Below, in pieces: positions 1 through 64,000 of a DNA stretch of 64,000 bases. Position 1 is the stretch's first letter. Each line of letters starts with the position of its first letter. The stretch is from Actinomadura syzygii (GTDB taxonomy: Bacteria; Actinomycetota; Actinomycetes; Streptosporangiales; Streptosporangiaceae). The DNA lies in NCBI RefSeq assembly GCF_008085905.1, contig NZ_VSFF01000008.1:62001-126000 (forward strand), in the 5' to 3' direction. The notes under the pieces were generated by a model. That model was not told where the DNA came from. It searched no databases and worked only from the letters and a program-made list of their open reading frames with translations. Both the position numbers and the translations under genes were made by a program.

Positions 1-582
1 CGTCGCGGGCGTGTACCGGGTGACGTGCCCGACCTTCCGGTCGAAGTCGCCGTAGAGCTGCATGTAGCCGGGGACCCAGATGACGATCCGGCCGCCCGGC
101 TCGGTGACGGCGGCGAGGTCGCGCAGCGCCTGGACGTCGTCCTTGATGTGCTCCAGGACGTTCATCATCACGACGGTGTCGACCTTGCGCCGGATCTTGA
201 TCTCGGCGGGCAGGGCGAGGTCGATGACCTCGACGTCCTCGTTGCCGTCGTGGCGCTTGCGCAGCTCGCCGACGCAGTACGGGTCGTTGTCGCTGACGAC
301 GAGGTAGTCGAGCCGTCCGGCGAACTGCTCGGAGAAGTGCCCGAGCCCGGAGCCGACCTCCAGCATCGACCGGCCGACGTGCGGCGCGACCGTGTCGTAC
401 TCGTACTTGCGGTAGTTGCGGGCCTCGTCCCCGCCGAGATGGTTCTCCAGGGCCCCCTCACCCGCGGCGGGCTGGACGACGTCCCCGTCCGGGGCGGGCC
501 CCGGCGCGGGCCGTTTCTGACGGCTGCCGACGAGGTTGAGGAGAGTGCCTGCGATGGACTTCTTCTGACCAGATGACTGCAT
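1..582 (-). CDS. Class I SAM-dependent methyltransferase, C-terminus outside the window
   Basis: The reading frame is open from ATG at 582 to the window edge (194 codons), so the C-terminus is missing. Residues around 73-83 read MLEVGSGLGHF, the glycine-rich SAM-binding motif I of class I methyltransferases. It is followed by an acidic motif (VVSDNDP) and by MMNVLEHIKDD, typical of UbiE/Methyltransf_11-type enzymes. A GGGAAG Shine-Dalgarno lies about 8 bases upstream of the ATG. The first 45 residues are a basic, proline-rich leader without clear homology. Methyltransferases of this shape often act on small molecules, lipids or sugars, and the substrate cannot be read from this fragment. The neighbour upstream on the same strand is an acyl-CoA dehydrogenase whose possible terminator separates the two. 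Confidence 0.85.
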   Translation of the reverse strand, partial: MQSSGQKKSIAGTLLNLVGSRQKRPAPGPAPDGDVVQPAAGEGALENHLGGDEARNYRKYEYDTVAPHVGRSMLEVGSGLGHFSEQFAGRLDYLVVSDNDPYCVGELRKRHDGNEDVEVIDLALPAEIKIRRKVDTVVMMNVLEHIKDDVQALRDLAAVTEPGGRIVIWVPGYMQLYGDFDRKVGHVTRYTPAT

Positions 583-703
583 ACTTCCCGCTCGCTGGGT
601 GCGTGGGCGTTGGCTTCTTTTTTCGCCGGATCGCTGACCTGATCCGCTTGAACCGGTCCGATCTCTGGCGCGAAGGCCGCTCAGTCTACAGTCGCCTTGA
701 TCT

Positions 704-726
704 CCGTCGTCCGGGTTGGACGGCGG
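704..726 (-). terminator. Hairpin downstream of the acyl-CoA dehydrogenase gene
   Basis: A nine-pair stem with one wobble (CCGTCGTCC with GGACGGCGG) encloses a five-base loop, about 15 bases past the stop codon of the acyl-CoA dehydrogenase. There is no long T tract, as is usual in high-GC actinomycetes. It is read as a terminator from its position and strength; it may only slow readthrough into the methyltransferase gene. Confidence 0.45.
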
Positions 727-741
727 CACGCCCGATACGGG

Positions 742-2718
742 TCAGCCGATAACGCGGTGCACGTTGTCCCTCTCGCTCGGCCCCGGCTCGCTTGGAGCGA
801 TCCACGGCCCGGGGATGGACGGGTCGAGCACGCCCTGCTCCACCCAGGTGAACTCACCTGCGAGGACGGCCTTCGCGACCTTCACGTCCAGCGCGTCCGT
901 GTTCCGCCACAGCCCCTCGAACAGCTCCTCGACGCGGACGCGCGCCTGCCGGCAGAACACGTCCGCGAGCTTCACGGCGGACGCCCCCGGCGCCGCGCCG
1001 TCCATCCCGAGCCCCTCGGCGCCGGAGTCGGCGCCGGAGTCGGCGCGGGCGTCGGCGCGGGCGTCGGCGTGGGCGCGGACGCACACCGCGCTCATCGCGA
1101 ACAGCTCCGCGCCGATGTCGACCATCCGTCCGAGGAAGCCCTGCTTGTATTCGAGGCGGCCCTGCCAGCGTCCGGCCGCGTAGAAGATCGACCGGGCGAG
1201 CTTGCGGGACGCGCGCTCCACGTACCGCAGGTGCCGCGCCAGCGGCCCGAACTCGGCGTAGGAGCTCGGCCGCTGCCCGGCCCCGGTGACGAGCGTCGGC
1301 AGCCAGCGGGCGTAGAACCCGCCCGCCTTCGCCGCCGCCCGCGCCTTCTGCCCGGCGGACGCGTCCGGGTCGATGACGCCGCCCGCCGCGGCGAGGTGCG
1401 CGTCCACCGCCTCCCGGGCGATCAGCAGGTGCATGATCTCGGTGGACCCCTCGAAGATCCGGTTGATCCGCAGGTCGCGCACGAACTGCTCGACCGGGAC
1501 GCCGCGCTCGCCGCGCGCCGCCAGCGACTCGGCGGTCTCGTAGCCGCGCCCGCCGCGGATCTGGACCAGTTCGTCCGCCACGCGGTAGGCCATCTCCGAC
1601 GACCACAGCTTCGCGAGCGCCGCCTCGATCCGGATGTCGCCGCGCCCGGCGTCCGCGAGCTGGGCGGACAGGTCGTGCATCGCCTCCATCGCGTACGTGG
1701 TCGCCGCGATGAACGCGATCTTGCGCGACACGGCCTCGTGCTCGCCGACCGGGCGGCCCCACTGCACCCGCTCCCGCGACCACTCCCGCGCGATCATGGT
1801 GGCCCACTTGCCGGCCGCCGCGCAGCCGGCGGGCAGCGAGAGCCGTCCGGTGTTCAGGGTGGTGAGCGCGATCTTCAGGCCCGCGCCCTCCCTGCCGATC
1901 AGGTTCGCCTTCGGGACGCGGACGTCGTGGAACCGCGTCACGCCGTTCTCGATGCCGCGCAGCCCCATGAAGGCGTTGCGGTTCTCGACGGTGATGCCGG
2001 GCGTCGCCATGTCGACGACGAAGGCGGATATGCCGCCGCGGCGGCCGTCCGACTCCGGGACGCGCGCCATCACGACGACGAGGTCGGCGACGACGCCGTT
2101 CGTCGTCCACAGCTTGACGCCGTTGAGGACGTAGTCGTCGCCGTCCGGGACGGCGGTGGCGCGCAGCCGGGCCGGGTCGGAGCCGACGTCCGGCTCGGTG
2201 AGCAGGAACGCGCTGACCTCGCGGGCGCAGCGCGGCAGCCACTCGTCCTGCTGCTCGGGCGTGCCGAACAGCTTGACCGGCTGCGGGACGCCGATCGACT
2301 GGTGCGCCGACAGCAGCGCGGCGAGCGCCGGGCTCACCGACCCGACGACCATCAGCGCGCGGCCGTAGTAGAGCTGGCCGAGGCCGAGCCCGCCGTGCCG
2401 CTCCGGGACCTTCATGCCGAGCGCGCCGAGATCGCGCAGCCCGATGATCACCTCGTCCGGGATGCGCGACTCCCGCTCGATCTCCGCCGGGTCGATCTTG
2501 GACGCGCAGAACTCGGTGAGCCGCGCGAGGAACTCCTCGCCCTTGCGCCGCGCCTCGTCCGAGGGACGGGGATGCGGATGGACGAGATCGAGGCGGAAGT
2601 CGCCGAGGAAGAGCTGCTTGCCGAAGCTCGGGAGCCGCCATTCGGTCTCCCGCGCCTCCTCGGCGACCTTCCGGGCCGTCCGCTCGTCGACGTGGCCGCG
2701 CTCGGTGTCTGCGTGCAT
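742..2718 (-). CDS. Acyl-CoA dehydrogenase family protein, long form
   Basis: A 658-residue flavoprotein that probably oxidises an acyl-CoA thioester to the 2-enoyl-CoA, passing electrons to ETF. The N-terminal half has the family sequence FLLTEPDVGSD that lines the FAD/substrate site. Further on are IQIRGGRGYE-like and NRIFEGSTEIM segments; the latter normally carries the catalytic glutamate. At 658 residues it is far longer than the usual 380, with a C-terminal extension reminiscent of VLCAD/ACAD9-type enzymes. ATG at 2718 is chosen because the frame upstream runs into the divergent IclR gene. Near the C-terminus, 12-bp tandem repeats encode an Ala-Asp-rich linker. It is divergent from an IclR-type regulator that may control it. 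Confidence 0.88.
   Translation of the reverse strand: MHADTERGHVDERTARKVAEEARETEWRLPSFGKQLFLGDFRLDLVHPHPRPSDEARRKGEEFLARLTEFCASKIDPAEIERESRIPDEVIIGLRDLGALGMKVPERHGGLGLGQLYYGRALMVVGSVSPALAALLSAHQSIGVPQPVKLFGTPEQQDEWLPRCAREVSAFLLTEPDVGSDPARLRATAVPDGDDYVLNGVKLWTTNGVVADLVVVMARVPESDGRRGGISAFVVDMATPGITVENRNAFMGLRGIENGVTRFHDVRVPKANLIGREGAGLKIALTTLNTGRLSLPAGCAAAGKWATMIAREWSRERVQWGRPVGEHEAVSRKIAFIAATTYAMEAMHDLSAQLADAGRGDIRIEAALAKLWSSEMAYRVADELVQIRGGRGYETAESLAARGERGVPVEQFVRDLRINRIFEGSTEIMHLLIAREAVDAHLAAAGGVIDPDASAGQKARAAAKAGGFYARWLPTLVTGAGQRPSSYAEFGPLARHLRYVERASRKLARSIFYAAGRWQGRLEYKQGFLGRMVDIGAELFAMSAVCVRAHADARADARADSGADSGAEGLGMDGAAPGASAVKLADVFCRQARVRVEELFEGLWRNTDALDVKVAKAVLAGEFTWVEQGVLDPSIPGPWIAPSEPGPSERDNVHRVIG
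1019..1078 (-). repeat. Five 12-bp tandem units inside the acyl-CoA dehydrogenase gene
   Basis: The plus strand shows gcgccggagtcg twice, gcgcgggcgtcg twice and a degenerate fifth unit. Unit length is a multiple of three, so the frame is kept. The units encode alternating Ala-Asp-Ala-Arg and Ala-Asp-Ser-Gly tetrapeptides in the C-terminal extension, presumably a surface loop. The near-identity of units suggests recent slippage. Confidence 0.8.
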
Positions 2719-2727
2719 GGCAAGGCT

Positions 2728-2752
2728 GTTTCCCGTGGTCGGACCGGGAAAC
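2728..2752. promoter_or_regulatory. Inverted repeat between the acyl-CoA dehydrogenase and IclR genes
   Basis: A perfect eight-base inverted repeat (GTTTCCCG / CGGGAAAC, nine-base spacer) lies 10 bases upstream of the acyl-CoA dehydrogenase start. A second, shorter one (TGACC / GGTCA, six-base spacer, 2810-2825) lies just before the IclR Shine-Dalgarno. Dyads in the gap between divergent genes are typical regulator sites, so one or both may be bound by the IclR protein. The assignment is positional inference. Confidence 0.4.
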
Positions 2753-2844
2753 CCTGCCCGTCCGGACAGCACGGCTGATCCAATCGGCTGGACTGTCACC
2801 TGAAGACCTTGACCCAGCCAGGTCAGAGGGGTTCGCATTGCGTG

Positions 2845-3597
2845 ATGGAAGAGCCACGCAAGCCCACTCTCATCGCCTCGGTGCAGCGTGCTCTGCGACT
2901 CATGGAGGCCGTCGCCGCGCATCCGAACGGCGCCCCCGCCAAACAGCTCGCGCGCGAGGCGCGGCTGCCCCTCGGCACCACCTACCACCTGCTGCGCACC
3001 CTCGCCCACGAGGGCTACGCGACCCGGCTGTCGGACGGCGTCTGGGTGCTCGGCGACCGCGTCGACACCCTGCACGGGCGGAGCCGGGCGCAGCAGCTCC
3101 TCGCCCGCGTCCGCCCGACGCTCAGCGCGCTGCGCGACGAACTGGGCGCCGCCGCCTACTTCGGCATGCACGTGGACGACGAGATCCGCCTCATCGACGT
3201 CGTCGACGGCCCGCGCGCCCCGCGCGTCGACCAGTGGGTCGGCTTCCAGGACGCCGCGCACGCCACCGCCGTCGGCAAGTGCGTCCTCGGCCAGCTCGAC
3301 GACGACCGCCGCCGCGACTACCTGTCCCGGCACCCGCTCGTCGACCTCACCCCGAACACGATCACCGAGCCCGGCCGCCTGTTCCGCGCCCTCGACACGT
3401 CGAACGGCCTGGTGGTGGACCGCGAGGAGTACGCATTGGGCACGGGCTGCGCCGCCGTCCCGGTCACCGACGAGACGGGCACCGCCGTGGGCGCCCTGGC
3501 GGTCTCCTGCCCCCCGCGCCGCCTCCCCAAGATCGAAAAATCGGTACACCTACTCCGCGCGACGGCCAACCGACTCCAACGCGCCCTCTCCCTCTGA
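2845..3597 (+). CDS. IclR family transcriptional regulator
   Basis: A 250-residue protein with the two-part IclR layout. The N-terminal winged helix-turn-helix comprises roughly the first 70 residues (SVQRALRLMEAV, then QLAREARLPLGTTYHLLRTL). A C-terminal ligand-binding domain contains AVGKCVLGQL and the late Ala-Val-Pro-Val strand seen in this family. The start is ATG 2845 or the in-frame GTG 2842; AGAGGGG at 2825-2831 serves either. It is divergent from the acyl-CoA dehydrogenase gene with dyads between them, so control of that gene and of itself is the simplest idea. Its effector is unknown; IclR proteins often sense small carboxylates. Confidence 0.88.
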   Translation: MEEPRKPTLIASVQRALRLMEAVAAHPNGAPAKQLAREARLPLGTTYHLLRTLAHEGYATRLSDGVWVLGDRVDTLHGRSRAQQLLARVRPTLSALRDELGAAAYFGMHVDDEIRLIDVVDGPRAPRVDQWVGFQDAAHATAVGKCVLGQLDDDRRRDYLSRHPLVDLTPNTITEPGRLFRALDTSNGLVVDREEYALGTGCAAVPVTDETGTAVGALAVSCPPRRLPKIEKSVHLLRATANRLQRALSL

Positions 3598-3657
3598 CTT
3601 CCCGCGGGTGACCGTTTTGTGTCGGGGGTGGGGTTCGGCGATGCTGGGGGAGTGTCA

Positions 3658-4581
3658 ATGGAGACTCTGAACGGCGCCGGCGGGTTGCGCGCGTTTCTGC
3701 GCGGGCTGCCCGGGGTGGACCAGGTGGGGGCCGAGGAGCGGGCCGCGCGGCTCGCGACCCGGTCCGTCAAGACGACGGCGAAGGCCGAGGCGATCGACCT
3801 CGCCATCTCGATGGTGGACCTCACCACCCTCGAAGGGGCGGACACGGCGGGCAAGGTGCGGGCGCTGTGCGCCAAGGCCGCGCATCCCGATCCGGCGGAC
3901 GCGGCGGTTCCGCGGGTGGCGGCGGTGTGCGTGTACTCGGACATGGTGGACGTCGCCGTCCGCTCCCTCGCCGGGACGGACGTCAAGGTGGCGAGCGTCG
4001 CGACGGCGTTCCCGTCCGGGCGGGCGCCGCTGGAGGCCAAGCTCGTCGACACGCGCGCGGCGGTCGCGGCCGGGGCGGCGGAGATCGACATGGTGATCGA
4101 CCGGGGCGCGTTCCTCGCGGGCGACTACTCGAAGGTGTTCGAGGAGATCACGGCGGTCAAGGAGGCGTGCGGCGAGGCGCACCTCAAGGTGATCCTGGAG
4201 ACGGGCGAGCTGGTCACGCTGGACAACGTCCGGCGGGCGTCGTGGCTCGCGATGCGCGCCGGGGCCGACTTCATCAAGACCTCGACCGGGAAGGTGTCGC
4301 CCGCCGCGACGCTGCCGGTGACGCTCGTGATGCTAGAGGCCGTCCGCGACTACCGGGCCGCCACCGATCGGCAGGTGGGCGTCAAGCCCGCGGGCGGGAT
4401 CCGGACGACCAAGGACGCCATCCGGTACCTGGTGCTCGTGAACGAGACCGCCGGGCCGGACTGGCTGTCGCCCGAATGGTTCAGGCTCGGCGCGTCCAGC
4501 CTGCTGAACGACCTGCTGATGCAGCGCCGCAAGCTCGCGACGGGCGTCTATTCCGGTCCCGACTACTTCACGTTGGACTGA
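3658..4581 (+). CDS. deoC: Deoxyribose-phosphate aldolase
   Basis: Cleaves 2-deoxy-D-ribose 5-phosphate to glyceraldehyde 3-phosphate and acetaldehyde in deoxynucleoside salvage. The 307-residue sequence is a class I TIM-barrel aldolase. Lys207 in DFIKTSTGK is the expected Schiff-base lysine, and Lys243 in VGVKPAGGIR is the second conserved lysine. ATG 3658 follows a GGGGGA Shine-Dalgarno with good spacing; an in-frame GTG six bases earlier is possible. Two bases separate its stop from the ATG of an aldehyde dehydrogenase, so the acetaldehyde or another aldehyde produced may be oxidised by the co-transcribed enzyme. That coupling is inference from adjacency. Confidence 0.95.
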   Translation: METLNGAGGLRAFLRGLPGVDQVGAEERAARLATRSVKTTAKAEAIDLAISMVDLTTLEGADTAGKVRALCAKAAHPDPADAAVPRVAAVCVYSDMVDVAVRSLAGTDVKVASVATAFPSGRAPLEAKLVDTRAAVAAGAAEIDMVIDRGAFLAGDYSKVFEEITAVKEACGEAHLKVILETGELVTLDNVRRASWLAMRAGADFIKTSTGKVSPAATLPVTLVMLEAVRDYRAATDRQVGVKPAGGIRTTKDAIRYLVLVNETAGPDWLSPEWFRLGASSLLNDLLMQRRKLATGVYSGPDYFTLD

Positions 4582-4583
4582 TC

Positions 4584-6014
4584 ATGGTTTTCGAGTACGC
4601 GCCCGCGCCCGAGTCGCGGGCGATCGTCGACATCCGCGGCTCCTACGGCCTGTTCATCGACGGGGAGTTCGCGGACGGGCACGGCGAGCCGTTCAAGTCG
4701 GTGAACCCGGCCGACGAGAGCGTCCTCGCCGATATCGCGTGCGCCGACGAGTCCGACGTCGATCGGGCGGTCGCGGCGGCGCGGAAGGCGTACGAGAAGG
4801 TCTGGGGCCCCATGCCCGGACGGGAACGCGCCAAGTACCTGTACCGGATCGCGCGGCTCGTCCAGGAGCGGGCCAGGGAACTGGCGGTGCTGGAGTCGAT
4901 CGACAACGGCAAGCCGATCCGCGAGTCCCGCGACGTGGACGTGCCGCTGGTCGCGGCCTGGTTCTTCTACTACGCGGGCTGGGCCGACAAGCTCCCCTAC
5001 GCCGGGTTCGGGCCCGACCCGAAGCCGGTCGGGGTCGCGGGCCAGGTCATCCCGTGGAACTTCCCGCTGCTCATGCTCGCCTGGAAGATCGCGCCCGCGC
5101 TGGCCTGCGGGAACACCGTCGTGCTCAAGCCCGCGGAGACGACGCCGCTGACCGCGCTGCTGTTCGCCGACATCTGCCGCCAGGCCGAGCTGCCGCCGGG
5201 CGTCGTCAACATCGTCACCGGCGCGGGGGAGACGGGCCGCGCGCTCGTCGCCCACGACGGGATCGACAAGGTCGCCTTCACCGGCTCGACGGAGGTCGGA
5301 CGGCAGATCGCCCGCGTCCTGGCCGGGACGGACAAGAAGCTCACCCTGGAGCTCGGCGGCAAGGCCGCCAACATCGTCTACGAGGACGCCGCGCTCGACC
5401 AGGCCGTCGAGGGCATCGTCAACGGGATCTTCTTCAACCAGGGGCACGTGTGCTGCGCCGGGTCGCGGCTGCTCGTCCAGGAGTCGGTGGCCGAGGAGGT
5501 CATGGAGCGGCTCAAGGCGCGCATGGCGACGCTCCGCGTCGGCGACCCGCTGGACAAGAACACCGATGTCGGGGCCATCAACTCGGCGGCGCAGCTCGCC
5601 AAGATCCGCGAACTGTCGGCGGCCGGGGAGGCGGAGGGCGCGACCGCGTGGTCGCCGCCGTGCGAGCTGCCCGCACAGGGGTTCTGGTTCGCGCCGACGG
5701 TGTTCACCGGGGTCGCGCAGTCGCACCGGATCGCGCGGGAGGAGATCTTCGGGCCGGTGCTCTCGGTGCTGACGTTCCGGACGCCGGACGAGGCCGTCAC
5801 CAAGGCGAACAACACCCCGTACGGGCTGTCCGCCGGGATCTGGACGGAGAAGGGCTCGCAGATCCTCTGGACGGCCCAACGCCTCCGCGCCGGGGTCGTC
5901 TGGGCCAACACGTTCAACAAGTTCGACCCGGCCTCCCCGTTCGGCGGCTACAAGGAATCGGGGTTCGGCCGAGAAGGCGGACGCCACGGCCTGGAGGGGT
6001 ACCTGAATGTCTGA
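4584..6014 (+). CDS. NAD(P)-dependent aldehyde dehydrogenase, full length
   Basis: A 476-residue aldehyde dehydrogenase that should oxidise an aldehyde to the carboxylic acid. The Rossmann domain carries IPWNFPLL and the nucleotide-binding FTGSTEVG. Glu256 in LELGGK is the general base, and Cys290/Cys291 in GHVCCAGSR include the catalytic thiol. The C-terminal EEIFGPVLS and the ending around PFGGYKESGFGRE complete the family signature. The gene follows deoC by two bases and overlaps the next gene, a half-length paralogue, by eight bases. Translation of all three is probably coupled. The substrate is not determined by the sequence; acetaldehyde from the DeoC reaction is one possibility. Confidence 0.93.
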   Translation: MVFEYAPAPESRAIVDIRGSYGLFIDGEFADGHGEPFKSVNPADESVLADIACADESDVDRAVAAARKAYEKVWGPMPGRERAKYLYRIARLVQERARELAVLESIDNGKPIRESRDVDVPLVAAWFFYYAGWADKLPYAGFGPDPKPVGVAGQVIPWNFPLLMLAWKIAPALACGNTVVLKPAETTPLTALLFADICRQAELPPGVVNIVTGAGETGRALVAHDGIDKVAFTGSTEVGRQIARVLAGTDKKLTLELGGKAANIVYEDAALDQAVEGIVNGIFFNQGHVCCAGSRLLVQESVAEEVMERLKARMATLRVGDPLDKNTDVGAINSAAQLAKIRELSAAGEAEGATAWSPPCELPAQGFWFAPTVFTGVAQSHRIAREEIFGPVLSVLTFRTPDEAVTKANNTPYGLSAGIWTEKGSQILWTAQRLRAGVVWANTFNKFDPASPFGGYKESGFGREGGRHGLEGYLNV

Positions 6015-6861
6015 CCGTCTGGCCGTGCGCAAGACGTACAAGCTGTTCATCGGCGGCGCGTTCCCCCGATCCGAGTCCGGCAGGTCCTATCCCGTGCACG
6101 ACGCCAAGGGACGGTTCGTCGCCAACGCCTCGCAGGCGTCCCGCAAGGACGCCCGCGACGCCGTGTCCGCCGCCCGCAAGGCGTTCGGCGGCTGGTCCGG
6201 GCGCACCGCCTACAACCGGGGCCAGATCCTCTACCGCGTCGCCGAGATGCTGGAGGGGCGCCGCGACCAGTTCGCGGACGAGCTGCGCCGCGCCGGGGCG
6301 TCCAAGCAGGCCGCCGCCGCCGAGGTGGACGCCGCCGTCGACCGCTGGGTCTGGTACGCCGGGTGGGCCGACAAGCTGTCCGCCGTGGCGGGCGCGTCGA
6401 ACCCGGTGTCCGGGCCGTTCTTCAACTTCTCCACGCCCGAACCGGCCGGGGTCGTCGCGGTCGTCGCGCCCGACTCGCCGCTGCTCGGGCTCGTCTCCGT
6501 GGTCGCGCCCGTGATCGTGTCGGGGAACACGTGCGTCGTGGTCGCGTCCGAGCCCGCGCCGCTGCCCGCCGTCACGCTGGCCGAGGTGCTGGCGACGTCC
6601 GACCTGCCCGGCGGGGTCGTGAACCTGCTCACCGGGCGGCGCGCCGAGATCGCGCCGTGGCTCGCGTCCCACATGGACGTGAACGGCATCGACCTGACCG
6701 GGGCCGCCGCCGAGCACGTCCGGGGGCTGGAGGAGGAGGCCGCCGGGAACCTGAAGCGCGTCCTCCGTCCGGGAAAAGACGCCTGGCCGGACGATCCCGG
6801 AACCGCACGCATGACGGCGTTCCTGGAGACCAAGACCGTCTGGCATCCGGTGGGAGTCTGA
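6007..6861 (+). CDS. Aldehyde dehydrogenase-like protein lacking the catalytic domain
   Basis: A 284-residue relative of the preceding enzyme. It aligns with the N-terminal NAD-binding half (YKLFIGGAF start, WVWYAGWADKL, a degenerate APDSPLLGL in place of the usual PWNFP, and GGVVNLLTG). The reading frame then ends in an unrelated tail, so neither the catalytic cysteine nor the LELGGK glutamate is present. The frame is clean and starts inside the upstream gene with an eight-base overlap, which argues for a maintained, co-translated gene rather than decay. A structural or regulatory partner of the full-length enzyme is plausible, since ALDHs are oligomeric. It is probably not an oxidoreductase by itself. 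Confidence 0.82.
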   Translation: MSDRLAVRKTYKLFIGGAFPRSESGRSYPVHDAKGRFVANASQASRKDARDAVSAARKAFGGWSGRTAYNRGQILYRVAEMLEGRRDQFADELRRAGASKQAAAAEVDAAVDRWVWYAGWADKLSAVAGASNPVSGPFFNFSTPEPAGVVAVVAPDSPLLGLVSVVAPVIVSGNTCVVVASEPAPLPAVTLAEVLATSDLPGGVVNLLTGRRAEIAPWLASHMDVNGIDLTGAAAEHVRGLEEEAAGNLKRVLRPGKDAWPDDPGTARMTAFLETKTVWHPVGV

Positions 6862-6906
6862 TCTGAAATGACGGCACGTGTGTAAAGGGTCACAAAGCGT
6901 GGAATA

Positions 6907-6942
6907 GATCTCCCCGTAACTGATCATCACTGGGGGGAGATC
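6907..6942 (+). promoter_or_regulatory. Inverted repeat overlapping the ribosome binding site of the H1-like gene
   Basis: A perfect nine-base inverted repeat, GATCTCCCC at 6907-6915 and GGGGAGATC at 6934-6942, is separated by 18 bases that contain TGATCA at the centre. The right arm contains the GGGGAG Shine-Dalgarno and ends one base before the GTG start at 6944. In RNA the stem would hide the ribosome binding site; in DNA it could be an operator. Which applies depends on where transcription begins. Confidence 0.55.
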
Positions 6943-6943
6943 A

Positions 6944-7837
6944 GTGCCTACCAAGACCGCATCGCGTACGACGCCGAGCCGAACTACGGCCGGGCGTACG
7001 ACGAAGAGCACATCAGCGACCCGCAAGACCACGACGGCCCGCAAGCCGGCGGCGAAGCGCACGTCGGCCGCGCGGTCGACGTCGACCAGCCGGTCCACCG
7101 GGACCACGACCAGGCGCACGTCGGCGGCGTCCAGCCGGACGTCGACCGCCGCCGCCAGCCGGGTGACCAAGGCCGCGAGCCAGGCCAAGACCGCCGCGAC
7201 GCAGATGAAGTCGGTGGCGACCAAGGCGTCCTCGTCGGCCAAGGCCATGACGGCGATGACCAAGGCCATGACCAGCGCGACGAAGGCGATGACCGACGCC
7301 GCGAAGGCGATGGACGCGGCCGCGAAGGTCATCACCAAGACCGCCAAGTCGCCCGCGAGCGGGGGCACGACGGCGCGCAGGACCACCGCGTCCCGCGCCG
7401 GGACGACCCGCCGGACGTCCGCCGCGTCGAGCCGTTCGCGGTCGACCACGTCGGCCCGGACGTCCACGGCCCGCAAGCCCGCGTCGAGGTCGTCGTCGAG
7501 CACGGCCAAGTCGAGCACGGCGAAGAAGACGACGACGGCGCCGAAGTCGCGGACGAGCGCGGCCCGCAAGCCGGCCTCGTCCAGGACGACGGCGTCCACC
7601 AGGTCCGGCACGTCTAAGGGGTCGGCCAGATCGGGCACCACCCGGACGGCCGCCCGGACCACCGCCCGGACCACGGCCGCCCGCAAGTCGCCCGCGCGCC
7701 GCGCGGTCGACGCGGCGCGCTCGGCCGCGGCGTCGGCGACCTCGACCATGGGCGAGACGAAGAACGGGCTCCAGCACTCCACGCGGACGGACGGCGGGTT
7801 CCTCAGCGGGCTCACCGACTCCGGCCGCGGACGCTGA
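6944..7837 (+). CDS. Histone H1-like basic Ala/Lys/Arg/Ser/Thr-rich protein
   Basis: A 297-residue protein made almost wholly of Ala, Lys, Arg, Ser and Thr, with many TARK, KPA, RTSAA and TTAR motifs and essentially no aromatic residues. Around residues 70-125 is a more regular Ala/Lys/Met segment (KAMTAMTKAMT-like repeats), which could be an amphipathic helix. The flanks look disordered and strongly positive. This composition matches bacterial H1/Hc1-like or Lsr2/HupB-tail-like DNA-binding proteins, so nucleoid binding is likely, although no globular domain can be named. GTG 6944 is preceded by a strong GGGGGGAGA. A DUF2630 gene follows 12 bases later. Confidence 0.75.
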   Translation: MPTKTASRTTPSRTTAGRTTKSTSATRKTTTARKPAAKRTSAARSTSTSRSTGTTTRRTSAASSRTSTAAASRVTKAASQAKTAATQMKSVATKASSSAKAMTAMTKAMTSATKAMTDAAKAMDAAAKVITKTAKSPASGGTTARRTTASRAGTTRRTSAASSRSRSTTSARTSTARKPASRSSSSTAKSSTAKKTTTAPKSRTSAARKPASSRTTASTRSGTSKGSARSGTTRTAARTTARTTAARKSPARRAVDAARSAAASATSTMGETKNGLQHSTRTDGGFLSGLTDSGRGR

Positions 7838-7849
7838 ACGCCGCAGGCC

Positions 7850-8095
7850 GTGGACGAGAAGGACATCCTGGCCCGCATCGGCGACTACGTCGGGGAGGAG
7901 CAGCGGCTCCGCGAGCGCTACCAGCGCGACGAGCTCGGCCGTGAGGAGGAGCACCGGCGGCTGGAGCGGCTGGAGGTCGCGCTCGACCAGTGCTGGGACC
8001 TGCTCCGCCGCCGCCGGGCCCGGCTGGAGGCCGGCGAGGACCCGGGCGACGCGGACGTCAGGCCGCCGGACGAGGTCGAAGGCTACCTGCAGTGA
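7850..8095 (+). CDS. DUF2630 family small protein
   Basis: An 81-residue, mostly helical, highly charged protein. The pattern MDEKDILARI, then LEVALDQCWDLLRRRRA, and a closing VRPPDEVEGYLQ is characteristic of DUF2630, a family of unknown function common in actinobacteria. It starts with GTG 12 bases after the H1-like gene, and its stop overlaps the GTG start of the following oxidoreductase by four bases. The three genes are therefore likely expressed together. Confidence 0.88.
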   Translation: MDEKDILARIGDYVGEEQRLRERYQRDELGREEEHRRLERLEVALDQCWDLLRRRRARLEAGEDPGDADVRPPDEVEGYLQ

Positions 8096-9015
8096 CGGCG
8101 GAGACCGCCCGTCCGCGGCCGGGCGGCCGGGCCGCGCGCAACACGCTGCGGTTCGGCGTGTCGCTCGCGCCGGACGCGTCCGTCCCGCTGGTCCGCGCCG
8201 CGCAGGACGCGGACCGGTACGGGCTCGACCTGCTCGGCGTCCGCGACGAGCCGTACCGGCGCGGCACCGCCGACGCGCTCGCGCTGATGGCGACCGCGCT
8301 GGCGGCCACGTCCCGGATCCGGGTGCTGCCCGCCGTGGCGTGCCTGCCGCTGCGGCCGCCCGCCGTGCTGGCGAAGACCGTCGCGACGCTCGACCTGCTG
8401 AGCGGCGGCCGCGTCGAGCTCGGCCTCGGCGCGGGACGGGCGCCGGACGGCGTCGAGGCCTACGGCGGCGAGCGGCTCGGCGCCGCGGCGGCGCGCCGCG
8501 CGCTGGAGGAGGCCGTGCAGGTCATCCGGCTGCACTGGAGCGACCAGAACGGGCTCCTGTTCCGCGGCGAGCACTACCGGTTCGCCGCCGCGCAGCCGGG
8601 CCCTTCGCCCGCGCACCCGATCGGCGTGTGGCTCGGCGTGACCGGGCCGCGCGGACTGGAGCTCGCGGGCCGGGTGGCGGACGGCTGGATCGCGCCGTCG
8701 TCGCTCGTCCCGCCGAAACGCCTCGCGGACGGGCAGCGCCACCTCGACCAGGCCGCGGCCGCCGCGGGCCGCGACCCGGGCGAGCTCCGGCGCGTCTACG
8801 TCCTGGAGGGCGCGATCGACGGGCGCGAAACCCGCGGCTTCCTGCACGGCCCGCCGCGCCAGTGGATCTACGAGCTGACCGAGCTGGCCATCGGCCACCG
8901 CGTCGACTCGTTCCTCTACGGCGGCGACCCCGAGCACCTCCCGGTCTTCGCCATGGAGATAGTCCCGGCCGTCCGCGAACAGGTGGCCCGCGAGAAAGCC
9001 TTCGCCCAGACCTGA
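8092..9015 (+). CDS. LLM-class flavin-dependent oxidoreductase (luciferase-like)
   Basis: A 307-residue bacterial luciferase-like TIM-barrel protein. Typical segments are the early LRFGVSLAP, the middle LDLLSGGRVELGLGAGRAP, and GLELAGRVADGWI. Such enzymes use FMN or coenzyme F420, and actinomycetes have many F420-dependent ones; the cofactor cannot be decided here. The GTG start at 8092 overlaps the stop of the DUF2630 gene. Its stop lies three bases from the convergent argS stop, leaving no room for a terminator. Confidence 0.86.
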   Translation: MTAETARPRPGGRAARNTLRFGVSLAPDASVPLVRAAQDADRYGLDLLGVRDEPYRRGTADALALMATALAATSRIRVLPAVACLPLRPPAVLAKTVATLDLLSGGRVELGLGAGRAPDGVEAYGGERLGAAAARRALEEAVQVIRLHWSDQNGLLFRGEHYRFAAAQPGPSPAHPIGVWLGVTGPRGLELAGRVADGWIAPSSLVPPKRLADGQRHLDQAAAAAGRDPGELRRVYVLEGAIDGRETRGFLHGPPRQWIYELTELAIGHRVDSFLYGGDPEHLPVFAMEIVPAVREQVAREKAFAQT

Positions 9016-9018
9016 GCC

Positions 9019-10764
9019 CTACATGCGCTCCGGCGTGGGGACGCCGAGGAGGTCCAGGCCGGTCACGAGGGTGCGGAGGGTGGCGGCGCAGAGGGCCAGT
9101 CGGGACGCCTTCGTCTGCTCGTCCGGGGCCTTCAGGACCGGGCAGTTCTCGTGGAACGTCGTGTAGGCGTCGGCGACCGCGTAGATGTAGGTCGCGAGCC
9201 GGTGCGGCTCGGTGGTCTCGCCCGCCTGCTGGACGACCGCGCCGAAGCCGAGCAGCTCCAGCGCCAGCGCCCGTTCGGCCGGATGGCCGAGGACGATCGG
9301 CCCGGCCGCCTGCTCCGGCGTGAGCCCGCCCTTGCGGAAGATCGACCGGATCCGCGCCACGGCGTACTGGAGGTACGGGCCGGTCTTGCCGTGGAACGAG
9401 ATCATCCGGTCGAGGTCGAAGACGTACTCGCTGTCGCGGGCGACGGACAGGTCGGCGTACTTGACCGCGCCCATCGCCACGTCCCGGACGATCGCGGCCC
9501 GCGTCGCCTCGTCGTACGGCTGGTCGTGCTGGATCTCGTCGAACACGGCGCCCGCCCGCTCGACGGCCTCGTCCAGCAGCTCGGAGAGCTTGACGGTGCC
9601 GCCCGTCCGGGTGCGCAGGAGCTTGCCGTCGGTGCCGAGGACGTTCCCGATCTGCGCGTGCTCGGCCCGGACGTCGTCGTTCAGCCAGCCCGCCATCCGC
9701 GCGACCGCGAACACCATCTGGAAGTGCAGCGCCTGCGTCGTGCCGACGACGTAGACCATCCGGTCGACGTGCTCGGTGTCGACCCGGTACCGGATCGTGG
9801 CGAGGTCGGTGGTGGAGTAGTTGTAGCCGCCGTCGCTCTTCCGGATGATCACCGGGAGGGGCTCGCCCTCGCGGCCGGTGAAGCCGGGCGGGAACGCGCA
9901 CAGCGCGCCCTCGCTGACGACCGCGATGCCCTTCTCCTCCAGCTCCCGGACGGTCGGTTCGAGCAGGTCGTTGTAGAAGCTCTCGCCCCTGATGTCGGCG
10001 TCAGACAGGGTGACGCCGAGCTGCCCGTAGACGGCGTTGAAGTAGCGCTTGGACACGTCCACGAGGACGTTCCAGAGCCGCAGCGTCTCGGCGTCGCCCG
10101 CCTGGAGCGCGACGACCCGCCGCCGCGACCGGTCGGCGAACGCCTCGTCGCCGTCGAACTTGCGCCGCGCCGCCTGGTAGAACTCGGTCAGGTCGCTGAC
10201 GGACGAGTCGCCCCGCGCGGCGGCGTCCTCGCCGAGGTCGAGCAGGTGCTCGATGAGCATGCCGAACGGGGTGCCCCAGTCGCCGACGTGGTTGTCGCGG
10301 ATCACCTCGTGGCCGACGAAGCCGAGGATCCGGGCGAGCGCGTCGCCGACGATCGTGGTCCGCAGGTGGCCGACGTGCATCTCCTTCGCCACGTTGGGCG
10401 AGGAGTACTCGACGACGACCTTGTGCGGCTTGTCGACGCGCGGGACGTCGAGCCGCTCGTCCTCCAGGACGCGCTGCGCGGCGGCGGCGATCCAGCCGTC
10501 GCTGAGCGTCAGGTTGATGAAGCCCGGCCCGCTGACCTGCACGTCCGCCACGACGTCGGCGGTGTCGAGGTGCGCGACGATCTCGTCGGCGACGTCTCGC
10601 GGCTTGCGGCCCAGCTTCTTGGCCAGCGGCAGCGCCACGTTGGCCTGGAGGTCGGCGAACGACGACGGCCGGATGACCGGGTCGGCGTCCGCGTACGACG
10701 GTCCGAAGGCGGCGCTGAGCGCGGCCTGGACCCGGGCGGCGAGCACGAGTTGCGGATCGGACAT
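9019..10764 (-). CDS. argS: Arginyl-tRNA synthetase
   Basis: Charges tRNA-Arg with arginine in the cytoplasm. The 581-residue protein has the N-terminal tRNA-binding domain (residues about 1-85), the class I HIGH-type signature HVGH in YSSPNVAKEMHVGHLR, and NVLGTDGKLLRTRTG where a KMSKS loop sits in other class I enzymes. The C-terminal anticodon-binding DALR domain contains YAVADAYTTFHENCPVL, and the protein ends in GVPTPERM, close to the family's usual ERM end. A canonical KMSK is absent, which is normal for ArgRS. The length is normal, and plsX lies upstream on the same strand. Confidence 0.97.
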   Translation of the reverse strand: MSDPQLVLAARVQAALSAAFGPSYADADPVIRPSSFADLQANVALPLAKKLGRKPRDVADEIVAHLDTADVVADVQVSGPGFINLTLSDGWIAAAAQRVLEDERLDVPRVDKPHKVVVEYSSPNVAKEMHVGHLRTTIVGDALARILGFVGHEVIRDNHVGDWGTPFGMLIEHLLDLGEDAAARGDSSVSDLTEFYQAARRKFDGDEAFADRSRRRVVALQAGDAETLRLWNVLVDVSKRYFNAVYGQLGVTLSDADIRGESFYNDLLEPTVRELEEKGIAVVSEGALCAFPPGFTGREGEPLPVIIRKSDGGYNYSTTDLATIRYRVDTEHVDRMVYVVGTTQALHFQMVFAVARMAGWLNDDVRAEHAQIGNVLGTDGKLLRTRTGGTVKLSELLDEAVERAGAVFDEIQHDQPYDEATRAAIVRDVAMGAVKYADLSVARDSEYVFDLDRMISFHGKTGPYLQYAVARIRSIFRKGGLTPEQAAGPIVLGHPAERALALELLGFGAVVQQAGETTEPHRLATYIYAVADAYTTFHENCPVLKAPDEQTKASRLALCAATLRTLVTGLDLLGVPTPERM

Positions 10765-10817
10765 GTCCCAAGGCTATCGGGCGTCCCGCCGCCCACCGAA
10801 CAGGTTTCGCGAGCCGG

Positions 10818-12014
10818 TCAGGGCGCGGTGGGCGGCTCGCCGTGGTCGGGTTCGGGCTGGTCGGCGGTCGATAGGGGATCCGGCGGACGCTCCCCGGGCT
10901 CGGCCGGTCCGCCGCCCGTGCCGTCGCGTTCGCCGTGCGTCCAGCGGCCGAACCTGGACGTCCGGGTCAGCGCGACCTGCTCGCGGATCCGCTCGACGAT
11001 CCGCCCGGCGGCGAGCCGGTGCGCCAGCTCGCACGCGGACGTGATCGCGCGTGCCCTCGACGCGCCGTGCGCGATGACGACCGTCCCGTTCAGGCCGAGC
11101 AGGACGCCGCCGCCGTAGGTGTCGGGGTCGAGGCGGTCGCGCAGGTCCTGGAGGCGGCGGCGCTGGAGCAGCGCGCCCATCCGGGCGGCGCGCCCGGCCG
11201 TCATCGCGTCCCGGACCTCGGCGAACGCGGTCCGGATCGTGCCCTCCATGGTCTTCAGCGCGACGTTGCCGGTGAAGCCGTCCGCGACGATCACGTCCAC
11301 CTTGCCGGTGAGCAGGTCGTGGCCCTCGACGTTCCCGGCGAACTCCAGGCCGTGGCCGCCGCCCGCGAGCAGCTCGTGCGCCCGCTTGGCGACCTTGTCG
11401 CCCTTGCCGGGCTCGGCGCCGATGTTGAGCAGCCCGACCGTCGGACGCTCCAGCCCCAGCAGGATCTGCGCGTAGGCGGTGCCGAGCGCCGCGAACTGGA
11501 CGAGCCCCTCCGGCTTGACGTCCGCGGTGGCGCCCGCGTCCAGCAGGATCGTCGGCCGCGGGCGGGTCGGCAGCGTCACCGCGATCGCCGGGCGCAGCAC
11601 GCCCTGCTGGCCCTTCAACCGGAGCCGCGACGTCGCGACGACCCCGGCGGTGCTGCCCGCCGACACGAGCGCCGACGCCCGGCCCTGCCTGATCAGATGG
11701 CACGCGATCGCGATGGACGAGCGGGGCTTGCGCCAGCTCGCGAGCGCGCCCTCGCCCATGTCGAGGGCCTCGTCGGCGTGCACGATGGGGATCTTGCCGA
11801 TCGCGCCGTGCCGGTCCAGCTCGCGGCGGATCCGGGTGGCCTGCCCGACGAGCACCACGCGGACGCCGTGCTCCTCCACCGCGTCGACCGCGCCCGCGAC
11901 GATCTCCTCGGGGGCGTGGTCGCCGCCCATCGTGTCCACCGCGACGGGCAGCGGCCGCGCCGGCGCCCCGCGACGAGGCGCCGCGGGACGCGACGGCTCG
12001 CCGGTGCCGGTCAT
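10818..12014 (-). CDS. plsX: Phosphate acyltransferase PlsX
   Basis: Makes acyl-phosphate from acyl-ACP for phospholipid synthesis. The family start VAVDTMGGDHAP is present after a 25-residue leader, followed by ASALVSAGSTAGV, GLLNIGAEPGKG and FAGNVEGHDLL. ATG 12014 (398 residues) has a GGAG upstream; an in-frame start 48 bases earlier is possible but lacks a better site. The C-terminal 50 residues are a proline-, glutamate- and glycine-rich tail absent from typical PlsX and probably disordered. In many bacteria plsX is next to rpmF or acpP; here its neighbours are argS downstream and a DUF4333 gene upstream. Confidence 0.93.
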   Translation of the reverse strand: MTGTGEPSRPAAPRRGAPARPLPVAVDTMGGDHAPEEIVAGAVDAVEEHGVRVVLVGQATRIRRELDRHGAIGKIPIVHADEALDMGEGALASWRKPRSSIAIACHLIRQGRASALVSAGSTAGVVATSRLRLKGQQGVLRPAIAVTLPTRPRPTILLDAGATADVKPEGLVQFAALGTAYAQILLGLERPTVGLLNIGAEPGKGDKVAKRAHELLAGGGHGLEFAGNVEGHDLLTGKVDVIVADGFTGNVALKTMEGTIRTAFAEVRDAMTAGRAARMGALLQRRRLQDLRDRLDPDTYGGGVLLGLNGTVVIAHGASRARAITSACELAHRLAAGRIVERIREQVALTRTSRFGRWTHGERDGTGGGPAEPGERPPDPLSTADQPEPDHGEPPTAP

Positions 12015-12134
12015 GGCCGCTCCAGGAGGGTGAAAGGGAAACGCTGCGATAGTGCAGCTCATCGCATCGTAGGACGTTCTTCCACCCGTCTTGGCCGCGC
12101 CCGGCCGGAGTGGCGATCATCACCCCGCGCTTGT

Positions 12135-12581
12135 CTACCCCTGCCGGCCCTTACAGTCGGCGCCCAGGCAGTGCGCGTTCTCCACGACCGGACGGCCGTC
12201 CACGAGGATCGTGTAGTAGCTCTTGTGCGTCTTCTCCTCGCCGGTGCCGAGGACCTCGACGGACTTCTGGTCCGTTGTCGTCCCCGTGCAGGACACCCGC
12301 AGCTTCGACTTCGTCCAGCCCGGCAGGTCCTTGCACTTCAGCGGGGACGACAGCGACACGCCGCGCTTCTCCAGCTCGGCCGCCGCCGTCACCGGCAGCG
12401 CCTTGCGCAGCGCCGACTGCGTCTTGTACTGCAACTCCCCGCGGGTCGCCAGCAGGAACGCGACACCGCCGCCCACCAGCGCGAGCACGAGCACCCCGGC
12501 CGAGCCCAGGATCAGGGCCCGCCTGCGGTTCGCGCCGACGACCCGGCGGCTCAACTCCACGGCCTTGCGACGTATATCCAC
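12135..12581 (-). CDS. DUF4333-type single-pass membrane protein
   Basis: A 148-residue protein with a basic N-terminus, one membrane segment (about residues 22-46: ALILGSAGVLVLALVGG) and an extracytoplasmic domain. The domain resembles DUF4333: two cysteines (LKCKDL and VSCTGT), then VEVLGT and a C-terminal CLGADC. The same cysteine layout recurs in the next gene upstream, so the two are probably paralogues. GTG 12581 has only a weak ribosome binding site. No function is known for the family; a cell-envelope location is inferred. Confidence 0.72.
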   Translation of the reverse strand: MDIRRKAVELSRRVVGANRRRALILGSAGVLVLALVGGGVAFLLATRGELQYKTQSALRKALPVTAAAELEKRGVSLSSPLKCKDLPGWTKSKLRVSCTGTTTDQKSVEVLGTGEEKTHKSYYTILVDGRPVVENAHCLGADCKGRQG

Positions 12582-12698
12582 GTCGACAATCTCACCGAGG
12601 GTACGGCCTTGTATGCGCAGCGTGGTCGCATTTTCCGTTCCGTATGCGGATTCCTTGCCAGAACCGCGGTGCGACCAGCCGTGCGGTCGGCCGCGCGG

Positions 12699-13058
12699 TC
12701 AGCCGCAGCCGATGCCCAGGCAGTTCTGCCGGAGGACCTCGCGTCCGGCGATGGTGACGACGTAGCTCTCGCGCGGACGGTCGGTGTCGGCGTCGTAGGC
12801 GACGCCGCTGACGAGGACCGGCTCGCCCGCCCGCGTCCGCGCGGTGCAGGTCACCTGGACCGTCGCCTCGGTCTCGCGCTTGGGCGACGTGCATTCGGGA
12901 CGCTTGCGCAGCTCGATGCCCTGCGCCTTCAGGTCGTCCACGACCCCGTCGCTGACGGCGTTGCGATAAGCGCCCTCGGAGATCCGCTGCATGACCTTGC
13001 ACCCCGACAACGCCAACGCGAGCACAACGACCGAAACGACAATCCGAACCGCGGTCAC
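12699..13058 (-). CDS. DUF4333-type lipoprotein
   Basis: A 119-residue exported protein. Its N-terminus is a short signal with a lipobox LALSGC (Cys at about 20), so it should be a membrane-anchored lipoprotein. The mature part has ECTSPK, VQVTCTAR and a closing CLGIGCG, the same cysteine pattern as its neighbour at 12135-12581. GTG 13058 overlaps the TGA of the upstream hydrolase gene (GTGA), and this overlap defines the start. It is the third gene of an overlapping three-gene string with the hydrolase and a DUF998 protein. Confidence 0.78.
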   Translation of the reverse strand: MTAVRIVVSVVVLALALSGCKVMQRISEGAYRNAVSDGVVDDLKAQGIELRKRPECTSPKRETEATVQVTCTARTRAGEPVLVSGVAYDADTDRPRESYVVTIAGREVLRQNCLGIGCG

Positions 13059-13912
13059 GGCGCCTCCTGCGCGACCCTGGCCACCGCGCCGACGATGACG
13101 TCGGGGTGGTCGAGGGCGATCATGTGGCGGGCGTCGGGGAGTTCGACGCGGCTGCCGCGCGGGCTCAGCTTCGTGAGCCGCTCGTGGCCATCGGCCCATT
13201 CGCGCTGCCTGGCGGGACGGCCCGCGTCGGCGAGCGCGGTCAGGACGACCAGCGGGACGGCCGGGAACGGCGTCCGCGAGCGCAGCCGGGCCAGCGCGAC
13301 CGCCATCTCCCGGTAGGCGACCTCCTCGGCGAGGACGGTGCCGAGGACGGTCCCGCGGCCGTAGACGGAGCGGACGACGCCGTCCGGGACGGCCTCCCCG
13401 CGGCGGCTCGTGTGGCGCAGGGCGACCCGGCGTCCGAGCGGCCCGGCGACCCGGGCGAGCCGCGTCGCGTCGAGGACCGCGCCCGCCGCGCCGCAGACCG
13501 GCGTCAGCGCGGCGCCGAGCGGGAGCGGGGCGCGCGGGGCGTGCTCGTAGCTCGGATCGACCAGCACCATGCCGAGGACGTGCTCCGGCGACGTCCGCGC
13601 GAGGGCCTCCGCCGCGAACGCCGCCATCGAGTGCGCGAGGACGATCACCGGCCGCCCGGCCCGCTCCGCCAGCGCCGCCATGATCCTGGCGTCGCGGTCC
13701 AGCGTGGGGCGCCGGGCGGCGGCCGGGCTGAGCCCGAGCCCCGGACGGTCGTAAGCGGTCACCCGGAACTCGTCCCGGAGCAGCTCGACCGACGGCGTCC
13801 AGTCGAACCAGGCCCCGCCGAGCCCGGAGCCGAGCAGCAGCGGGACGCCGTCCGCGGGCCCGGACTCGACGACGTGGACCCGTTCGCCCCCGGCGCTCAC
13901 GATCTCCGTCAC
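13055..13912 (-). CDS. Alpha/beta hydrolase
   Basis: A 285-residue alpha/beta-hydrolase-fold protein. LLLGSGLGGAWFDW is the HG-type oxyanion region, AYDRPGLGLS is the next strand, VLAHSMAAF is the nucleophile elbow (Ser in AHSMA) and ARHMIALDHPD near the end carries the expected histidine. The acid is probably in the VVLTALAD region. No substrate is indicated. GTG 13912 overlaps the stop of the DUF998 gene by four bases, and its own stop overlaps the lipoprotein start, so the three genes are translationally coupled. Confidence 0.85.
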   Translation of the reverse strand: MTEIVSAGGERVHVVESGPADGVPLLLGSGLGGAWFDWTPSVELLRDEFRVTAYDRPGLGLSPAAARRPTLDRDARIMAALAERAGRPVIVLAHSMAAFAAEALARTSPEHVLGMVLVDPSYEHAPRAPLPLGAALTPVCGAAGAVLDATRLARVAGPLGRRVALRHTSRRGEAVPDGVVRSVYGRGTVLGTVLAEEVAYREMAVALARLRSRTPFPAVPLVVLTALADAGRPARQREWADGHERLTKLSPRGSRVELPDARHMIALDHPDVIVGAVARVAQEAP

Positions 13913-14634
13913 CGGCTCGCCTCCTCCATCACCCCGGGGGCGGCCCGGCGGGCGCGGACCGTGTCCCGCCAGTCGGCGTACAGCGCCCACGCGATCACCA
14001 GGAGGCCCAGGCAGAGGACGCTGATCTGCGCCCGCTGGACGATCCCGAGCCACTGCCCCATGTACATCGCGACGAGCGTGCCGAGGGCGAGCACCGACTC
14101 GGCCAGCGCGAGCAGCCAGCCCCAGCGGGCGAGCGCGGGCCACCACCCGTACCGGCGGGCGGCGAGCGACAGCAGCAGGAGCGCGGCCACCCCGCAGACG
14201 ATCACGGCGCTGCTCGTCACCGAGTGGAACTCGTGGGAGAACGACACGTTCCCGGACCGCTCGCGCAGCGCGCACCACGTCTCCAGGCTGGGCGCGCAGT
14301 CGAGCGGGAAGGAGGCGTCGCCGATGGCGCACACGCCGAACAGGCCGAGGAACGCCCACCCGGCGGTGGCGAGGGGCCTGCGGCTCAGCCTGCGCAGGGT
14401 CTCCAGCGCCACGAGGATCGACAGCACGCCGGTGACGAAGTCGCCCGCGCTGTAGACGGCGTGGAACGGCTGGTCGACGGCCGAGAGTTCGCTGACGTAG
14501 CCGTTCAGGAAGTCGAGCTTCGGGCTGAGGAGGTTCTCCAGCAGGAAGGTCGCGTAGCTGACGCCCGCGACGGCGGCCAGGACGATCACCCGCGCGGGAA
14601 CGACACCCGGCCCGTCACGCTCGTCGGAGTCCAC
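13909..14634 (-). CDS. DUF998 family integral membrane protein
   Basis: A 241-residue protein with about six hydrophobic segments. The family features include the loop NGYVSELSAVDQPFHAVYSAGDF after the first helix and a second loop with DASFPLDCAPS and FSHEFHS, typical of DUF998 proteins of unknown function. GTG 14634 has a GAGGGGG ribosome binding site. It is the first gene of an overlapping set with the hydrolase and lipoprotein, and its promoter must lie in the structured gap shared with the divergent KamA-like gene. Confidence 0.8.
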   Translation of the reverse strand: MDSDERDGPGVVPARVIVLAAVAGVSYATFLLENLLSPKLDFLNGYVSELSAVDQPFHAVYSAGDFVTGVLSILVALETLRRLSRRPLATAGWAFLGLFGVCAIGDASFPLDCAPSLETWCALRERSGNVSFSHEFHSVTSSAVIVCGVAALLLLSLAARRYGWWPALARWGWLLALAESVLALGTLVAMYMGQWLGIVQRAQISVLCLGLLVIAWALYADWRDTVRARRAAPGVMEEASR

Positions 14635-14705
14635 CGAGCCCCCTCACGCCGCCCTGCCCTTGCCGCGCCCTCGCCCAGTATTTCCCAAGATCTTGTCAGC
14701 AGGTG

Positions 14706-14729
14706 ACACGGGGTGAAGGTTCCCCGTGT
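14706..14729. promoter_or_regulatory. Inverted repeat in the gap between the DUF998 and KamA-like genes
   Basis: A perfect eight-base inverted repeat (ACACGGGG / CCCCGTGT, eight-base spacer) lies 72 bases upstream of the DUF998 start. It could be an operator or a leader hairpin. The rest of the 407-base gap holds no convincing gene; small frames here have no ribosome sites or homology that I recognise. Confidence 0.4.
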
Positions 14730-14962
14730 ATCCGCTGGTCGGACCGTACCGCGGGTGTCGCCGGGGCCCGCACCGCCGTGCGCGCGGGCGAACGCGCGGC
14801 CGGAGGGCGGAGAAGTCAGGCTCCCGCGGTCGTTGTACTGGCCGCGGGACGTCCACGATGATGTCGAGGCGATTTGTCTGGATCGTCCCTGACCGGCTTT
14901 GTTCTTGCCGGGTAGGGGGCATCAATTCGTAATGAACCCATCCCAACGGGTTGAATGGGGGT

Positions 14963-14992
14963 GTACTGCGCAGTACCGATCACGGTCCGTGA
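14963..14992. promoter_or_regulatory. Two adjacent palindromes upstream of the KamA-like gene
   Basis: GTACTGCGCAGTAC (14963-14976) is a perfect 14-base palindrome, and TCACGGTCCGTGA (14980-14992) is a perfect 13-base one, three bases apart. They end 49 bases before the GTG start. Two contiguous dyads of about this size, roughly one and a half helical turns centre to centre, look like a double operator. No regulator gene is adjacent. Confidence 0.5.
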
Positions 14993-15041
14993 CGCCGCAC
15001 CGGGGGTCCGCCTCCCCGTTGACAGCAAGGAGTACCAACAC

Positions 15042-16358
15042 GTGACACTGGTGAACGACGCGGCTCCCGCGGTGCGATCCACCGGGCGCAAGTTCCGCGC
15101 CTTCACGGCGAAGCACCTCGACGAGCTCACCGCTCGCGCGGGCCTCTCGCCCGCGCAGCGCCTCGCGACCCGCGCGGTGGCCACCGTCCTGCCCTTCCGG
15201 ACGAACGCCTACGTCATCGACGAGCTGATCGACTGGGAGGCCGCGCCCGACGACCCGATCTACCGGCTGGTCTTCCCGCAGGAGGACATGCTTCCGGCGG
15301 CGGACGTCGCGCACCTGTCCGACCTGCTGCGCCGCGAGGCGCCGAAGGCGGAGGTCGAGGCGGCCGCGCACGCGGTCCGGATGCGGCTGAACCCGCACCC
15401 CGCGGGGCAGCTCGAACTCAACGTGCCGAGCTTCGGCGACGGCAAGATCCCCGGCATGCAGCACAAGTACGACGAGACGGTCCTGTACTTCCCGAAGCAG
15501 GGCCAGACATGCCACGCGTACTGCACGTACTGCTTCCGCTGGGCCCAGTTCGTGGGCGAGGCCGACCTCAAGATGGCCGGGGACGACGTCACCGCCCTGC
15601 GCGACTACCTGGTCGCCCACCCGGAGGTGACGAGCGTCCTGTTCACCGGCGGCGACGCCATGATCATGGGCGAGTCGGTGCTGCGCCGCTACGTCGAGCC
15701 CCTGCTCGACCTGGAGCAGCTCGAATCCATCCGGATCGGGACGAAGTCGCTGGCCTACTGGCCGCAGAAGTTCGTCACCGACCCGGACGCCGACGACATG
15801 CTGCGGCTGTTCGAGCAGGTCGTCGAGTCGGGCAAGAACCTGGCGTTCATGGCGCACTTCACTCATCCGCGCGAGCTTGAGCCGCTCATGGTGGCCGAGG
15901 CGTGCCGGCGCATCCGCGACACCGGCGCGGTCATCCGCACCCAGGCCCCCCTGATCCGGACGATCAACGACGATCCGGCGGCGTGGGAGACGATGTGGCG
16001 CGTCCAGACCCGGATGGGGCTCGTCCCGTATTACATGTTCGTCGAGCGCGACACGGGGCCGCAGGACTACTTCGCCGTCCCGCTCGCCCGCGCCTACGAG
16101 ATCTACCGGGACGCCTACAAGAACGTGTCCGGCCTGTCGCGGACCGTGCGGGGTCCGTCCATGTCGGCCACGCCGGGCAAGGTCTGCGTGGACGGCGTGG
16201 TCGACCTGTTCGGGGAGAAGGCGTTCGCGCTGCACTTCATCCAGTGCCGCGACGCGGAGCTGGTCGGGAAGCCGTTCTACGCGCAGTACGACCCGGAAGC
16301 GGTCTGGCTGGACGACCTCAAACCGGCCTTCGCCGAGAGCTTCCCCTGGGAGAAGTAA
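15042..16358 (+). CDS. KamA-family radical SAM protein
   Basis: A 438-residue radical SAM protein. CHAYCTYCF at about residues 158-166 supplies the three cysteines for the 4Fe-4S cluster, preceded by ETVLYFPKQGQT as in lysine 2,3-aminomutase. VLFTGGDAMIM is the GGE-like SAM motif. The family converts amino acids by 5'-deoxyadenosyl radical chemistry, usually with PLP. The C-terminal part (RGPSMSATPGKVCVDG) does not show the glycine-rich lysine motif that binds PLP in classical lysine 2,3-aminomutase, so substrate and PLP dependence are open. GTG 15042 is preceded by AAGGAG. A strong terminator follows, so it is probably monocistronic. Confidence 0.85.
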   Translation: MTLVNDAAPAVRSTGRKFRAFTAKHLDELTARAGLSPAQRLATRAVATVLPFRTNAYVIDELIDWEAAPDDPIYRLVFPQEDMLPAADVAHLSDLLRREAPKAEVEAAAHAVRMRLNPHPAGQLELNVPSFGDGKIPGMQHKYDETVLYFPKQGQTCHAYCTYCFRWAQFVGEADLKMAGDDVTALRDYLVAHPEVTSVLFTGGDAMIMGESVLRRYVEPLLDLEQLESIRIGTKSLAYWPQKFVTDPDADDMLRLFEQVVESGKNLAFMAHFTHPRELEPLMVAEACRRIRDTGAVIRTQAPLIRTINDDPAAWETMWRVQTRMGLVPYYMFVERDTGPQDYFAVPLARAYEIYRDAYKNVSGLSRTVRGPSMSATPGKVCVDGVVDLFGEKAFALHFIQCRDAELVGKPFYAQYDPEAVWLDDLKPAFAESFPWEK

Positions 16359-16368
16359 CCCGCGTGCA

Positions 16369-16413
16369 GTGGCGTGCCCGCCGCCCCTCCGGGGGCGCGG
16401 GCGGGCACGCCAC
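16369..16413. terminator. Bidirectional terminator between the KamA-like and MFS genes
   Basis: A perfect 14-base stem (GTGGCGTGCCCGCC / GGCGGGCACGCCAC) encloses a 17-base GC-rich loop. It starts 11 bases after the KamA-like stop and ends 15 bases before the convergent MFS stop. Placement and strength fit a terminator for both genes. Confidence 0.85.
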
Positions 16414-16427
16414 GGCCAAGAGGCCCC

Positions 16428-17633
16428 TCAGCGCAGGTGCCGCCACAGCGCGAGGACGGCGGCCAGCGTGGCCGCCCCGCACACCGCCATGACGTGGGAC
16501 GGGGCCAGGAACTCGCCGAGCGCCCCGGCCGCGCCGATGCCCGCCGCCTGGCCCGTCATCAGGCCGGTGTTGGAGAGGCCGAGCGCCTGCCCGCGGACCC
16601 GCTCCGGGACGGCGTCCACCAGCCGCCGCTGGACGGTCAGCTCGTAGCCGAGGCCGAACGTCCCGGCCGCCATCAGCGCGCAGGCCACCGCGAGCCCGGG
16701 TGCGAAGGCGAACGCCAGCAGCGGGGCCCCGGTCAGCGCGGCGAGCGGGAGGGTGAGCCGCTCCCGGACGTCCGGCCCGATCAGGCGGCCCACGACGAAG
16801 TTCCCGGCGAACATCCCGGCCGCGGCGGCGGACAGCAGCAGCCCGGCCCCCTGCGCGCTGCCGACGTCCGCCGCGTAGGGGACGGTCATCCCCTCCGACC
16901 CGACCGACAGCGAGATCGGCAGCCAGGCGCACAGGAGCAGGCCGCGGACGCCGCGGTCGCGGAGCAGCAGCCGGTTCACCCGCCATGTCTCGCGCGCCGT
17001 CCCGGTCGTGCCCGCGGGGGCGGGCGGCGGGACGTCCGGGATCCGGAACCGGGCGAGGACGGCGGCCAGCCCGGCGCTCCCGGCGGCGAGCCAGAGCGTC
17101 CCGGTCGTGCCGAGCACCGCGAGCAGCAGCCCGCCCGCCGCCTGCCCGGCGATCTGCGCGCCCGCGCTCGTCATCGTGAACAGCGAGCGGCCGAGCACGT
17201 ACCCGTCGCCGGGCAGCAGCTCGGGCAGCCTGGCCTGCACGGTCGCGCTGCCGACCGGCGCGAACAGCCCCACCGCGAAGAGCAGCGCGAGCGTCGCGGG
17301 CACCGGCAGCCCGCCGACCGCCAGGACGACCGTGACGGCGAGCCGCAGCAGGTGGAACGCGGTGAGCAGGCGCCGCGCCGGGACGCGGTCCGCGAGCGAG
17401 AGCAGCAGCGCGCCGCCCACCACGTACGGGAGGAAGCCCGCCGCGAAGATCAGCGCGGCGGCGACGGTGGAGCCGGTCCGCTCGAACGCCTGGACGGACA
17501 GCGCCAGCATCCGGACCGAGTCGCCGCCCACCAGCAGCGTCTGCAGGGCGAACAGCGTCCGGAACTCGGGGACGGCGAACACGTCCCGGTACCGGAACGA
17601 GTCCTGGGCGGAGGCGGGGGAGGAAGCGGTCAT
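16428..17633 (-). CDS. Major facilitator superfamily transporter
   Basis: A 401-residue membrane protein with 10-12 hydrophobic segments and the MFS layout. The motif-A-like loop LLLSLADRVPARRLL falls between helices 2 and 3, and a central cytoplasmic loop lies around residue 200. The C-terminal half repeats the pattern (VVGRLIGPDVRERL). Relatives of this type (MFS_3/enterobactin-exporter-like) are mostly drug or siderophore exporters. ATG 17633 lies 59 bases from a divergent HTH regulator, with a dyad between them. The pair looks like an exporter and its repressor. Confidence 0.85.
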   Translation of the reverse strand: MTASSPASAQDSFRYRDVFAVPEFRTLFALQTLLVGGDSVRMLALSVQAFERTGSTVAAALIFAAGFLPYVVGGALLLSLADRVPARRLLTAFHLLRLAVTVVLAVGGLPVPATLALLFAVGLFAPVGSATVQARLPELLPGDGYVLGRSLFTMTSAGAQIAGQAAGGLLLAVLGTTGTLWLAAGSAGLAAVLARFRIPDVPPPAPAGTTGTARETWRVNRLLLRDRGVRGLLLCAWLPISLSVGSEGMTVPYAADVGSAQGAGLLLSAAAAGMFAGNFVVGRLIGPDVRERLTLPLAALTGAPLLAFAFAPGLAVACALMAAGTFGLGYELTVQRRLVDAVPERVRGQALGLSNTGLMTGQAAGIGAAGALGEFLAPSHVMAVCGAATLAAVLALWRHLR

Positions 17634-17670
17634 GAGGGCGACTCTGCGGCCCGGCACCCGTCCCGGGATA

Positions 17671-17694
17671 ATGTTTCGCGGAGGAACGAAACAT
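17671..17694. promoter_or_regulatory. Operator-like dyad overlapping the start of the HTH regulator
   Basis: ATGTTTCG (17671-17678) and CGAAACAT (17687-17694) form a perfect inverted repeat with an eight-base spacer. The spacer is the Shine-Dalgarno GGAGG region, and the right arm includes the first two bases of the regulator's ATG. ArsR-type repressors often bind such dyads, so autoregulation together with control of the divergent MFS gene is likely. Confidence 0.6.
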
Positions 17695-18673
17695 GAACCG
17701 GATCGAGGTCGGCCCGGCGGACCTCGCGGCCAGCCGCTTCGGGCTCGCCCCACTGCTGGAGACCCTGAACGCGCTCGGCCTGGCCGCCGGGCGGGTCCCG
17801 CCCGGCGCGCTGCGCCCGTGGGTCGAGCGCGCCCGGCCCCGCTACCTGGCGATCGCCGACGACCCGGCCGTCCGGGCGCTCGTGTTCCTGCGCCGCCGCC
17901 ACGGCTACATGGCCGACTTCATCAGCCCGCCGCCCGCCCGTCCGAACCTCACGGTCGCCGAGCAGCTCGCCACCACGCGGGCGACGCCGCTCGACCAGGC
18001 GAGGCGGGAGATCGCCCGCAACCTGGTGGGGCTGCCGGAGCCGGACCCGGTCGTCCGGTCCGTGCTGGACGCCCCGGACATGGTCGGACGGCTCGCCACC
18101 GCCCTGGAGACCGCCTGGGACACGCTGCTGGAGCCGGACTGGCCGGTCGTCCGGTCGATCGTGGAGCGCGACATCGTCCACCGCGCCGGACGGCTCGCCG
18201 CCTACGGCTGGGCCGCGGCGCTGGACGGCCTGTCCCGCCGGGTGCGCTGGCGCGACGGCGCGATCGAGGTGGACATCCTCGGCGGCGGCGACGCCGCGCA
18301 CCGGCTCGGCGGCGCCGGGCTGATGTTCGTGCCGGTCGTCTTCTCCGAGCTGGGCCTCGCCGTCGAGCCCGGCTGGCCGTACACGCTGATGTACCGGGCG
18401 AGGGGAGTGGCGGCGCTCTGGGAGAGCCGCGAGCCGAGCCCGGACGACGCCCTCGCCAAGCTGATCGGCCGCACCCGCGCCGACCTGCTGCGGCTGCTCG
18501 CCGACCCGGCGACGACGACCTGGCTGAGCGCCCGGCTGCGGGTCAGCGTCGGCGGCGTCGGCGACCACCTCGCGGTGCTGCGGGCGGCCGGGCTCGTCAC
18601 GCGGCAGCGCAGCGGACGGTCCGTCCTGTACCGGCGGACTGCCGTCGGGGACGTCCTGGCCGACGCGCCCTGA
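17693..18673 (+). CDS. ArsR-like winged-helix regulator with a DUF5937-type N-terminal domain
   Basis: A 326-residue regulator. The first 240 residues form a large sensor-like domain of the DUF5937 kind (SRFGLAPLLETLNAL, then RRRHGYMADFISPPP). The last 75 residues are a winged helix-turn-helix (ADLLRLLADPATTTWLSARLRVSVGGVGDHLAVLRAAGLV, followed by the wing RSGRSVLYRRT). The recognition helix pattern is ArsR-like. It is divergent from an MFS exporter and starts within a dyad, so it probably represses both. The ligand is unknown. Confidence 0.83.
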   Translation: MNRIEVGPADLAASRFGLAPLLETLNALGLAAGRVPPGALRPWVERARPRYLAIADDPAVRALVFLRRRHGYMADFISPPPARPNLTVAEQLATTRATPLDQARREIARNLVGLPEPDPVVRSVLDAPDMVGRLATALETAWDTLLEPDWPVVRSIVERDIVHRAGRLAAYGWAAALDGLSRRVRWRDGAIEVDILGGGDAAHRLGGAGLMFVPVVFSELGLAVEPGWPYTLMYRARGVAALWESREPSPDDALAKLIGRTRADLLRLLADPATTTWLSARLRVSVGGVGDHLAVLRAAGLVTRQRSGRSVLYRRTAVGDVLADAP

Positions 18674-18681
18674 GCCGCGCG

Positions 18682-18706
18682 GGGCCGTCCCTGCCCGGGA
18701 CGGCCC
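18682..18706. terminator. Terminator between the HTH regulator and PEBP genes
   Basis: A perfect ten-base stem (GGGCCGTCCC / GGGACGGCCC) with a five-base loop sits in the 43-base gap between two convergent stop codons, where it can serve both strands. Confidence 0.8.
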
Positions 18707-18716
18707 GCGCCGCATG

Positions 18717-19238
18717 TCAGGTGCCGTAGACCGGGACGATCACCGCGCGGGCCAGCGTGTGCGCGGTGACGTTGAAGCCCACCGCGGCCGGGGACGTGTC
18801 CGAGTCGATCCCGAGCGAGTCCACGTCGAGGGCGTGCACGGCGAACACGTACCGGTGCGGGTCGCCGGGCGGCGGGGCCGCGCCGCCGAACGCCTTCGTC
18901 CCGTAGTCGTTGCGGGCCTGCACGCCGACCTTCGCGTCCGGCGTCCCGGCGCCGCGCGGCAGCTCCGTCACGTCCGCCGGGACGTCGAACAGCGACCAGT
19001 GCCAGAAGCCGCTGCCGGTCGGCGCGTCCGGGTCGTAGCAGGTCACCGCGAAGCTCCGCGTCCCCGCCGGGAACCCGGACCAGCGCAGGTGCGGGGACTC
19101 GTTGCCGCCGCCGAACCCGCCCTGGTCGAAGACGTGCGGGTCGGGGAGGCGCTCGCCGTCCGCGACGTCGTCGCTCTCGACGGTGAACGAGGGGACCTCG
19201 GGCAGGAACTCGTAGGGGAGCGGCGGCTTGCCGGACAT
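18717..19238 (-). CDS. YbhB/YbcL family (PEBP-like) protein
   Basis: A 173-residue phosphatidylethanolamine-binding-protein fold. The ligand-site motifs are present: DPDAP in [17 protein letters not shown], and [20 protein letters not shown], which matches the GPCPP/H-Y segment of the bacterial Raf-kinase-inhibitor-like proteins. These proteins are small and soluble, with ill-defined roles. ATG 19238 has GGAGG about seven bases upstream. It lies 75 bases downstream of the last gene of a sugar ABC operon on the same strand. Confidence 0.88.
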
Positions 19239-19313
19239 GGCGACCTCCTATTTCGGACTTCCGGTTGTCGCCTCCATCTCTATCAGGGGACGTCGCAGCG
19301 GGACCTCACGTCG

Positions 19314-20186
19314 TCACGTCTTCACGGCTCCCATCGTGAACCCGGTGACGAACCGGTCGAGGAACAGGTTGAACAGGAACGCGATCGGCACCGCCGTGAC
19401 CACCGTGGCCGCCTGGAGCGACTGCCAGAAGAACACGTCCCCGCGCACGAGCTGCGTCGGGACGCCCGTGCTGACCACCATCTCCGGGCTCGCCGACACG
19501 AACGCCAGCGCGTACACGAACTCGCTCGCCGTGAGCGTGAAGCTGAACACGACCACCGCGACGACCCCCGGGAACACCAGCGGCAGGACGGCCCGGAAGA
19601 AGGCGCCGAGGCGGCTGTGGCCGTCCACCATGGCCTGCTCCTCGACGTCCTTCGGGACGGCCTTCAGGAACCCGATCAGCAGCCACACCGACACCGGCAC
19701 CGTGATCGTCGGATACACGACGATCATCGACCAGAGCGTGTCCTCCAGGCGCAGCCACACGACGACGCGGGTCAGCGACAGGAACAGCAGCGACGGCGGC
19801 ACCAGGTACACCATGAAGATCGCGATGCCCATCGGCGTGCCCCACGGCCGGTCCAGGCGCGCGAGGGAGTACGCGGCGGGCAGCGCCAGCGCCAGCGTGA
19901 TCGCGACGACCGCCGCGCCGACGATCAGGGTGTTCCCCACGAACGTCAGGAACGGCGTATCCCTGAACAGGAACTTCACATGGTCGGGAGTGGCGGGTTT
20001 GTTGAAGTAGAACGGGTTGCTCTCCGGGTTGTAGAGGTCCTGGTTCTGCTTGAACGCGCTGACGGCGCTCCACAGGAACGGCAGCGCGCACACCAGCGCC
20101 GCCAGGACCGCCGACCCGTACACGCCGACCCGCGCCGCGACATGCCGCCGCGCATACTTCCTTCGAAGCGCCGCAACCTCACTCAT
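19314..20186 (-). CDS. Carbohydrate ABC transporter permease (MalG/UgpE type)
   Basis: A 290-residue inner-membrane permease with six membrane segments. The binding-protein-dependent transport (EAA) loop is EEQAMVDGHSRLGAFFRAVLPLVFPG, around residues 190-215, which docks on the ATPase. It is the last gene of a four-gene importer. Its ATG overlaps the TGA of the upstream permease (ATGA), so translation is coupled. Confidence 0.93.
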   Translation of the reverse strand: MSEVAALRRKYARRHVAARVGVYGSAVLAALVCALPFLWSAVSAFKQNQDLYNPESNPFYFNKPATPDHVKFLFRDTPFLTFVGNTLIVGAAVVAITLALALPAAYSLARLDRPWGTPMGIAIFMVYLVPPSLLFLSLTRVVVWLRLEDTLWSMIVVYPTITVPVSVWLLIGFLKAVPKDVEEQAMVDGHSRLGAFFRAVLPLVFPGVVAVVVFSFTLTASEFVYALAFVSASPEMVVSTGVPTQLVRGDVFFWQSLQAATVVTAVPIAFLFNLFLDRFVTGFTMGAVKT

Positions 20187-21127
20187 CCCGCCTCCAACCG
20201 TCGGACGGCCCGCAGGATCGCTACCGCGCCCGCGAGGAGGAGGGGGAACAGGAAGAGCGCTATGGCGGCGCCCTGGCCGACGTCGCCGCCCTCGATGCCG
20301 CGGAAGTATGCCCAGGACGCGAGGACGTCCGTCGAATGCGTCGGGCCGCCGCGCGTCAGCACGAACGGGACGGTCATGTCGGTGAACGTCATGATCGCGC
20401 CGAACAGCCCGGCGACCGCGATGACCGGCAGCGTCAGCGGGATCGTCACCTCGAACATCCGCCGCCAGAACCCGGCGCCGTCGATCCGCGCCGCCTCGTC
20501 GACGTCGCGCGGGATCGCGACCAGCCCGGCCATCACGATCACGGCCGCGAGCGGCGTCAGCCGCCACGTCTGCACCGCGATCACCGACGCCATCGCCGTG
20601 CCGGGACGCCCCAGCCACACGACGTTCCCGTCGATCAGCCCGAGGTGCCGCAGCACCCAGTCGACCGGCGAGTAGATCGAGTCGAGGAACCACAGCCACG
20701 AGATCGTCGACAGCGACACCGGCGTCGTCCACGGCAGCAGCACCAGGAACCGGACGAACCACTTCCCGCGGAACTCCGCCACCAGGATGTTCGCCAGGAT
20801 CTTCCCGAACACCACGATCAGCGCCATGCTGGCCAGCGTGAACACCAGGGTGTTCCGCAGCGCCCGCCAGAACACGCCGTCGTCGAAGACCGCCGTGAAG
20901 TTCCGGAACCCGACGAAGTCGAACGACGGGTCGCCGGTAGTCACGTCCGAGAACGCGAACGCGACCGCCAGCAGGAACGGGACGCCGACCAGCGCCGCGA
21001 TGTAGACGACCGACGGCAGCAGCATCGCCCACGCGAGGAAGCCGTCGCGGTCGGCGAGACCGACCTTCGGCCGCGCCGCCTCGCCCGGCACGGCGACCGG
21101 CTCGGTCTCGGTCCGCGCGTCCGTCAC
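20183..21127 (-). CDS. Carbohydrate ABC transporter permease (MalF/UgpA type)
   Basis: A 314-residue permease with six membrane segments after a 30-residue cytoplasmic leader. The EAA loop reads DVDEAARIDGAGFWRRMFEVTIPLTLP. It pairs with the downstream permease to form the channel. GTG 21127 overlaps the stop of the ATPase gene by four bases, and that overlap sets the start. Confidence 0.93.
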   Translation of the reverse strand: MTDARTETEPVAVPGEAARPKVGLADRDGFLAWAMLLPSVVYIAALVGVPFLLAVAFAFSDVTTGDPSFDFVGFRNFTAVFDDGVFWRALRNTLVFTLASMALIVVFGKILANILVAEFRGKWFVRFLVLLPWTTPVSLSTISWLWFLDSIYSPVDWVLRHLGLIDGNVVWLGRPGTAMASVIAVQTWRLTPLAAVIVMAGLVAIPRDVDEAARIDGAGFWRRMFEVTIPLTLPVIAVAGLFGAIMTFTDMTVPFVLTRGGPTHSTDVLASWAYFRGIEGGDVGQGAAIALFLFPLLLAGAVAILRAVRRLEAG

Positions 21128-22182
21128 GGCGCCCCTCCGATCGGGACGGCGGACGTCCGCGCGCCCGACCCGGCGTCGAAGAACCGCAGCCGCTCGCCCG
21201 GCACGGCGAACTCGTGCGTCTCCCCGGCGTCCAGCGGCGTGACGACGGTGGACGGCAGGCGGGCGATGACGCGCGTCTCCTCGCCGACGCCGGTCACCGT
21301 CCCGTACACGTGCCGGTCGCCCGACAGGTACTCCATCCGCTCGACGCGCAGCGGCATCGCCACCCGCGACTCGGCCGGGACGTTCTCCACCGGCAGCAGA
21401 TGCTCCGGACGGAACCCGACCAGCCGGTCGTCCCGCCTGACCAGGTTCATCGGCGGCGAGCCGATGAACCGCGCCACGAACGTGTCGGACGGGTCGTCGT
21501 ACACCTCGCGCGGCGTCCCGACCTGCCGGACGCGGCCCTTCTCCAGCACCGCGATCCGGTCGCCGAGGCCCATCGCCTCCGCCTGGTCGTGCGTGACGTA
21601 GACGGTGGTCGTCCCGACGTGCTGCTGGAAGCGCTTCAACTCGTCGCGGGCCGTCGCGCGCATCTTCGCGTCGAGATTGGACAGCGGCTCGTCCAGCAGG
21701 AACACGGCCGGGTCGCGGACGAGCGCCCGCGCGAGCGCCACCCGCTGCCGCTCCCCGCCGGACAGTTGGCGCGGCTTGCGGCGCAGCAGCGGCTCGATCT
21801 CCAGCAACTCGGCGGCCCACGCCGCCTTCCGCTCGCGCTCCTCCCGCGCCATCCCCTCCGCGCGCAGCGGGAAGACGATGTTGTCGAACACGGTCTTGTG
21901 CGGGTACAGCGCGTACGACTGGAACACCATCGCGATCTTCCGGACGCGCGGCGGCAGCCCGTTCACGACGTTCCCGCCGATCAGCACCTCGCCCTCGGTC
22001 GGCTGCTCCAGGCCCGCGATCGTGCGCAGCAGCGTCGTCTTGCCGCACCCGGACGGGCCGAGCAGCACCAGGTACTCGCCGGGCTCGGCGGCCAGGTCGA
22101 CGCCGTCCAGCGCGCGCACCTGGTCGGCTCGGCCGCGGCGCGCCCTGAGCTGCCCGTCGAAGGTCTTGACCAGCCCTTTCAC
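21124..22182 (-). CDS. Sugar ABC transporter ATP-binding protein (MalK/UgpC type)
   Basis: A 352-residue ATPase: Walker A LGPSGCGKTT, Q-loop VFQSYALYPH, signature LSGGERQRVALARAL, Walker B VFLLDEP, D-loop SNLDAK and H-loop VTHDQ. A C-terminal TOBE-like regulatory domain follows (VGFRPEHL, then VTGVGEETRVIARL). GTG 22182 is the first standard start, but it lacks a near Shine-Dalgarno. The in-frame codons before it read Ile-Asn-Thr-Val-Glu, like the usual first strand of this fold, and a GAGGGGG site stands in the right place for an ATC at 22197, so the true start may be non-standard. The gene lies between the binding protein and the permeases. Confidence 0.9.
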   Translation of the reverse strand: MKGLVKTFDGQLRARRGRADQVRALDGVDLAAEPGEYLVLLGPSGCGKTTLLRTIAGLEQPTEGEVLIGGNVVNGLPPRVRKIAMVFQSYALYPHKTVFDNIVFPLRAEGMAREERERKAAWAAELLEIEPLLRRKPRQLSGGERQRVALARALVRDPAVFLLDEPLSNLDAKMRATARDELKRFQQHVGTTTVYVTHDQAEAMGLGDRIAVLEKGRVRQVGTPREVYDDPSDTFVARFIGSPPMNLVRRDDRLVGFRPEHLLPVENVPAESRVAMPLRVERMEYLSGDRHVYGTVTGVGEETRVIARLPSTVVTPLDAGETHEFAVPGERLRFFDAGSGARTSAVPIGGAP

Positions 22183-22210
22183 CTCAACGGTATTGATCTG
22201 CCCCGCCCCC

Positions 22211-23725
22211 TCAGCCGCCGACGAGGCCGCGGCCCCGCCAGTTCTTGAAGATCGCGTCGGCGCGGCCCGCCGCCTCCGCCACCGCCTGCTTCGGGGACGC
22301 CTGGCCGCGCGCCGCGCGGCCGAACATCGTCGGCAGCACGTTCGTGTTGAAGATCTCCCCGATCGCCGGGTTGGACGGGCCCGGATAGCCGATGTTCGCC
22401 GTCCACGACGTCGCCGTCTTCAGCAGGGACAGCTTGTTCGCGGGCTTCGCGCCCCACGGGTCGTGGTCGAGCCACCCGTCGAGCTGCGGGACGAGCGACG
22501 GCCACCCCGGCAGGTCGTACAACTCGGAGTTGTACGTCACGGCCGGGAAGTTCGCCGTGTAGTGCAGCAGGAACTCCTTCGCCGCGTCCGGGTTGCCCGC
22601 GTGCTTCGGCACGATCCACTGCTGGATGACGTGCTGCGCGGCCAGCGACGCCTTCGGCCCGCGCAGCGCCGGGACGAAGAAGATGTCGTCGCCGATCGCC
22701 CGGTTCGCGCCCATCGCGGTGCGCCACGCCGAGATCGAGTTCAGGATGTAGGACGACTTGCCGGCGATCAACGCCTGGTTGTTGGACGCCGGCACCCACG
22801 AGAACACCTCGCTGGTCTCCGCCTCCTTGAACAGCCGCGTCATGTACTCGACGGCCGCGACGGTCGCGTCGGAGTTCAGCACGACCTTCTCGTTCTCGTC
22901 CTGGACGGCCCCGCCGTACGACCACAGCAGCGCCCGCGCCGCCATGTTCGAGTCGGACTCCGGGGACAGCCCGATCCCGCACGGGACGCCGGTCCGCCTC
23001 TTGATCTCGGCGGCGCCGCGGAGCAGGTCCTCCCAGCTCGCCGGGCCGTTCGGCATGCCGACCTTCGACCACATCGACTTGCGGAAGTCGCCCGGGTCGG
23101 GGGACCAGCCGGGGCAGTAGCAGTAGAACCGCTTCGTGTTGGGGTTGAAGCTCGACCTGCGGCACAGTTCGAGCTGCTGCCCCCACCGCCGGTTCGCCTC
23201 CTGCACGACGTCCGTCATGTCGAGGACGGACGGCTCGTACTGCGAGAACGGCGCGATGTGCTGGATGAGGTCGTGGCCGCGTCCCGCCTGGATCTCGGAC
23301 GCGGCGCGGCGGGGGACGTCGACGGTGTTGATGTGGTCGACCCGGACGTCCACGCCGACCTTCTTGCCCCAGTCGGCGACGAACTTGTCGAACCATTTGT
23401 CGTGCCGGGGGACGAAATGGCTCCACATCAGAATGCTGAGGGAGCCGCTCAGCTTCTTCGCGGGGGAGGTGAACACCTCTTTGGGCGCGTCGCCGGTGCC
23501 CTTGGCCTGCGGGCCGCTGGACTCGCTGGCGCATCCCGCCAATAACCCGGCCGCCCCCGCCGCCCCGGCGGTGAGCGCCGAAGACGACAGGAAGCCGCGC
23601 CTGCTGATTCCGTGGGAGTCGGAGTGGGGAGACGTCCCCCCGCGAATCGTGCTGGTTCCGTGGGAGTCGGGGGTGGGGGTATCGGGGGCCGTCCCCGCCG
23701 GGGGGACGTTGAGCCGATCGGCCAT
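22211..23725 (-). CDS. Extracellular solute-binding protein (family 1), sugar importer lipoprotein
   Basis: A 504-residue binding protein. A 40-residue hydrophilic leader precedes ISRRGFLSSSAL and the lipobox LLAGC (Cys about residue 66). This suggests export through the Tat pathway and lipid anchoring. The mature part is a family 1 solute-binding protein (GSLSILMWSHFVP, EIQAGRGHDLI, YTANFPAVTYNSELY). ATG 23725 has GGGAG upstream. It is the first gene of the importer operon; the ligand is probably a sugar or glycerophosphodiester, judged from the MalK/UgpC-type partners. Confidence 0.9.
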   Translation of the reverse strand: MADRLNVPPAGTAPDTPTPDSHGTSTIRGGTSPHSDSHGISRRGFLSSSALTAGAAGAAGLLAGCASESSGPQAKGTGDAPKEVFTSPAKKLSGSLSILMWSHFVPRHDKWFDKFVADWGKKVGVDVRVDHINTVDVPRRAASEIQAGRGHDLIQHIAPFSQYEPSVLDMTDVVQEANRRWGQQLELCRRSSFNPNTKRFYCYCPGWSPDPGDFRKSMWSKVGMPNGPASWEDLLRGAAEIKRRTGVPCGIGLSPESDSNMAARALLWSYGGAVQDENEKVVLNSDATVAAVEYMTRLFKEAETSEVFSWVPASNNQALIAGKSSYILNSISAWRTAMGANRAIGDDIFFVPALRGPKASLAAQHVIQQWIVPKHAGNPDAAKEFLLHYTANFPAVTYNSELYDLPGWPSLVPQLDGWLDHDPWGAKPANKLSLLKTATSWTANIGYPGPSNPAIGEIFNTNVLPTMFGRAARGQASPKQAVAEAAGRADAIFKNWRGRGLVGG

Positions 23726-23877
23726 GGGTGCACTCCCTCGCCGTGAAGGTCTCCCCTCGAAGGTAGATCGGCGAGGCCGTCTCATCCAGAGACGATCTGG
23801 TAACTCCCTGTCACTCTGGTCTCAACGAGTCACATGCGTGACACGGCCGAAGCCCGTTACATCCCGATAGTCCGCCG
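23726..23877 (-). promoter_or_regulatory. Upstream region of the sugar importer operon
   Basis: This 152-base gap should hold the promoter of the importer operon, as well as the 3' end of the exporter operon transcribed toward lower coordinates upstream of it. It contains a dyad GTCAC-ATGC-GTGAC at 23829-23842. No strong terminator hairpin is evident after the exporter ATPase stop at 23878. Confidence 0.3.
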
Positions 23878-24684
23878 TTACTTGCCGGTGGTCTCGACAT
23901 AGGCGGCGATGACCTCTTCGGGGTCGCCGTCCATGTGCATGCGGCCCTCGTCGATCCAGATGACGCGGTCGCAGGTCTCCTTGACCACGTCGAGCTGGTG
24001 CGCGACGAGGAAGACCGCGCCGGCCTCCTTGCGCAGCTCCTCGATCCGGCGCTTGCTCTTGACCTTGAACTTGGCGTCGCCGGTGGCGAGGGCCTCGTCG
24101 ATGAGCAGCACGTCGTGCGTCTTGGCCGCCGCGATCGCGAACCGGAGCCGGGCCCCCATGCCGGACGAGTACGTCCGCATCGGGTACTGGATGAACCCCT
24201 CCTTGAGCCCGGCGAAGTCGACGATCTCCTTGTACTTCGCCCTGGTCTCGGCGGGGGACATGCCCATCGCGAGGCAGCCGAGGACGATGTTGCGCTCGCC
24301 GGTGAGGTCCTTCATGAGGGCCGCGTTCACGCCGAGCAGGGACGGCTGGCCGTCGGTGTAGACGCCGCCGCGGTGCGGCGGCAGCAGCCCGGCGATCGCC
24401 TTCAGCAGCGTCGACTTGCCGGACCCGTTGGTGCCGATGATCCCGACGGCCTCGCCGCGGTAGGCGACGAAGGACAGGCCCTTGATCGCGTGGACCTCGG
24501 TCATCGTCGGACGGTGCTTGCGGCGCAGGACGCGGGAGAACGCGGATGCCGCGTTGCCCTTCCCGCCCGCGCCGTAGACGCGGTAGACGATGTGCAGGTC
24601 GTCCACGACGACGATCGGCTCGCGCCGCGGGTCGAGCTCGACGGCGTCGAGGGCCTTGCGGGGCCTCGTGTCAGCCACGGCCAT
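23878..24684 (-). CDS. Polysaccharide/teichoic-acid exporter ATP-binding protein (Wzt/TagH type)
   Basis: A 268-residue ATPase of the ABC-2 polysaccharide export family. Walker A is GTNGSGKSTL, the signature is SSGMGARLRFAIA (the degenerate SGM form typical of Wzt/TagH), Walker B is VLLIDE, and ALATGDAKF is the D-loop. There is no C-terminal carbohydrate-binding domain, so export would not be chain-end selected by this subunit. It overlaps the end of the permease gene by 14 bases. The substrate is probably a cell-wall glycopolymer or capsule. Confidence 0.9.
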   Translation of the reverse strand: MAVADTRPRKALDAVELDPRREPIVVVDDLHIVYRVYGAGGKGNAASAFSRVLRRKHRPTMTEVHAIKGLSFVAYRGEAVGIIGTNGSGKSTLLKAIAGLLPPHRGGVYTDGQPSLLGVNAALMKDLTGERNIVLGCLAMGMSPAETRAKYKEIVDFAGLKEGFIQYPMRTYSSGMGARLRFAIAAAKTHDVLLIDEALATGDAKFKVKSKRRIEELRKEAGAVFLVAHQLDVVKETCDRVIWIDEGRMHMDGDPEEVIAAYVETTGK

Positions 24685-25657
24685 ATCGCTCCTCCGCCCG
24701 GTAGAAGAACATGAATCCCCCGACCAGCATCACCACGGCCCACACGATGGCGTACAACCAGAGTTGCGACATCGGCATGGTGGTCGCCTTGTGGAGCGCC
24801 ACCTGCTCGCGCATGGACTCGCGGTACTCGCCCAGCAGCATGTTCCGGCTCAGCTCGACGTACACGTGCGCCGGGTTGGCTTCGAGCAGCCTCGCGATGA
24901 CGGGATAGCGGTCCAACTTGGAGCCGGGCTTCATCATCACGGGCAGGCTGAAGATCACGCCGGACATGTAGAGCCACGTCCGCATGATGAACGGCAGGAG
25001 TTGGGTGATGTCGCGGTTGAACGCGCCCAGCCGCGCCATGACCATGCTGATGCCCACGTTGAACATCAGCTGGAGCGCCACCACCGGGATGAACAGCACC
25101 ATGTTGAACGTGATCGGCTCGCCCCAGGCCATGATGATCGCGAACAGCACGACCAGGGACAGCAGCAACTGCTGGAGCTCGACGACCGCGATCGCGAGCG
25201 GAAGCGTGGCCCGCGGGAAGTGCAGGGCCCTGATCAGCGACAGGTTGTCGCCGACCGACTTGGCCCCGGACGTCACCGACCGCTGCGTGAAGCCGAACAG
25301 GAAGACGCCGGTCACCAGGAACGGGATGAAGTCCTTGATCCCGCGGCTGGTGTTCAGCAGCAACCCGAAGATCAGGTAGTACACCGCCGCGTTCAGCAAT
25401 GGCGTGAGGAGCTGCCACAACTGACCGAGTCTCGAATCGGTGTACATCGAGATGTTCTTGGCGGAGGCGAACGCCCAGATGAAGTTGCGCCGTGCCCACA
25501 CCTGCTGGAGGTACTTGCGCAGCGGGGGGCGCGCGGCGCTCTGCCTCAGCCCGTACCGTGCGGCGTAGTCGGACAGCGACTCGTTCACGTGAGGAGGCTC
25601 CGCGATCGTGCCGACCGACTCGCCACCCGGGGAACCGAGCCGTTCCGGGTGACTCAT
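24671..25657 (-). CDS. Polysaccharide/teichoic-acid exporter permease (Wzm/TagG type)
   Basis: A 328-residue ABC-2 permease. A cytoplasmic N-terminus of about 85 residues carries the family sequence DSRLGQLWQLLTPLLNAAVYYLIFG, and about six membrane segments follow. ANPAHVYVELSRNMLL is the conserved periplasmic stretch near the last helices. It forms the channel with the downstream overlapping ATPase. It is divergent from the PAP2-kinase gene, with a 110-base gap to the start chosen there. Confidence 0.9.
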   Translation of the reverse strand: MSHPERLGSPGGESVGTIAEPPHVNESLSDYAARYGLRQSAARPPLRKYLQQVWARRNFIWAFASAKNISMYTDSRLGQLWQLLTPLLNAAVYYLIFGLLLNTSRGIKDFIPFLVTGVFLFGFTQRSVTSGAKSVGDNLSLIRALHFPRATLPLAIAVVELQQLLLSLVVLFAIIMAWGEPITFNMVLFIPVVALQLMFNVGISMVMARLGAFNRDITQLLPFIMRTWLYMSGVIFSLPVMMKPGSKLDRYPVIARLLEANPAHVYVELSRNMLLGEYRESMREQVALHKATTMPMSQLWLYAIVWAVVMLVGGFMFFYRAEERYGRG

Positions 25658-25767
25658 GTCGCGAAGCCTATTGCAGTCGGTGAGTCGAGAGTGACGTTCG
25701 CCCGCATGTGACCCCCGATTTGAGATCTTTACGGAATCATGTCGCCGTCCAAGGGGATACCCCCGAG

Positions 25768-27390
25768 ATGCGCGTCAACCATTCACGGCGCATCGCCGCG
25801 CCCGCACGCTCCATCGTCATGCCCTGGTCCGTCCCGAACACGCGGCCGCGGCCGGGGACGGCCGAACCGCGGTTCCCCCTGCTGGCGAGACTCGGGCGGG
25901 CGGACAGATGGGCGTTCGACCGGGTGGCGGCGGCGCGGCTGCCCGGCCTGGAGTACGTCCTGCCGCGGCTGTCGCGGTTCGCCGACCACGGGGTGCTGTG
26001 GTTCACGACGGCGGGCGTGCTGGGGCTCACCGGGCGCCACCGGCTGCGCCGGGCCGCGCTGCGCGGCTCGATCGCGATCGCGGTGGCGAGCCCGGCCGTG
26101 AACCTCCTCGGGAAGCAGGCGTTCCGCCGCAAGCGGCCCGTCGTCGACCTCGTCCCGCCGATCCGGATCCGGTGGAAGCTGCCGACCTCGCACGCGTTCC
26201 CGTCCGGGCACTCGGCGTCGGCCGCCGCGTTCGCGACCGGGGTCGCGCTGGAGGCGCCGGGCCGGGTGGCCGCGCCCGTCGCGGCGACCGCGGCGGCGGT
26301 CGCGTTCGCCCGCGTCTACACGGGCGCGCACTATCCGGGCGACGTCCTCGCCGGGCTCGGGATCGGCGCGCTGGCCGCGTGCGGGACGCGGCTCGTCTGG
26401 CCCGCCCGGCCGCCGGTCGCGCGGGTGTCGGTGACCATGGCCGCCGACGGCCTGGTCAAGCCCGACGGGGAGGGGCTCGTCGCGGTGGTGAACCCGGTGT
26501 CGGGCGGCTCCGGCGGGGCGACCGCCGCGATCCTGCCGGGACGCCCCGACCTGGCCGTCGAGCTGATCGAGCGGGAGCTGCCCGCGGCGGAGATCGTCCG
26601 GCTGGCGCCGGACGAGGACGCCGACAAGGCCCTCGCGGAGGCCGCCGAGCGCGCCTGCGTCCTCGCCGTCGTCGGCGGCGACGGGACCGTGAACGCGGGC
26701 GCGCGGGCCGCGCTCGAGCACGACGTGCCGCTGCTGGTCGTCCCCGGCGGCACGTTCGACCACTTCGCCCGCGCGCTCGGCCTGGAGTCGCCGGCGGACG
26801 CGGTCGCCGCCTACCGGAGCGGGCGCCTCGGCCGCGTCGACGTGTCCTACGTCGCCCCGGCGGACGGCAACCGCGACGACGCGGACGAGCAGGTGTTCCT
26901 GAACACGGCGAGCTTCGGCGCGTACACCGAGCTGGTCGACCGGCGGGAGCGGCTGGAGAAGCGGATCGGGAAGTGGCCCGCGCTCGCGGTCGCCGCCGTC
27001 CGGACGCTGCGCCGCTCCGAGCCCCTCGACCTCGTCCTGGACGGGCGGCGCCGGCGCGTCTGGCTGGGCTTCGTCGGCAACTGCGGCTACGGGGCGCGCG
27101 GCGCGACGCCGACCTGGCGGGACCGGCTGGACGACGGCCGTCTCGACATCCGGATGATCGCCACCGGGCGGCGCGTCCCGCGCGTGCGGGCCGTCGCCGC
27201 GGTGCTGGCCGGGCACCTCCCCCTCATCCCCGGATACCGGTCGTGGCAGGCGACGGGGCTCGAGGTGGTGGCGCCGTCCGGCGGGCTGCGGCTGGCGCGG
27301 GACGGCGAGGTGTCGTCCCTGCCCAGGGCGGTGCGGTTCGGGAAGCACACGGGCGGGCTGCGCGTGTTCGTCCCCGGCGGCCAGGGGTAG
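25768..27390 (+). CDS. Fused PAP2 phosphatase and diacylglycerol kinase-type lipid kinase
   Basis: A 540-residue two-enzyme fusion. Residues about 30-215 are a PAP2 (type 2 phosphatidic acid phosphatase) domain with KQAFRRKRP, PSGHS and RVYTGAHYPGD, the three active-site motifs. Residues about 235-540 are a DagK/YegS-type lipid kinase (VVNPVSGGSGG, VVGGDGTVNAG, LLVVPGGTFDHFARALG). The pair could interconvert phosphorylated and free lipids in envelope turnover. Fusions of this kind are known in actinobacteria. ATG 25768 is favoured by AAGGGG upstream; GTG 25708 or ATG 25819 are possible. Confidence 0.9.
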   Translation: MRVNHSRRIAAPARSIVMPWSVPNTRPRPGTAEPRFPLLARLGRADRWAFDRVAAARLPGLEYVLPRLSRFADHGVLWFTTAGVLGLTGRHRLRRAALRGSIAIAVASPAVNLLGKQAFRRKRPVVDLVPPIRIRWKLPTSHAFPSGHSASAAAFATGVALEAPGRVAAPVAATAAAVAFARVYTGAHYPGDVLAGLGIGALAACGTRLVWPARPPVARVSVTMAADGLVKPDGEGLVAVVNPVSGGSGGATAAILPGRPDLAVELIERELPAAEIVRLAPDEDADKALAEAAERACVLAVVGGDGTVNAGARAALEHDVPLLVVPGGTFDHFARALGLESPADAVAAYRSGRLGRVDVSYVAPADGNRDDADEQVFLNTASFGAYTELVDRRERLEKRIGKWPALAVAAVRTLRRSEPLDLVLDGRRRRVWLGFVGNCGYGARGATPTWRDRLDDGRLDIRMIATGRRVPRVRAVAAVLAGHLPLIPGYRSWQATGLEVVAPSGGLRLARDGEVSSLPRAVRFGKHTGGLRVFVPGGQG

Positions 27391-27422
27391 GGGACGGGTC
27401 GGCCGTGAGGAGGGGCCCGGAG

Positions 27423-27659
27423 ATGACGAGCGACGGCACCGAGATCGGGATCGACCCCGGCGAACTCAGCGACGACGACCTGTTCCGCGAGCTCGGCCAC
27501 CTGTACGAGACGCGGCTCGACGCGCTCAGGCACGCCGCCGACCAGGCGTACGGGGAGCACACGCGGCGCATGAACCAGCTCGAAGCCGAGTACCTGCGCA
27601 GACGTCCGAGACGCGAGATCGACCCGGAGAGGCTGCGCGCAGGCGCCCGCGCCCGCTGA
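27423..27659 (+). CDS. DUF6158 family small protein
   Basis: A 78-residue acidic then basic helical protein with DDDLFRELGHLYETRLDALRHA and the close EAEYLRRRPRREIDPERLR. This matches the small actinobacterial family DUF6158, of unknown function. It starts 32 bases after the kinase fusion with a strong GAGGAGGGG and is probably in its operon. Confidence 0.82.
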   Translation: MTSDGTEIGIDPGELSDDDLFRELGHLYETRLDALRHAADQAYGEHTRRMNQLEAEYLRRRPRREIDPERLRAGARAR

Positions 27660-27775
27660 CCCGCCCCTGACGGCTCCCGTTGGTCGGGAGTTCGTCTTGT
27701 CCGGGTAAAAGTACGGGCATCGTCGCCGGTTTCCGGGCCGGGTCCGTCGCAGGATCGTCGTCGGGGGTGTGTTCC

Positions 27776-28684
27776 GTGACGGGGACCCGGCCCGACCGGA
27801 GACGGCGGCGGCAGGGGCGGCGGGATCGCGGGCGCGAGCCGGGATTGCGCGAGTGCGCCCGGCGGTGGTGGCCGTTCGTCGCGGGGACGATGGCCACGAC
27901 CGGGCTGCTGCTCGGCGCCTACTTCTGGTTTCCGCCCGTCCCGGCTCCGTCACCGCTGTCGGCCGGGGGAGAGCCGGTCGGCCCGCTGCCGGACGGCGCG
28001 GACGGCGCCGACGCGGAGGCTCCCGGCGGGCCGATGAGCAGCTACACGACGCGGTTCACGCCGGGGGAGCCGCGGGTGCGCAACATCGAGCTGGCCGCGC
28101 GGATCCTGGACGGGCAGGTCGTCCAGCCCGGCGCGACGTTCTCGTTCAACGACGCCGTCGGGCCGCGCACGCGCAGCCGCGGGTACGTCCCCGCGCCCGC
28201 GATCGTCGGGCCGCGCCTGGTCGCGGACGTGGGCGGCGGCATCTGCCAGGTGTCCACGACGCTGTTCAACGCCGTCTTCAGCGCCGGGCTGGACATCCGC
28301 AAGGCACGCGCCCACTCGATGTACATGCCGGAGTACCCGGAAGGGTTGGAGGCCGCCGTCTCCTACCCGGACCTCGACTTCACGTGGCGGAACGACACCC
28401 GCCTTCCGGTGCGCGTCCAGGTGGCGCACACGGGTTCGTCGCTGACGGTCAGCCTGTGGGGCGAACGCCGGTACGAGGTGAGTTCGGCTGTTTCGCAGCC
28501 GTACGAGTTCGTGTCGCAGGGGACGGGCGTCCTGCGCGGCCGCGGCCGCTCGTGCGTGCCCACGCCCGGCCGTCCGGGCTTCGAGATCGACGTGTGGCGG
28601 ACGCTCCTGCTGGGCGGCCGCGAGGTCGAGCGCGAGCGCTTCCACACCGAGTACCGGCCGCAGGCGAAGGTGGAGTGCCGCTGA
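27776..28684 (+). CDS. VanW family membrane-anchored protein
   Basis: A 302-residue protein. A very basic N-terminus (arginine-rich, about 25 residues) precedes one membrane helix (FVAGTMATTGLLLGAYFWF). An extracytoplasmic VanW domain follows: VVQPGATFSFNDAVGPRTRSRGY, then VADVGGGICQVSTTLFNAVF. VanW occurs with vancomycin-resistance clusters in some bacteria and as a general wall-associated domain in others. The chosen GTG has GGGGG eight bases upstream; in-frame GTG 27767 and a longer frame from 27680 are alternatives. The domain is often linked to peptidoglycan, but no resistance genes are nearby. Confidence 0.86.
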   Translation: MTGTRPDRRRRRQGRRDRGREPGLRECARRWWPFVAGTMATTGLLLGAYFWFPPVPAPSPLSAGGEPVGPLPDGADGADAEAPGGPMSSYTTRFTPGEPRVRNIELAARILDGQVVQPGATFSFNDAVGPRTRSRGYVPAPAIVGPRLVADVGGGICQVSTTLFNAVFSAGLDIRKARAHSMYMPEYPEGLEAAVSYPDLDFTWRNDTRLPVRVQVAHTGSSLTVSLWGERRYEVSSAVSQPYEFVSQGTGVLRGRGRSCVPTPGRPGFEIDVWRTLLLGGREVERERFHTEYRPQAKVECR

Positions 28685-28719
28685 GCCGCCGGGCGGGAGG
28701 CGCGTGGCAGTGTGAGGGT

Positions 28720-29259
28720 ATGGCGGTACGAGAGGGAACACACGAACTCGGGCCGGACGACGGGCGGCTGCTGATCAGGACGGGCCGGAGCGGCCTCGGC
28801 CGCCGCGCGGGCCACGACCTCACCATCGAGGCCACCCGCTGGACGGCGGAGGTCGAGGCCCGCGAGCCCCTGTCAGCGTCGTCGGTCGCGGTGACCGTCG
28901 AGGTGGACGGCCTGGAGGTCAAGGACGGGTCCGGCGGCGTGAAGCCGCTGACCGACCAGGACCGCGCGGAGATCGGGAAGAACCTCCGCTCGGTGCTGGA
29001 CGTCCGGCGGTATCCGCGCATCACGTTCGCGTCCACCCGGATCGACGACGCCGGGGAGCGGATCGAGGGCGACCTGACGATCATGGGCCGGGTGAAACCC
29101 GTGCAGGTCAGCGCCGCCCTGGAGGGTGATGACCGGGTGCGGGGCGGGGTGGCCGTCCAGCAGTCGCGGTGGGGGATCAAGCCGTACTCGGCGTTCTTCG
29201 GCGCGCTCAGGCTGGCCGACGACGTCGAGGTCGAGTTCGACGTCCGCCTTCCGGGCTAG
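28720..29259 (+). CDS. YceI family protein
   Basis: A 179-residue lipocalin-like beta-barrel protein: AGHDLTIEATRWTAEVEA, then SSVAVTVEVDGLEVKDG, and YPRITFASTRI. These are the lines of the YceI family, which binds isoprenoid or other hydrophobic ligands. No signal peptide is visible, so this copy is probably cytoplasmic. Its stop overlaps the stop of the convergent glycosylation operon by two bases. Confidence 0.87.
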   Translation: MAVREGTHELGPDDGRLLIRTGRSGLGRRAGHDLTIEATRWTAEVEAREPLSASSVAVTVEVDGLEVKDGSGGVKPLTDQDRAEIGKNLRSVLDVRRYPRITFASTRIDDAGERIEGDLTIMGRVKPVQVSAALEGDDRVRGGVAVQQSRWGIKPYSAFFGALRLADDVEVEFDVRLPG

Positions 29260-30026
29260 CGTCGGGCGCGGGCGGCGCGCGTGAACTGGTCGTCCAGGCT
29301 GCGCGGGAAGGGCAGCATGCGGTGCATGTCCCGCCAGGGCGCGAACTGCCGGACGGCGTTGAACCCCGCCGCCGTGACGACGCGCTCCACGTTCGGCCCC
29401 GGCGCGCACGCGGGATACACGTCCAGGTGCGCGATCCGGGCGGGAAGCCAGGCGGGCCGCACCGGCGACACCAGCGTCATCGGCGGCCGGACCCGTTCGG
29501 CGGACGCCATGTCCAGCGCGTAGGCGAGGAGTTCCCGCGTCTCCGCGTCGGGCCCGCTGTGCACGATGAGCCACCCGGCGACGTCGACCGGCTCCGCCGG
29601 GGGATCGGCCAGAGTCAGCGGCGTGACCTCCGCCGAGACGCGGCGCAGGTAGGCGTCATGGGCGGGGTCCAGCTCCTCCAGGACGAACGTCCGGTCGAAG
29701 CGCGGCGGGACGGCGGGCAGCAGCGGCGCGTAGGCGTCCCAGCGCAGCAGCCGCGCCAGATGCGTGACCCGCGCGCTGGGCGGGGCCGCGGCGTCCAGCC
29801 CGCCCTTCAACCCGGCCGGGAAGGCGTCGACGATCACCTCGCGGACGTCGCCGGGCAGGTCGGCGCCGGGGCGCACGACCCGCCAGCCGCCGGTGACGCG
29901 CGGGTCGGCCGCGAACGGCGAGTCCGTCACGGCGGTGACGGGGCCGTCCAGCCGGAGCGTGCGCAGCGCCGCCCGGAGCCGGGTCAGATGCCCGAGGCCG
30001 TCGCCGGACACATGGCAGACGATCAC
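29256..30026 (-). CDS. MurG/GT-B-like protein of unknown substrate
   Basis: A 256-residue protein beginning VIVCHVSGDGLGHLTRLRA. The Gly-x-Gly-His-x-x-Arg pattern resembles the N-terminal domain of GT-B-fold glycosyltransferases such as MurG. The C-terminal part contains AGFNAVRQFAPW and PFPRSLDDQFTRA, reminiscent of the family's acceptor/donor loop (asparagine followed by a P-R-x-x-D-x-Q segment). At 256 residues it is shorter than a full GT-B enzyme. GTG 30026 overlaps the stop of the GT4 gene by four bases. It is the last gene of a six-gene operon, and the assignment as a glycosyltransferase is tentative. Confidence 0.6.
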   Translation of the reverse strand: MIVCHVSGDGLGHLTRLRAALRTLRLDGPVTAVTDSPFAADPRVTGGWRVVRPGADLPGDVREVIVDAFPAGLKGGLDAAAPPSARVTHLARLLRWDAYAPLLPAVPPRFDRTFVLEELDPAHDAYLRRVSAEVTPLTLADPPAEPVDVAGWLIVHSGPDAETRELLAYALDMASAERVRPPMTLVSPVRPAWLPARIAHLDVYPACAPGPNVERVVTAAGFNAVRQFAPWRDMHRMLPFPRSLDDQFTRAARARR

Positions 30027-31153
30027 CGCGCCGCGTCGAGGGCATCGAGGACGCCGAGGTACCCGGCGGTCTCGGCGGCCGGGGTGAAGTCGCGGCGGAT
30101 CCGTTCCGCGCCCGCCGTGCCGAGCTTCGCCAGCTCGGCGGCGTCCGCGCGGGCGGCGCGGTCGATCGCGGCCCGGCAGGCGTGCGCGTCCCCGGCGGGG
30201 AACGTGAAGCCGATGTCGTCGTCGGCGAGGTCGGCGAGCCCGCCCGCGTCCGAGGCGAGCAGCGGGACGCCGAGCGCCGCCGCCTCCAGCGCGACGTTCG
30301 GCATCCCGTCGTAGAAGGACGGCAGCGCGACCAGGTCGCAGCTCGCGTAGACGGCGGGGAGGTCGTAGCGGTCCAGGAACGGCAGGAACGAGTGCGGGAC
30401 GTCGGCGCCGCGCGCGGCGAGCCACTCCGTCACCTGCTCCTCGACCTCGCCGACGAGCAGCAGGTGGAAGTCGTCCGCGCGGCGGGACGCGGCGAGCGCG
30501 TCCAGGAGGAAGCCGACGCCCTTCTTCACCTTGAGCTGCCCGATGATCCCGATCGTGCGGCGGCCCTCGCGGACGTGCTCGTCCCGCCACGCGCGGGCGC
30601 GCTCACGCTCGGACGGCAGGACCTGCCACTGCGCCGTGTCCACGCTGTTCGCGACGAACGCGACCGGGACGCCCGGAGCGAGCGCGGCGACCAGCGGCGC
30701 GTGCGAGCGGGCGACGACGCACACCCGCGACGAGGCGCGCAGCGCGTCCGCCAGCACCCCGCGCCGCCGCATCGAGAAGGCGCCGACGTCGATGTCGTTG
30801 CCTCGTAGCAGCGTCACGAGCGGCGCGTCCAGCAGCGCGGCGAGGACGGGCGCGGCGAGCGTCGCGTACACGCCGCCGAACGCGACGACATGGGTGTAGC
30901 CGGTGAGGTTCTCGGCGGTGATCGTCGTCCAGAGGCGGCGCAGGGCGTGCTCGGAGTCGTCGCCGAGCGGGGCGGTGACCAGCCGTCCGCCGTGCTCGCG
31001 GGTGACGCCCCACGGGCGGGCGCGGCGGGTCAGGTGCGCGACGTCGACCTCGACCCCGGCGCCGCGCAGGCCCCGCACGATCCGGTCGCAGGACTGCGCC
31101 ATGCCGCCCCGGCTCGGCGGGTAGTGCCCGGTGATCCACAGGACCCGGTGCAT
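30023..31153 (-). CDS. GT4-family glycosyltransferase
   Basis: A 376-residue GT-B enzyme. The N-terminal domain starts VLWITGHYPPSRGGMAQ, the usual glycine-rich acceptor-side start. The C-terminal donor domain has IGIIGQLKVKKGVGFLLDAL and LPSFYDGMPNVALEAAALGVPLLASDAGG, whose E-x7-E motif is the retaining GT4 nucleotide-sugar site. It would add a sugar from an NDP-sugar to a lipid or glycan. ATG 31153 overlaps the TGA of the cysteine-rich gene by one base (TGATG). Confidence 0.9.
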   Translation of the reverse strand: MHRVLWITGHYPPSRGGMAQSCDRIVRGLRGAGVEVDVAHLTRRARPWGVTREHGGRLVTAPLGDDSEHALRRLWTTITAENLTGYTHVVAFGGVYATLAAPVLAALLDAPLVTLLRGNDIDVGAFSMRRRGVLADALRASSRVCVVARSHAPLVAALAPGVPVAFVANSVDTAQWQVLPSERERARAWRDEHVREGRRTIGIIGQLKVKKGVGFLLDALAASRRADDFHLLLVGEVEEQVTEWLAARGADVPHSFLPFLDRYDLPAVYASCDLVALPSFYDGMPNVALEAAALGVPLLASDAGGLADLADDDIGFTFPAGDAHACRAAIDRAARADAAELAKLGTAGAERIRRDFTPAAETAGYLGVLDALDAAR

Positions 31154-31506
31154 CAGCTGTCCACGAAGCCGGTGTCGTCGTCCGATCCCCAGTCGCCGCC
31201 CTGCGCGTAGTCGTCGCCGGGGTTGAACGCGCCCCGGTCGTACTGGTCGAACGACGAGTACCAGGCGGCGTCCTGGTAGGCGTGCGAGCTGCTCTGGTAG
31301 TAGTGCCGCCGCCGGCCGCGCGCCCAGGCCGGGTCGTGCGGGTCCTGCGAGCCGTAGCCCTGCGCGGCCAGGCACTCCGGGCAGACGCCGGACGGCGCGG
31401 CGTGCTCGGCGCAGACGGGCCGCCCGCACTGCCCGCAGGAGGCGGCGGCCTGCCGTCCGCAGCGTCCGAGGACGAAGAAGCCGGTGGTCACGGTGCAGCG
31501 GTTCAC
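31153..31506 (-). CDS. Small cysteine-rich, putative zinc-finger protein
   Basis: A 117-residue protein with no assigned family that I recognise. Residues about 16-45 hold RCGRQ, SCGQCGRPVCAEH and VCPEC, a pattern like a B-box or zinc-ribbon site with six or more cysteines and a histidine. The rest is hydrophilic, rich in Tyr, Ser, Asp and Gln, and probably disordered. GTG 31506 overlaps the upstream stop by four bases, and its TGA overlaps the GT4 start. It sits in the middle of a glycosylation operon, where a zinc-bound scaffold or regulatory role is possible but unproven. Confidence 0.65.
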   Translation of the reverse strand: MNRCTVTTGFFVLGRCGRQAAASCGQCGRPVCAEHAAPSGVCPECLAAQGYGSQDPHDPAWARGRRRHYYQSSSHAYQDAAWYSSFDQYDRGAFNPGDDYAQGGDWGSDDDTGFVDS

Positions 31507-32228
31507 GTGGTCCTCCTCGCGGCCGTGCCCGGCGGCGTCCACCGGAACGGCTCCGTCGACACCTGCAGGATGCGGTCGATCGCCCGGTCGACGAGCGGCT
31601 CGCGGAACTTGCCGCTGGCCCGGACGACCAGCCGGCCGCCCTGCTTGACCTGCACCCGGACCGAGGCGGGCGGCGGCGTCCCGGGACGCCGGACGGCCGC
31701 GTCCTTGGCGAACCGCCGCGTCACCTGGACGAGCTGCACGGTCTTCCGCTTCGTCTTGATCTTGACCTTGCCGCTGGAGCCGCGCTGGCGCCGCCTGCGG
31801 AACCGCACCCGGTCGGTGACCGCGAGTTCGAGCACGCTGCCGTCCCGCAGTTCGGCCCGCATCCGGAGCCACGGGTCCAGCGCGTACCACTGGTGCATCC
31901 CGAGGACCGGCGGCCGGACGGGCATCTCGACCTCCGGCCCCTTCTTCTCCGGCAGCTCGGCGCCGCGCATGTCCGCCGCGACGGACAGCACCCCGTCCGG
32001 CGGCATGTCGGACGCGAGGATCCGCAGCATCGGCACCAGCGCGCCCGGGACGCGCTCGTCCAGCCGCCACTTGCGCCGCCGGATCTCGGTCGTGTGCCGG
32101 GCGAGGCTCTGGATCACCGGCTCCCAGTCGTCCCGCCGCAGCGAGACCGTGAAGCCCTTCTCCAGGGTGAGCGCCCGGTGCAGCGGATGGAACCGCTGGA
32201 TGGCGGCCTTCTGCTTACGCCAGAACAT
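31503..32228 (-). CDS. Unknown protein in the glycosylation operon
   Basis: A 241-residue protein that I do not recognise. It is basic, without signal peptide or membrane segment. Notable stretches are SLRRDDWEPVIQSLARHTTEIRRRKWRLDE, the strands MRAELRDGSVLELAVTDRVRFRRRR and a lysine-rich turn KVKIKTKRKT. The C-terminal part (VRVQVKQGGRLVVRASGKFREPLVDRAIDRILQ) looks like beta strands followed by a helix. It lies ten bases downstream of a GT4 gene and overlaps the cysteine-rich gene. Its conserved place in an operon is the only functional hint. Confidence 0.6.
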   Translation of the reverse strand: MFWRKQKAAIQRFHPLHRALTLEKGFTVSLRRDDWEPVIQSLARHTTEIRRRKWRLDERVPGALVPMLRILASDMPPDGVLSVAADMRGAELPEKKGPEVEMPVRPPVLGMHQWYALDPWLRMRAELRDGSVLELAVTDRVRFRRRRQRGSSGKVKIKTKRKTVQLVQVTRRFAKDAAVRRPGTPPPASVRVQVKQGGRLVVRASGKFREPLVDRAIDRILQVSTEPFRWTPPGTAARRTT

Positions 32229-32238
32229 GACGAACCAC

Positions 32239-33432
32239 CTATCGCTCTCGGTCCGGAGGCGTGCTCGTGTCGTGCACCGTGTCGTAGACCGCGGCCAGCT
32301 CGGCGCGCGACCGCGCCCAGGTCAGGTCCGCCGCGATGTGCGCCCGGCCGCGCCGTCCCATCGCGGCGGCCTCGGCCGGGTACTCCAGCAGGACGCGGAC
32401 GGCCCGCGCCAGCTCCGCCGGGCGGTCGGCCGGGACGAGCCGCCCGTGCTCCCCGTCCGCCATCAGCTCGCGGACCGCCGGAAGGTCGGACGCCACGACC
32501 GGCACCCCGGCGGCCATCGACTCGATGACCTTCAGCGGCGCGCAGCCCTGGTCGAGGTTGCGGGCGCAGCCGGTCAGCGGCGCCACCGACACCTCGGCGT
32601 GCGCGAGCCACGCGGCGACCTCGTGGTGCGGCAGCGTGAACCGCCAGTCGACCCGGTCGGCGACCCCGATCCGCTCGGCCGCGCGGCGCAGCGGCTTCGC
32701 CCGCCGCTCCGGGACCGACGCGCACACGACGAGCCGCAGGTCCGGCAGGTCGGCGAGCCGCGCGAACGCGCGCAGCAGGACGTCGAGGCCCTGCCAGGGC
32801 TGGAGCGCGCCGACGTAGACGAGGTAGCGCTCGGGCGCGTCCGGCGGGCGCTGCGACGGCTGCGGGACGTCCGCCCCGTTCGGGACGAGGTGGACCTTCG
32901 CGTCCGGCACCCCGAGGCCGCGGACCGCCGCGCCGATCACCCGCGACGGGACGACGACCGCGTCGCTGCGCTCCAGGCAGTGCCGCTCCAGCTCGCGGAC
33001 CTTGGCGAGCGTGGACGGCGCCGCCCACGGCCAGGTGTGCGCCATCTCGATCGACGGCAGCCCGTTGACCTCGTAGACGACCTTGTGGCGGCGCCTGCGG
33101 CGGGGGCCGTCCGCGACGGCGGGCAGCGCGCTCCACGGGTCGCGGACGTGGCAGACCTCCAGCGTGTCGAGATGCGGCTCCAGATGGCCCGCGACCCACG
33201 CGGAGAACGCCTCGGCCCGGTCGATCAGGTTCGGCACCGGCTCGTCGAAGCGGGCGATCTCGCGCGTCCCCTCGCGCTGGTAGCGGGGCAGGTCGCCGCC
33301 GCCGATCGCGCAGAGCAGCCCGCCGTCGAAGCGGGCGAAGAGCTCGTCCGCCATCTGCGCGATGTGGACCGCCGACCCCTTGCTGGACGGGAACCGGTCG
33401 AACGCGACGTAGGCGGCGCGATGCCGCATCAT
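32239..33432 (-). CDS. GT4-family glycosyltransferase
   Basis: A 397-residue GT-B enzyme. The N-terminal domain starts AAYVAFDRFPSSKGSAVHI. HKVVYEVNGLPS and VPSRVIGAAV follow in the inter-domain region. The donor domain has YLVYVGALQPWQGLDVLLRAF and CAPLKVIESMAAGVPVVASDLPA, the GT4 donor-site region. ATG 33432 or the next in-frame ATG 33429 both overlap the epimerase stop, so coupling is clear. It is the second gene of the operon. Confidence 0.88.
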   Translation of the reverse strand: MMRHRAAYVAFDRFPSSKGSAVHIAQMADELFARFDGGLLCAIGGGDLPRYQREGTREIARFDEPVPNLIDRAEAFSAWVAGHLEPHLDTLEVCHVRDPWSALPAVADGPRRRRRHKVVYEVNGLPSIEMAHTWPWAAPSTLAKVRELERHCLERSDAVVVPSRVIGAAVRGLGVPDAKVHLVPNGADVPQPSQRPPDAPERYLVYVGALQPWQGLDVLLRAFARLADLPDLRLVVCASVPERRAKPLRRAAERIGVADRVDWRFTLPHHEVAAWLAHAEVSVAPLTGCARNLDQGCAPLKVIESMAAGVPVVASDLPAVRELMADGEHGRLVPADRPAELARAVRVLLEYPAEAAAMGRRGRAHIAADLTWARSRAELAAVYDTVHDTSTPPDRER

Positions 33433-34433
33433 CCGACCCGCACCCCCTCGTCGGCGCTGTCCACCCGTGGAGGACGGCCGCTGCTGAGCGCGCGGTGCCA
33501 GGCGATCTGGTCGGCGAGGCCGTCCGCGAGGCCGGTGGCGGCCGTCCAGCCGAGGAGGCGGCGGGCGCGTCCGGTGTCGGCCCAGGTGCGGGCGGCGTCC
33601 CCGGCGACCGGGGTCTCCCGCCGAATCTCGGCGCGGACGCCGAGCAGGCCGGTGAGCGTCCCGATGGCGGCGCGGAGCGTGACCGGCTCGTGGTGGCCGA
33701 CGTTGACCGCGACGCCGGGCGGCAGGTCCGCGGCCGCCGCGAGGAGCGTCGCGGACACGACGTCGCCGACGTGCGTGAACGCCCGCGAGCTGCGGCCGTC
33801 GCCGAACACCGGCAGCGGACGGCCGTCGAGCGCTGCCTCCGCGAACCGGTGGAACGCCATGTCGGGCCGCTGCCGGGGGCCGTAGACGGAGAAGTATCTG
33901 AGCAGGACGGTCCGGAGCCCGTCCCGCGCGGCGTCCCGGGCGAGGCGCTCCACCTCGACCTTGCTGGCCGCGTACGGGCTCGCCGGATCGAGGGGGTCGT
34001 CCTCGCGGTTCGGCCGCCCGCCCGCCGACCCGTAGACCGACGAGCTGGACGCGACGACCACCTTCGGCCGGAGCCCCGCCGGGCGGTCCGCGCACGCCGC
34101 GAGGAGCCGCCGGGTCGCGACGACGTTGTCCCGCCAGGCCGCCGCCCGGCCCTCGCCCCACGAGCAGCGCACACCGGGACGTCCGGCGAGGTGGACGACG
34201 ACGTCGGCGGCGGCGACGGCGTCCAGGTCGTCTGTCGCCAGGTCGAGTTCGGCGGCGGCGACGCCGGGCCGCGACGCCGTCCCGGCCCACGTCCGCCGCG
34301 CCGTCTCCGGCGCGAGGGACCGTTCCGGCGCGTCGACGGCGAGCACCTCGTGCCCCGCGCCCGACAGCGCGTCGACCACATGGCTTCCGATGAACCCCGC
34401 CGCCCCAGTAACAACCACCCGCACCCGGGGCAC
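33429..34433 (-). CDS. NAD-dependent nucleotide-sugar epimerase/dehydratase (SDR family)
   Basis: A 334-residue extended short-chain dehydrogenase. VTGAAGFIGSH is the NAD site, SSSSVYG carries the catalytic Ser/Thr position, and SPYAASKVEVE is the YxxxK motif. RYFSVYGPRQRPDMAFHRF and SRAFTHVGDVV are typical of UDP-glucose/UDP-glucuronate 4-epimerases. It probably supplies the sugar donor used by the downstream glycosyltransferases. GTG 34433 is 44 bases downstream of the marR stop, with a small hairpin between. Confidence 0.9.
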   Translation of the reverse strand: MPRVRVVVTGAAGFIGSHVVDALSGAGHEVLAVDAPERSLAPETARRTWAGTASRPGVAAAELDLATDDLDAVAAADVVVHLAGRPGVRCSWGEGRAAAWRDNVVATRRLLAACADRPAGLRPKVVVASSSSVYGSAGGRPNREDDPLDPASPYAASKVEVERLARDAARDGLRTVLLRYFSVYGPRQRPDMAFHRFAEAALDGRPLPVFGDGRSSRAFTHVGDVVSATLLAAAADLPPGVAVNVGHHEPVTLRAAIGTLTGLLGVRAEIRRETPVAGDAARTWADTGRARRLLGWTAATGLADGLADQIAWHRALSSGRPPRVDSADEGVRVG

Positions 34434-34459
34434 CTTATCCGGATCGGCACATCCTGGAC

Positions 34460-34475
34460 AGGGACACGAGTCCCT
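34460..34475 (-). terminator. Small hairpin after the marR gene
   Basis: AGGGAC / GTCCCT with a four-base loop lies two bases downstream of the marR stop codon and 27 bases upstream of the epimerase start. It is only six pairs long, so it may attenuate rather than stop transcription into the glycosylation operon. Confidence 0.4.
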
Positions 34476-34477
34476 GA

Positions 34478-34942
34478 TCAGCCGGTATGCGGCTCCGTCG
34501 CGTCCCAGTCGCGCTGGGACCGCGTGACGTGCGCCAGGGCGGCCTTGAACGTCCGGAAGACGTCGTCGCCGAGGTCGTCGCGGTGGCGGTCCTCGATCCC
34601 GGCGAGGATGGCGCGGGCCTTGCCGATCTCGTCCAGGCCGTCGTCGGTCGGGACGACGAGCTTGGCGCGCCGGTCCTTCGGGTCAGCCTCGCGCCGGACG
34701 TAGCCGAGCCGTTCGAGCTCGTCCACGATGACGGTCACGATCTGCTTGTGCTGCCCGGAGCGCCGCGCCAGCTCGGTCGCCCGCGCGCCGGTCGGCGGCA
34801 GGATGGCGAGCACCGTGCCGTGCCGCGGGCGCACGTCGGGGTGGCCCTGCTCGGCGAGGCGGGTGAACAGCTCGTCCTGGAGGGCGCGTCCCAGCCGTCC
34901 GATCAGCAGTCCGAGGTCCGGTTCCTGTTCGGCGTCGGCCAT
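34478..34942 (-). CDS. MarR family transcriptional regulator
   Basis: A 154-residue winged-helix regulator. The DNA-binding part runs from ARATELARRSGQHKQIVTVIVDELERLGYVRREADPKDRRAKLVVPTDDG, with the MarR wing signature DPKDRRAKLV. It probably dimerises through its terminal helices and binds a dyad in its own promoter. The start at 34942 uses GGGAGG in the right arm of an unusual long inverted repeat. It lies downstream of an ABC-F gene on the same strand, which could be its partner target; the ligand is unknown. Confidence 0.9.
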   Translation of the reverse strand: MADAEQEPDLGLLIGRLGRALQDELFTRLAEQGHPDVRPRHGTVLAILPPTGARATELARRSGQHKQIVTVIVDELERLGYVRREADPKDRRAKLVVPTDDGLDEIGKARAILAGIEDRHRDDLGDDVFRTFKAALAHVTRSQRDWDATEPHTG

Positions 34943-34943
34943 G

Positions 34944-35007
34944 GCGGCCTCCCGGTATTGGTCAGAGTTATTGACTTTCTAACTTCATGACCATACCGGG
35001 AGGCCGC
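34944..35007 (-). promoter_or_regulatory. Long inverted repeat containing the marR promoter region and ribosome site
   Basis: GCGGCCTCCCGGTAT (34944-34958) and ATACCGGGAGGCCGC (34993-35007) are perfect 15-base arms. A further TGGTCA / TGACC continues the pairing inward after one unpaired base. The inner stretch of about 23 bases is AT-rich for this genome and holds a smaller dyad (AGTTA-N9-TAACT), a plausible MarR operator or promoter. The arm nearer marR contains its Shine-Dalgarno. Ten bases separate the other arm from the ABC-F stop. Confidence 0.65.
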
Positions 35008-35018
35008 TCGGCACCGGC

Positions 35019-39951
<4,933 letters not shown>

Positions 39952-39975
39952 GCTTCACCCGGGCCCGGCCCAAGG

Positions 39976-39999
39976 GCCCCTGACCGGACGGTCAGGGGC
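39976..39999. terminator. Terminator between the second ProRS and DUF6328 genes
   Basis: GCCCCTGACC / GGTCAGGGGC pairs perfectly around a four-base loop. It starts 25 bases after the ProRS stop and overlaps the last codons of the convergent DUF6328 gene, so it mainly terminates the plus-strand transcript. Confidence 0.8.
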
Positions 40000-40504
40000 T
40001 CTGCCCGTCGGCGGTGCGGCGGCGGTGCGCCCTCAGCCGCGTCAGGTACGGCTGGACGAACCACGTCCACCCGCACAGCGCCAGAACGGCCGCCGCCGTG
40101 AGGGCCGTCCAGGCCGCCTCGTCCTCCAGCGACTCGACGATCAGCGTCGTCGCCGCGGTGATCGACACGGTGAGCGCGAACGCGCCGACGATCCCGAACC
40201 GGTTCGCGCGCTTGATCAGCAGCGCCTTCTGCCCGAGCCGGAACAGGATCCGGTGCTGGAACACGGGCGCGATGAAGCAGATCGACGCGACCGCCGCGCC
40301 GAACAGCGCGACGTAGAACATCGGGCGGCCGGTGGAGTCGACCTTGGAGAAACTGGCGGAGAACGGCACGGTCAGCAGGAACGCGAACAGCACCTGCACA
40401 CCGGTGACCGCGACGCGGAACCCCTGCAGAAGCTCCATCAGCTGCCGGTCGAGACGCTCGTGCTCGGTCTCGTTGCGAGGCTTGTCGGCGGAATCGGCGC
40501 TCAT
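39992..40504 (-). CDS. DUF6328 family membrane protein
   Basis: A 170-residue protein. A hydrophilic N-terminus with ETEHERLDRQLMELLQGFRVAVTGVQVLFAFLL, the family's conserved entry into the first helix, leads to four membrane segments. The conserved loop FQHRILFRLGQKALLIKRANRFGI lies between helices 2 and 3. The family is common in actinobacteria and has no assigned function. The gene overlaps the preceding terminator at its 3' end. Confidence 0.82.
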   Translation of the reverse strand: MSADSADKPRNETEHERLDRQLMELLQGFRVAVTGVQVLFAFLLTVPFSASFSKVDSTGRPMFYVALFGAAVASICFIAPVFQHRILFRLGQKALLIKRANRFGIVGAFALTVSITAATTLIVESLEDEAAWTALTAAAVLALCGWTWFVQPYLTRLRAHRRRTADGQSP

Positions 40505-40577
40505 GGACGCGATCTACCCCGCACAGCGGGCGACAGTCCGCTATGTCAGTGATGTCCAACTCAATTGGACGGCCGTC

Positions 40578-42599
40578 TCAGGTGAGCGACGGGGCCTCCA
40601 CGCGCAGCGCGAGCATCGACACGTCGTCGCGCAGGTCGCCGTCGCAGAAGTCGAGCAGCGCCTGCTCCACCCCGGCGAGCATCCCCTCCGGCGTGTCGCC
40701 CGCGTGCGCGGCGAGGGCCTCCAGCAGCCGCTCCTGGCCGAACTCCTGCCGCAGCATGTCGCACGCTTCCAGGACGCCGTCCGAATGCAGGACGAGCGTG
40801 TCGCCCGGACTCAGCTCGACCGTGTCGACGCCGGGCTCGAAGTCCTCGAACAGGCCGAGCGGGACGCCGCCGCGCGACGCGGACCTGATCATCCCGTCCG
40901 CGCGGACCACGACCGCCGGGGGATGGCCCGCCGTGCCCAGCGAGACGACCACCCGGTCCGGCTCCAGCGACAGCCCGGCCATCACGGCGGTGACGAACCG
41001 GTCCTCGTCGAGGAGGGCCTCGTTCACCATGCCGAGGACCTCCGCCGGACGCGACCTCCACCGGGACGCGAGCCGGGCGCAGTGCCGCGCCGTCGACGTC
41101 ACGGCCGCCGCGTCCTCGCCCTTGCCGCACACGTCGCCGAGGATCAGGCCCCAGCCGTCCTCGGTGCGGAACACGTCGTAGAAGTCGCCGCCGACCTCCG
41201 AGCCGTGCGTCGCCGTCAGGTACTTCGCGGCGACCCGCACGCCCGGGATCACCGGCAGCGACTTCGGCAGCAGCCCCGCCTGCAGCGTCTCGGCCACCTC
41301 GGCGCGCCGCCGGTACAGCCGCGCCGCCCGGATCACGAGCGCCAGGTACCGGCCGAGCCGCTGCACGACGCCGAGGTCCATGAGGTCGAACGGGCCGTAC
41401 TCGCCGCTCGCCGCCAGCGTGATCGTGCCGAGGGAGCGGTCGCCGTCCTCGATCGGGACGCTCAGCACCGACGTCACGCCGATCTTCCCGCAGATGGGCT
41501 GGCCGTCCGGGCACACGCCGAGCACGTCGAGGTTCTCCAGGTGCGGGCGCAGCGCGCTCTGCCGGGTGGCGTACACGGTGTGCGGCAGCGTGTTCTCGGC
41601 GGGCTGGACCTCCTCCAGCATCCGCGCCGCCTCCACCGAGTGCTCGTCCTCCGGGCCCATCACGACCTGGCGGCGCAGCGCGGGCGTCCCGCCCGCGCCG
41701 GGGCCGGACGCCGACGGGCCGCCGTTCGGGCCGGTCAGGTCGATGAACGCCCAGTCGGCCAGCTCCGCGGCGAGCAGCCGCGCGCAGCGCCGCACCGCCA
41801 CCGTCTCGTTGAAGACCGGCTCGTCGAGGAGCAGCTCGCTGGCGGTGGCGAGGACGTCCATCCGGTGGACGATCGTCGCGACCGCCTCGTCGTCCGGCGG
41901 CGCCGCGGCCGGGGCGGCCTTGCCCGGCGCCGCCTCCGCCCGCGCGGCCTCCGCCCGCGCCGACGCCGCCGCCGGACGGCCCTTCGCCTGCTTCACCGTG
42001 ACCGGCCCCGTCGGCGGCTCGTCCGGCGTGGGGTTCAGCGGCCCGGCCGCCACGACGACCATCGGGTCGGGCTCGCCGCGGATCCACACCCGGGCCAGCG
42101 TCACGACCGCGTCCACCGGCCGGTCGCGGCCGAGGAAGCGGACCTGGACGCGGCGGCGGCGCCCCGTCCGGACCACCGCCGCCAGCTGCGACCGCACCGC
42201 CGCGCGGGTCGCCATGTCGCAGAACGCCGTGAACTGCTTGCCCGACACGTACCCGGCGGACGTGCCGAGCAGCGACGCGGCCTGCCGGTTCGCCCGCCGC
42301 ACGCTGGTGCTCCGGTCCAGCAGGAACAGCGGGACGGGAGCGTCCTGGAAGACGGTCCGCAGCACCCGCCGCTCGGTCTCCGCCGCGGCCGACCCGCCCT
42401 GCTCGCCGGCGTGCTCGGAGCCCATCGTCCGCAGCACGGTCAGCGCCAGCTCGAGCTCGACCAGGGCCGCGTCCAGCGTGGCGCGCAGGTCGGGCTCCGG
42501 CACCCCGGCGGCCTGGCGCAGCTCGCCGATGCGGCCTTCGAGATCCGAGATCTCCCGCAGCAGGGTCTCGGGTTCGAGCTGGTCGGGCTGATCGCGCAT
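40578..42599 (-). CDS. PAS-GAF-SpoIIE/PP2C serine phosphatase
   Basis: A 673-residue cytoplasmic signalling protein. Residues about 1-60 are helical. A PAS domain follows (VLRTVFQDAPVPLFLLDRSTSVRRANRQAASLLG), then an Ala/Pro-rich linker, a GAF domain (about residues 240-410) and a C-terminal PP2C/SpoIIE phosphatase (ETLQAGLLPKSLPVIPGV, EVGGDFYDVF, LGDVCGKGEDAA, LVLHSDGVLEA). Such phosphatases dephosphorylate STAS anti-anti-sigma factors in partner-switching pathways; a BldG-like STAS protein is encoded at 62.1 kb. ATG 42599 has a strong GAGAGGGAG. Confidence 0.92.
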   Translation of the reverse strand: MRDQPDQLEPETLLREISDLEGRIGELRQAAGVPEPDLRATLDAALVELELALTVLRTMGSEHAGEQGGSAAAETERRVLRTVFQDAPVPLFLLDRSTSVRRANRQAASLLGTSAGYVSGKQFTAFCDMATRAAVRSQLAAVVRTGRRRRVQVRFLGRDRPVDAVVTLARVWIRGEPDPMVVVAAGPLNPTPDEPPTGPVTVKQAKGRPAAASARAEAARAEAAPGKAAPAAAPPDDEAVATIVHRMDVLATASELLLDEPVFNETVAVRRCARLLAAELADWAFIDLTGPNGGPSASGPGAGGTPALRRQVVMGPEDEHSVEAARMLEEVQPAENTLPHTVYATRQSALRPHLENLDVLGVCPDGQPICGKIGVTSVLSVPIEDGDRSLGTITLAASGEYGPFDLMDLGVVQRLGRYLALVIRAARLYRRRAEVAETLQAGLLPKSLPVIPGVRVAAKYLTATHGSEVGGDFYDVFRTEDGWGLILGDVCGKGEDAAAVTSTARHCARLASRWRSRPAEVLGMVNEALLDEDRFVTAVMAGLSLEPDRVVVSLGTAGHPPAVVVRADGMIRSASRGGVPLGLFEDFEPGVDTVELSPGDTLVLHSDGVLEACDMLRQEFGQERLLEALAAHAGDTPEGMLAGVEQALLDFCDGDLRDDVSMLALRVEAPSLT

Positions 42600-42640
42600 C
42601 CGGTCTCCCTCTCGTCCGCGCCGCATGATGGAACCAGGGC

Positions 42641-42702
42641 GGCCCCTCGTCCGGGCCCGGCCGGACGGGGCCACGATCGTCGGAACCACGACCGTCGGAG
42701 CC
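42641..42702 (-). promoter_or_regulatory. Leader hairpin and direct repeats upstream of the PAS-GAF-PP2C gene
   Basis: GGCCCC-T-CGTCCGG (42641-42654) pairs with CCGGACG-GGGCC (42661-42672) around a six-base loop with one bulge. Just upstream on the minus strand are two 15-base direct repeats, ACGATCGTCGGAACC and ACGACCGTCGGAGCC (42673-42702). The hairpin could be a leader structure, and the repeats a regulator site. The ANTAR protein encoded upstream is an RNA-hairpin-binding regulator, but this hairpin does not show the classic paired hexaloop form. Confidence 0.35.
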
Positions 42703-42762
42703 GCTCCACGCGTTCTGGTTCGCAGCTTATGCGCAGCGTCGGCATGCGCCTAGCTTCATGAT

Positions 42763-43671
42763 CTAGGGAAGGCCCTGATCGCCGACGATACGCTGGGCGA
42801 GCGCGGTGAGCTTCACATGACGTGTCTGTGAGATGCGGCGCATCTCGGCGAACGCCTCGTCGGCGTCGCATCCGAGCGCGTGCATCAGGATGCCCTTCGC
42901 CTGGTCGACGACGGCCCGCGCCTCCACCGCCTCCTGGAGCTGCATCGCCGTCCGGTGCACGTCGTCGTACTGCTGGGTGTTCGACACCGCCGCGCTGCCC
43001 TGCGCGAGCAGCAGCGACGCCAGCGCGTGCCGCCCGTCGCCGAGCGACTTCGGCGTCACCCCGTACAGCGTCAGCGTGACGAGGACCGGCGGGTTCAGGT
43101 GCGGGGACGTCGTGAAACAGCGCACCCCGCGGCGCAGCATGTCCGCCATCGCGTCCGGCCAGCGCGTCTCGCCGAGGATGTCGTCGGACGACAGCGGACG
43201 CCGGTCGAGCACCACGTCGAAGACCGGCCCGCGGCCGCGGGCCAGCTGCCGGTCGGTCACCTCCGCCAGATCCGGATGGCTCGCCGCCGCCGCGAGCGGC
43301 TCCGGCCTGATCTCCACCGCCCCCGCCGCCGGGGACGCCGAGTCCGGCGTCGCGCTCTGCGGCGGGACGTGCGGCACGTCGTGCGCCGGATCGGTCGGCA
43401 GGCCCGGCAGCTCCGGCAGCGCCCACCGCACGCTCGCCGCGCCCGCGCACCCCGGCACCACCCGCGCCGCCAGCTCCGTCACCCGGTGCAGGGTGCCGAC
43501 GTCGGACGACTCCCCGACCATTCCGAGCCGCGCGATCTCCAGCGCGAGCTGGTCGGTCAGGACGACTTCGCTGGACTTCACCCCTCTGAGATTAGCCTCC
43601 CCGGCGGGCTGCGGGACCGGCGGCGCCTGGCCGTCGCCCCGTCCGTGGTGCCGCTGGTCACGCTGGTTCAT
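42763..43671 (-). CDS. GAF and ANTAR domain regulator
   Basis: A 302-residue protein. Residues about 35-230 form a GAF-like sensor domain (TDQLALEIARLGMVGESSDVGTLHRVTELAARVVPGC). The last 65 residues are an ANTAR domain (ALEARAVVDQAKGILMHALGCDADEAFAEMRRISQ). ANTAR domains bind paired-hexaloop RNA hairpins to prevent transcription termination. ATG 43671 is preceded by AGGG; a shorter start near residue 31 (GTG) is possible. It stands between a CBS protein and the PAS-GAF-PP2C phosphatase on the same strand. Confidence 0.85.
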   Translation of the reverse strand: MNQRDQRHHGRGDGQAPPVPQPAGEANLRGVKSSEVVLTDQLALEIARLGMVGESSDVGTLHRVTELAARVVPGCAGAASVRWALPELPGLPTDPAHDVPHVPPQSATPDSASPAAGAVEIRPEPLAAAASHPDLAEVTDRQLARGRGPVFDVVLDRRPLSSDDILGETRWPDAMADMLRRGVRCFTTSPHLNPPVLVTLTLYGVTPKSLGDGRHALASLLLAQGSAAVSNTQQYDDVHRTAMQLQEAVEARAVVDQAKGILMHALGCDADEAFAEMRRISQTRHVKLTALAQRIVGDQGLP

Positions 43672-43721
43672 ATCGCCCTGATCCACACCGCCGCCCCGTG
43701 GTTCGGCACCATCGTTTTCGG

Positions 43722-44144
43722 CTAGTTGTTCGGCGGGGCCTTGCTGATGGCCGACAGCGGGCCGCGCTGCCCGTCCACGACCGCCAGGTCGCCGATGCAC
43801 AGGATCCCGATCGGGCGGTGCTCGGCGTCCACGACCGGCAGCCGCCGGACGGCCTGCTCGGCCATCAACCGCGCCGCGGTCCCCGTGTCGTCGTCCGGAT
43901 GGAGGATGGTCAGATCCGCCGTGCACACGTCCCCGAGGGGCGTTCGCGAAGCGTCGCGGCTCTCCGCGACCCCGCGGACCACGATGTCGCGATCGGTGAC
44001 CACGCCGCACAACCGCCCCGCGAACGTCACCAGGACATCGCCGATGCCCTCGTCCCGCATCATCCGGGCGGCCTCGTAGAGAGTCGCGTCGAGCGGCAGT
44101 GTCAGCGGCTGCGCCGTCATCACGTCGCTGACCCTAGGTGGCAT
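43722..44144 (-). CDS. CBS domain-pair protein
   Basis: A 140-residue protein consisting of two CBS domains (VSDVMTAQPLTLPLDATLYEAARMMRDEGIGDVLV and GDVCTADLTILHPDDDTGTAARLMAEQAVRRLPVVD). Each domain ends in the usual Thr-Asp-Arg-Asp or Asp-Leu strand. Such stand-alone pairs bind adenosine nucleotides and are often stress-induced in actinomycetes. ATG 44144 has GGAAGGA about ten bases upstream; GTG 44153 is too close to that site. Confidence 0.9.
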   Translation of the reverse strand: MPPRVSDVMTAQPLTLPLDATLYEAARMMRDEGIGDVLVTFAGRLCGVVTDRDIVVRGVAESRDASRTPLGDVCTADLTILHPDDDTGTAARLMAEQAVRRLPVVDAEHRPIGILCIGDLAVVDGQRGPLSAISKAPPNN

Positions 44145-44447
44145 CGCGCGCACATCCTTCCAGTTCCCGGCTGCTCGCGTTCGCCCGTGTCCGCTCTACC
44201 CTATTTATTGCCTTGCACTCCTCCTTCGGGCCCGGGGGCCCTCCATCGTCGTGCAAGGCGTGCGATCGCTGCATCGCTTCGGCTCGCCTTGCGGCTCGCT
44301 TCGCGATCAGGTTCTCGCTTCGCTCGAACCTGCCTTCGGACGCGATCGCGACGATTTCGGCTGTTGCGGGGTGCTGTGGTGGCTGAGGTTGTTGCGGATC
44401 GTTGTCTTACTGACGGTAGTTGCGCGGCTGCGGCTTGTTGGGGAAAT
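44145..44447. other. Non-coding, dyad-rich intergenic region
   Basis: No convincing gene. The stretch holds nested inverted repeats. GCCTTGCAC (44210-44218) pairs with GTGCAAGGC (44251-44259) around a GGGCCC-rich core. CAGGTTC (44308-44314) pairs with GAACCTG (44326-44332) around an 11-base loop. A plus-strand frame across it has a composition typical of translated non-coding GC-rich DNA. It could be a structured RNA, an intergenic repeat element or a terminator array. Confidence 0.45.
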
Positions 44448-44485
44448 GAAAGATCCCGCAGCGCGGGGTGACTGCGGGATCTTTC
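44448..44485 (-). terminator. Terminator of the SigR-like sigma factor gene
   Basis: A perfect 13-base stem (GAAAGATCCCGCA / TGCGGGATCTTTC) encloses a 12-base loop. The right arm is 13 bases from the sigma gene's stop codon; on the minus strand the left arm ends with T residues from the AAAG, like a factor-independent terminator. Confidence 0.85.
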
Positions 44486-44498
44486 GGCTGGCGGGGAG

Positions 44499-45098
44499 TT
44501 ACGCGGCTAGGACGTGGGCTGCTCGGTGGGCGGCCAGGGACTCGCGTAGCTGCTTGCGGCCTCGGTGCAGGCGGGACATCACGGTGCCTATGGGGGTGCC
44601 CATCATTTCCGCGATCTCCTTGTACGGGTAGCCCTCCACGTCGGCCAGGTAGACGGCGTCGCGGAAGTCCTTCGGGAGGGCGCGCAGGGCGCTGACGACC
44701 TCGGAGTCGGGGATGCGGTCCAGGGCCTCGGACTCGGCGGAGCGGAAGCCGGACGAGTGCGCCTCGGCCTGCGCGATCTGCCACTCCTCGAGCTCCTCCG
44801 AGCCCGCGCGCTGGGGCTCGCGCTGCTTCTTGCGGTAGGTGTTGATGAAGTTGTTGGTGAGGATGCGGTGCAGCCACGCCTTGAGGTTCGTGCCCTCCTG
44901 GAACTGGTGGAAGTTCACGTAGGCCTTGGCCAGGGTCTCCTGGACGAGGTCCTCGGCGTCGGCGGAGTTGCGGGTCATCCGGACGGCGCTGGCGTACAGC
45001 GGGTCCGCGAGCGGCAGGACGTCGCGCTCGTAGCGCCGCGCGCTGTCGACGGTCGCGGGGGCCTTCGCCCGGCGGACGGGCGTGTTCACAGCGGTCAT
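44499..45098 (-). CDS. SigR/SigH-like ECF sigma factor
   Basis: A 199-residue sigma-70 family protein of the ECF12 (SigR/SigH) type. Region 2 is [62 protein letters not shown]. Region 4 is [46 protein letters not shown]. Homologues control thiol-oxidative stress and are held by a zinc anti-sigma factor (RsrA/RshA) normally encoded just downstream. Here a terminator follows instead and no such gene is present. ATG 45098 has GGGGAG. Confidence 0.9.
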
Positions 45099-45467
45099 CG
45101 TCGCTCCCCGTAGGTAGAGGCCCTGGTGGCGGGCCGGTTGCTGGCGCGTGTTCGGGGGCACGCGCGGACCGGGCGGGCGAACCGCCCTCCGTAATGTGGT
45201 ACGTGCCACCGTTCCCGACGGGTTCGGATGGGCCGCTGGCCTCGTGCGGAGGGGCGGCCGGGAGTCCGCGTGGATCGGCTTTCGCCAGGGCGACCCCGGT
45301 TCACGGGACGTCGCGGGCCTTGCGCGATCGGATCGCTTCCACCCGTCGGTGGTCTTCGTCAGGTAAGACGCACGGGAGGGGCCGAAAGGTTGCGCGCGGT
45401 CACGTGTCGTCCATCACATCCGGTCGCGTTTTGCTCGTACCGGTGCTGAACCGGCGATATAGGGGGC
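45099..45467 (-). other. Upstream region of the sigma factor gene
   Basis: A 369-base gap without a supported gene. It should hold the sigma factor promoter. A GGGAAC (minus strand, 45215-45210) resembles the -35 element of ECF sigma factors of this group, but a matching -10 is not clear. A short dyad GTGG-N6-CCAC lies near 45196-45209. Confidence 0.35.
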
Positions 45468-45494
45468 CCCCGGGAGCCCCGCCGGCTCCCGGGG
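45468..45494 (-). terminator. Terminator of the M14 carboxypeptidase gene
   Basis: A perfect 11-base stem (CCCCGGGAGCC / GGCTCCCGGGG) with a five-base loop begins ten bases after the stop codon of the peptidase gene. Confidence 0.85.
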
Positions 45495-45503
45495 ACCGGT
45501 CGG

Positions 45504-48500
45504 TCAGTCGATCAGGTGCCCCAGCGCCCTCGCCACCAGCGTCCGCTGGTCGGCGGGCGCCGCCTGCTCTATGCCGAAGCCGAGCAGGACGGTGTTCTCG
45601 GTCGCGACCGACGAGACGGAGTCGATCAGCGCCTGGGAGCGGGCGAACTCGGTGGGGTTACCGGGGCTGCCGGGCGGCGCGGGCTGGACCGTCCAGGGGC
45701 CGAGGCCGCTTTCGAAGCCCTCGGCGTCGACGGTCCCGGAGGTCGTGGTGACCTTGGTGTCGTCGATGAACAGGCCGGTTCCGCCGCTGCCGGGGTCGCT
45801 CACGTAGGCGATGGAGACCTCGACCTTCTTGCCCGCGTACGCGGACAGGTCGTACGCGACCGGGACCCAGCCGTTGGAGTTGCCGGTGATGGCGTTCCAC
45901 TGGCCGGACGATCCGGTGTTGCCGCAGGGGTTGCCCCTGGTGAGGTAGTGGCCGAGGAACGGATGCATGTCGAGGAGGTAGCCCTGCTCGCACTGTTCCG
46001 GGACGGCCGTGCTCGTCCTCCCGTTCTTGTCGGGCAGCGTCGTCCAGTCCTCGGAGCCGGCGGTGTGTGCTTCGAGGATGACGTTGTCGAAGCCCGTCTC
46101 CGTGCTGTAGGAGAGCTGGGCCTGGAGGGTCGGCGCCTGCGCGGCCGTGATCGAGGACAGGTCGATCGTCCTTGTCAGGCGGCGGTAGAGGCCGTCCTGG
46201 TGCGGGCCCGCGACGTAGTACTGGCCCTCGACGGGCTCGGTGGGCGCCGCCGCGCCCGCGTAGTCGCCCGCCTTCCAGCTGGTGAACTGCGGGAACTGGG
46301 CCTTGGGCAGGACGGTCGAGGTCACCTGGAACCCGCCCGCCTCGTTCACCGGGTTGCTCGGCGTCCCGGTGAGCTTGGCCGTGACGCCGTCGAACGGCGC
46401 CTTGTCCCCGGTGAACGCCGTCGGCGCGCCCACGCGCTGCCTGTCGTACGCGCCCAGGTAGTACTGGAAGAAGTCGTCCGACAGGAGTTCGCAGTCGTCG
46501 CGGAAGTTGCCCTTGACGACGCACGGCTTCTCAGGGTGCCCCTTGAGGCCGTAGTAGATGCCCCCTCCGTTCAGGCGGCTGACGGGGCCGTAATACCCGG
46601 TCGTCTCGCCCGCGTGGAGGAGTTTGCCGCCTTCGTTCAGGTACGACCGGACGGACAGCAGCAGGTCCTTCTCCCGGTCCGCCACCTGTGAGTCGGGCTG
46701 GTTGCCCAGGTAGGTCTTGACCGGGTCGTCGGCGGCGTCCTGGGTGAGGCGGTTGTCGCCCAGGTACCAGACGACGGCCTTGAAGTGCTTCAGGACGCCG
46801 AGGTCGTGCGGGACGCCGTCCTTGTCGATGTCCCAGACCAGCGGACGGTGCTTGGCGGCCTTGACCAGGTCGGCGTACTGCTGCGCGTAGCGGGGCTGGT
46901 TCGTCCCGGGCGGATAGGTCGGGTTGACGCCGGTGTAGTCCTCGTCGGCGATCACCAGGACGTCTGCCTTGTTCTGATCGCGGACCGTGTAGGTGAAGTG
47001 CTTGCTCTCGACGTTCTTGTGGCCCTTCTCGCCGGTGAACCACACTTCGACCTTGTCGCCGGGCTTCTGCCGCTCGATCCTGCCGCGGTACTCGGCGTAG
47101 TAGACGTTGTTCTCGTCGCCGAAGCGCTCGCCGCCGCGCCATTCGCGGACGTCTTCGGTGCGCGTACGGCCGCCGTTGACCCGGTACTTCAGCTCCTTGT
47201 CGCCGAGCGAACGGCGGATCACCGAGGCGACCTGCTGCGACGAGCCGTAGGACGTGGTGAAACCGTCCGTCTCGAAGTCGGGGGCGGTGCGTCCGACGGC
47301 GGAGACGGGCTCGTCCGGCTTCTGCGCCGACTTCCCGACCGACAGCGCGAACGGCAGGTTCTTCTGGAACTCCTTCGAGATCAGCGTCTCGTCGTCCGGG
47401 AACTCGAAGTCGCTGGCGCAGTCGCCGGGCTCCCACTGGTCGTTCGGGTCGGAGCGGGCGGCGGTCGCGCACGTCGCCATCTCCGGCGTGATCGACAGGG
47501 CGCCGTAGACGTTGTCGGCCAGGCCGTCGGTGTCGCCGTTGGTCGTGTAGAGCTGCGCGCCCAGCTCGGGCGTGTAGCCGGGGACGGCCGCGTGGTCGAT
47601 GTCGCCGAGCAGCGCGTCGTGGATCACGTCGTCCGGGCTGCGGGTCAGGGCCTGCCAGCCGACGCCGTGCAGCAGCAGCTCGGCCGCCGAGTGGTAGTTG
47701 ACCAGGTAGGACGGGCGGAGCTTCTTGTAGAGCCCCACCTGCGCTTGCGTCTCGGGCTCGGAGCCCGCCCCCTTGCCCCGGTAGGTCTGGTTGGCGGGCT
47801 GGTCGGACGAGCCCTCGTTGTCGTAGCCCCACCTGTAGGGGAAGTTGCGGTTGAGGTCGACGCCGTCCGCTCCGGTGATCTGGCCGTCGCCGTTGTTGTC
47901 GCGGGCGTTCTTGCGCCAGAGGCGGAAGCCGTCCTGGAAGGTCAGGTCGTAGCCGTCGACGTTGACGACGGGGACGAACCACAGCTCGGTCGTGTCGACG
48001 ATCTTCGTCGTCTCGGGGTTCGTGCCGTACCCCTCGACGTAGTAGTGGAGCAGGCGCCGCACCATCTCCGGAGTGATCCACTCGCGGGCGTGCTGGGCGG
48101 CCTGGTAGACGACGACCGGGCGCTTGCGGTTGCCGCGGACGTCCTTGGTGACCTTGACGGCGGTGATCGGCTTGCCCTGGAGGGACGTCCCGATGTCGAC
48201 CGCGGTGGCGATGGACGGGTGGTCGGCGGCGACCTTGACCAGCTCGTCGTGGATGTTCCCGGCGCCCGAGTAGGGGCGGAATACCTTCGGGGCGGGGGCG
48301 GCCAGCGCGCGCTGCCGCGCGTCCTTGCCGCCGACCCTCTTCACCGTCAGGCCGAGGCCCTGCCGGTTGAGAGCGGTGGCCTGGGCCTGGCTCAGCACGG
48401 CCTCGACGTGGACGGTGTCCTTCTTGGCGCCCTTGGAGAGTTTGACGTCCTCGCGGTCGAGGCCGAGGCGGTCCAGCGTGCCGACCTGGGTGGAGGTCAG

Positions 48501-48650
48501 CTCGGCGGCGTAGACGTCCACGGCCGCGCCGGACGCCGGGGACGGCTTCGGTGCGGCCGCGGCGGGGGCCGCGTTGAACGCTCCGATCAGGAGCGCGGCG
48601 GCGGCGAGGACCGGGGTCAGTCTTCGGCGCCGGAACACAGTGCGCGACAT
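45504..48650 (-). CDS. Secreted M14 zinc carboxypeptidase, large multidomain
   Basis: A 1048-residue exported protein. The Sec signal spans residues about 1-33 (arginine-rich start, then LAAAALLIGAFNAAPAAAA). The M14 domain has QHAREWITPE (His187, Glu190), DLNRNFPYRWG and NYHSAAELLLH for the third zinc ligand, and ALSITPEMA, the probable catalytic glutamate. The last about 550 residues hold a second region (DVLVIADEDYTGVNP, YYAEYRGRIE) and a jelly-roll-like region with FDNVILEAHTAG and FIDDTKV. It should trim C-terminal residues from extracellular proteins. ATG 48650 has GGGAGG. The long C-terminal part is found in large actinobacterial M14 peptidases. Confidence 0.9.
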   Translation of the reverse strand: MSRTVFRRRRLTPVLAAAALLIGAFNAAPAAAAPKPSPASGAAVDVYAAELTSTQVGTLDRLGLDREDVKLSKGAKKDTVHVEAVLSQAQATALNRQGLGLTVKRVGGKDARQRALAAPAPKVFRPYSGAGNIHDELVKVAADHPSIATAVDIGTSLQGKPITAVKVTKDVRGNRKRPVVVYQAAQHAREWITPEMVRRLLHYYVEGYGTNPETTKIVDTTELWFVPVVNVDGYDLTFQDGFRLWRKNARDNNGDGQITGADGVDLNRNFPYRWGYDNEGSSDQPANQTYRGKGAGSEPETQAQVGLYKKLRPSYLVNYHSAAELLLHGVGWQALTRSPDDVIHDALLGDIDHAAVPGYTPELGAQLYTTNGDTDGLADNVYGALSITPEMATCATAARSDPNDQWEPGDCASDFEFPDDETLISKEFQKNLPFALSVGKSAQKPDEPVSAVGRTAPDFETDGFTTSYGSSQQVASVIRRSLGDKELKYRVNGGRTRTEDVREWRGGERFGDENNVYYAEYRGRIERQKPGDKVEVWFTGEKGHKNVESKHFTYTVRDQNKADVLVIADEDYTGVNPTYPPGTNQPRYAQQYADLVKAAKHRPLVWDIDKDGVPHDLGVLKHFKAVVWYLGDNRLTQDAADDPVKTYLGNQPDSQVADREKDLLLSVRSYLNEGGKLLHAGETTGYYGPVSRLNGGGIYYGLKGHPEKPCVVKGNFRDDCELLSDDFFQYYLGAYDRQRVGAPTAFTGDKAPFDGVTAKLTGTPSNPVNEAGGFQVTSTVLPKAQFPQFTSWKAGDYAGAAAPTEPVEGQYYVAGPHQDGLYRRLTRTIDLSSITAAQAPTLQAQLSYSTETGFDNVILEAHTAGSEDWTTLPDKNGRTSTAVPEQCEQGYLLDMHPFLGHYLTRGNPCGNTGSSGQWNAITGNSNGWVPVAYDLSAYAGKKVEVSIAYVSDPGSGGTGLFIDDTKVTTTSGTVDAEGFESGLGPWTVQPAPPGSPGNPTEFARSQALIDSVSSVATENTVLLGFGIEQAAPADQRTLVARALGHLID

Positions 48651-48815
48651 CGCGCCTCCCTTGCAGGAGATCGACGTGGGGGCTGCGTGATCTTCTGCCG
48701 GGGGAGGAAAGGTGTCAATGGGCCTTTGGCGTACTAAGCCGCATTCGGTCATCCGGGCGTCGCGCGCGGTGAGCGGCGGTGTCCGGGAGCGGTCGCGGGG
48801 CCGCTCGCCCGGGGC

Positions 48816-49604
48816 CTAGCGGAGGTGGCCCGCCAGGACCGTCCGGACGAGCCGCGCCGCGAACTCCTCCGGCGCCGCGGGCAGCCGGGCGCCCGCCGCC
48901 ACCGCGTCCGCGCCCGCCAGGCGGGTGAGGAAGGCGTGCTGCTGGCAGCCGCCGAGCAGGGCCGCGGCGAGGAACGGCGGGGCGGCGTCCGGGGACAGGC
49001 GGCCCGCCCGCTGCTCCGCCTCCAGGTACCCGATCAGCGCGGCGTGGCCCATCACCGGGCCGGCCGTCGGACCGCCGGGAGGGCCGCCGGGGGCGCCGTG
49101 CGGCGGGCTCGCGCCGTCCTGGCCACTCTCGGCCCCCGCGCGCGTCTTGGCCGCCGCGTCCGTCTGTGCTTGCCCGGATCGCGGTGGGGCCGGGTGGGCC
49201 GCGCGGGCCCGCGCCCTGGCGGGGCCGTCGTCGCGCAGCCAGGCGATCAGCTCGGGGTCGGCCAGCACGGGGCCGGTCATCGGCAGCAGCTCGCCGTAGA
49301 AGCGCACCATGTCGGACGCCAGCCGGACGAGGTTCTCCTCCACCGTGCCCTGCCCGGCGGACGCGAGCAGCGCCGCCATCGCGGCGCGGGCCGTCCCGGT
49401 GACCTCGCCGAGCGCCGCCGCGAACAGGGCGGTCTTGTTGGCGAAGTGGTTGTAGAGGCTGCCCTCGGAGACGCCCGCGCTGCGTGCGATCTCCTTGGTC
49501 GTCGCCGCGACGATCCCGCGGGCGCGGATCACCTCGACCGCCGCCGCCAGGATCCGGTCCCGCATCGACCCGGCCGCCGCCCTCGCCGTCGAGCCCGCCG
49601 CCAC
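48816..49604 (-). CDS. TetR family transcriptional regulator with a low-complexity insertion
   Basis: A 262-residue TetR regulator. The DNA-binding domain is at residues about 15-60 (DRILAAAVEVIRARGIVAATTKEIARSAGVSEGSLYNHFANKTALFAAAL). The ligand-binding helices are interrupted at about residues 128-187 by an Ala/Pro/Gly-rich stretch that most TetR proteins lack. GTG 49604 is preceded by GGGAG. A 16-base palindrome of the TetR type lies 78 bases upstream, in the gap to a divergent phosphatase gene, so autoregulation and control of that gene are likely. Confidence 0.88.
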   Translation of the reverse strand: MAAGSTARAAAGSMRDRILAAAVEVIRARGIVAATTKEIARSAGVSEGSLYNHFANKTALFAAALGEVTGTARAAMAALLASAGQGTVEENLVRLASDMVRFYGELLPMTGPVLADPELIAWLRDDGPARARARAAHPAPPRSGQAQTDAAAKTRAGAESGQDGASPPHGAPGGPPGGPTAGPVMGHAALIGYLEAEQRAGRLSPDAAPPFLAAALLGGCQQHAFLTRLAGADAVAAGARLPAAPEEFAARLVRTVLAGHLR

Positions 49605-49681
49605 CCCGTCTCCCGTCGTTCGTCTCCTCGGCCGTTGCGCACAGGCCGCCTGCTCTGGACGTTAGCACGTCGCGCGATGGT

Positions 49682-49697
49682 GAGTGAGCGCTCACTC
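49682..49697. promoter_or_regulatory. TetR-type operator palindrome
   Basis: GAGTGAGCGCTCACTC is a perfect 16-base palindrome. It is close to the TGAGTGA-TCACTCA operators known for several TetR regulators. It lies between the divergent TetR gene and the phosphatase-kinase gene. Confidence 0.75.
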
Positions 49698-49765
49698 GGG
49701 AAGAGTTCCGCCGACCTTCAGCGCGGAATTCTTACACGAGGTAACGTCTCCTTTACTGCGAGTTG

Positions 49766-49796
49766 CCGGGAGCGTCTGCATCAGCTGCGCTCCCGG
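49766..49796 (+). promoter_or_regulatory. Leader hairpin upstream of the PP2C-HATPase gene
   Basis: CCGGGAGCG / CGCTCCCGG (perfect nine bases, 13-base loop) ends immediately before the AAAGGGGGA ribosome site of the gene starting at 49810. It may affect translation or mRNA stability, or be an operator. Confidence 0.45.
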
Positions 49797-49809
49797 AAAG
49801 GGGGATCGC

Positions 49810-52380
49810 ATGGTCATCACCGACCTGTTGGGTGTGGCGCGGATGGCCGCCCTCACGCTGAACGGGCGCGGACGCATCAACCACTGGGACGACGTCGCCG
49901 CCGAGCTGTTCGGCGTCGACCGCCTCCAGGCCGTCGGACGCTCGCCCGCGTCGCTCCTGCGGCTCCCGCCGGAGAACCGGGGCGCCTTCGAACCCGGGAT
50001 CTTCGGCCACGTGTGGTGCGGCGCCTGCGCCGTCCCGCGGGTCGACACCGGGGAGCGCGCCGAGGTCGGCTGGTGGGTGTACCCGATCGACGGCGGTCCG
50101 GCCGAACCCGGCGGAACGGACGTCAGCGTCCTCGCGCTGGCCACCGACCTGCGCCGACTCCGCCGGGACGGCCCCTGGGTCACCACTGGCGACCTGCCCA
50201 TCGAGCCGCCGGACGGCGCCGTCAGGCGGGAGGCCGGGGCGCGGTTGCTGCGCGTCGAGCCCGCGCTCGCGCCGCCGGGCCAGGCCCCGCGCGGCGGCGA
50301 CGGGGCCGGTGACGACGGGACCGGCGGCGACGGGGCCGGTGACGACAGGGCCGGTGACGACGGGGACGCCGTGCCGTTCGCCGTCCGGCTGGCGGAGATG
50401 CTGGCCGCGATGGGCCCGGCCGCGTCCGAGCGGATCGCGACGCGGGTCGTCGGGCTCGGCCGCCCGGCCCTGTCCCTCGGGCTGACCATCCGGTTGCCGA
50501 TCGTCCCGTGCGGCGGGGGAGAGCCGTCCGCCCCGCCGACTTCACCCGAACGGCTTTCGGAGCCCGGCCCCGCCCCGGCCGAGCCCCGGCCCGTCGCCGC
50601 CCCGCCCCGGCGCGCGACGCGGCGGCCCCGACCAGCACGCCCGCCCCGTAGTCCATGCCCGGATGCGCCGCATCCGCCCCCCGCCCCGATTCCGCGCCCT
50701 GAAAAGGGATTGGAGACGAAGGCCGTGAGGGAACCCCTGACCTACCTCGGCGAGGCCGGACAGCAGATCGGCAGCTCGCTCGACCACTTGCAGGCCGCCC
50801 GCGCGCTGGCGGAGGTGCTGGTGCCGCGGCTCGCCGACTTCGCCGCCGTCGAGCTGCTGGAGCGAGTCGTCGCCGACTCGGCGCCGCCGGTCGACGAGGT
50901 CGACGAGACTACGCAGATGCGCCGCGTCGCGGTCGTCCACAACGACGAGCCCGGCCGCTGGGACGCCGTCGTCCCCGAGGACGAGGCGCTGCTCCTCCCG
51001 CCGGGGACGCCGTTCGTCCAGGCCATGCGCACCGGACGCCCCGTGCACATCCCGCGCGTCGGGGCCGGCCGCGCCGAGGTCCTCGCCGCGTCGTTCGGCG
51101 GCCGCGACCTCGGGCCGCTGCTGACCGGGCGGGCGCTGCTGATCGTCCCGCTGATCGCGCGGGGCCGGGTGCTCGGCACGTTCGAGCTGGTCCGCAAGCC
51201 CGACCGGCCCGCGTTCGAGGAGTTCGACCTCGCCATGGTGGACGAGCTGGCCCGCCGCGCCGCGCTCTGCATCGACAACGGGCGGCTGTACCGGCGGGAG
51301 GTCCAGGTCGCCGAGGAGTTGCAGCGCAGCATGCTGCCCGACGACCCGCCGGACGTCGCGGGCGCGCGGGTCCGGTACCGGTACCGTCCCGCCGAGCAGG
51401 CCGCCCAGGTCGGCGGCGACTGGTTCGACGCGATCCCGCTGCCCGGCTGCCGCCTCGGCATCGTCGTCGGGGACGTGATGGGGCACGGCCTCACCTCCGC
51501 CGCGATCATGGGCCAGTTCCGCACCGCCGTGCGCGCCCTCGCCGGGGAGGACATGCGGCCCGCCCGGCTGCTCCGCCAGCTCGACGGCCTCGCCCGCCGC
51601 CTCGGCGAGGACTACCTCGCCACCTGCCTCTACGCGGTGTACGACCCGGTCGAGCGAGTGTGCACGTTCGCCAACGCCGGGCACGTCCCGCCGGTGCTGG
51701 TGTCGGCGATCGGCGACAGCCGCGTGCTGTCCGTCCCGCCCGGGGTGCCGATCGGGGTCGGCGGCGAGCCGTTCGAGGCGATGGAGATCGAGGTCGAGGA
51801 CGGGTCGCAGCTCGTCCTCTGCACCGACGGCCTGCTCGAACGCCGCGACCGCGACATCGAGCAGGGCCTCGACGAGCTCCGCGGCCGCCTCACCGGGGCG
51901 ACCTCCGACCTCGACCTCACCTGCGACTCCCTGCTCGACACGCTCGCCGCGGCCACCCCCGCCGACGACATCGCCATCGTCGCGGTCGGCTTCGACGGCA
52001 TCCCGAAGGACGACGTCGGCGCCTGGGAGCTCGAACCCGTGCCGAGCACCGTCCCGTGGGTCCGCGCGCAGGCCGGGGCGAAGCTCGCCGAATGGGGCCT
52101 CGAACCGCTGATCGAGACCGTCCAACTGCTGGTCAGCGAGCTGGTCACGAACGCGCTCGTGCACGGCGCCGGGTCCATCGGGCTCCGCCTGATCAGGGGC
52201 ATGACGCTGCTCTGCGAGGTCTACGACGACGGCGCCGACCTGCCCCGGCTGCGGCACGCCGACGCCACCGACGAGTCGGGACGCGGGCTCCAGCTCGTCA
52301 GCTTCCTGTCCGAACGCTGGGGGACGCACCGCGCGGAACGCGGGAAGGTGGTGTGGTTCGAGCACCGGCTGCCCGGCTGA
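49810..52380 (+). CDS. PAS-GAF-PP2C phosphatase fused to an HATPase anti-sigma-kinase-like domain
   Basis: An 856-residue signalling protein. The N-terminal PAS-like domain covers residues about 10-125 (LTLNGRGRINHWDDVAAELFG). A long Pro/Ala/Gly-rich linker follows (about 150-300). The GAF domain covers about 330-495, and the PP2C/SpoIIE phosphatase about 505-730 (AEELQRSMLPDDPPDVAGA, GGDWFDAIPL, VVGDVMGHG, LVLCTDGLLERR). The C-terminal HATPase domain has VSELVTNALVHGAG and ESGRGLQLVSF, as in RsbW-type kinases. Such PP2C-kinase fusions could set the phosphorylation of STAS proteins alone. ATG 49810 has AAAGGGGGA. It is divergent from a TetR gene with a palindrome. Confidence 0.93.
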   Translation: MVITDLLGVARMAALTLNGRGRINHWDDVAAELFGVDRLQAVGRSPASLLRLPPENRGAFEPGIFGHVWCGACAVPRVDTGERAEVGWWVYPIDGGPAEPGGTDVSVLALATDLRRLRRDGPWVTTGDLPIEPPDGAVRREAGARLLRVEPALAPPGQAPRGGDGAGDDGTGGDGAGDDRAGDDGDAVPFAVRLAEMLAAMGPAASERIATRVVGLGRPALSLGLTIRLPIVPCGGGEPSAPPTSPERLSEPGPAPAEPRPVAAPPRRATRRPRPARPPRSPCPDAPHPPPAPIPRPEKGLETKAVREPLTYLGEAGQQIGSSLDHLQAARALAEVLVPRLADFAAVELLERVVADSAPPVDEVDETTQMRRVAVVHNDEPGRWDAVVPEDEALLLPPGTPFVQAMRTGRPVHIPRVGAGRAEVLAASFGGRDLGPLLTGRALLIVPLIARGRVLGTFELVRKPDRPAFEEFDLAMVDELARRAALCIDNGRLYRREVQVAEELQRSMLPDDPPDVAGARVRYRYRPAEQAAQVGGDWFDAIPLPGCRLGIVVGDVMGHGLTSAAIMGQFRTAVRALAGEDMRPARLLRQLDGLARRLGEDYLATCLYAVYDPVERVCTFANAGHVPPVLVSAIGDSRVLSVPPGVPIGVGGEPFEAMEIEVEDGSQLVLCTDGLLERRDRDIEQGLDELRGRLTGATSDLDLTCDSLLDTLAAATPADDIAIVAVGFDGIPKDDVGAWELEPVPSTVPWVRAQAGAKLAEWGLEPLIETVQLLVSELVTNALVHGAGSIGLRLIRGMTLLCEVYDDGADLPRLRHADATDESGRGLQLVSFLSERWGTHRAERGKVVWFEHRLPG
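50293..50363 (+). repeat. 30-bp period repeat in the phosphatase-kinase linker
   Basis: The unit GGCGACGGGGCCGGTGACGA occurs at 50293 and again 30 bases later at 50323, followed by a partial third copy. It encodes a Gly-Asp-Gly-Ala-Gly-Asp-Asp linker and keeps the frame. Confidence 0.75.
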
Positions 52381-52523
52381 GCGGTCGTCGTCCGAGTTGC
52401 GTTTGTTGCCCGGCTCGCGGTTATGTGAGGTAAATGTCCCGGCGGCGACAGTTAGTTTCCAACGGTCTCGTCCGCTCAGATCGAAGGTGACGGACGCTCA
52501 TCGAGGCCGACGGGGGAACGAGG

Positions 52524-53471
52524 TTGGGTTCCAGTCTGACGCTGCCCGTGCCGGAGACGCTCTACGCCACCTACGCGCTGGCGCTGCCCGCGCCGATCTC
52601 CGACCCCGCGGTGCGGGCCAGGGACGAGGTGACGCGGCACACCGGGCCGCCGTTGCGCGAACTCGTCCTCGGGATGCTCGACAGCCCGATGCTGACCATC
52701 GACCAGCGTCCGGCGTCCGGGTTCCCGCCGCTGCCCCGCGACCTGCTCGCCGCCTACGGCGCCGCCGCTTCCGACCTCGCGGCGGTGGACGACGCCGCCC
52801 ACCTCCTCGCCGTCCGCGCCGCCTTCCGCCCGGGCCGTCCACCCGCACACGAGTGGGCGGCCCGGGCCGTCGCGGGCGCCCTCGGCGCCGCCGTGGACGC
52901 CCCCGTGATCGACGCCTTCACCCCGCAGATCCTCGGCCGGGACCACCTCCGCCGCTCCCTGCCCGGCCCGGACGGCGCCGTCCGGCTCACCGACTGGATG
53001 CTCCTCCCGCACACGGCGGGCCCGCGCGGGTTCTTCTTCACCACCAAGGGCCTCGGCCGGTACGGGCTTCCCGAACTGCAGACGGAGGACGTCCCCGCCG
53101 ACCTGGTCGAACCGTGGGGGCGGCTGCTCAACGGCCTCGCCCACCGCGTCCTCGACCTGTGGCTGAGCGCGCTGCACGCCGGCGCCCTGGTGGTGGACGT
53201 CCCGGAGGTCATCTCCGTCGGCCGCCGGGACATCGCCGCCGCCCAGGGGACGGACGACCCTGAGCACGGCGAGGTGTCCGTCCGGCTGCGCCTGGACAAG
53301 AACGCTTTGACCGTCCTGCCCGCCGGTGACGATCCGGCGGGGGGAAGGGAGCGTCAGAGGAATGGAGGAAAGCGGACCGTCCCCTCGGACGCCTCACCGC
53401 AAGAGACCGCCCCCGACAGCCTGGAGGCCCTGTGCACCGCCCTCTTCGGCACCCCCGAAGGCCGCCGTTGA
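52524..53471 (+). CDS. Unknown protein downstream of the phosphatase-kinase gene
   Basis: A 315-residue protein I do not recognise, without signal peptide or membrane segment. It looks alpha/beta. Conserved-looking stretches are REDL-like ARDEVTRHTG, MLTIDQRPASGFPPLPRDLLAAYGAA, WMLLPHTAGPRGFFFTTKGLGRYGLPELQ and RLLNGLAHRVLDLWLSALHAGALVVDVPEVISVG. The last 60 residues are hydrophilic and probably disordered. The TTG start at 52524 has GGGGGA six bases upstream. It follows the phosphatase-kinase gene by 143 bases and precedes another unknown gene on the same strand. Confidence 0.7.
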   Translation: MGSSLTLPVPETLYATYALALPAPISDPAVRARDEVTRHTGPPLRELVLGMLDSPMLTIDQRPASGFPPLPRDLLAAYGAAASDLAAVDDAAHLLAVRAAFRPGRPPAHEWAARAVAGALGAAVDAPVIDAFTPQILGRDHLRRSLPGPDGAVRLTDWMLLPHTAGPRGFFFTTKGLGRYGLPELQTEDVPADLVEPWGRLLNGLAHRVLDLWLSALHAGALVVDVPEVISVGRRDIAAAQGTDDPEHGEVSVRLRLDKNALTVLPAGDDPAGGRERQRNGGKRTVPSDASPQETAPDSLEALCTALFGTPEGRR

Positions 53472-53511
53472 AACTTGCCGATGATCTTGAAGTGAGCGCA
53501 GGATCGACATC

Positions 53512-55407
53512 GTGAGATACGGCCCGAGTGACCGTCCCAGCCCCGATGACCCCGGCCCCTCAGACCCCGGCCCCACGGACCCGCCCGCCTCGGGCGACAC
53601 GGCCCCCGGCCGGCGTCCCGGCCCTTACCCCGGGGACGTCCACGTCGCAGGCCGCAGCACCTCCCCCCAGGACTCCGCACCACCCTCCGACTGGATCCCC
53701 GTCCAACCCCCCGCGCCCCCGGAGCCCCAAACCGACGGCGCCTCGGCTCACCCCCCGCAGCCCTGGTCACAACCCGGCTCGGCCCCGGCCGCCCCAGAGG
53801 CCCAGCAAGGCGGCGGCACGTCAGGCGAGCCCCAGCCGTGGTCCCAAGGCGGCCCCCAAACGCAAGGCGGCAGTGCGCCCGGGCAGACCCAGCCGTGGTA
53901 CCAAGGCGAGGCGATGCCCGCCGGGATGCCCCCAGCACCGGAGCCTCAGCGCGGCGGCGCCCCGGGCCAACCCCAGCCGACCTGGTCCCAACCCGAGGCG
54001 ACGCCTTTCGACTCGGAGGCTCAGCAGGGTGGCGGCGGGGGCGCGGGCGGTCTTCCGGCTGCCGAGTCGCCGTCCTCCTCCGGTTGGGAGCCGCATGCGC
54101 CGGGCGTGACCCCGCCGCCGACTTTCGAACCGGCGTCCCCTACGCCGCGGGATCCACTTCAGAGCGATGGCGGCGCGTGGGAGCCTCACGATCCGGGTTC
54201 CGTCCCGCAGGATGATTCGCTCTCCGGCGGGTCCGCTCCGGCCGGGTCGTCGCCGTCGTGGCAGCCGCACGATCCGCGGATCACCCCGCAGGCCGGGGTG
54301 CCCACCGGCGGGGAGCCGGACGTGCCGTCGTCGTCGTGGACGGGACGCGAGACGTCCGAGACGACCTTCGGTGAGCCGTCGACCTGGGAGGGCTCGGCCG
54401 ACGAGCCTTCGTCGCCGCAACCGGACCGCGCGCCCGGCGTCCCCGCGCCTCGGGGCGGTGAGCCGTCCTATGGGAATCCGGGCGGGCCCGCGTGGGAGCC
54501 GGGCGCCGATCCGCTCTCGAAGGAGCCGTCCGCCGGACGGCACGCACCACGCGAAGACGAGCCGTTCCTGCCCAGCAAGGGCCTGTCCGTCGAGCCGCCC
54601 TCGGTGACCAGGCCGGACGTGGCGTCGCCGCAGTGGGCGCCCGCGGACGCGGCCGTCCGTCCCGGCCCGATGGCCGATCCCGGCCGCCGCATGGAATTGG
54701 CGGACGCCTTCGTCGCCGAATTCGTCGGAAGCACGACCTGGCGGGCGACGCTCGCCGTCCTGGAAGGGGCATTCCCGGGGCTGGGAATGGCGGCGACGCT
54801 TTCCGGCCGCACCGACGAACTGTGGCGGATGATGGACGCGCTAGACCGGAAGTCCGCGGCCGGAATCGGCGTTTCGGCATGGCTCGATGACGCGGGAATG
54901 GTTTTCGACCTGAGCGCTCACCTGGGCACACGCCCGTCCCGCACCTCACCGAACGGCCCACCGCGAGCGTCGCGCCCATATGCCGGGGCATTCGTCGTCG
55001 ACACCCTCGACCCGCTTCGATATCACCGCGCGGTCGGCGGGCCGCGAGCACCCCGCCCGCTCCCTGGAGAGGGGGAGGGGCTCGTCCCGAACGCGGCGGA
55101 GGACGACGACAGCGGCGTGGTGATCGTCGCGCACCTGGCGTCCGCCGGCGTCCGGGTCCTGGACTCGGCGGTCCTGTGGCGCTACGCGGGACGGGTCGTC
55201 ACCGGGACGCTGCACGAACCGGCGCGTCCCGACACCCGCGCCCGGACCCGGCGCGCGCTCCGGGCACTGCGCCGCGTGGTCTTCGTCGACCCCGACCTGG
55301 GCCTCGGCCTCTGCCTCCAGGTCGACGCGGCGCGCGTCCCCCGGTGCCTGCTGGCGTTCGGCGTGGACCGGGCGGGCGGCGGCGCGCCCCGGTTCGTCCG
55401 GGTCTGA
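53512..55407 (+). CDS. Proline-rich protein with a conserved-looking C-terminal domain, unknown
   Basis: A 631-residue protein in two parts. Residues 1 to about 385 are disordered and rich in Pro, Gly, Gln, Ser and Trp, with spaced motifs such as PWSQ, PWYQG, WEPHAPGVTP, WEPHDPGSVP and WQPHDPRITP. The last 240 residues look folded: ELADAFVAEFVGSTTWRATLAVLEGAFPGLGMAATLSG, an insertion, then VVIVAHLASAGVRVLDSAVLWRYAGRVVTG and a closing VVFVDPDLGLGLCLQVDAARVP. I know no family for it. No signal peptide or membrane helix is visible. Its stop is directly adjacent to the stop of the convergent coiled-coil gene. Confidence 0.65.
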   Translation: MRYGPSDRPSPDDPGPSDPGPTDPPASGDTAPGRRPGPYPGDVHVAGRSTSPQDSAPPSDWIPVQPPAPPEPQTDGASAHPPQPWSQPGSAPAAPEAQQGGGTSGEPQPWSQGGPQTQGGSAPGQTQPWYQGEAMPAGMPPAPEPQRGGAPGQPQPTWSQPEATPFDSEAQQGGGGGAGGLPAAESPSSSGWEPHAPGVTPPPTFEPASPTPRDPLQSDGGAWEPHDPGSVPQDDSLSGGSAPAGSSPSWQPHDPRITPQAGVPTGGEPDVPSSSWTGRETSETTFGEPSTWEGSADEPSSPQPDRAPGVPAPRGGEPSYGNPGGPAWEPGADPLSKEPSAGRHAPREDEPFLPSKGLSVEPPSVTRPDVASPQWAPADAAVRPGPMADPGRRMELADAFVAEFVGSTTWRATLAVLEGAFPGLGMAATLSGRTDELWRMMDALDRKSAAGIGVSAWLDDAGMVFDLSAHLGTRPSRTSPNGPPRASRPYAGAFVVDTLDPLRYHRAVGGPRAPRPLPGEGEGLVPNAAEDDDSGVVIVAHLASAGVRVLDSAVLWRYAGRVVTGTLHEPARPDTRARTRRALRALRRVVFVDPDLGLGLCLQVDAARVPRCLLAFGVDRAGGGAPRFVRV

Positions 55408-56340
55408 TCAGTCGTCGGTGCGCAACCAGGACAGGTCGCTCCGCCGGTCGGCCGGAAGCTCGCGGAGATGGTCCACGAGCTGCCACGGCTCGGCGGGCGG
55501 CGCGTCCTGGTCGGGGAGGACGCCGCAGACGAGCGCGCTCTGCGTGCTGACCGCCGTGAACGGCCCGAACTGCGCGACCCCGCCGCCGCGCAGCGCCGCC
55601 AACTCGGTGAGCAGCGCGTTCAGCGCCGACGAGTCGCGCGGGTCGTACAGCCCCCGGACGTAGGAGAACAGATCCTCGGCGAGCACCTCGGGGCGGCGGC
55701 CGGAGAGCTGGTAGACCGTCCCCCAGTAGGTCCCCGTCGCCTGCCCGGACCGCTTGTCGCGCACCCGGACCCGCAGCCCGTACTCGGCGGCGCACCGCTC
55801 GTACGCCTCCGCGAGCAGGGCCTCCGCCTCGCCCTCCTCGCTCAGCAGGACACCGGTGACGACGCCCTCCTCCCGGTCCAGGCGGTCGAGCATCTCGCGG
55901 TGCAGTTCCTGGACGTCCTGCTCCACCGCGTCCAGCGACCTGGCCAGGGCGTGCTGCGCGTCGCGGTCGAGATCGAGGCCCGCCAGATCGTCGGAGATGT
56001 CGCCGAGCTGCTTCTCCAGCCGATCGACCCGCCCGCCGACGGAGTCGAGCCGGTCGACGACCTCGCTGGGCGGGGCCTCCGCCTGCGGCGGGGACTGCGG
56101 GATCGGGATGCCGGCGGGCTCGGTCGCCTCGTCCACCACCGCCTTGAGCGCGTCGTGGCGCCGCGCGAGCTCGGCCACCTGGTTGCGCAGTTCACGCAGC
56201 TCAGCCTGCGCGCGGGGGAGCCGCTTGTCGGACGCCAGATAGAGCTCGCGCCCTCCGATCGCCAGACACAGCAGAACGAGGATCACGGTGGTCATGGTCC
56301 CGACGATAACCACCCACGGCCCCGCCCGCCGATCTCGCAA
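55408..56340 (-). CDS. Membrane-anchored coiled-coil protein, unknown
   Basis: A 310-residue protein with one membrane helix at residues about 9-31 (VVIVGTMTTVILVLLCLAIGG). Two coiled-coil stretches follow (LPRAQAELRELRNQVAELARRHDALKAVVDEA, then VDRLDSVGGRVDRLEKQLGDISDDLAGLDLD and QHALARSLDAVEQDVQELHREMLDRLD). A folded C-terminal domain of about 150 residues has LLAEAYERCAAEYGLRVRVRDKRSG and WGTVYQLSGRRPEVLAEDLFSYVRGLYD. The start is uncertain (TTG 56340, or the in-frame GTG 56313 or ATG 56295). It is convergent with the proline-rich gene. Confidence 0.65.
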   Translation of the reverse strand: MRDRRAGPWVVIVGTMTTVILVLLCLAIGGRELYLASDKRLPRAQAELRELRNQVAELARRHDALKAVVDEATEPAGIPIPQSPPQAEAPPSEVVDRLDSVGGRVDRLEKQLGDISDDLAGLDLDRDAQHALARSLDAVEQDVQELHREMLDRLDREEGVVTGVLLSEEGEAEALLAEAYERCAAEYGLRVRVRDKRSGQATGTYWGTVYQLSGRRPEVLAEDLFSYVRGLYDPRDSSALNALLTELAALRGGGVAQFGPFTAVSTQSALVCGVLPDQDAPPAEPWQLVDHLRELPADRRSDLSWLRTDD

Positions 56341-56998
56341 CAGATCTCGTCCGATTGGCCCGTCATTTACCCCCGCCCCTACACCCCGCCCAACCGCCCG
56401 AGCCCTTCACCACCCCACCAACCCCGCAGGTGAACCGCCCACCCCCGCCCCGAGGCCCCCTAAACACCGGCGCCGCCCCCCACGCCTCAGCCGACACCTC
56501 CATGAGACGGCACGCCCACAAGCCTCAAAAGCCACCTGTTGTACGTAAGACCCGGTCCCTGGCCTGAGAAAGCCCACCAGGCATACGACCGCCCGCCTCG
56601 CGTCCCACTGTCGACGCCAGAAAAACGACCACAACCGGCCCCACGGACGGACGTCCCCCAGAACACCACCCCGCCCACCGCCGCGGCCCACACCCACTCC
56701 GAGCCAATGGCGTCGGCGTACGAACTTGACCCGCGCTCCGCCGTCTAACCTGCGCCCGCCCAGCCTGCGCCCTGCTCGGCCTCGTTGCTGCTCAGGCAGC
56801 ATTCCGGTCGGCGTGTGCCTTGCTGGGCGTGTGCCTTGCTCGGCCTAGGGCCTGTTTCGTCTTGGGCCTGTTTCGCCCGTGGATTACCTGGCCTGCGGTC
56901 TGTCGGGCCTGGTCGTGCAGGGCTGCGAGTGCCTGGGCATCGTCGGCTGGTGCGCCGAGGGGCTGACGACGCGGGTTGTGGTTTTGGGGTGTGGTGGG
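56341..56998. other. Large intergenic region with strong strand asymmetry and short direct repeats
   Basis: 658 bases without a convincing gene. The first 180 bases are very C-rich on the plus strand, with runs such as CCCCCGCCCC, so the minus strand could form G-quadruplexes. At 56810-56840 the 15-base sequence GGCGTGTGCCTTGCT occurs twice in tandem with one base between, and GGGCCTGTTTCG occurs at 56848 and 56864. The minus-strand frames here have low-complexity Arg/Gly composition and no matching ribosome sites. The region should hold the promoter of the coiled-coil gene and the 3' end of the Spo0M-like transcript. Confidence 0.4.
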
Positions 56999-59110
56999 TC
57001 AGCCGAAGAGGCCGCCTAGGAGGCCGCCGAGGATTTCGGCTGCGCCGCCTGCGATTTCTCCGGCTACGTCTCCGGCGATGTCGCCTGCTATTCCGCCTGC
57101 CGCGTCGGCGATCACGTTGCCCGCCACTTGGCCCGCGTATCCGGCGACGGCGTTGCCGAAGGCGTCGACGGGGACGCCGCCGACGTAGCCCGCCACGTTC
57201 TGCGCGTATCCGGCGACGTCTCCTCCGACCGCGCCGATGGCCATGCCGCCCGCGATTCCGGCCGCGGCCGCGCCGCCGACCAGGCCCGCCGCCGCGATGC
57301 CGTGGTGCCCGCGATGACCGTGGTAGTGCCCCGGCGGACTGTGATGAACGTGCATGGGCGGCGGCGCCGGATGGCCATGGGCCGCAGGCGGATAGGGCCC
57401 TGGGCCCGGCGGCGCCGGTGGCGGCGGGCCGTTGTGTCCCGGCGGCCCGTACGGTGCTGGGCCTCCAGGAGCGGGTGGCGGCGGGCCGACGGGCGCCGCG
57501 CCCACCGGCGGCGGCCCTCCGTACGGCCCACCGGGTGGAGCGCTGTGCGGGGCGTGGCCCGAAGGCGGCAGCGGCGGGCCGCCGTGTCCCGGCATGGGTG
57601 CGTGTGCGGCCGGACTGCCCGGAAGCGGGGACGGAGGACCGCCGTGGCCGGGCGCTGGTCCATACGCCCCAGGACCGCCGGGGGGCGGAGGCGGAAAGCC
57701 ACCCGGCGCGGGCATCGGCGACTGTGCGGCCGGGCTACCTGGGAGCGGAGACGGTGAGCCGCTTTGGCCGGGCATAGGTGCGTGTGCAGCCGGGCTACCT
57801 GGGAGGGGAGATGGCGGGCCGCTTTGGCCAGGCATAGGTGCGTGTGCGGCCGGGCTACCTGGGAGGGGGGACGGTGAGCCGCTTTGGCCGGGCATGGGGG
57901 CGTGTGCAGCCGGGCCTCCTGGGAACGGTGAGTTGCCGTGGCCAGGCATTGGTGAGTGTGCGGGCGGGCTGCCGGGGGAGGGCGGGCCGCCGTGGCCGGG
58001 CATGGGTGCGCCCGGGGGCGGAGGGGGAAAGCCTGGGGTGGCGCCGCCAGGGTGGTGGGCCGGGCCGGGCGGGGGATACGCCGGGCCGCCCGGTGGGGGC
58101 GGGGTGTGGCCTGGGGTGTGCATTGGTGCGGGTGCCTCGCCCGGCGCGGGTGCGGGTGGCGGGAACTGGACATTCCCCGGCCCGCCGTACTCGCCATATT
58201 CACCCGGCCCGCCGTAGGACGCGGCGGCGGGCTGGGCGGGTGATCCGCCCGGCGGCGGTGGGGGCGGCGGGAACGCCGACGGGCCGCCGGGCGGTGGCAG
58301 GGGTGCCTGGCCCGGGGGCGGCGTGGGGTTGCCGTGCGCGGCGCCGGGGCCGGACGCCGAGCGGGGCAGCGCCGTCGCGGCCTCCAGCCACTGGGTGATC
58401 TTGGCGTTCCAGTCGGTCTCGGCGGCCTCCGCGTGCGGCACCTGGAAGACGCCGAACGACTCGTCCGTCGGGGTGTCGCGGTCTTCGGCGCGGAGGACGA
58501 ACGCCATGCTGCGCGGGCTGGCGACGAAGCTCAGCCCGACCTTGTCGATCCGCCCCTGGAACGACGTCGGCGGGTTGAGGTGGATCTCCTGGTGGAACGG
58601 CAACTGCTGGGGCACGCCCCGCAGCTTCGACGACTCGAACGTCACGTTCGTGATCTGGAAGCCGAGCTGGGCGATCGCGGCGAGCACCCACTGCTGGGAC
58701 TCCAGCGGCTCGACCGAGATCGGGTCGACGTCGCCCGGGTCGGGCTGCCCCTTCGCGTCGACCTCGGTGCACATGCCGATCGTGAAGCCGGGCAGCTCGT
58801 GTCCGAGGACGGTGGTGAACGGCAGCTCGTACGGCAGCGGAATGGAGAACGAGAGGTCGCGCTGCTGCGCCGCGTCCAGCCGGAACCCGCGGGTGAGGGC
58901 GCCCCGGTACACCTCGGGGCCGGCCGTCTCGCCGCCGTAGCCGTCCTGCATGCGCGGCATGAGCGCGAGCGTGACGTGCCGGATCTCCACGGGACCGGAG
59001 CCGCCGCGCAGGTGCACCTTGCCCGCCACGACCCCGCCGGGCTTGCAGTTCGGCTCCGACAGGATCGTGTCGACCGACGGACCGCCGCCTGCCATCTGCC
59101 CGTACGACAC
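56999..59110 (-). CDS. Spo0M-like protein with a proline-rich repeat region and glycine-zipper-like tail
   Basis: A 703-residue protein in three parts. Residues 1 to about 250 are a SpoOM (sporulation control, arrestin-like) domain: VDTILSEPNCKPGGVVAGKVHLRGGSGPVEIRHVTLAL and FSIPLPYELPFTTVLGHELPG. Residues about 255-580 are Pro/Gly/His-rich, with tandem 20-residue repeats of the HAPMPGQSGSPSPLPGSPAA kind. The last about 100 residues are Ala/Gly/Val-rich (GLVGGAAAAGIAGGMAIGAVGG, then AGDIAGDVAGEIAGG), like a glycine zipper that could associate with membranes. GTG 59110 has GAGAGGGG. Spo0M proteins affect sporulation in Bacillus. Confidence 0.88.
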   Translation of the reverse strand: MSYGQMAGGGPSVDTILSEPNCKPGGVVAGKVHLRGGSGPVEIRHVTLALMPRMQDGYGGETAGPEVYRGALTRGFRLDAAQQRDLSFSIPLPYELPFTTVLGHELPGFTIGMCTEVDAKGQPDPGDVDPISVEPLESQQWVLAAIAQLGFQITNVTFESSKLRGVPQQLPFHQEIHLNPPTSFQGRIDKVGLSFVASPRSMAFVLRAEDRDTPTDESFGVFQVPHAEAAETDWNAKITQWLEAATALPRSASGPGAAHGNPTPPPGQAPLPPPGGPSAFPPPPPPPGGSPAQPAAASYGGPGEYGEYGGPGNVQFPPPAPAPGEAPAPMHTPGHTPPPPGGPAYPPPGPAHHPGGATPGFPPPPPGAPMPGHGGPPSPGSPPAHSPMPGHGNSPFPGGPAAHAPMPGQSGSPSPLPGSPAAHAPMPGQSGPPSPLPGSPAAHAPMPGQSGSPSPLPGSPAAQSPMPAPGGFPPPPPGGPGAYGPAPGHGGPPSPLPGSPAAHAPMPGHGGPPLPPSGHAPHSAPPGGPYGGPPPVGAAPVGPPPPAPGGPAPYGPPGHNGPPPPAPPGPGPYPPAAHGHPAPPPMHVHHSPPGHYHGHRGHHGIAAAGLVGGAAAAGIAGGMAIGAVGGDVAGYAQNVAGYVGGVPVDAFGNAVAGYAGQVAGNVIADAAGGIAGDIAGDVAGEIAGGAAEILGGLLGGLFG
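57590..57960 (-). repeat. 60-bp tandem repeat array in the Spo0M-like gene
   Basis: Three nearly identical 60-base units span about 57721-57900, differing at a few positions each, with more diverged copies on both sides. Each encodes 20 residues rich in Pro, Gly, Ser and His. The high identity at DNA level indicates recent expansion or conversion. Confidence 0.85.
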
Positions 59111-59320
59111 CGGCCGTTCCCCTCTCCCGACCGCGGGGACGCTTCCCCGCGCATGTCAGCCCGCGCGAACCGGCCCCGCCGAACGTCCGCGAAGAATCCG
59201 CGGGGCAGGGCCGTCACGCGTTAGACCAGTCCAGCATGCCATCGGTTCACGCCACGAAACGGACAACGGAACCAACTCGTCCGGCGTCCTGGGAAATGCC
59301 CCGATCGCCGCTGTGACGCG

Positions 59321-60682
59321 CTATTCCTTTGTGGTGACGGTGACGGTCGCGTAGCCGAGTTTCTCCAATGGTTCGCGGATCTGGGCGGCGTCGCCGACGG
59401 CGATCACGGTGAGCGCCTCCGGGTCGATGTGCTTGCGGTACGCGCGGGCCACACCGTCGGGAGTGGACGCCCGGACGGCGGCGAGGTAGGCGCTCGGGTA
59501 GTCGGTGCCCAGCCCGTTCGCCGACACGTCGGCCAGCTCGGCGGCCACGGAGCGGGCCGTCTCGTACTCGGCGGGCGCCCGGTCGGCCAGCGCGCGGACG
59601 GACGAGCCGTGCTCGTCCGCGTCGATCCCCCGGGACACGATGCCGCGCAGCTCCGTCAGCGCGTCCGCCACGGCGTCGGCCGTGACCTCGGTGTGCACGG
59701 CGCCCTGCGCGATGAACAGCCCGCAGTGCCGCATCCGCAGCAGCCCGGCCCGCATCCCGTACGTGTAGCCCTTCTCCTCGCGGAGCACCGCGTTGAGCCG
59801 GGACGTGAGCCCGCCGCCCAGCACGTGCGACGCGACCATCAGCGACGGCCAGTCGTGGTGGGAACGGTCGGGCACCCCGTGCCCGAACCCGAGGTAGGTC
59901 TGCACCGAGCCGGGACGGTCGACGACGACGATCCGCGCGGCCGACTCCGGCATGACACGGTCGGCGGTCGGCAGCGTCGGGCCCGAGGGAGCCCAATCCT
60001 CCAGCGCGGCGCTCAGCGCCGTGTCGGCGTCGGCCCCGGACAGGTCACCGGCGACGACGGCCGTGGCCTCCGCGGGCACCACCGAACCGTAGAAGGCGCG
60101 CACGTCCGCCCCGCCGAGCGCCTCGACGCGGGTGCGGCCGCCGCCCGTCGGACGGGCCGCCCGCGCGTCCGCTGGGAACATCACCGCGCGCAGCTCGCGC
60201 ATCGCGCGCGACCCCGGGTCGGCGTCCTCCTGGGCGATCTCCTCCAGCCGTTCGCGGACGAGGCGCCGCACGTCGGAGTCGTCCAGCGCGGGACGCCGCA
60301 CCACCGACGAGAACAGCTCCAGCGCCGCGCCGAGCCGGGTGACCGGGACGTCCAGCGCGATGCGCAGCGCCGTCAGGTCGGCGGCGGCGTACAGGCTGGC
60401 GCCGAGCCGCTCGAACGCGGCGGTCAGTGCGGTGCCGCCGCCCGGCTCGGTGCCCTCCAGCAGCGCCCGCGCGGCCAGTGTGGCGACGCCGTCGCGGCCT
60501 TCGGGCTCCCGTCCGGCGCCCGCGTGCAGCACGAGCCGGACCGCGGCGAGCTTGCGCCCGGGCAGGTCGCAGCGCAGCGTCGCCGGACCGGCCGGGACGC
60601 GGCCCGCGCTCGCGGCCGGGAACGCCCACGCCGGGACGGGCCCCGGGACGGGACGGGGCTGCAGGTCCAGGCCGCTGGTCAC
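59321..60682 (-). CDS. M16 peptidase-like protein, non-catalytic subunit
   Basis: A 453-residue M16 fold protein. It has the paired domains and the C-terminal LGGGLTSRLNAVLREEKGYTYGMRAGLLRMRHCGLFIAQGAV, but the HxxEH zinc site of active M16 enzymes is absent from its N-terminal half. The equivalent region reads RLVLHAGAGREPEGRDGVATLAARALLEG. It overlaps the active M16 gene by four bases (GTGA), so the two probably form a heterodimer, as in mitochondrial-type processing peptidases. Confidence 0.88.
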   Translation of the reverse strand: MTSGLDLQPRPVPGPVPAWAFPAASAGRVPAGPATLRCDLPGRKLAAVRLVLHAGAGREPEGRDGVATLAARALLEGTEPGGGTALTAAFERLGASLYAAADLTALRIALDVPVTRLGAALELFSSVVRRPALDDSDVRRLVRERLEEIAQEDADPGSRAMRELRAVMFPADARAARPTGGGRTRVEALGGADVRAFYGSVVPAEATAVVAGDLSGADADTALSAALEDWAPSGPTLPTADRVMPESAARIVVVDRPGSVQTYLGFGHGVPDRSHHDWPSLMVASHVLGGGLTSRLNAVLREEKGYTYGMRAGLLRMRHCGLFIAQGAVHTEVTADAVADALTELRGIVSRGIDADEHGSSVRALADRAPAEYETARSVAAELADVSANGLGTDYPSAYLAAVRASTPDGVARAYRKHIDPEALTVIAVGDAAQIREPLEKLGYATVTVTTKE

Positions 60683-61935
60683 GAGTTGCCTCCGTAGGTC
60701 AGGGCGGTGCGGCCGCCGGGCGCGAGCCAGCGGCCCGCCATCTCCTTGATCGCGTCCCCGGTGACGGCGGCGGCGCGGCCGGGGGCGGTGAAGACCCGGG
60801 CCGGGTCGTCGAACTGGGTGGCGTTCTGCGAGAGGGCGTTGGCGAGGCCGGTGACGGTCTCGGTCTGCTCCAGGAAGCCGCGCTCGGCCTGGGCGGTGGC
60901 GCGGGCTGTCTCGTCGGCGTCCGGGCCGTGGGCGGCGAACCGTTCGAGCTCCTCGTCGAGCACGGCGGCGATCTTGTCCGGTTCCGGCCCGATCGCGTCC
61001 ACGATCGCCAGGGACGGGCCGGACGCCAGCCGCGTCACGCCCGCCCACACCTCGGTGGCGATCTCGTCGCGCCGCACCATCCGGTCGTAGAGGCGGGACC
61101 CGGAGCCGCCGCCGAGGATCTCGACCGCCAGCTCGGCGGCCTCGACGTCGTCGCCGCCGTCGGTGGGCAGCGTGAACATCGCGAAGTAGGCGGGGGAGGG
61201 GACCTCCTCGTCGAGCGCCTCCTCCCGCACGCCGCTCAGCGGACCGAGCTCGCCGGGCCGCGTCGGCGGCTTCGCCGGGCCCGTCGGCAGGCCGCCGAAA
61301 TAGCGTTCGACCGCCTCGATGGTCTTCGCCGGGTCGACGTCGCCCACCACGGACAGGACGGCGTTGCCCGGCGCGTACCAGGTGGCGAAGAAGTCGGCGC
61401 AGTCTTCGAGGGTGGTGGCGTCCAGGTCTTCCATGGAGCCGATCGGGGTGTGCGCGTAAGGGTGGCCCGAGGGGAACGTCAGGTCGCAGAGCCGTTCGAA
61501 GGCCGTCCCGTAGGGCTGGTTGTCGTAGCGCTGGCGGCGCTCGTTCTTCACCACGTCGCGCTGGTTGCCGAGGTTGGCCTGGGTGAGCGCGGCGGGCAGC
61601 GTGCCCATCCGGTCGGCCTCCAGCCAGAGCGCGAGCTCCAGATGGCTGACCGGCACCGTCTCGTAGTAGTTCGTGCGCTCGAACGACGTGCTGGCGTTGA
61701 AGGCGGCGCCCGCGCTCTCCAGCAGCGCGGCGTGCTCGCCCTCGGCGACGTTCGCCGAGCCCTGGAACATCAGGTGCTCGAAGAGGTGGGCGAGGCCGGT
61801 GCGCCCGGCCCTTTCGTGGCGTGAGCCCACCCCGTACCAGATGTTCACGGCGGCCAGTGGTACGACATGGTCCTCGCAGACCACCACGCGCAGGCCATTG
61901 CCGAGCGTGTGCTCATGCAGAGGCTGTTCTGCCAC
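60679..61935 (-). CDS. M16 family zinc metallopeptidase, catalytic subunit
   Basis: A 418-residue peptidase. HLFEH (His50, Glu53, His54) is the inverted zinc motif of M16 enzymes, preceded by VPLAAVNIWYGVGSRHERAGRTGLA and followed by the third ligand region TSFERTNYYETVP. The R-Y-type C-terminal half has LAVEILGGGSGSRLYDRMVRRD. GTG 61935 with GGGAG is preferred; the longer frame to 62031 adds a basic leader without family similarity. It forms an overlapping pair with the downstream inactive subunit. Confidence 0.92.
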   Translation of the reverse strand: MAEQPLHEHTLGNGLRVVVCEDHVVPLAAVNIWYGVGSRHERAGRTGLAHLFEHLMFQGSANVAEGEHAALLESAGAAFNASTSFERTNYYETVPVSHLELALWLEADRMGTLPAALTQANLGNQRDVVKNERRQRYDNQPYGTAFERLCDLTFPSGHPYAHTPIGSMEDLDATTLEDCADFFATWYAPGNAVLSVVGDVDPAKTIEAVERYFGGLPTGPAKPPTRPGELGPLSGVREEALDEEVPSPAYFAMFTLPTDGGDDVEAAELAVEILGGGSGSRLYDRMVRRDEIATEVWAGVTRLASGPSLAIVDAIGPEPDKIAAVLDEELERFAAHGPDADETARATAQAERGFLEQTETVTGLANALSQNATQFDDPARVFTAPGRAAAVTGDAIKEMAGRWLAPGGRTALTYGGNS

Positions 61936-62148
61936 GGAGCGCTCCCGTCCGTTCGATGGGTTCGGCTGGCGGACAGCACCGCGCGCGTCGGCGGGACGTG
62001 CCCAGGCGGCGGGCTTGATCTCGGTCTTCACCGTACCGGGTGCGCACGGCCTCGGGAGCGCTCGCGCGAACCTGTGGATAACCCGGGGAACGAAGCCGGA
62101 GCGGGGAGTCGGAAGGCTGAACGGCGGGAGGCCGGGGAGGCGCGAAGA

Positions 62149-62502
62149 TCAGGACGACGCGGACTCGTGCGCCGCGATGGCGTCCTCGAGGGAGTGGTGC
62201 AGGACGAAGATCTTGGTGAGCTGGGTGACGTGGAAGACCCGGCGGACCCGGTCGTTGACGCCCATGAACGCCATCGTGCCGTCGCGCGCCCGCAGCCGGT
62301 GGTAGATGCCGACCAGCACGCCGAGGCCCGTGGAGTCGAGGAACGTGACCTCGCCTAGGTCGATGACGAGGTGCGTTCCGCCGTTGTCGATGATGTCCAG
62401 GAGCGCCTCCCGGAGCCGGGGGCTGGTGAAGACGTCGATCTCGCCGCTGATCTTCACCACCGTGAGGCCCTGTTCGACGCGGTGCTCGACGGCGAAGTCC
62501 AC
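62149..62502 (-). CDS. STAS-domain anti-sigma factor antagonist, BldG-like
   Basis: A 117-residue single STAS domain. VKISGEIDVFTSPRLREALLD and VIDLGEVTFLDSTGLGVLVG are the conserved lines. Ser57 in DSTGLG is the residue that is phosphorylated in BldG/SpoIIAA proteins. When unphosphorylated it sequesters anti-sigma factors, releasing sigma factors. The RsbW-like kinase gene upstream and the PP2C phosphatases at 40.6 and 49.8 kb are possible partners. GTG 62502 has GGAG about 9-12 bases upstream. Confidence 0.93.
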   Translation of the reverse strand: MDFAVEHRVEQGLTVVKISGEIDVFTSPRLREALLDIIDNGGTHLVIDLGEVTFLDSTGLGVLVGIYHRLRARDGTMAFMGVNDRVRRVFHVTQLTKIFVLHHSLEDAIAAHESASS

Positions 62503-62679
62503 CGCCGCTCCTTTCTGCCGATGTCGCCTCGGGGGCCGGGAGCCGGGGTTCCGGGGGACCGGACCCGAGTGGGGACTGTCTTGCTACCCGTGTGACGCGC
62601 CGTTACGCCCCGCCAACGGGATGTCGCACTTCGACCCCACCAAGCGCACCGGTCTCACGCCGTACGTCCACGACGGGCC

Positions 62680-63297
62680 TCAAGCGGTGCGAAACAGGGC
62701 CCACACCACTTTGCCGTGCGGCAGCGAACGCCAACCCCAACGGACGCTGAACGACTCGACCAGGTGCAGGCCGCGCCCCGTCTCGGCGATGTAGTCGGGC
62801 TCTTTGCGCCGGGGCGCGGCCCGGCTGGCGTCGATGATCCCGCAGAGCAGCCAGGGCGGCTGGTGGCCGAGCCGGAGCCTTATCGCGGACGGCGCGGAGC
62901 CGAGCGGGTCGGCCGGGTCTTCGTAGACGCCCTTGCGGTGCACGTCGTGGCCCGTCCGGCCGCGAAACGCCCCCCCGCTGTGCCGCAGTGCGTTCGTGAC
63001 GAGTTCGGAGACGACGAGCCCCACGTCGTCGGTGAGTTCGGTGACGCCCCATTCGGTGAGGCGGGACACCGCGAAATGCCGTGCCTCGGTGACCGACTCC
63101 GGGTCGGGTGCGACGGTGAACGAGACGGTGTGCCCCTGCATCGCGGTCAGTGCCGTCAGGGCCGTGTCCAGGGGATGTGGCAGGTCAGAGGACTCCGGGA
63201 CGGGTGTGGACTGCGCGGCATGGTCGTGCGAGCCGGCCGGCCCCACGACGGGACCCAGCTTCCATCGCGTGTCGTCGTGCGCGTGGCGTGACGTCAT
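62680..63297 (-). CDS. RsbW-like ATP-binding protein
   Basis: A 205-residue protein. After a variable N-terminus of about 60 residues comes a GHKL ATPase domain: VGLVVSELVTNALRHSGG (N box), CGIIDAS (G1 region) and ETGRGLHLVESFSVRWGWR (G2). These match the anti-sigma kinase family of actinomycetes, many of which pair with XRE regulators. ATG 63297 has a weak ribosome site; an internal ATG about 53 codons later would also leave the whole domain. It is divergent from an XRE gene. Confidence 0.88.
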   Translation of the reverse strand: MTSRHAHDDTRWKLGPVVGPAGSHDHAAQSTPVPESSDLPHPLDTALTALTAMQGHTVSFTVAPDPESVTEARHFAVSRLTEWGVTELTDDVGLVVSELVTNALRHSGGAFRGRTGHDVHRKGVYEDPADPLGSAPSAIRLRLGHQPPWLLCGIIDASRAAPRRKEPDYIAETGRGLHLVESFSVRWGWRSLPHGKVVWALFRTA

Positions 63298-63357
63298 TCC
63301 AACCGGACCCCGCAGAGTGATCTTGTTGTGCCGCCGTGGATCGGAAGTCTCGTGCGT

Positions 63358-63469
63358 TATCCTGCGCATCGTAGCGTGCGAATGCAAGGCCCAATGCACG
63401 TGCATCCGCGTGGTGAGGGTGTGGGGCGGCGCGGACGGCACGCAAGTGATCGGAGGTAACCGCAGGATA
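63358..63469. promoter_or_regulatory. Mirrored motifs in the RsbW-like/XRE divergent region
   Basis: TATCCTGCG (63358-63366) and its exact complement CGCAGGATA (63461-63469) stand in opposite orientation, each about 55-60 bases from the start of the gene it faces. Between them is the 12-base palindrome ATGCACGTGCAT (63394-63405). The symmetry suggests one regulator acting on both promoters, perhaps the XRE protein. Confidence 0.45.
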
Positions 63470-63523
63470 CCGAGGCCAGTGGCACACTAGGTTCGCTGTC
63501 CGCCGAATAGCCGGAGGTTGGGC

Positions 63524-64000
63524 GTGACTCCAGAGACGCCGGGAAGCGGGTCGACCGTTCGCCGGATCCTGCTCGGGTCGCAGCTGCGCCGTCTGCGTGA
63601 GCAGAAGGGCGTGACCCGTCAGGACGCCGGCTACGTCATCCGCGCGTCGGAGTCAAAGATAAGCCGCCTCGAGCTAGGGCGAGTCAGCTTCAAAGAGCGA
63701 GACGTGGACGACCTGCTCTCGCTGTACGGCGTCAGCGACAAGACAGAGCGCGAGGCGCTGCTGCAGCTTGCGCGGGAGGCCAACACTCCCGGTTGGTGGC
63801 ACCGGTACAACGACGTGTTGCCCGGCTGGTTCCAGACCTATGTGGGCCTGGAGGAGTCGGCGGCGTTGATCCGCACATATGAACTGCAGTTCGTTCCGGG
63901 ACTGCTGCAGTCGGAGGGGTATGCGCGAGCGGTGATCCGCCTCGGCAACGCAGGTGCCGCCGAACACGAAATCGACCAGCGCGTGGAACTGCGCCTGCAA
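63524..64000 (+). CDS. XRE-family regulator with a DUF5753-type domain, C-terminus outside the window
   Basis: The frame is open from GTG 63524 to the window end (159 codons). Residues about 13-72 are a Cro/C1-type helix-turn-helix (LLGSQLRRLREQKGVTRQDAGYVIRASESKISRLELGR). Then NTPGWWHRYNDVLPGWFQTYVGLEESAALIRTYELQFVPGLLQSEGYARAVI is the start of the DUF5753 domain seen in actinomycete regulators of the AbaA-like type. GGAGG is six bases upstream. These regulators usually neighbour a DUF397 protein and an ATP-binding protein; the latter is present here, divergently. Confidence 0.92.
   Translation, partial: MTPETPGSGSTVRRILLGSQLRRLREQKGVTRQDAGYVIRASESKISRLELGRVSFKERDVDDLLSLYGVSDKTEREALLQLAREANTPGWWHRYNDVLPGWFQTYVGLEESAALIRTYELQFVPGLLQSEGYARAVIRLGNAGAAEHEIDQRVELRLQ

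Follow-up and report, generated by a model that had tools for sequence, protein, structure and literature searches.

The window analysed, a stretch of 64,000 nucleotides from Actinomadura syzygii, carries on its minus strand six open reading frames in the order EPI–GT4a–UNK–CYS–GT4b–MURG. EPI (33429..34424) codes for an extended-SDR nucleotide-sugar epimerase and is followed by a family 4 glycosyltransferase gene, GT4a (32239..33432), by UNK (31503..32228), the product of which has 241 residues and a net charge of about +28, by CYS (31153..31506), which codes for 117 residues comprising an eight-ligand zinc-finger-like domain and an acidic tail, by a second family 4 glycosyltransferase gene, GT4b (30023..31153), and by MURG (29256..30026), which encodes a compact 256-residue protein predicted to adopt a GT-B fold. 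The first-pass annotation had described these genes as overlapping or nearly touching, which is indeed the case: the overlaps are of 4 nt at EPI/GT4a (33432/33429), UNK/CYS (31506/31503) and GT4b/MURG (30026/30023) and of 1 nt at CYS/GT4b (31153), and only GT4a and UNK are separated, by a 10-nt gap (32239/32228).

Upstream of EPI, a -10-like hexamer, TAAGGT (34432..34437, minus strand), lies 7 nt before the start codon, and a -35-like element, TGTCC (34456..34460, minus strand), is found 18 nt before the hexamer. The pattern TANNNT 6–8 nt before an in-frame start codon at EPI is present in 51 of 52 loci, compared to 2% in shuffled sequences. TGTCC at a spacing of 18-20 nt occurs in 25/31 Actinomadura-type loci, 0/5 Actinoallomurus-type loci and 0/16 Actinoplanes loci. 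No promoter was detected within 29000-34700 by a promoter scanner using the sigma-70 consensus, and it is this conservation alone that points to a putative leaderless-type promoter at EPI. The operon had previously been assigned the span 29256-34433, and all of its boundaries stand except the start of EPI. Because the upstream GTG (34433) overlaps the conserved hexamer, whereas the GTG at 34424 sits 7 nt behind it, the latter is probably the true start.

The order GT4a–UNK–CYS–GT4b–MURG was conserved in all 42 named loci, in 20/20 further loci and in one genome that belongs to a different class of Actinomycetota, in which the proteins share 35–49% identity with those of the window. UNK and CYS overlap by 4 nt in 37 of the 41 loci with a called ORF for each of them, and by the same 4 nt in the distant genome. 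As the core order is invariant in the 42 loci and this overlap nearly so, the arrangement is more than a chance association. The five-gene cassette thus occurs in two classes of Actinomycetota, and its carriers include some soil actinobacteria. Co-occurrence of the six genes in relatives had been proposed as a check; it holds for the five core genes and not for EPI, present in 40/42 named cassettes and missing also from 4 others. EPI is therefore a usual but not an obligatory member of the operon, and a uronate is not a fixed ingredient of the product.

UNK is carried by 28 of 35 congeners, and five of the seven that are devoid of it also lack both GT4a (E<=1e-60) and MURG. Another UNK-less congener, G021, has only a scrap of MURG left, of 33 residues. 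The joint absence indicates that the genes disappeared as a group. The single exception, a decayed one, is G008, which keeps MURG and an in-frame GT4a/GT4b chimera without UNK and CYS. Apart from this genome, none of the seven retains the glycosyltransferases in the absence of the unrecognised genes. The core order and the joint loss support the earlier proposal of one coupled glycosylation unit that includes both unrecognised genes; the EPI-less cassettes and G008 speak against the fuller model set out below.

The EPI product matches the Pfam Epimerase profile (5e-51), and its nearest solved structure is MoeE5 (PDB 6kv9, 4.9e-56), followed by 6zl6 (2.9e-48). We take the former to be a moenomycin enzyme and the latter, which the PDB table calls only 'epimerase domain-containing protein', to be a UDP-glucuronate 4-epimerase. 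These two are the closest to EPI among solved structures. EPI retains the residue aligned with Arg185 of UDP-glucuronate 4-epimerase, whereas Thr178 is replaced by Ser. In that enzyme, Arg185 is reported to hold the carboxylate of UDP-GalA (PMC12338863). To judge from its sequence, EPI is probably a UDP-glucuronate 4-epimerase.

The assignment of two GT4 glycosyltransferases was confirmed, both proteins scoring above the cut-off of GT4/group 1 profiles and having a conserved C-terminal Glu. GT4a matches Glyco_trans_1_4 (1.5e-28), its nearest solved structure by sequence is a D-inositol 3-phosphate glycosyltransferase (7qsg, 1.1e-15), and its Glu304 is invariant in 17/17 sequences. GT4b matches Glycos_transf_1 (6.8e-25), and its Asp282 and Glu290 are likewise invariant (17/17). 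By hydropathy, it is the only one of the six proteins with a peak above 1.6 (1.97), which lies inside its GT-B domain. GT4b also passes the Pfam 'GT4-conflict' cut-off (37.0 vs 26 bits), which, together with the proximity of EPI to MoeE5, might suggest that the cassette serves to glycosylate some specialised metabolite or is part of a conflict or defence system. However, GT4b scores much better against general GT4 profiles (88 bits), none of the six proteins matched a PADLOC defence family at E<=0.01, and presence in four fifths of the congeners rather resembles a core feature of the genus, so that such a role appears very improbable.

The name MURG refers to an earlier description as 'MurG-like', which stands for the predicted fold and not for the family. 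The model (pLDDT 89.7) aligned over its whole length to GT-B folds with Z 12-15 among the best 50 rows, and the best Foldseek match had an E value of 3.1e-5. PseG scored highest (Z 15.3), followed by GT1 enzymes (about 14) and MurG itself (3s2u, Z 13.1); identity to these PseG, GT1 and MurG-type enzymes is 10-16%. The MURG of the window has no Pfam match, including to the MurG/GT28 family profile, and one of 25 members matched Glyco_trans_1_3, at 0.079. MURG is thus predicted to be a compact GT-B-fold protein, nearest to PseG and the GT1 enzymes. A literature search on PseG/MurG returned nothing.

No match for UNK was found in Pfam, NCBIfam or the PDB sequences, in agreement with its first description as a basic protein of no recognised family. 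Its charge ranges from +24 to +35 in 41 sequences and is only +11.9 in the distant genome. Seven Arg/Lys at alternate positions are invariant in all 41 and also in the distant homologue, at 28% identity, and UNK would represent a new family characterised by this Arg/Lys ladder. It is the fastest evolving of the five core proteins (37 loci), and the whole protein was found neither on the plasmids nor in the viral contigs searched. A short N-terminal helix (MFWRKQ) was considered as a general membrane anchor and dropped, as the distant homologue lacks it. The predicted structure is confident (pLDDT 91.0). Foldseek gave no match at E<=0.001 in the PDB, a viral library likewise yielded none at this threshold, and the best PDB match by VIA-align was actin capping protein (Z 7.8), no row being secure. 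A weak resemblance to the lipid-binding START/PRELID folds, of the START/SRPBCC helix-grip type (Z 4.0-5.0), below that of capping protein, was kept as a lead.

In CYS, the residues C4, C16, C24, C27, C32, H35, C42 and C45 are invariant in 37/37 orthologues, and the distant homologue retains all eight. This full ligand set supports a putative zinc-binding domain, as had been suggested for this cysteine-rich protein. No Pfam match was above cut-off, and zf-B_box was not among the listed matches of the 37 members. An ANCHR-like B-box was matched by 1/37 members, at 0.094. Hits to ZnF_RZ (16/37 members, best 0.0011) were taken as chance or general resemblance. The CYS profile has nine weak matches (E 4e-5 to 9e-4) to the zinc finger found at the N terminus of rhomboid proteases in actinobacteria, and Pfam confirmed two of them as rhomboids; CYS differs from this finger in the first ligand pair, lacks the membrane domain and has an acidic tail. 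The strongly basic UNK and the zinc-finger-like CYS could instead be a nucleic-acid-binding protein and its zinc-responsive partner, regulating the operon or another process outside glycan assembly. This seems highly unlikely, since no DNA- or RNA-binding family was matched in Pfam, NCBIfam or the PDB sequences and regulators in mid-operon would be unusual.

The final 35 residues of CYS carry a charge of -7 to -11 (37 sequences) and end, behind a variable stretch, in VDS in 37/37 orthologues; the distant homologue ends in WDS and thus keeps the final Ser. This tail, rich in Tyr, Trp and Asp, might make CYS the acceptor or carrier, the glycan being assembled on the tail while UNK presents it to the glycosyltransferases, in a form of cytoplasmic protein glycosylation with which a cassette devoid of flippase and polymerase would be consistent. 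The conserved end is equally explained as a docking signal, and we regard a carrier role as quite unlikely; if true, it would be an unfamiliar protein glycosylation.

That UNK and CYS are working parts of a glycosylation cassette is very probable. In the model proposed here, the single operon, expressed from the leaderless-type promoter, would make one glycoconjugate in the cytoplasm. EPI, if present, would provide UDP-galacturonate or a donor like it, sugars would be added with retention by GT4a and GT4b, and MURG would either transfer a further sugar or hydrolyse a nucleotide sugar. CYS would fold around zinc, its acidic tail would be bound by the Arg/Lys ladder on long beta-strands of UNK, and the two, paired by charge, would assist the glycosyltransferases as an accessory module that holds or orients acceptor and enzymes. 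Since the cassette contains no transporter or polymerase, export, if any, would be done elsewhere. In favour of the model are the conserved core order, the recurrent UNK/CYS overlap, the joint loss, the invariant residues of UNK and CYS, the promoter pattern and the Arg185 equivalent of EPI. The model as a whole is tentative, with somewhat less than an even chance of being right. More doubtful, though possible, is that UNK and CYS form a new glycosyltransferase accessory device, in which the ladder of UNK, as a beta-sheet protein, clamps the tail of its zinc-finger-like partner and the terminal (V/W)DS is the docking site or even the protein carrier of the glycan.

The opposite charges of UNK and the CYS tail favour such pairing, as does the joint duplication of UNK-CYS in G280. 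In a mirror-tree analysis of 37 loci, all five core proteins correlated (0.91-0.96); the residual correlation was 0.40 for GT4a-UNK and 0.32 for GT4a-CYS, and the value of 0.04 for UNK–CYS gave no specific signal, which, like the low charge of the distant UNK and its fast evolution, argues against pairing. The ladder might instead bind a substrate (an acidic glycan, a lipid phosphate or a pyrophosphate), with CYS an independent zinc protein and mere neighbour. Its invariance even in the distant homologue, the missing residual correlation and the START/PRELID resemblance are consistent with this; nevertheless, it appears unlikely, as the two genes were duplicated together, the acidic CYS tail, the end of which never varies, calls for a partner, and capping protein outscores the START rows.

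Glycosyltransferase operons are common. The present one locks two families unrecognised by the libraries searched into a single unit from Actinomadura to Actinoplanes and another class, and forms a small, defined and testable system. If true, the charge clamp would be an unfamiliar way of organising glycosyltransferases. Literature searches on the cassette or its neighbours found no description, a statement that extends to these searches only. The closest published counterparts are the exopolysaccharide clusters imp, wps and gsf of Actinoplanes missouriensis (PMC12691653, PMC13390465); the main texts of these two reports do not contain the word 'epimerase', nor the second the word 'zinc'. Like the cassette, they are actinobacterial glycosyltransferase clusters, imp having three GT4 enzymes (PMC12691653). 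With soluble enzyme families matched by 3/6 of its proteins (Pfam) and no flippase or polymerase membrane protein, the cassette does not correspond to a Wzx/Wzy or GtrA-dependent cluster, whereas imp, wps and gsf encode a flippase, a polymerase or other membrane proteins (PMC12691653, PMC13390465).

In the window, taken from a 9.7 Mb genome, six genes run on the minus strand from 34424 to 29256 in the order EPI (an SDR epimerase), GT4a (a family 4 glycosyltransferase), UNK (a basic protein of 241 aa), CYS (a zinc-finger-like protein of 117 aa with an acidic tail), GT4b (a second family 4 glycosyltransferase) and MURG (a compact GT-B-fold protein of 256 aa). Four junctions overlap (by 4, 4, 1 and 4 nt) and GT4a and UNK are 10 nt apart, in agreement with the tight packing described in the first-pass annotation. 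EPI, GT4a and GT4b were recognised by Pfam and UNK, CYS and MURG were not, while EPI, UNK, CYS, GT4b and MURG had no NCBIfam match above its cut-off. Upstream, the same strand carries (34478-36662) a gene for a regulator of MarR type and one for an ABC-F protein whose resemblance to ribosomal-protection proteins scored below cut-off; among 42 named loci of relatives, that of Actinomadura chibensis (L042), the closest named relative among the fetched loci, was alone in giving a match to the MarR gene.

These 42 loci (30 Actinomadura, 1 Spirillospora, 3 Actinoallomurus and 8 Actinoplanes) were obtained by scanning named genomes for UNK. GT4a, UNK, CYS, GT4b and MURG occur in the same order and strand in all 42, MURG being visible for its first part only in L049 and L051, where a contig end is close by. 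The proposed six-gene unit thus held for a core of five, and for EPI less strictly, which precedes the core in 40/42 loci and is absent from L040 and L047. A further 20 loci, possibly overlapping the 42, contain the core in 20/20 and EPI in 18/20. UNK and CYS overlap by 4 nt in 37/41 loci, and in one genome (G280) UNK-CYS is duplicated in tandem, each CYS copy being complete with its ligands and VDS end. Extra genes interrupt the core order in L061 and L063. In L063, from Actinoallomurus purpureus, a 466-aa gene, ATPase-like by reading, lies between GT4a and UNK (6493-7893), and between GT4b and MURG there is a lipoprotein-like gene of 207 aa (10200-10823), unmatched in Pfam and overlapping its neighbours at both start and end; L061 shows a similarly sized gap at this position.

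The loss of these genes was searched for in 17 genomes, GT4a being scored at E<=1e-60. Absence of the two unrecognised genes where the glycosyltransferases are kept had been considered at the outset; in five of the seven UNK-less congeners GT4a and MURG are both absent as well, and the sole case found is G008. Another UNK-less congener, G021, has kept only a 33-residue MURG remnant adjoining YceI. G008 retains MURG and, before it, one GT4 frame (L095:7173-8408) whose first part is 69-90% like GT4a (30-residue windows) and whose end is 83-87% like GT4b; this in-frame chimera replaces both genes and UNK-CYS and is the product of a deletion that took out UNK, CYS and parts of GT4a and GT4b.

UNK is present in 28/35 congeners versus 0/23 other relatives, in 40/298 genomes of the family (own included), in 20/250 of the Actinoplanes family, in 3/394 of the class (the same three have MURG) and in 2/336 of the phylum (own included). 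The second of the latter, G1072, belongs to another class, in which it is the only one of 27 genomes searched with UNK. Its locus (L152) has the same core order, with identities of 46% (GT4a), 35% (UNK), 35% (CYS), 49% (GT4b) and 40% (MURG), and a 4-nt UNK/CYS overlap, whereas the SDR gene upstream resembles EPI at about 30% only. The core therefore consists of five genes, is patchily spread, and is old or has moved as a block.

In CYS, eight Cys/His residues and a terminal VDS are invariant (37/37); the distant homologue keeps all eight and ends in WDS. The last 35 residues carry a charge of -7 to -11 in 37 sequences and -10 in the distant one. A CYS profile matched in 10/197 genomes of the class, nine matches besides the own gene being weak; of the three whose identity was looked at, two are rhomboid proteases and one (L147) has no Pfam match. 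The predicted model of UNK is of high confidence (pLDDT 91.0, pTM 0.86) and has long strands at 108-126, 132-149 and 155-172. Arg140, 142 and 144 and Lys154, 156, 158 and 160 are invariant in 41/41 sequences and Lys162 nearly so, and all eight positions are retained in the distant homologue, which is only 27-32% identical to the 14 others in its alignment. Since every second residue of a strand points to the same side, these Arg/Lys should, from their spacing, form a cationic ladder. The charge of UNK is +24 to +35 (41 sequences) versus +11.9 in the distant homologue. Despite the invariant ladder, UNK has the largest mean distance among the core proteins; between the window (31503-32228) and A. 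chibensis its identity is 79%, that of the other five proteins 90-96%.

The invariant positive ladder, the negative tail, the translational coupling and the joint duplication point to UNK and CYS being a pair; the evidence linking this pair to the glycosyltransferases is the gene order and the joint loss. However, although in 37 loci the distances correlate across the five core proteins (0.91-0.96), the residual correlation between UNK and CYS in these loci was nil (0.04), which counts against the pair; that of GT4a was 0.40 with UNK and 0.32 with CYS.

A putative promoter hexamer, TANNNT, was found 6-8 nt ahead of the in-frame start codon of EPI in 51/52 loci, partly non-independent (L054 and L098 are one genome), versus 2% in shuffles; 11 of 63 loci were excluded, the EPI motif being undetected or too near an end. 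The sole miss, L066, has by eye TAGAGT ahead of its GTG. TGTCC lies 18-20 nt upstream in 25/31 Actinomadura-type loci and is confined to that type. In cassettes without EPI the same arrangement is found at GT4a in 5/6, the exception being L152; by eye, the four codons that follow it in L040 and L047 can still be read as the opening of EPI, as though a deletion had taken the rest of EPI but spared its start. In L152 (8900-8965) a TACGCT hexamer is seen by eye 6 nt ahead of UNK, as if UNK-CYS-GT4b-MURG had a leaderless promoter of their own. In the window, a perfect inverted repeat, AGGGAC-N4-GTCCCT (34460-34475), overlaps a -35-like element and is a possible operator.

Among solved structures, EPI is closest to MoeE5, a UDP-glucuronate 4-epimerase from the moenomycin pathway, and to 6zl6, its counterpart in function from Bacillus cereus, and EPI retains the residue aligned with Arg185 of such enzymes. 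The C-terminal acidic residues are retained in GT4a (17/17) and GT4b (17/17). MURG is predicted as a small complete GT-B (pLDDT 89.7), closer to PseG (Z 15.3) and GT1 enzymes (about 14) than to MurG (Z 13.1); as PseG is a UDP-sugar hydrolase, MURG may, by analogy, be a hydrolase too. For cassettes with EPI, a uronate-containing glycoconjugate is the likely product. Among the cassette proteins only GT4b has a hydropathy peak above 1.6 (1.97), read as the core of its GT-B domain; on that basis the cassette, unlike imp and wps of Actinoplanes missouriensis, does not make up a complete cluster of the Wzx/Wzy type.
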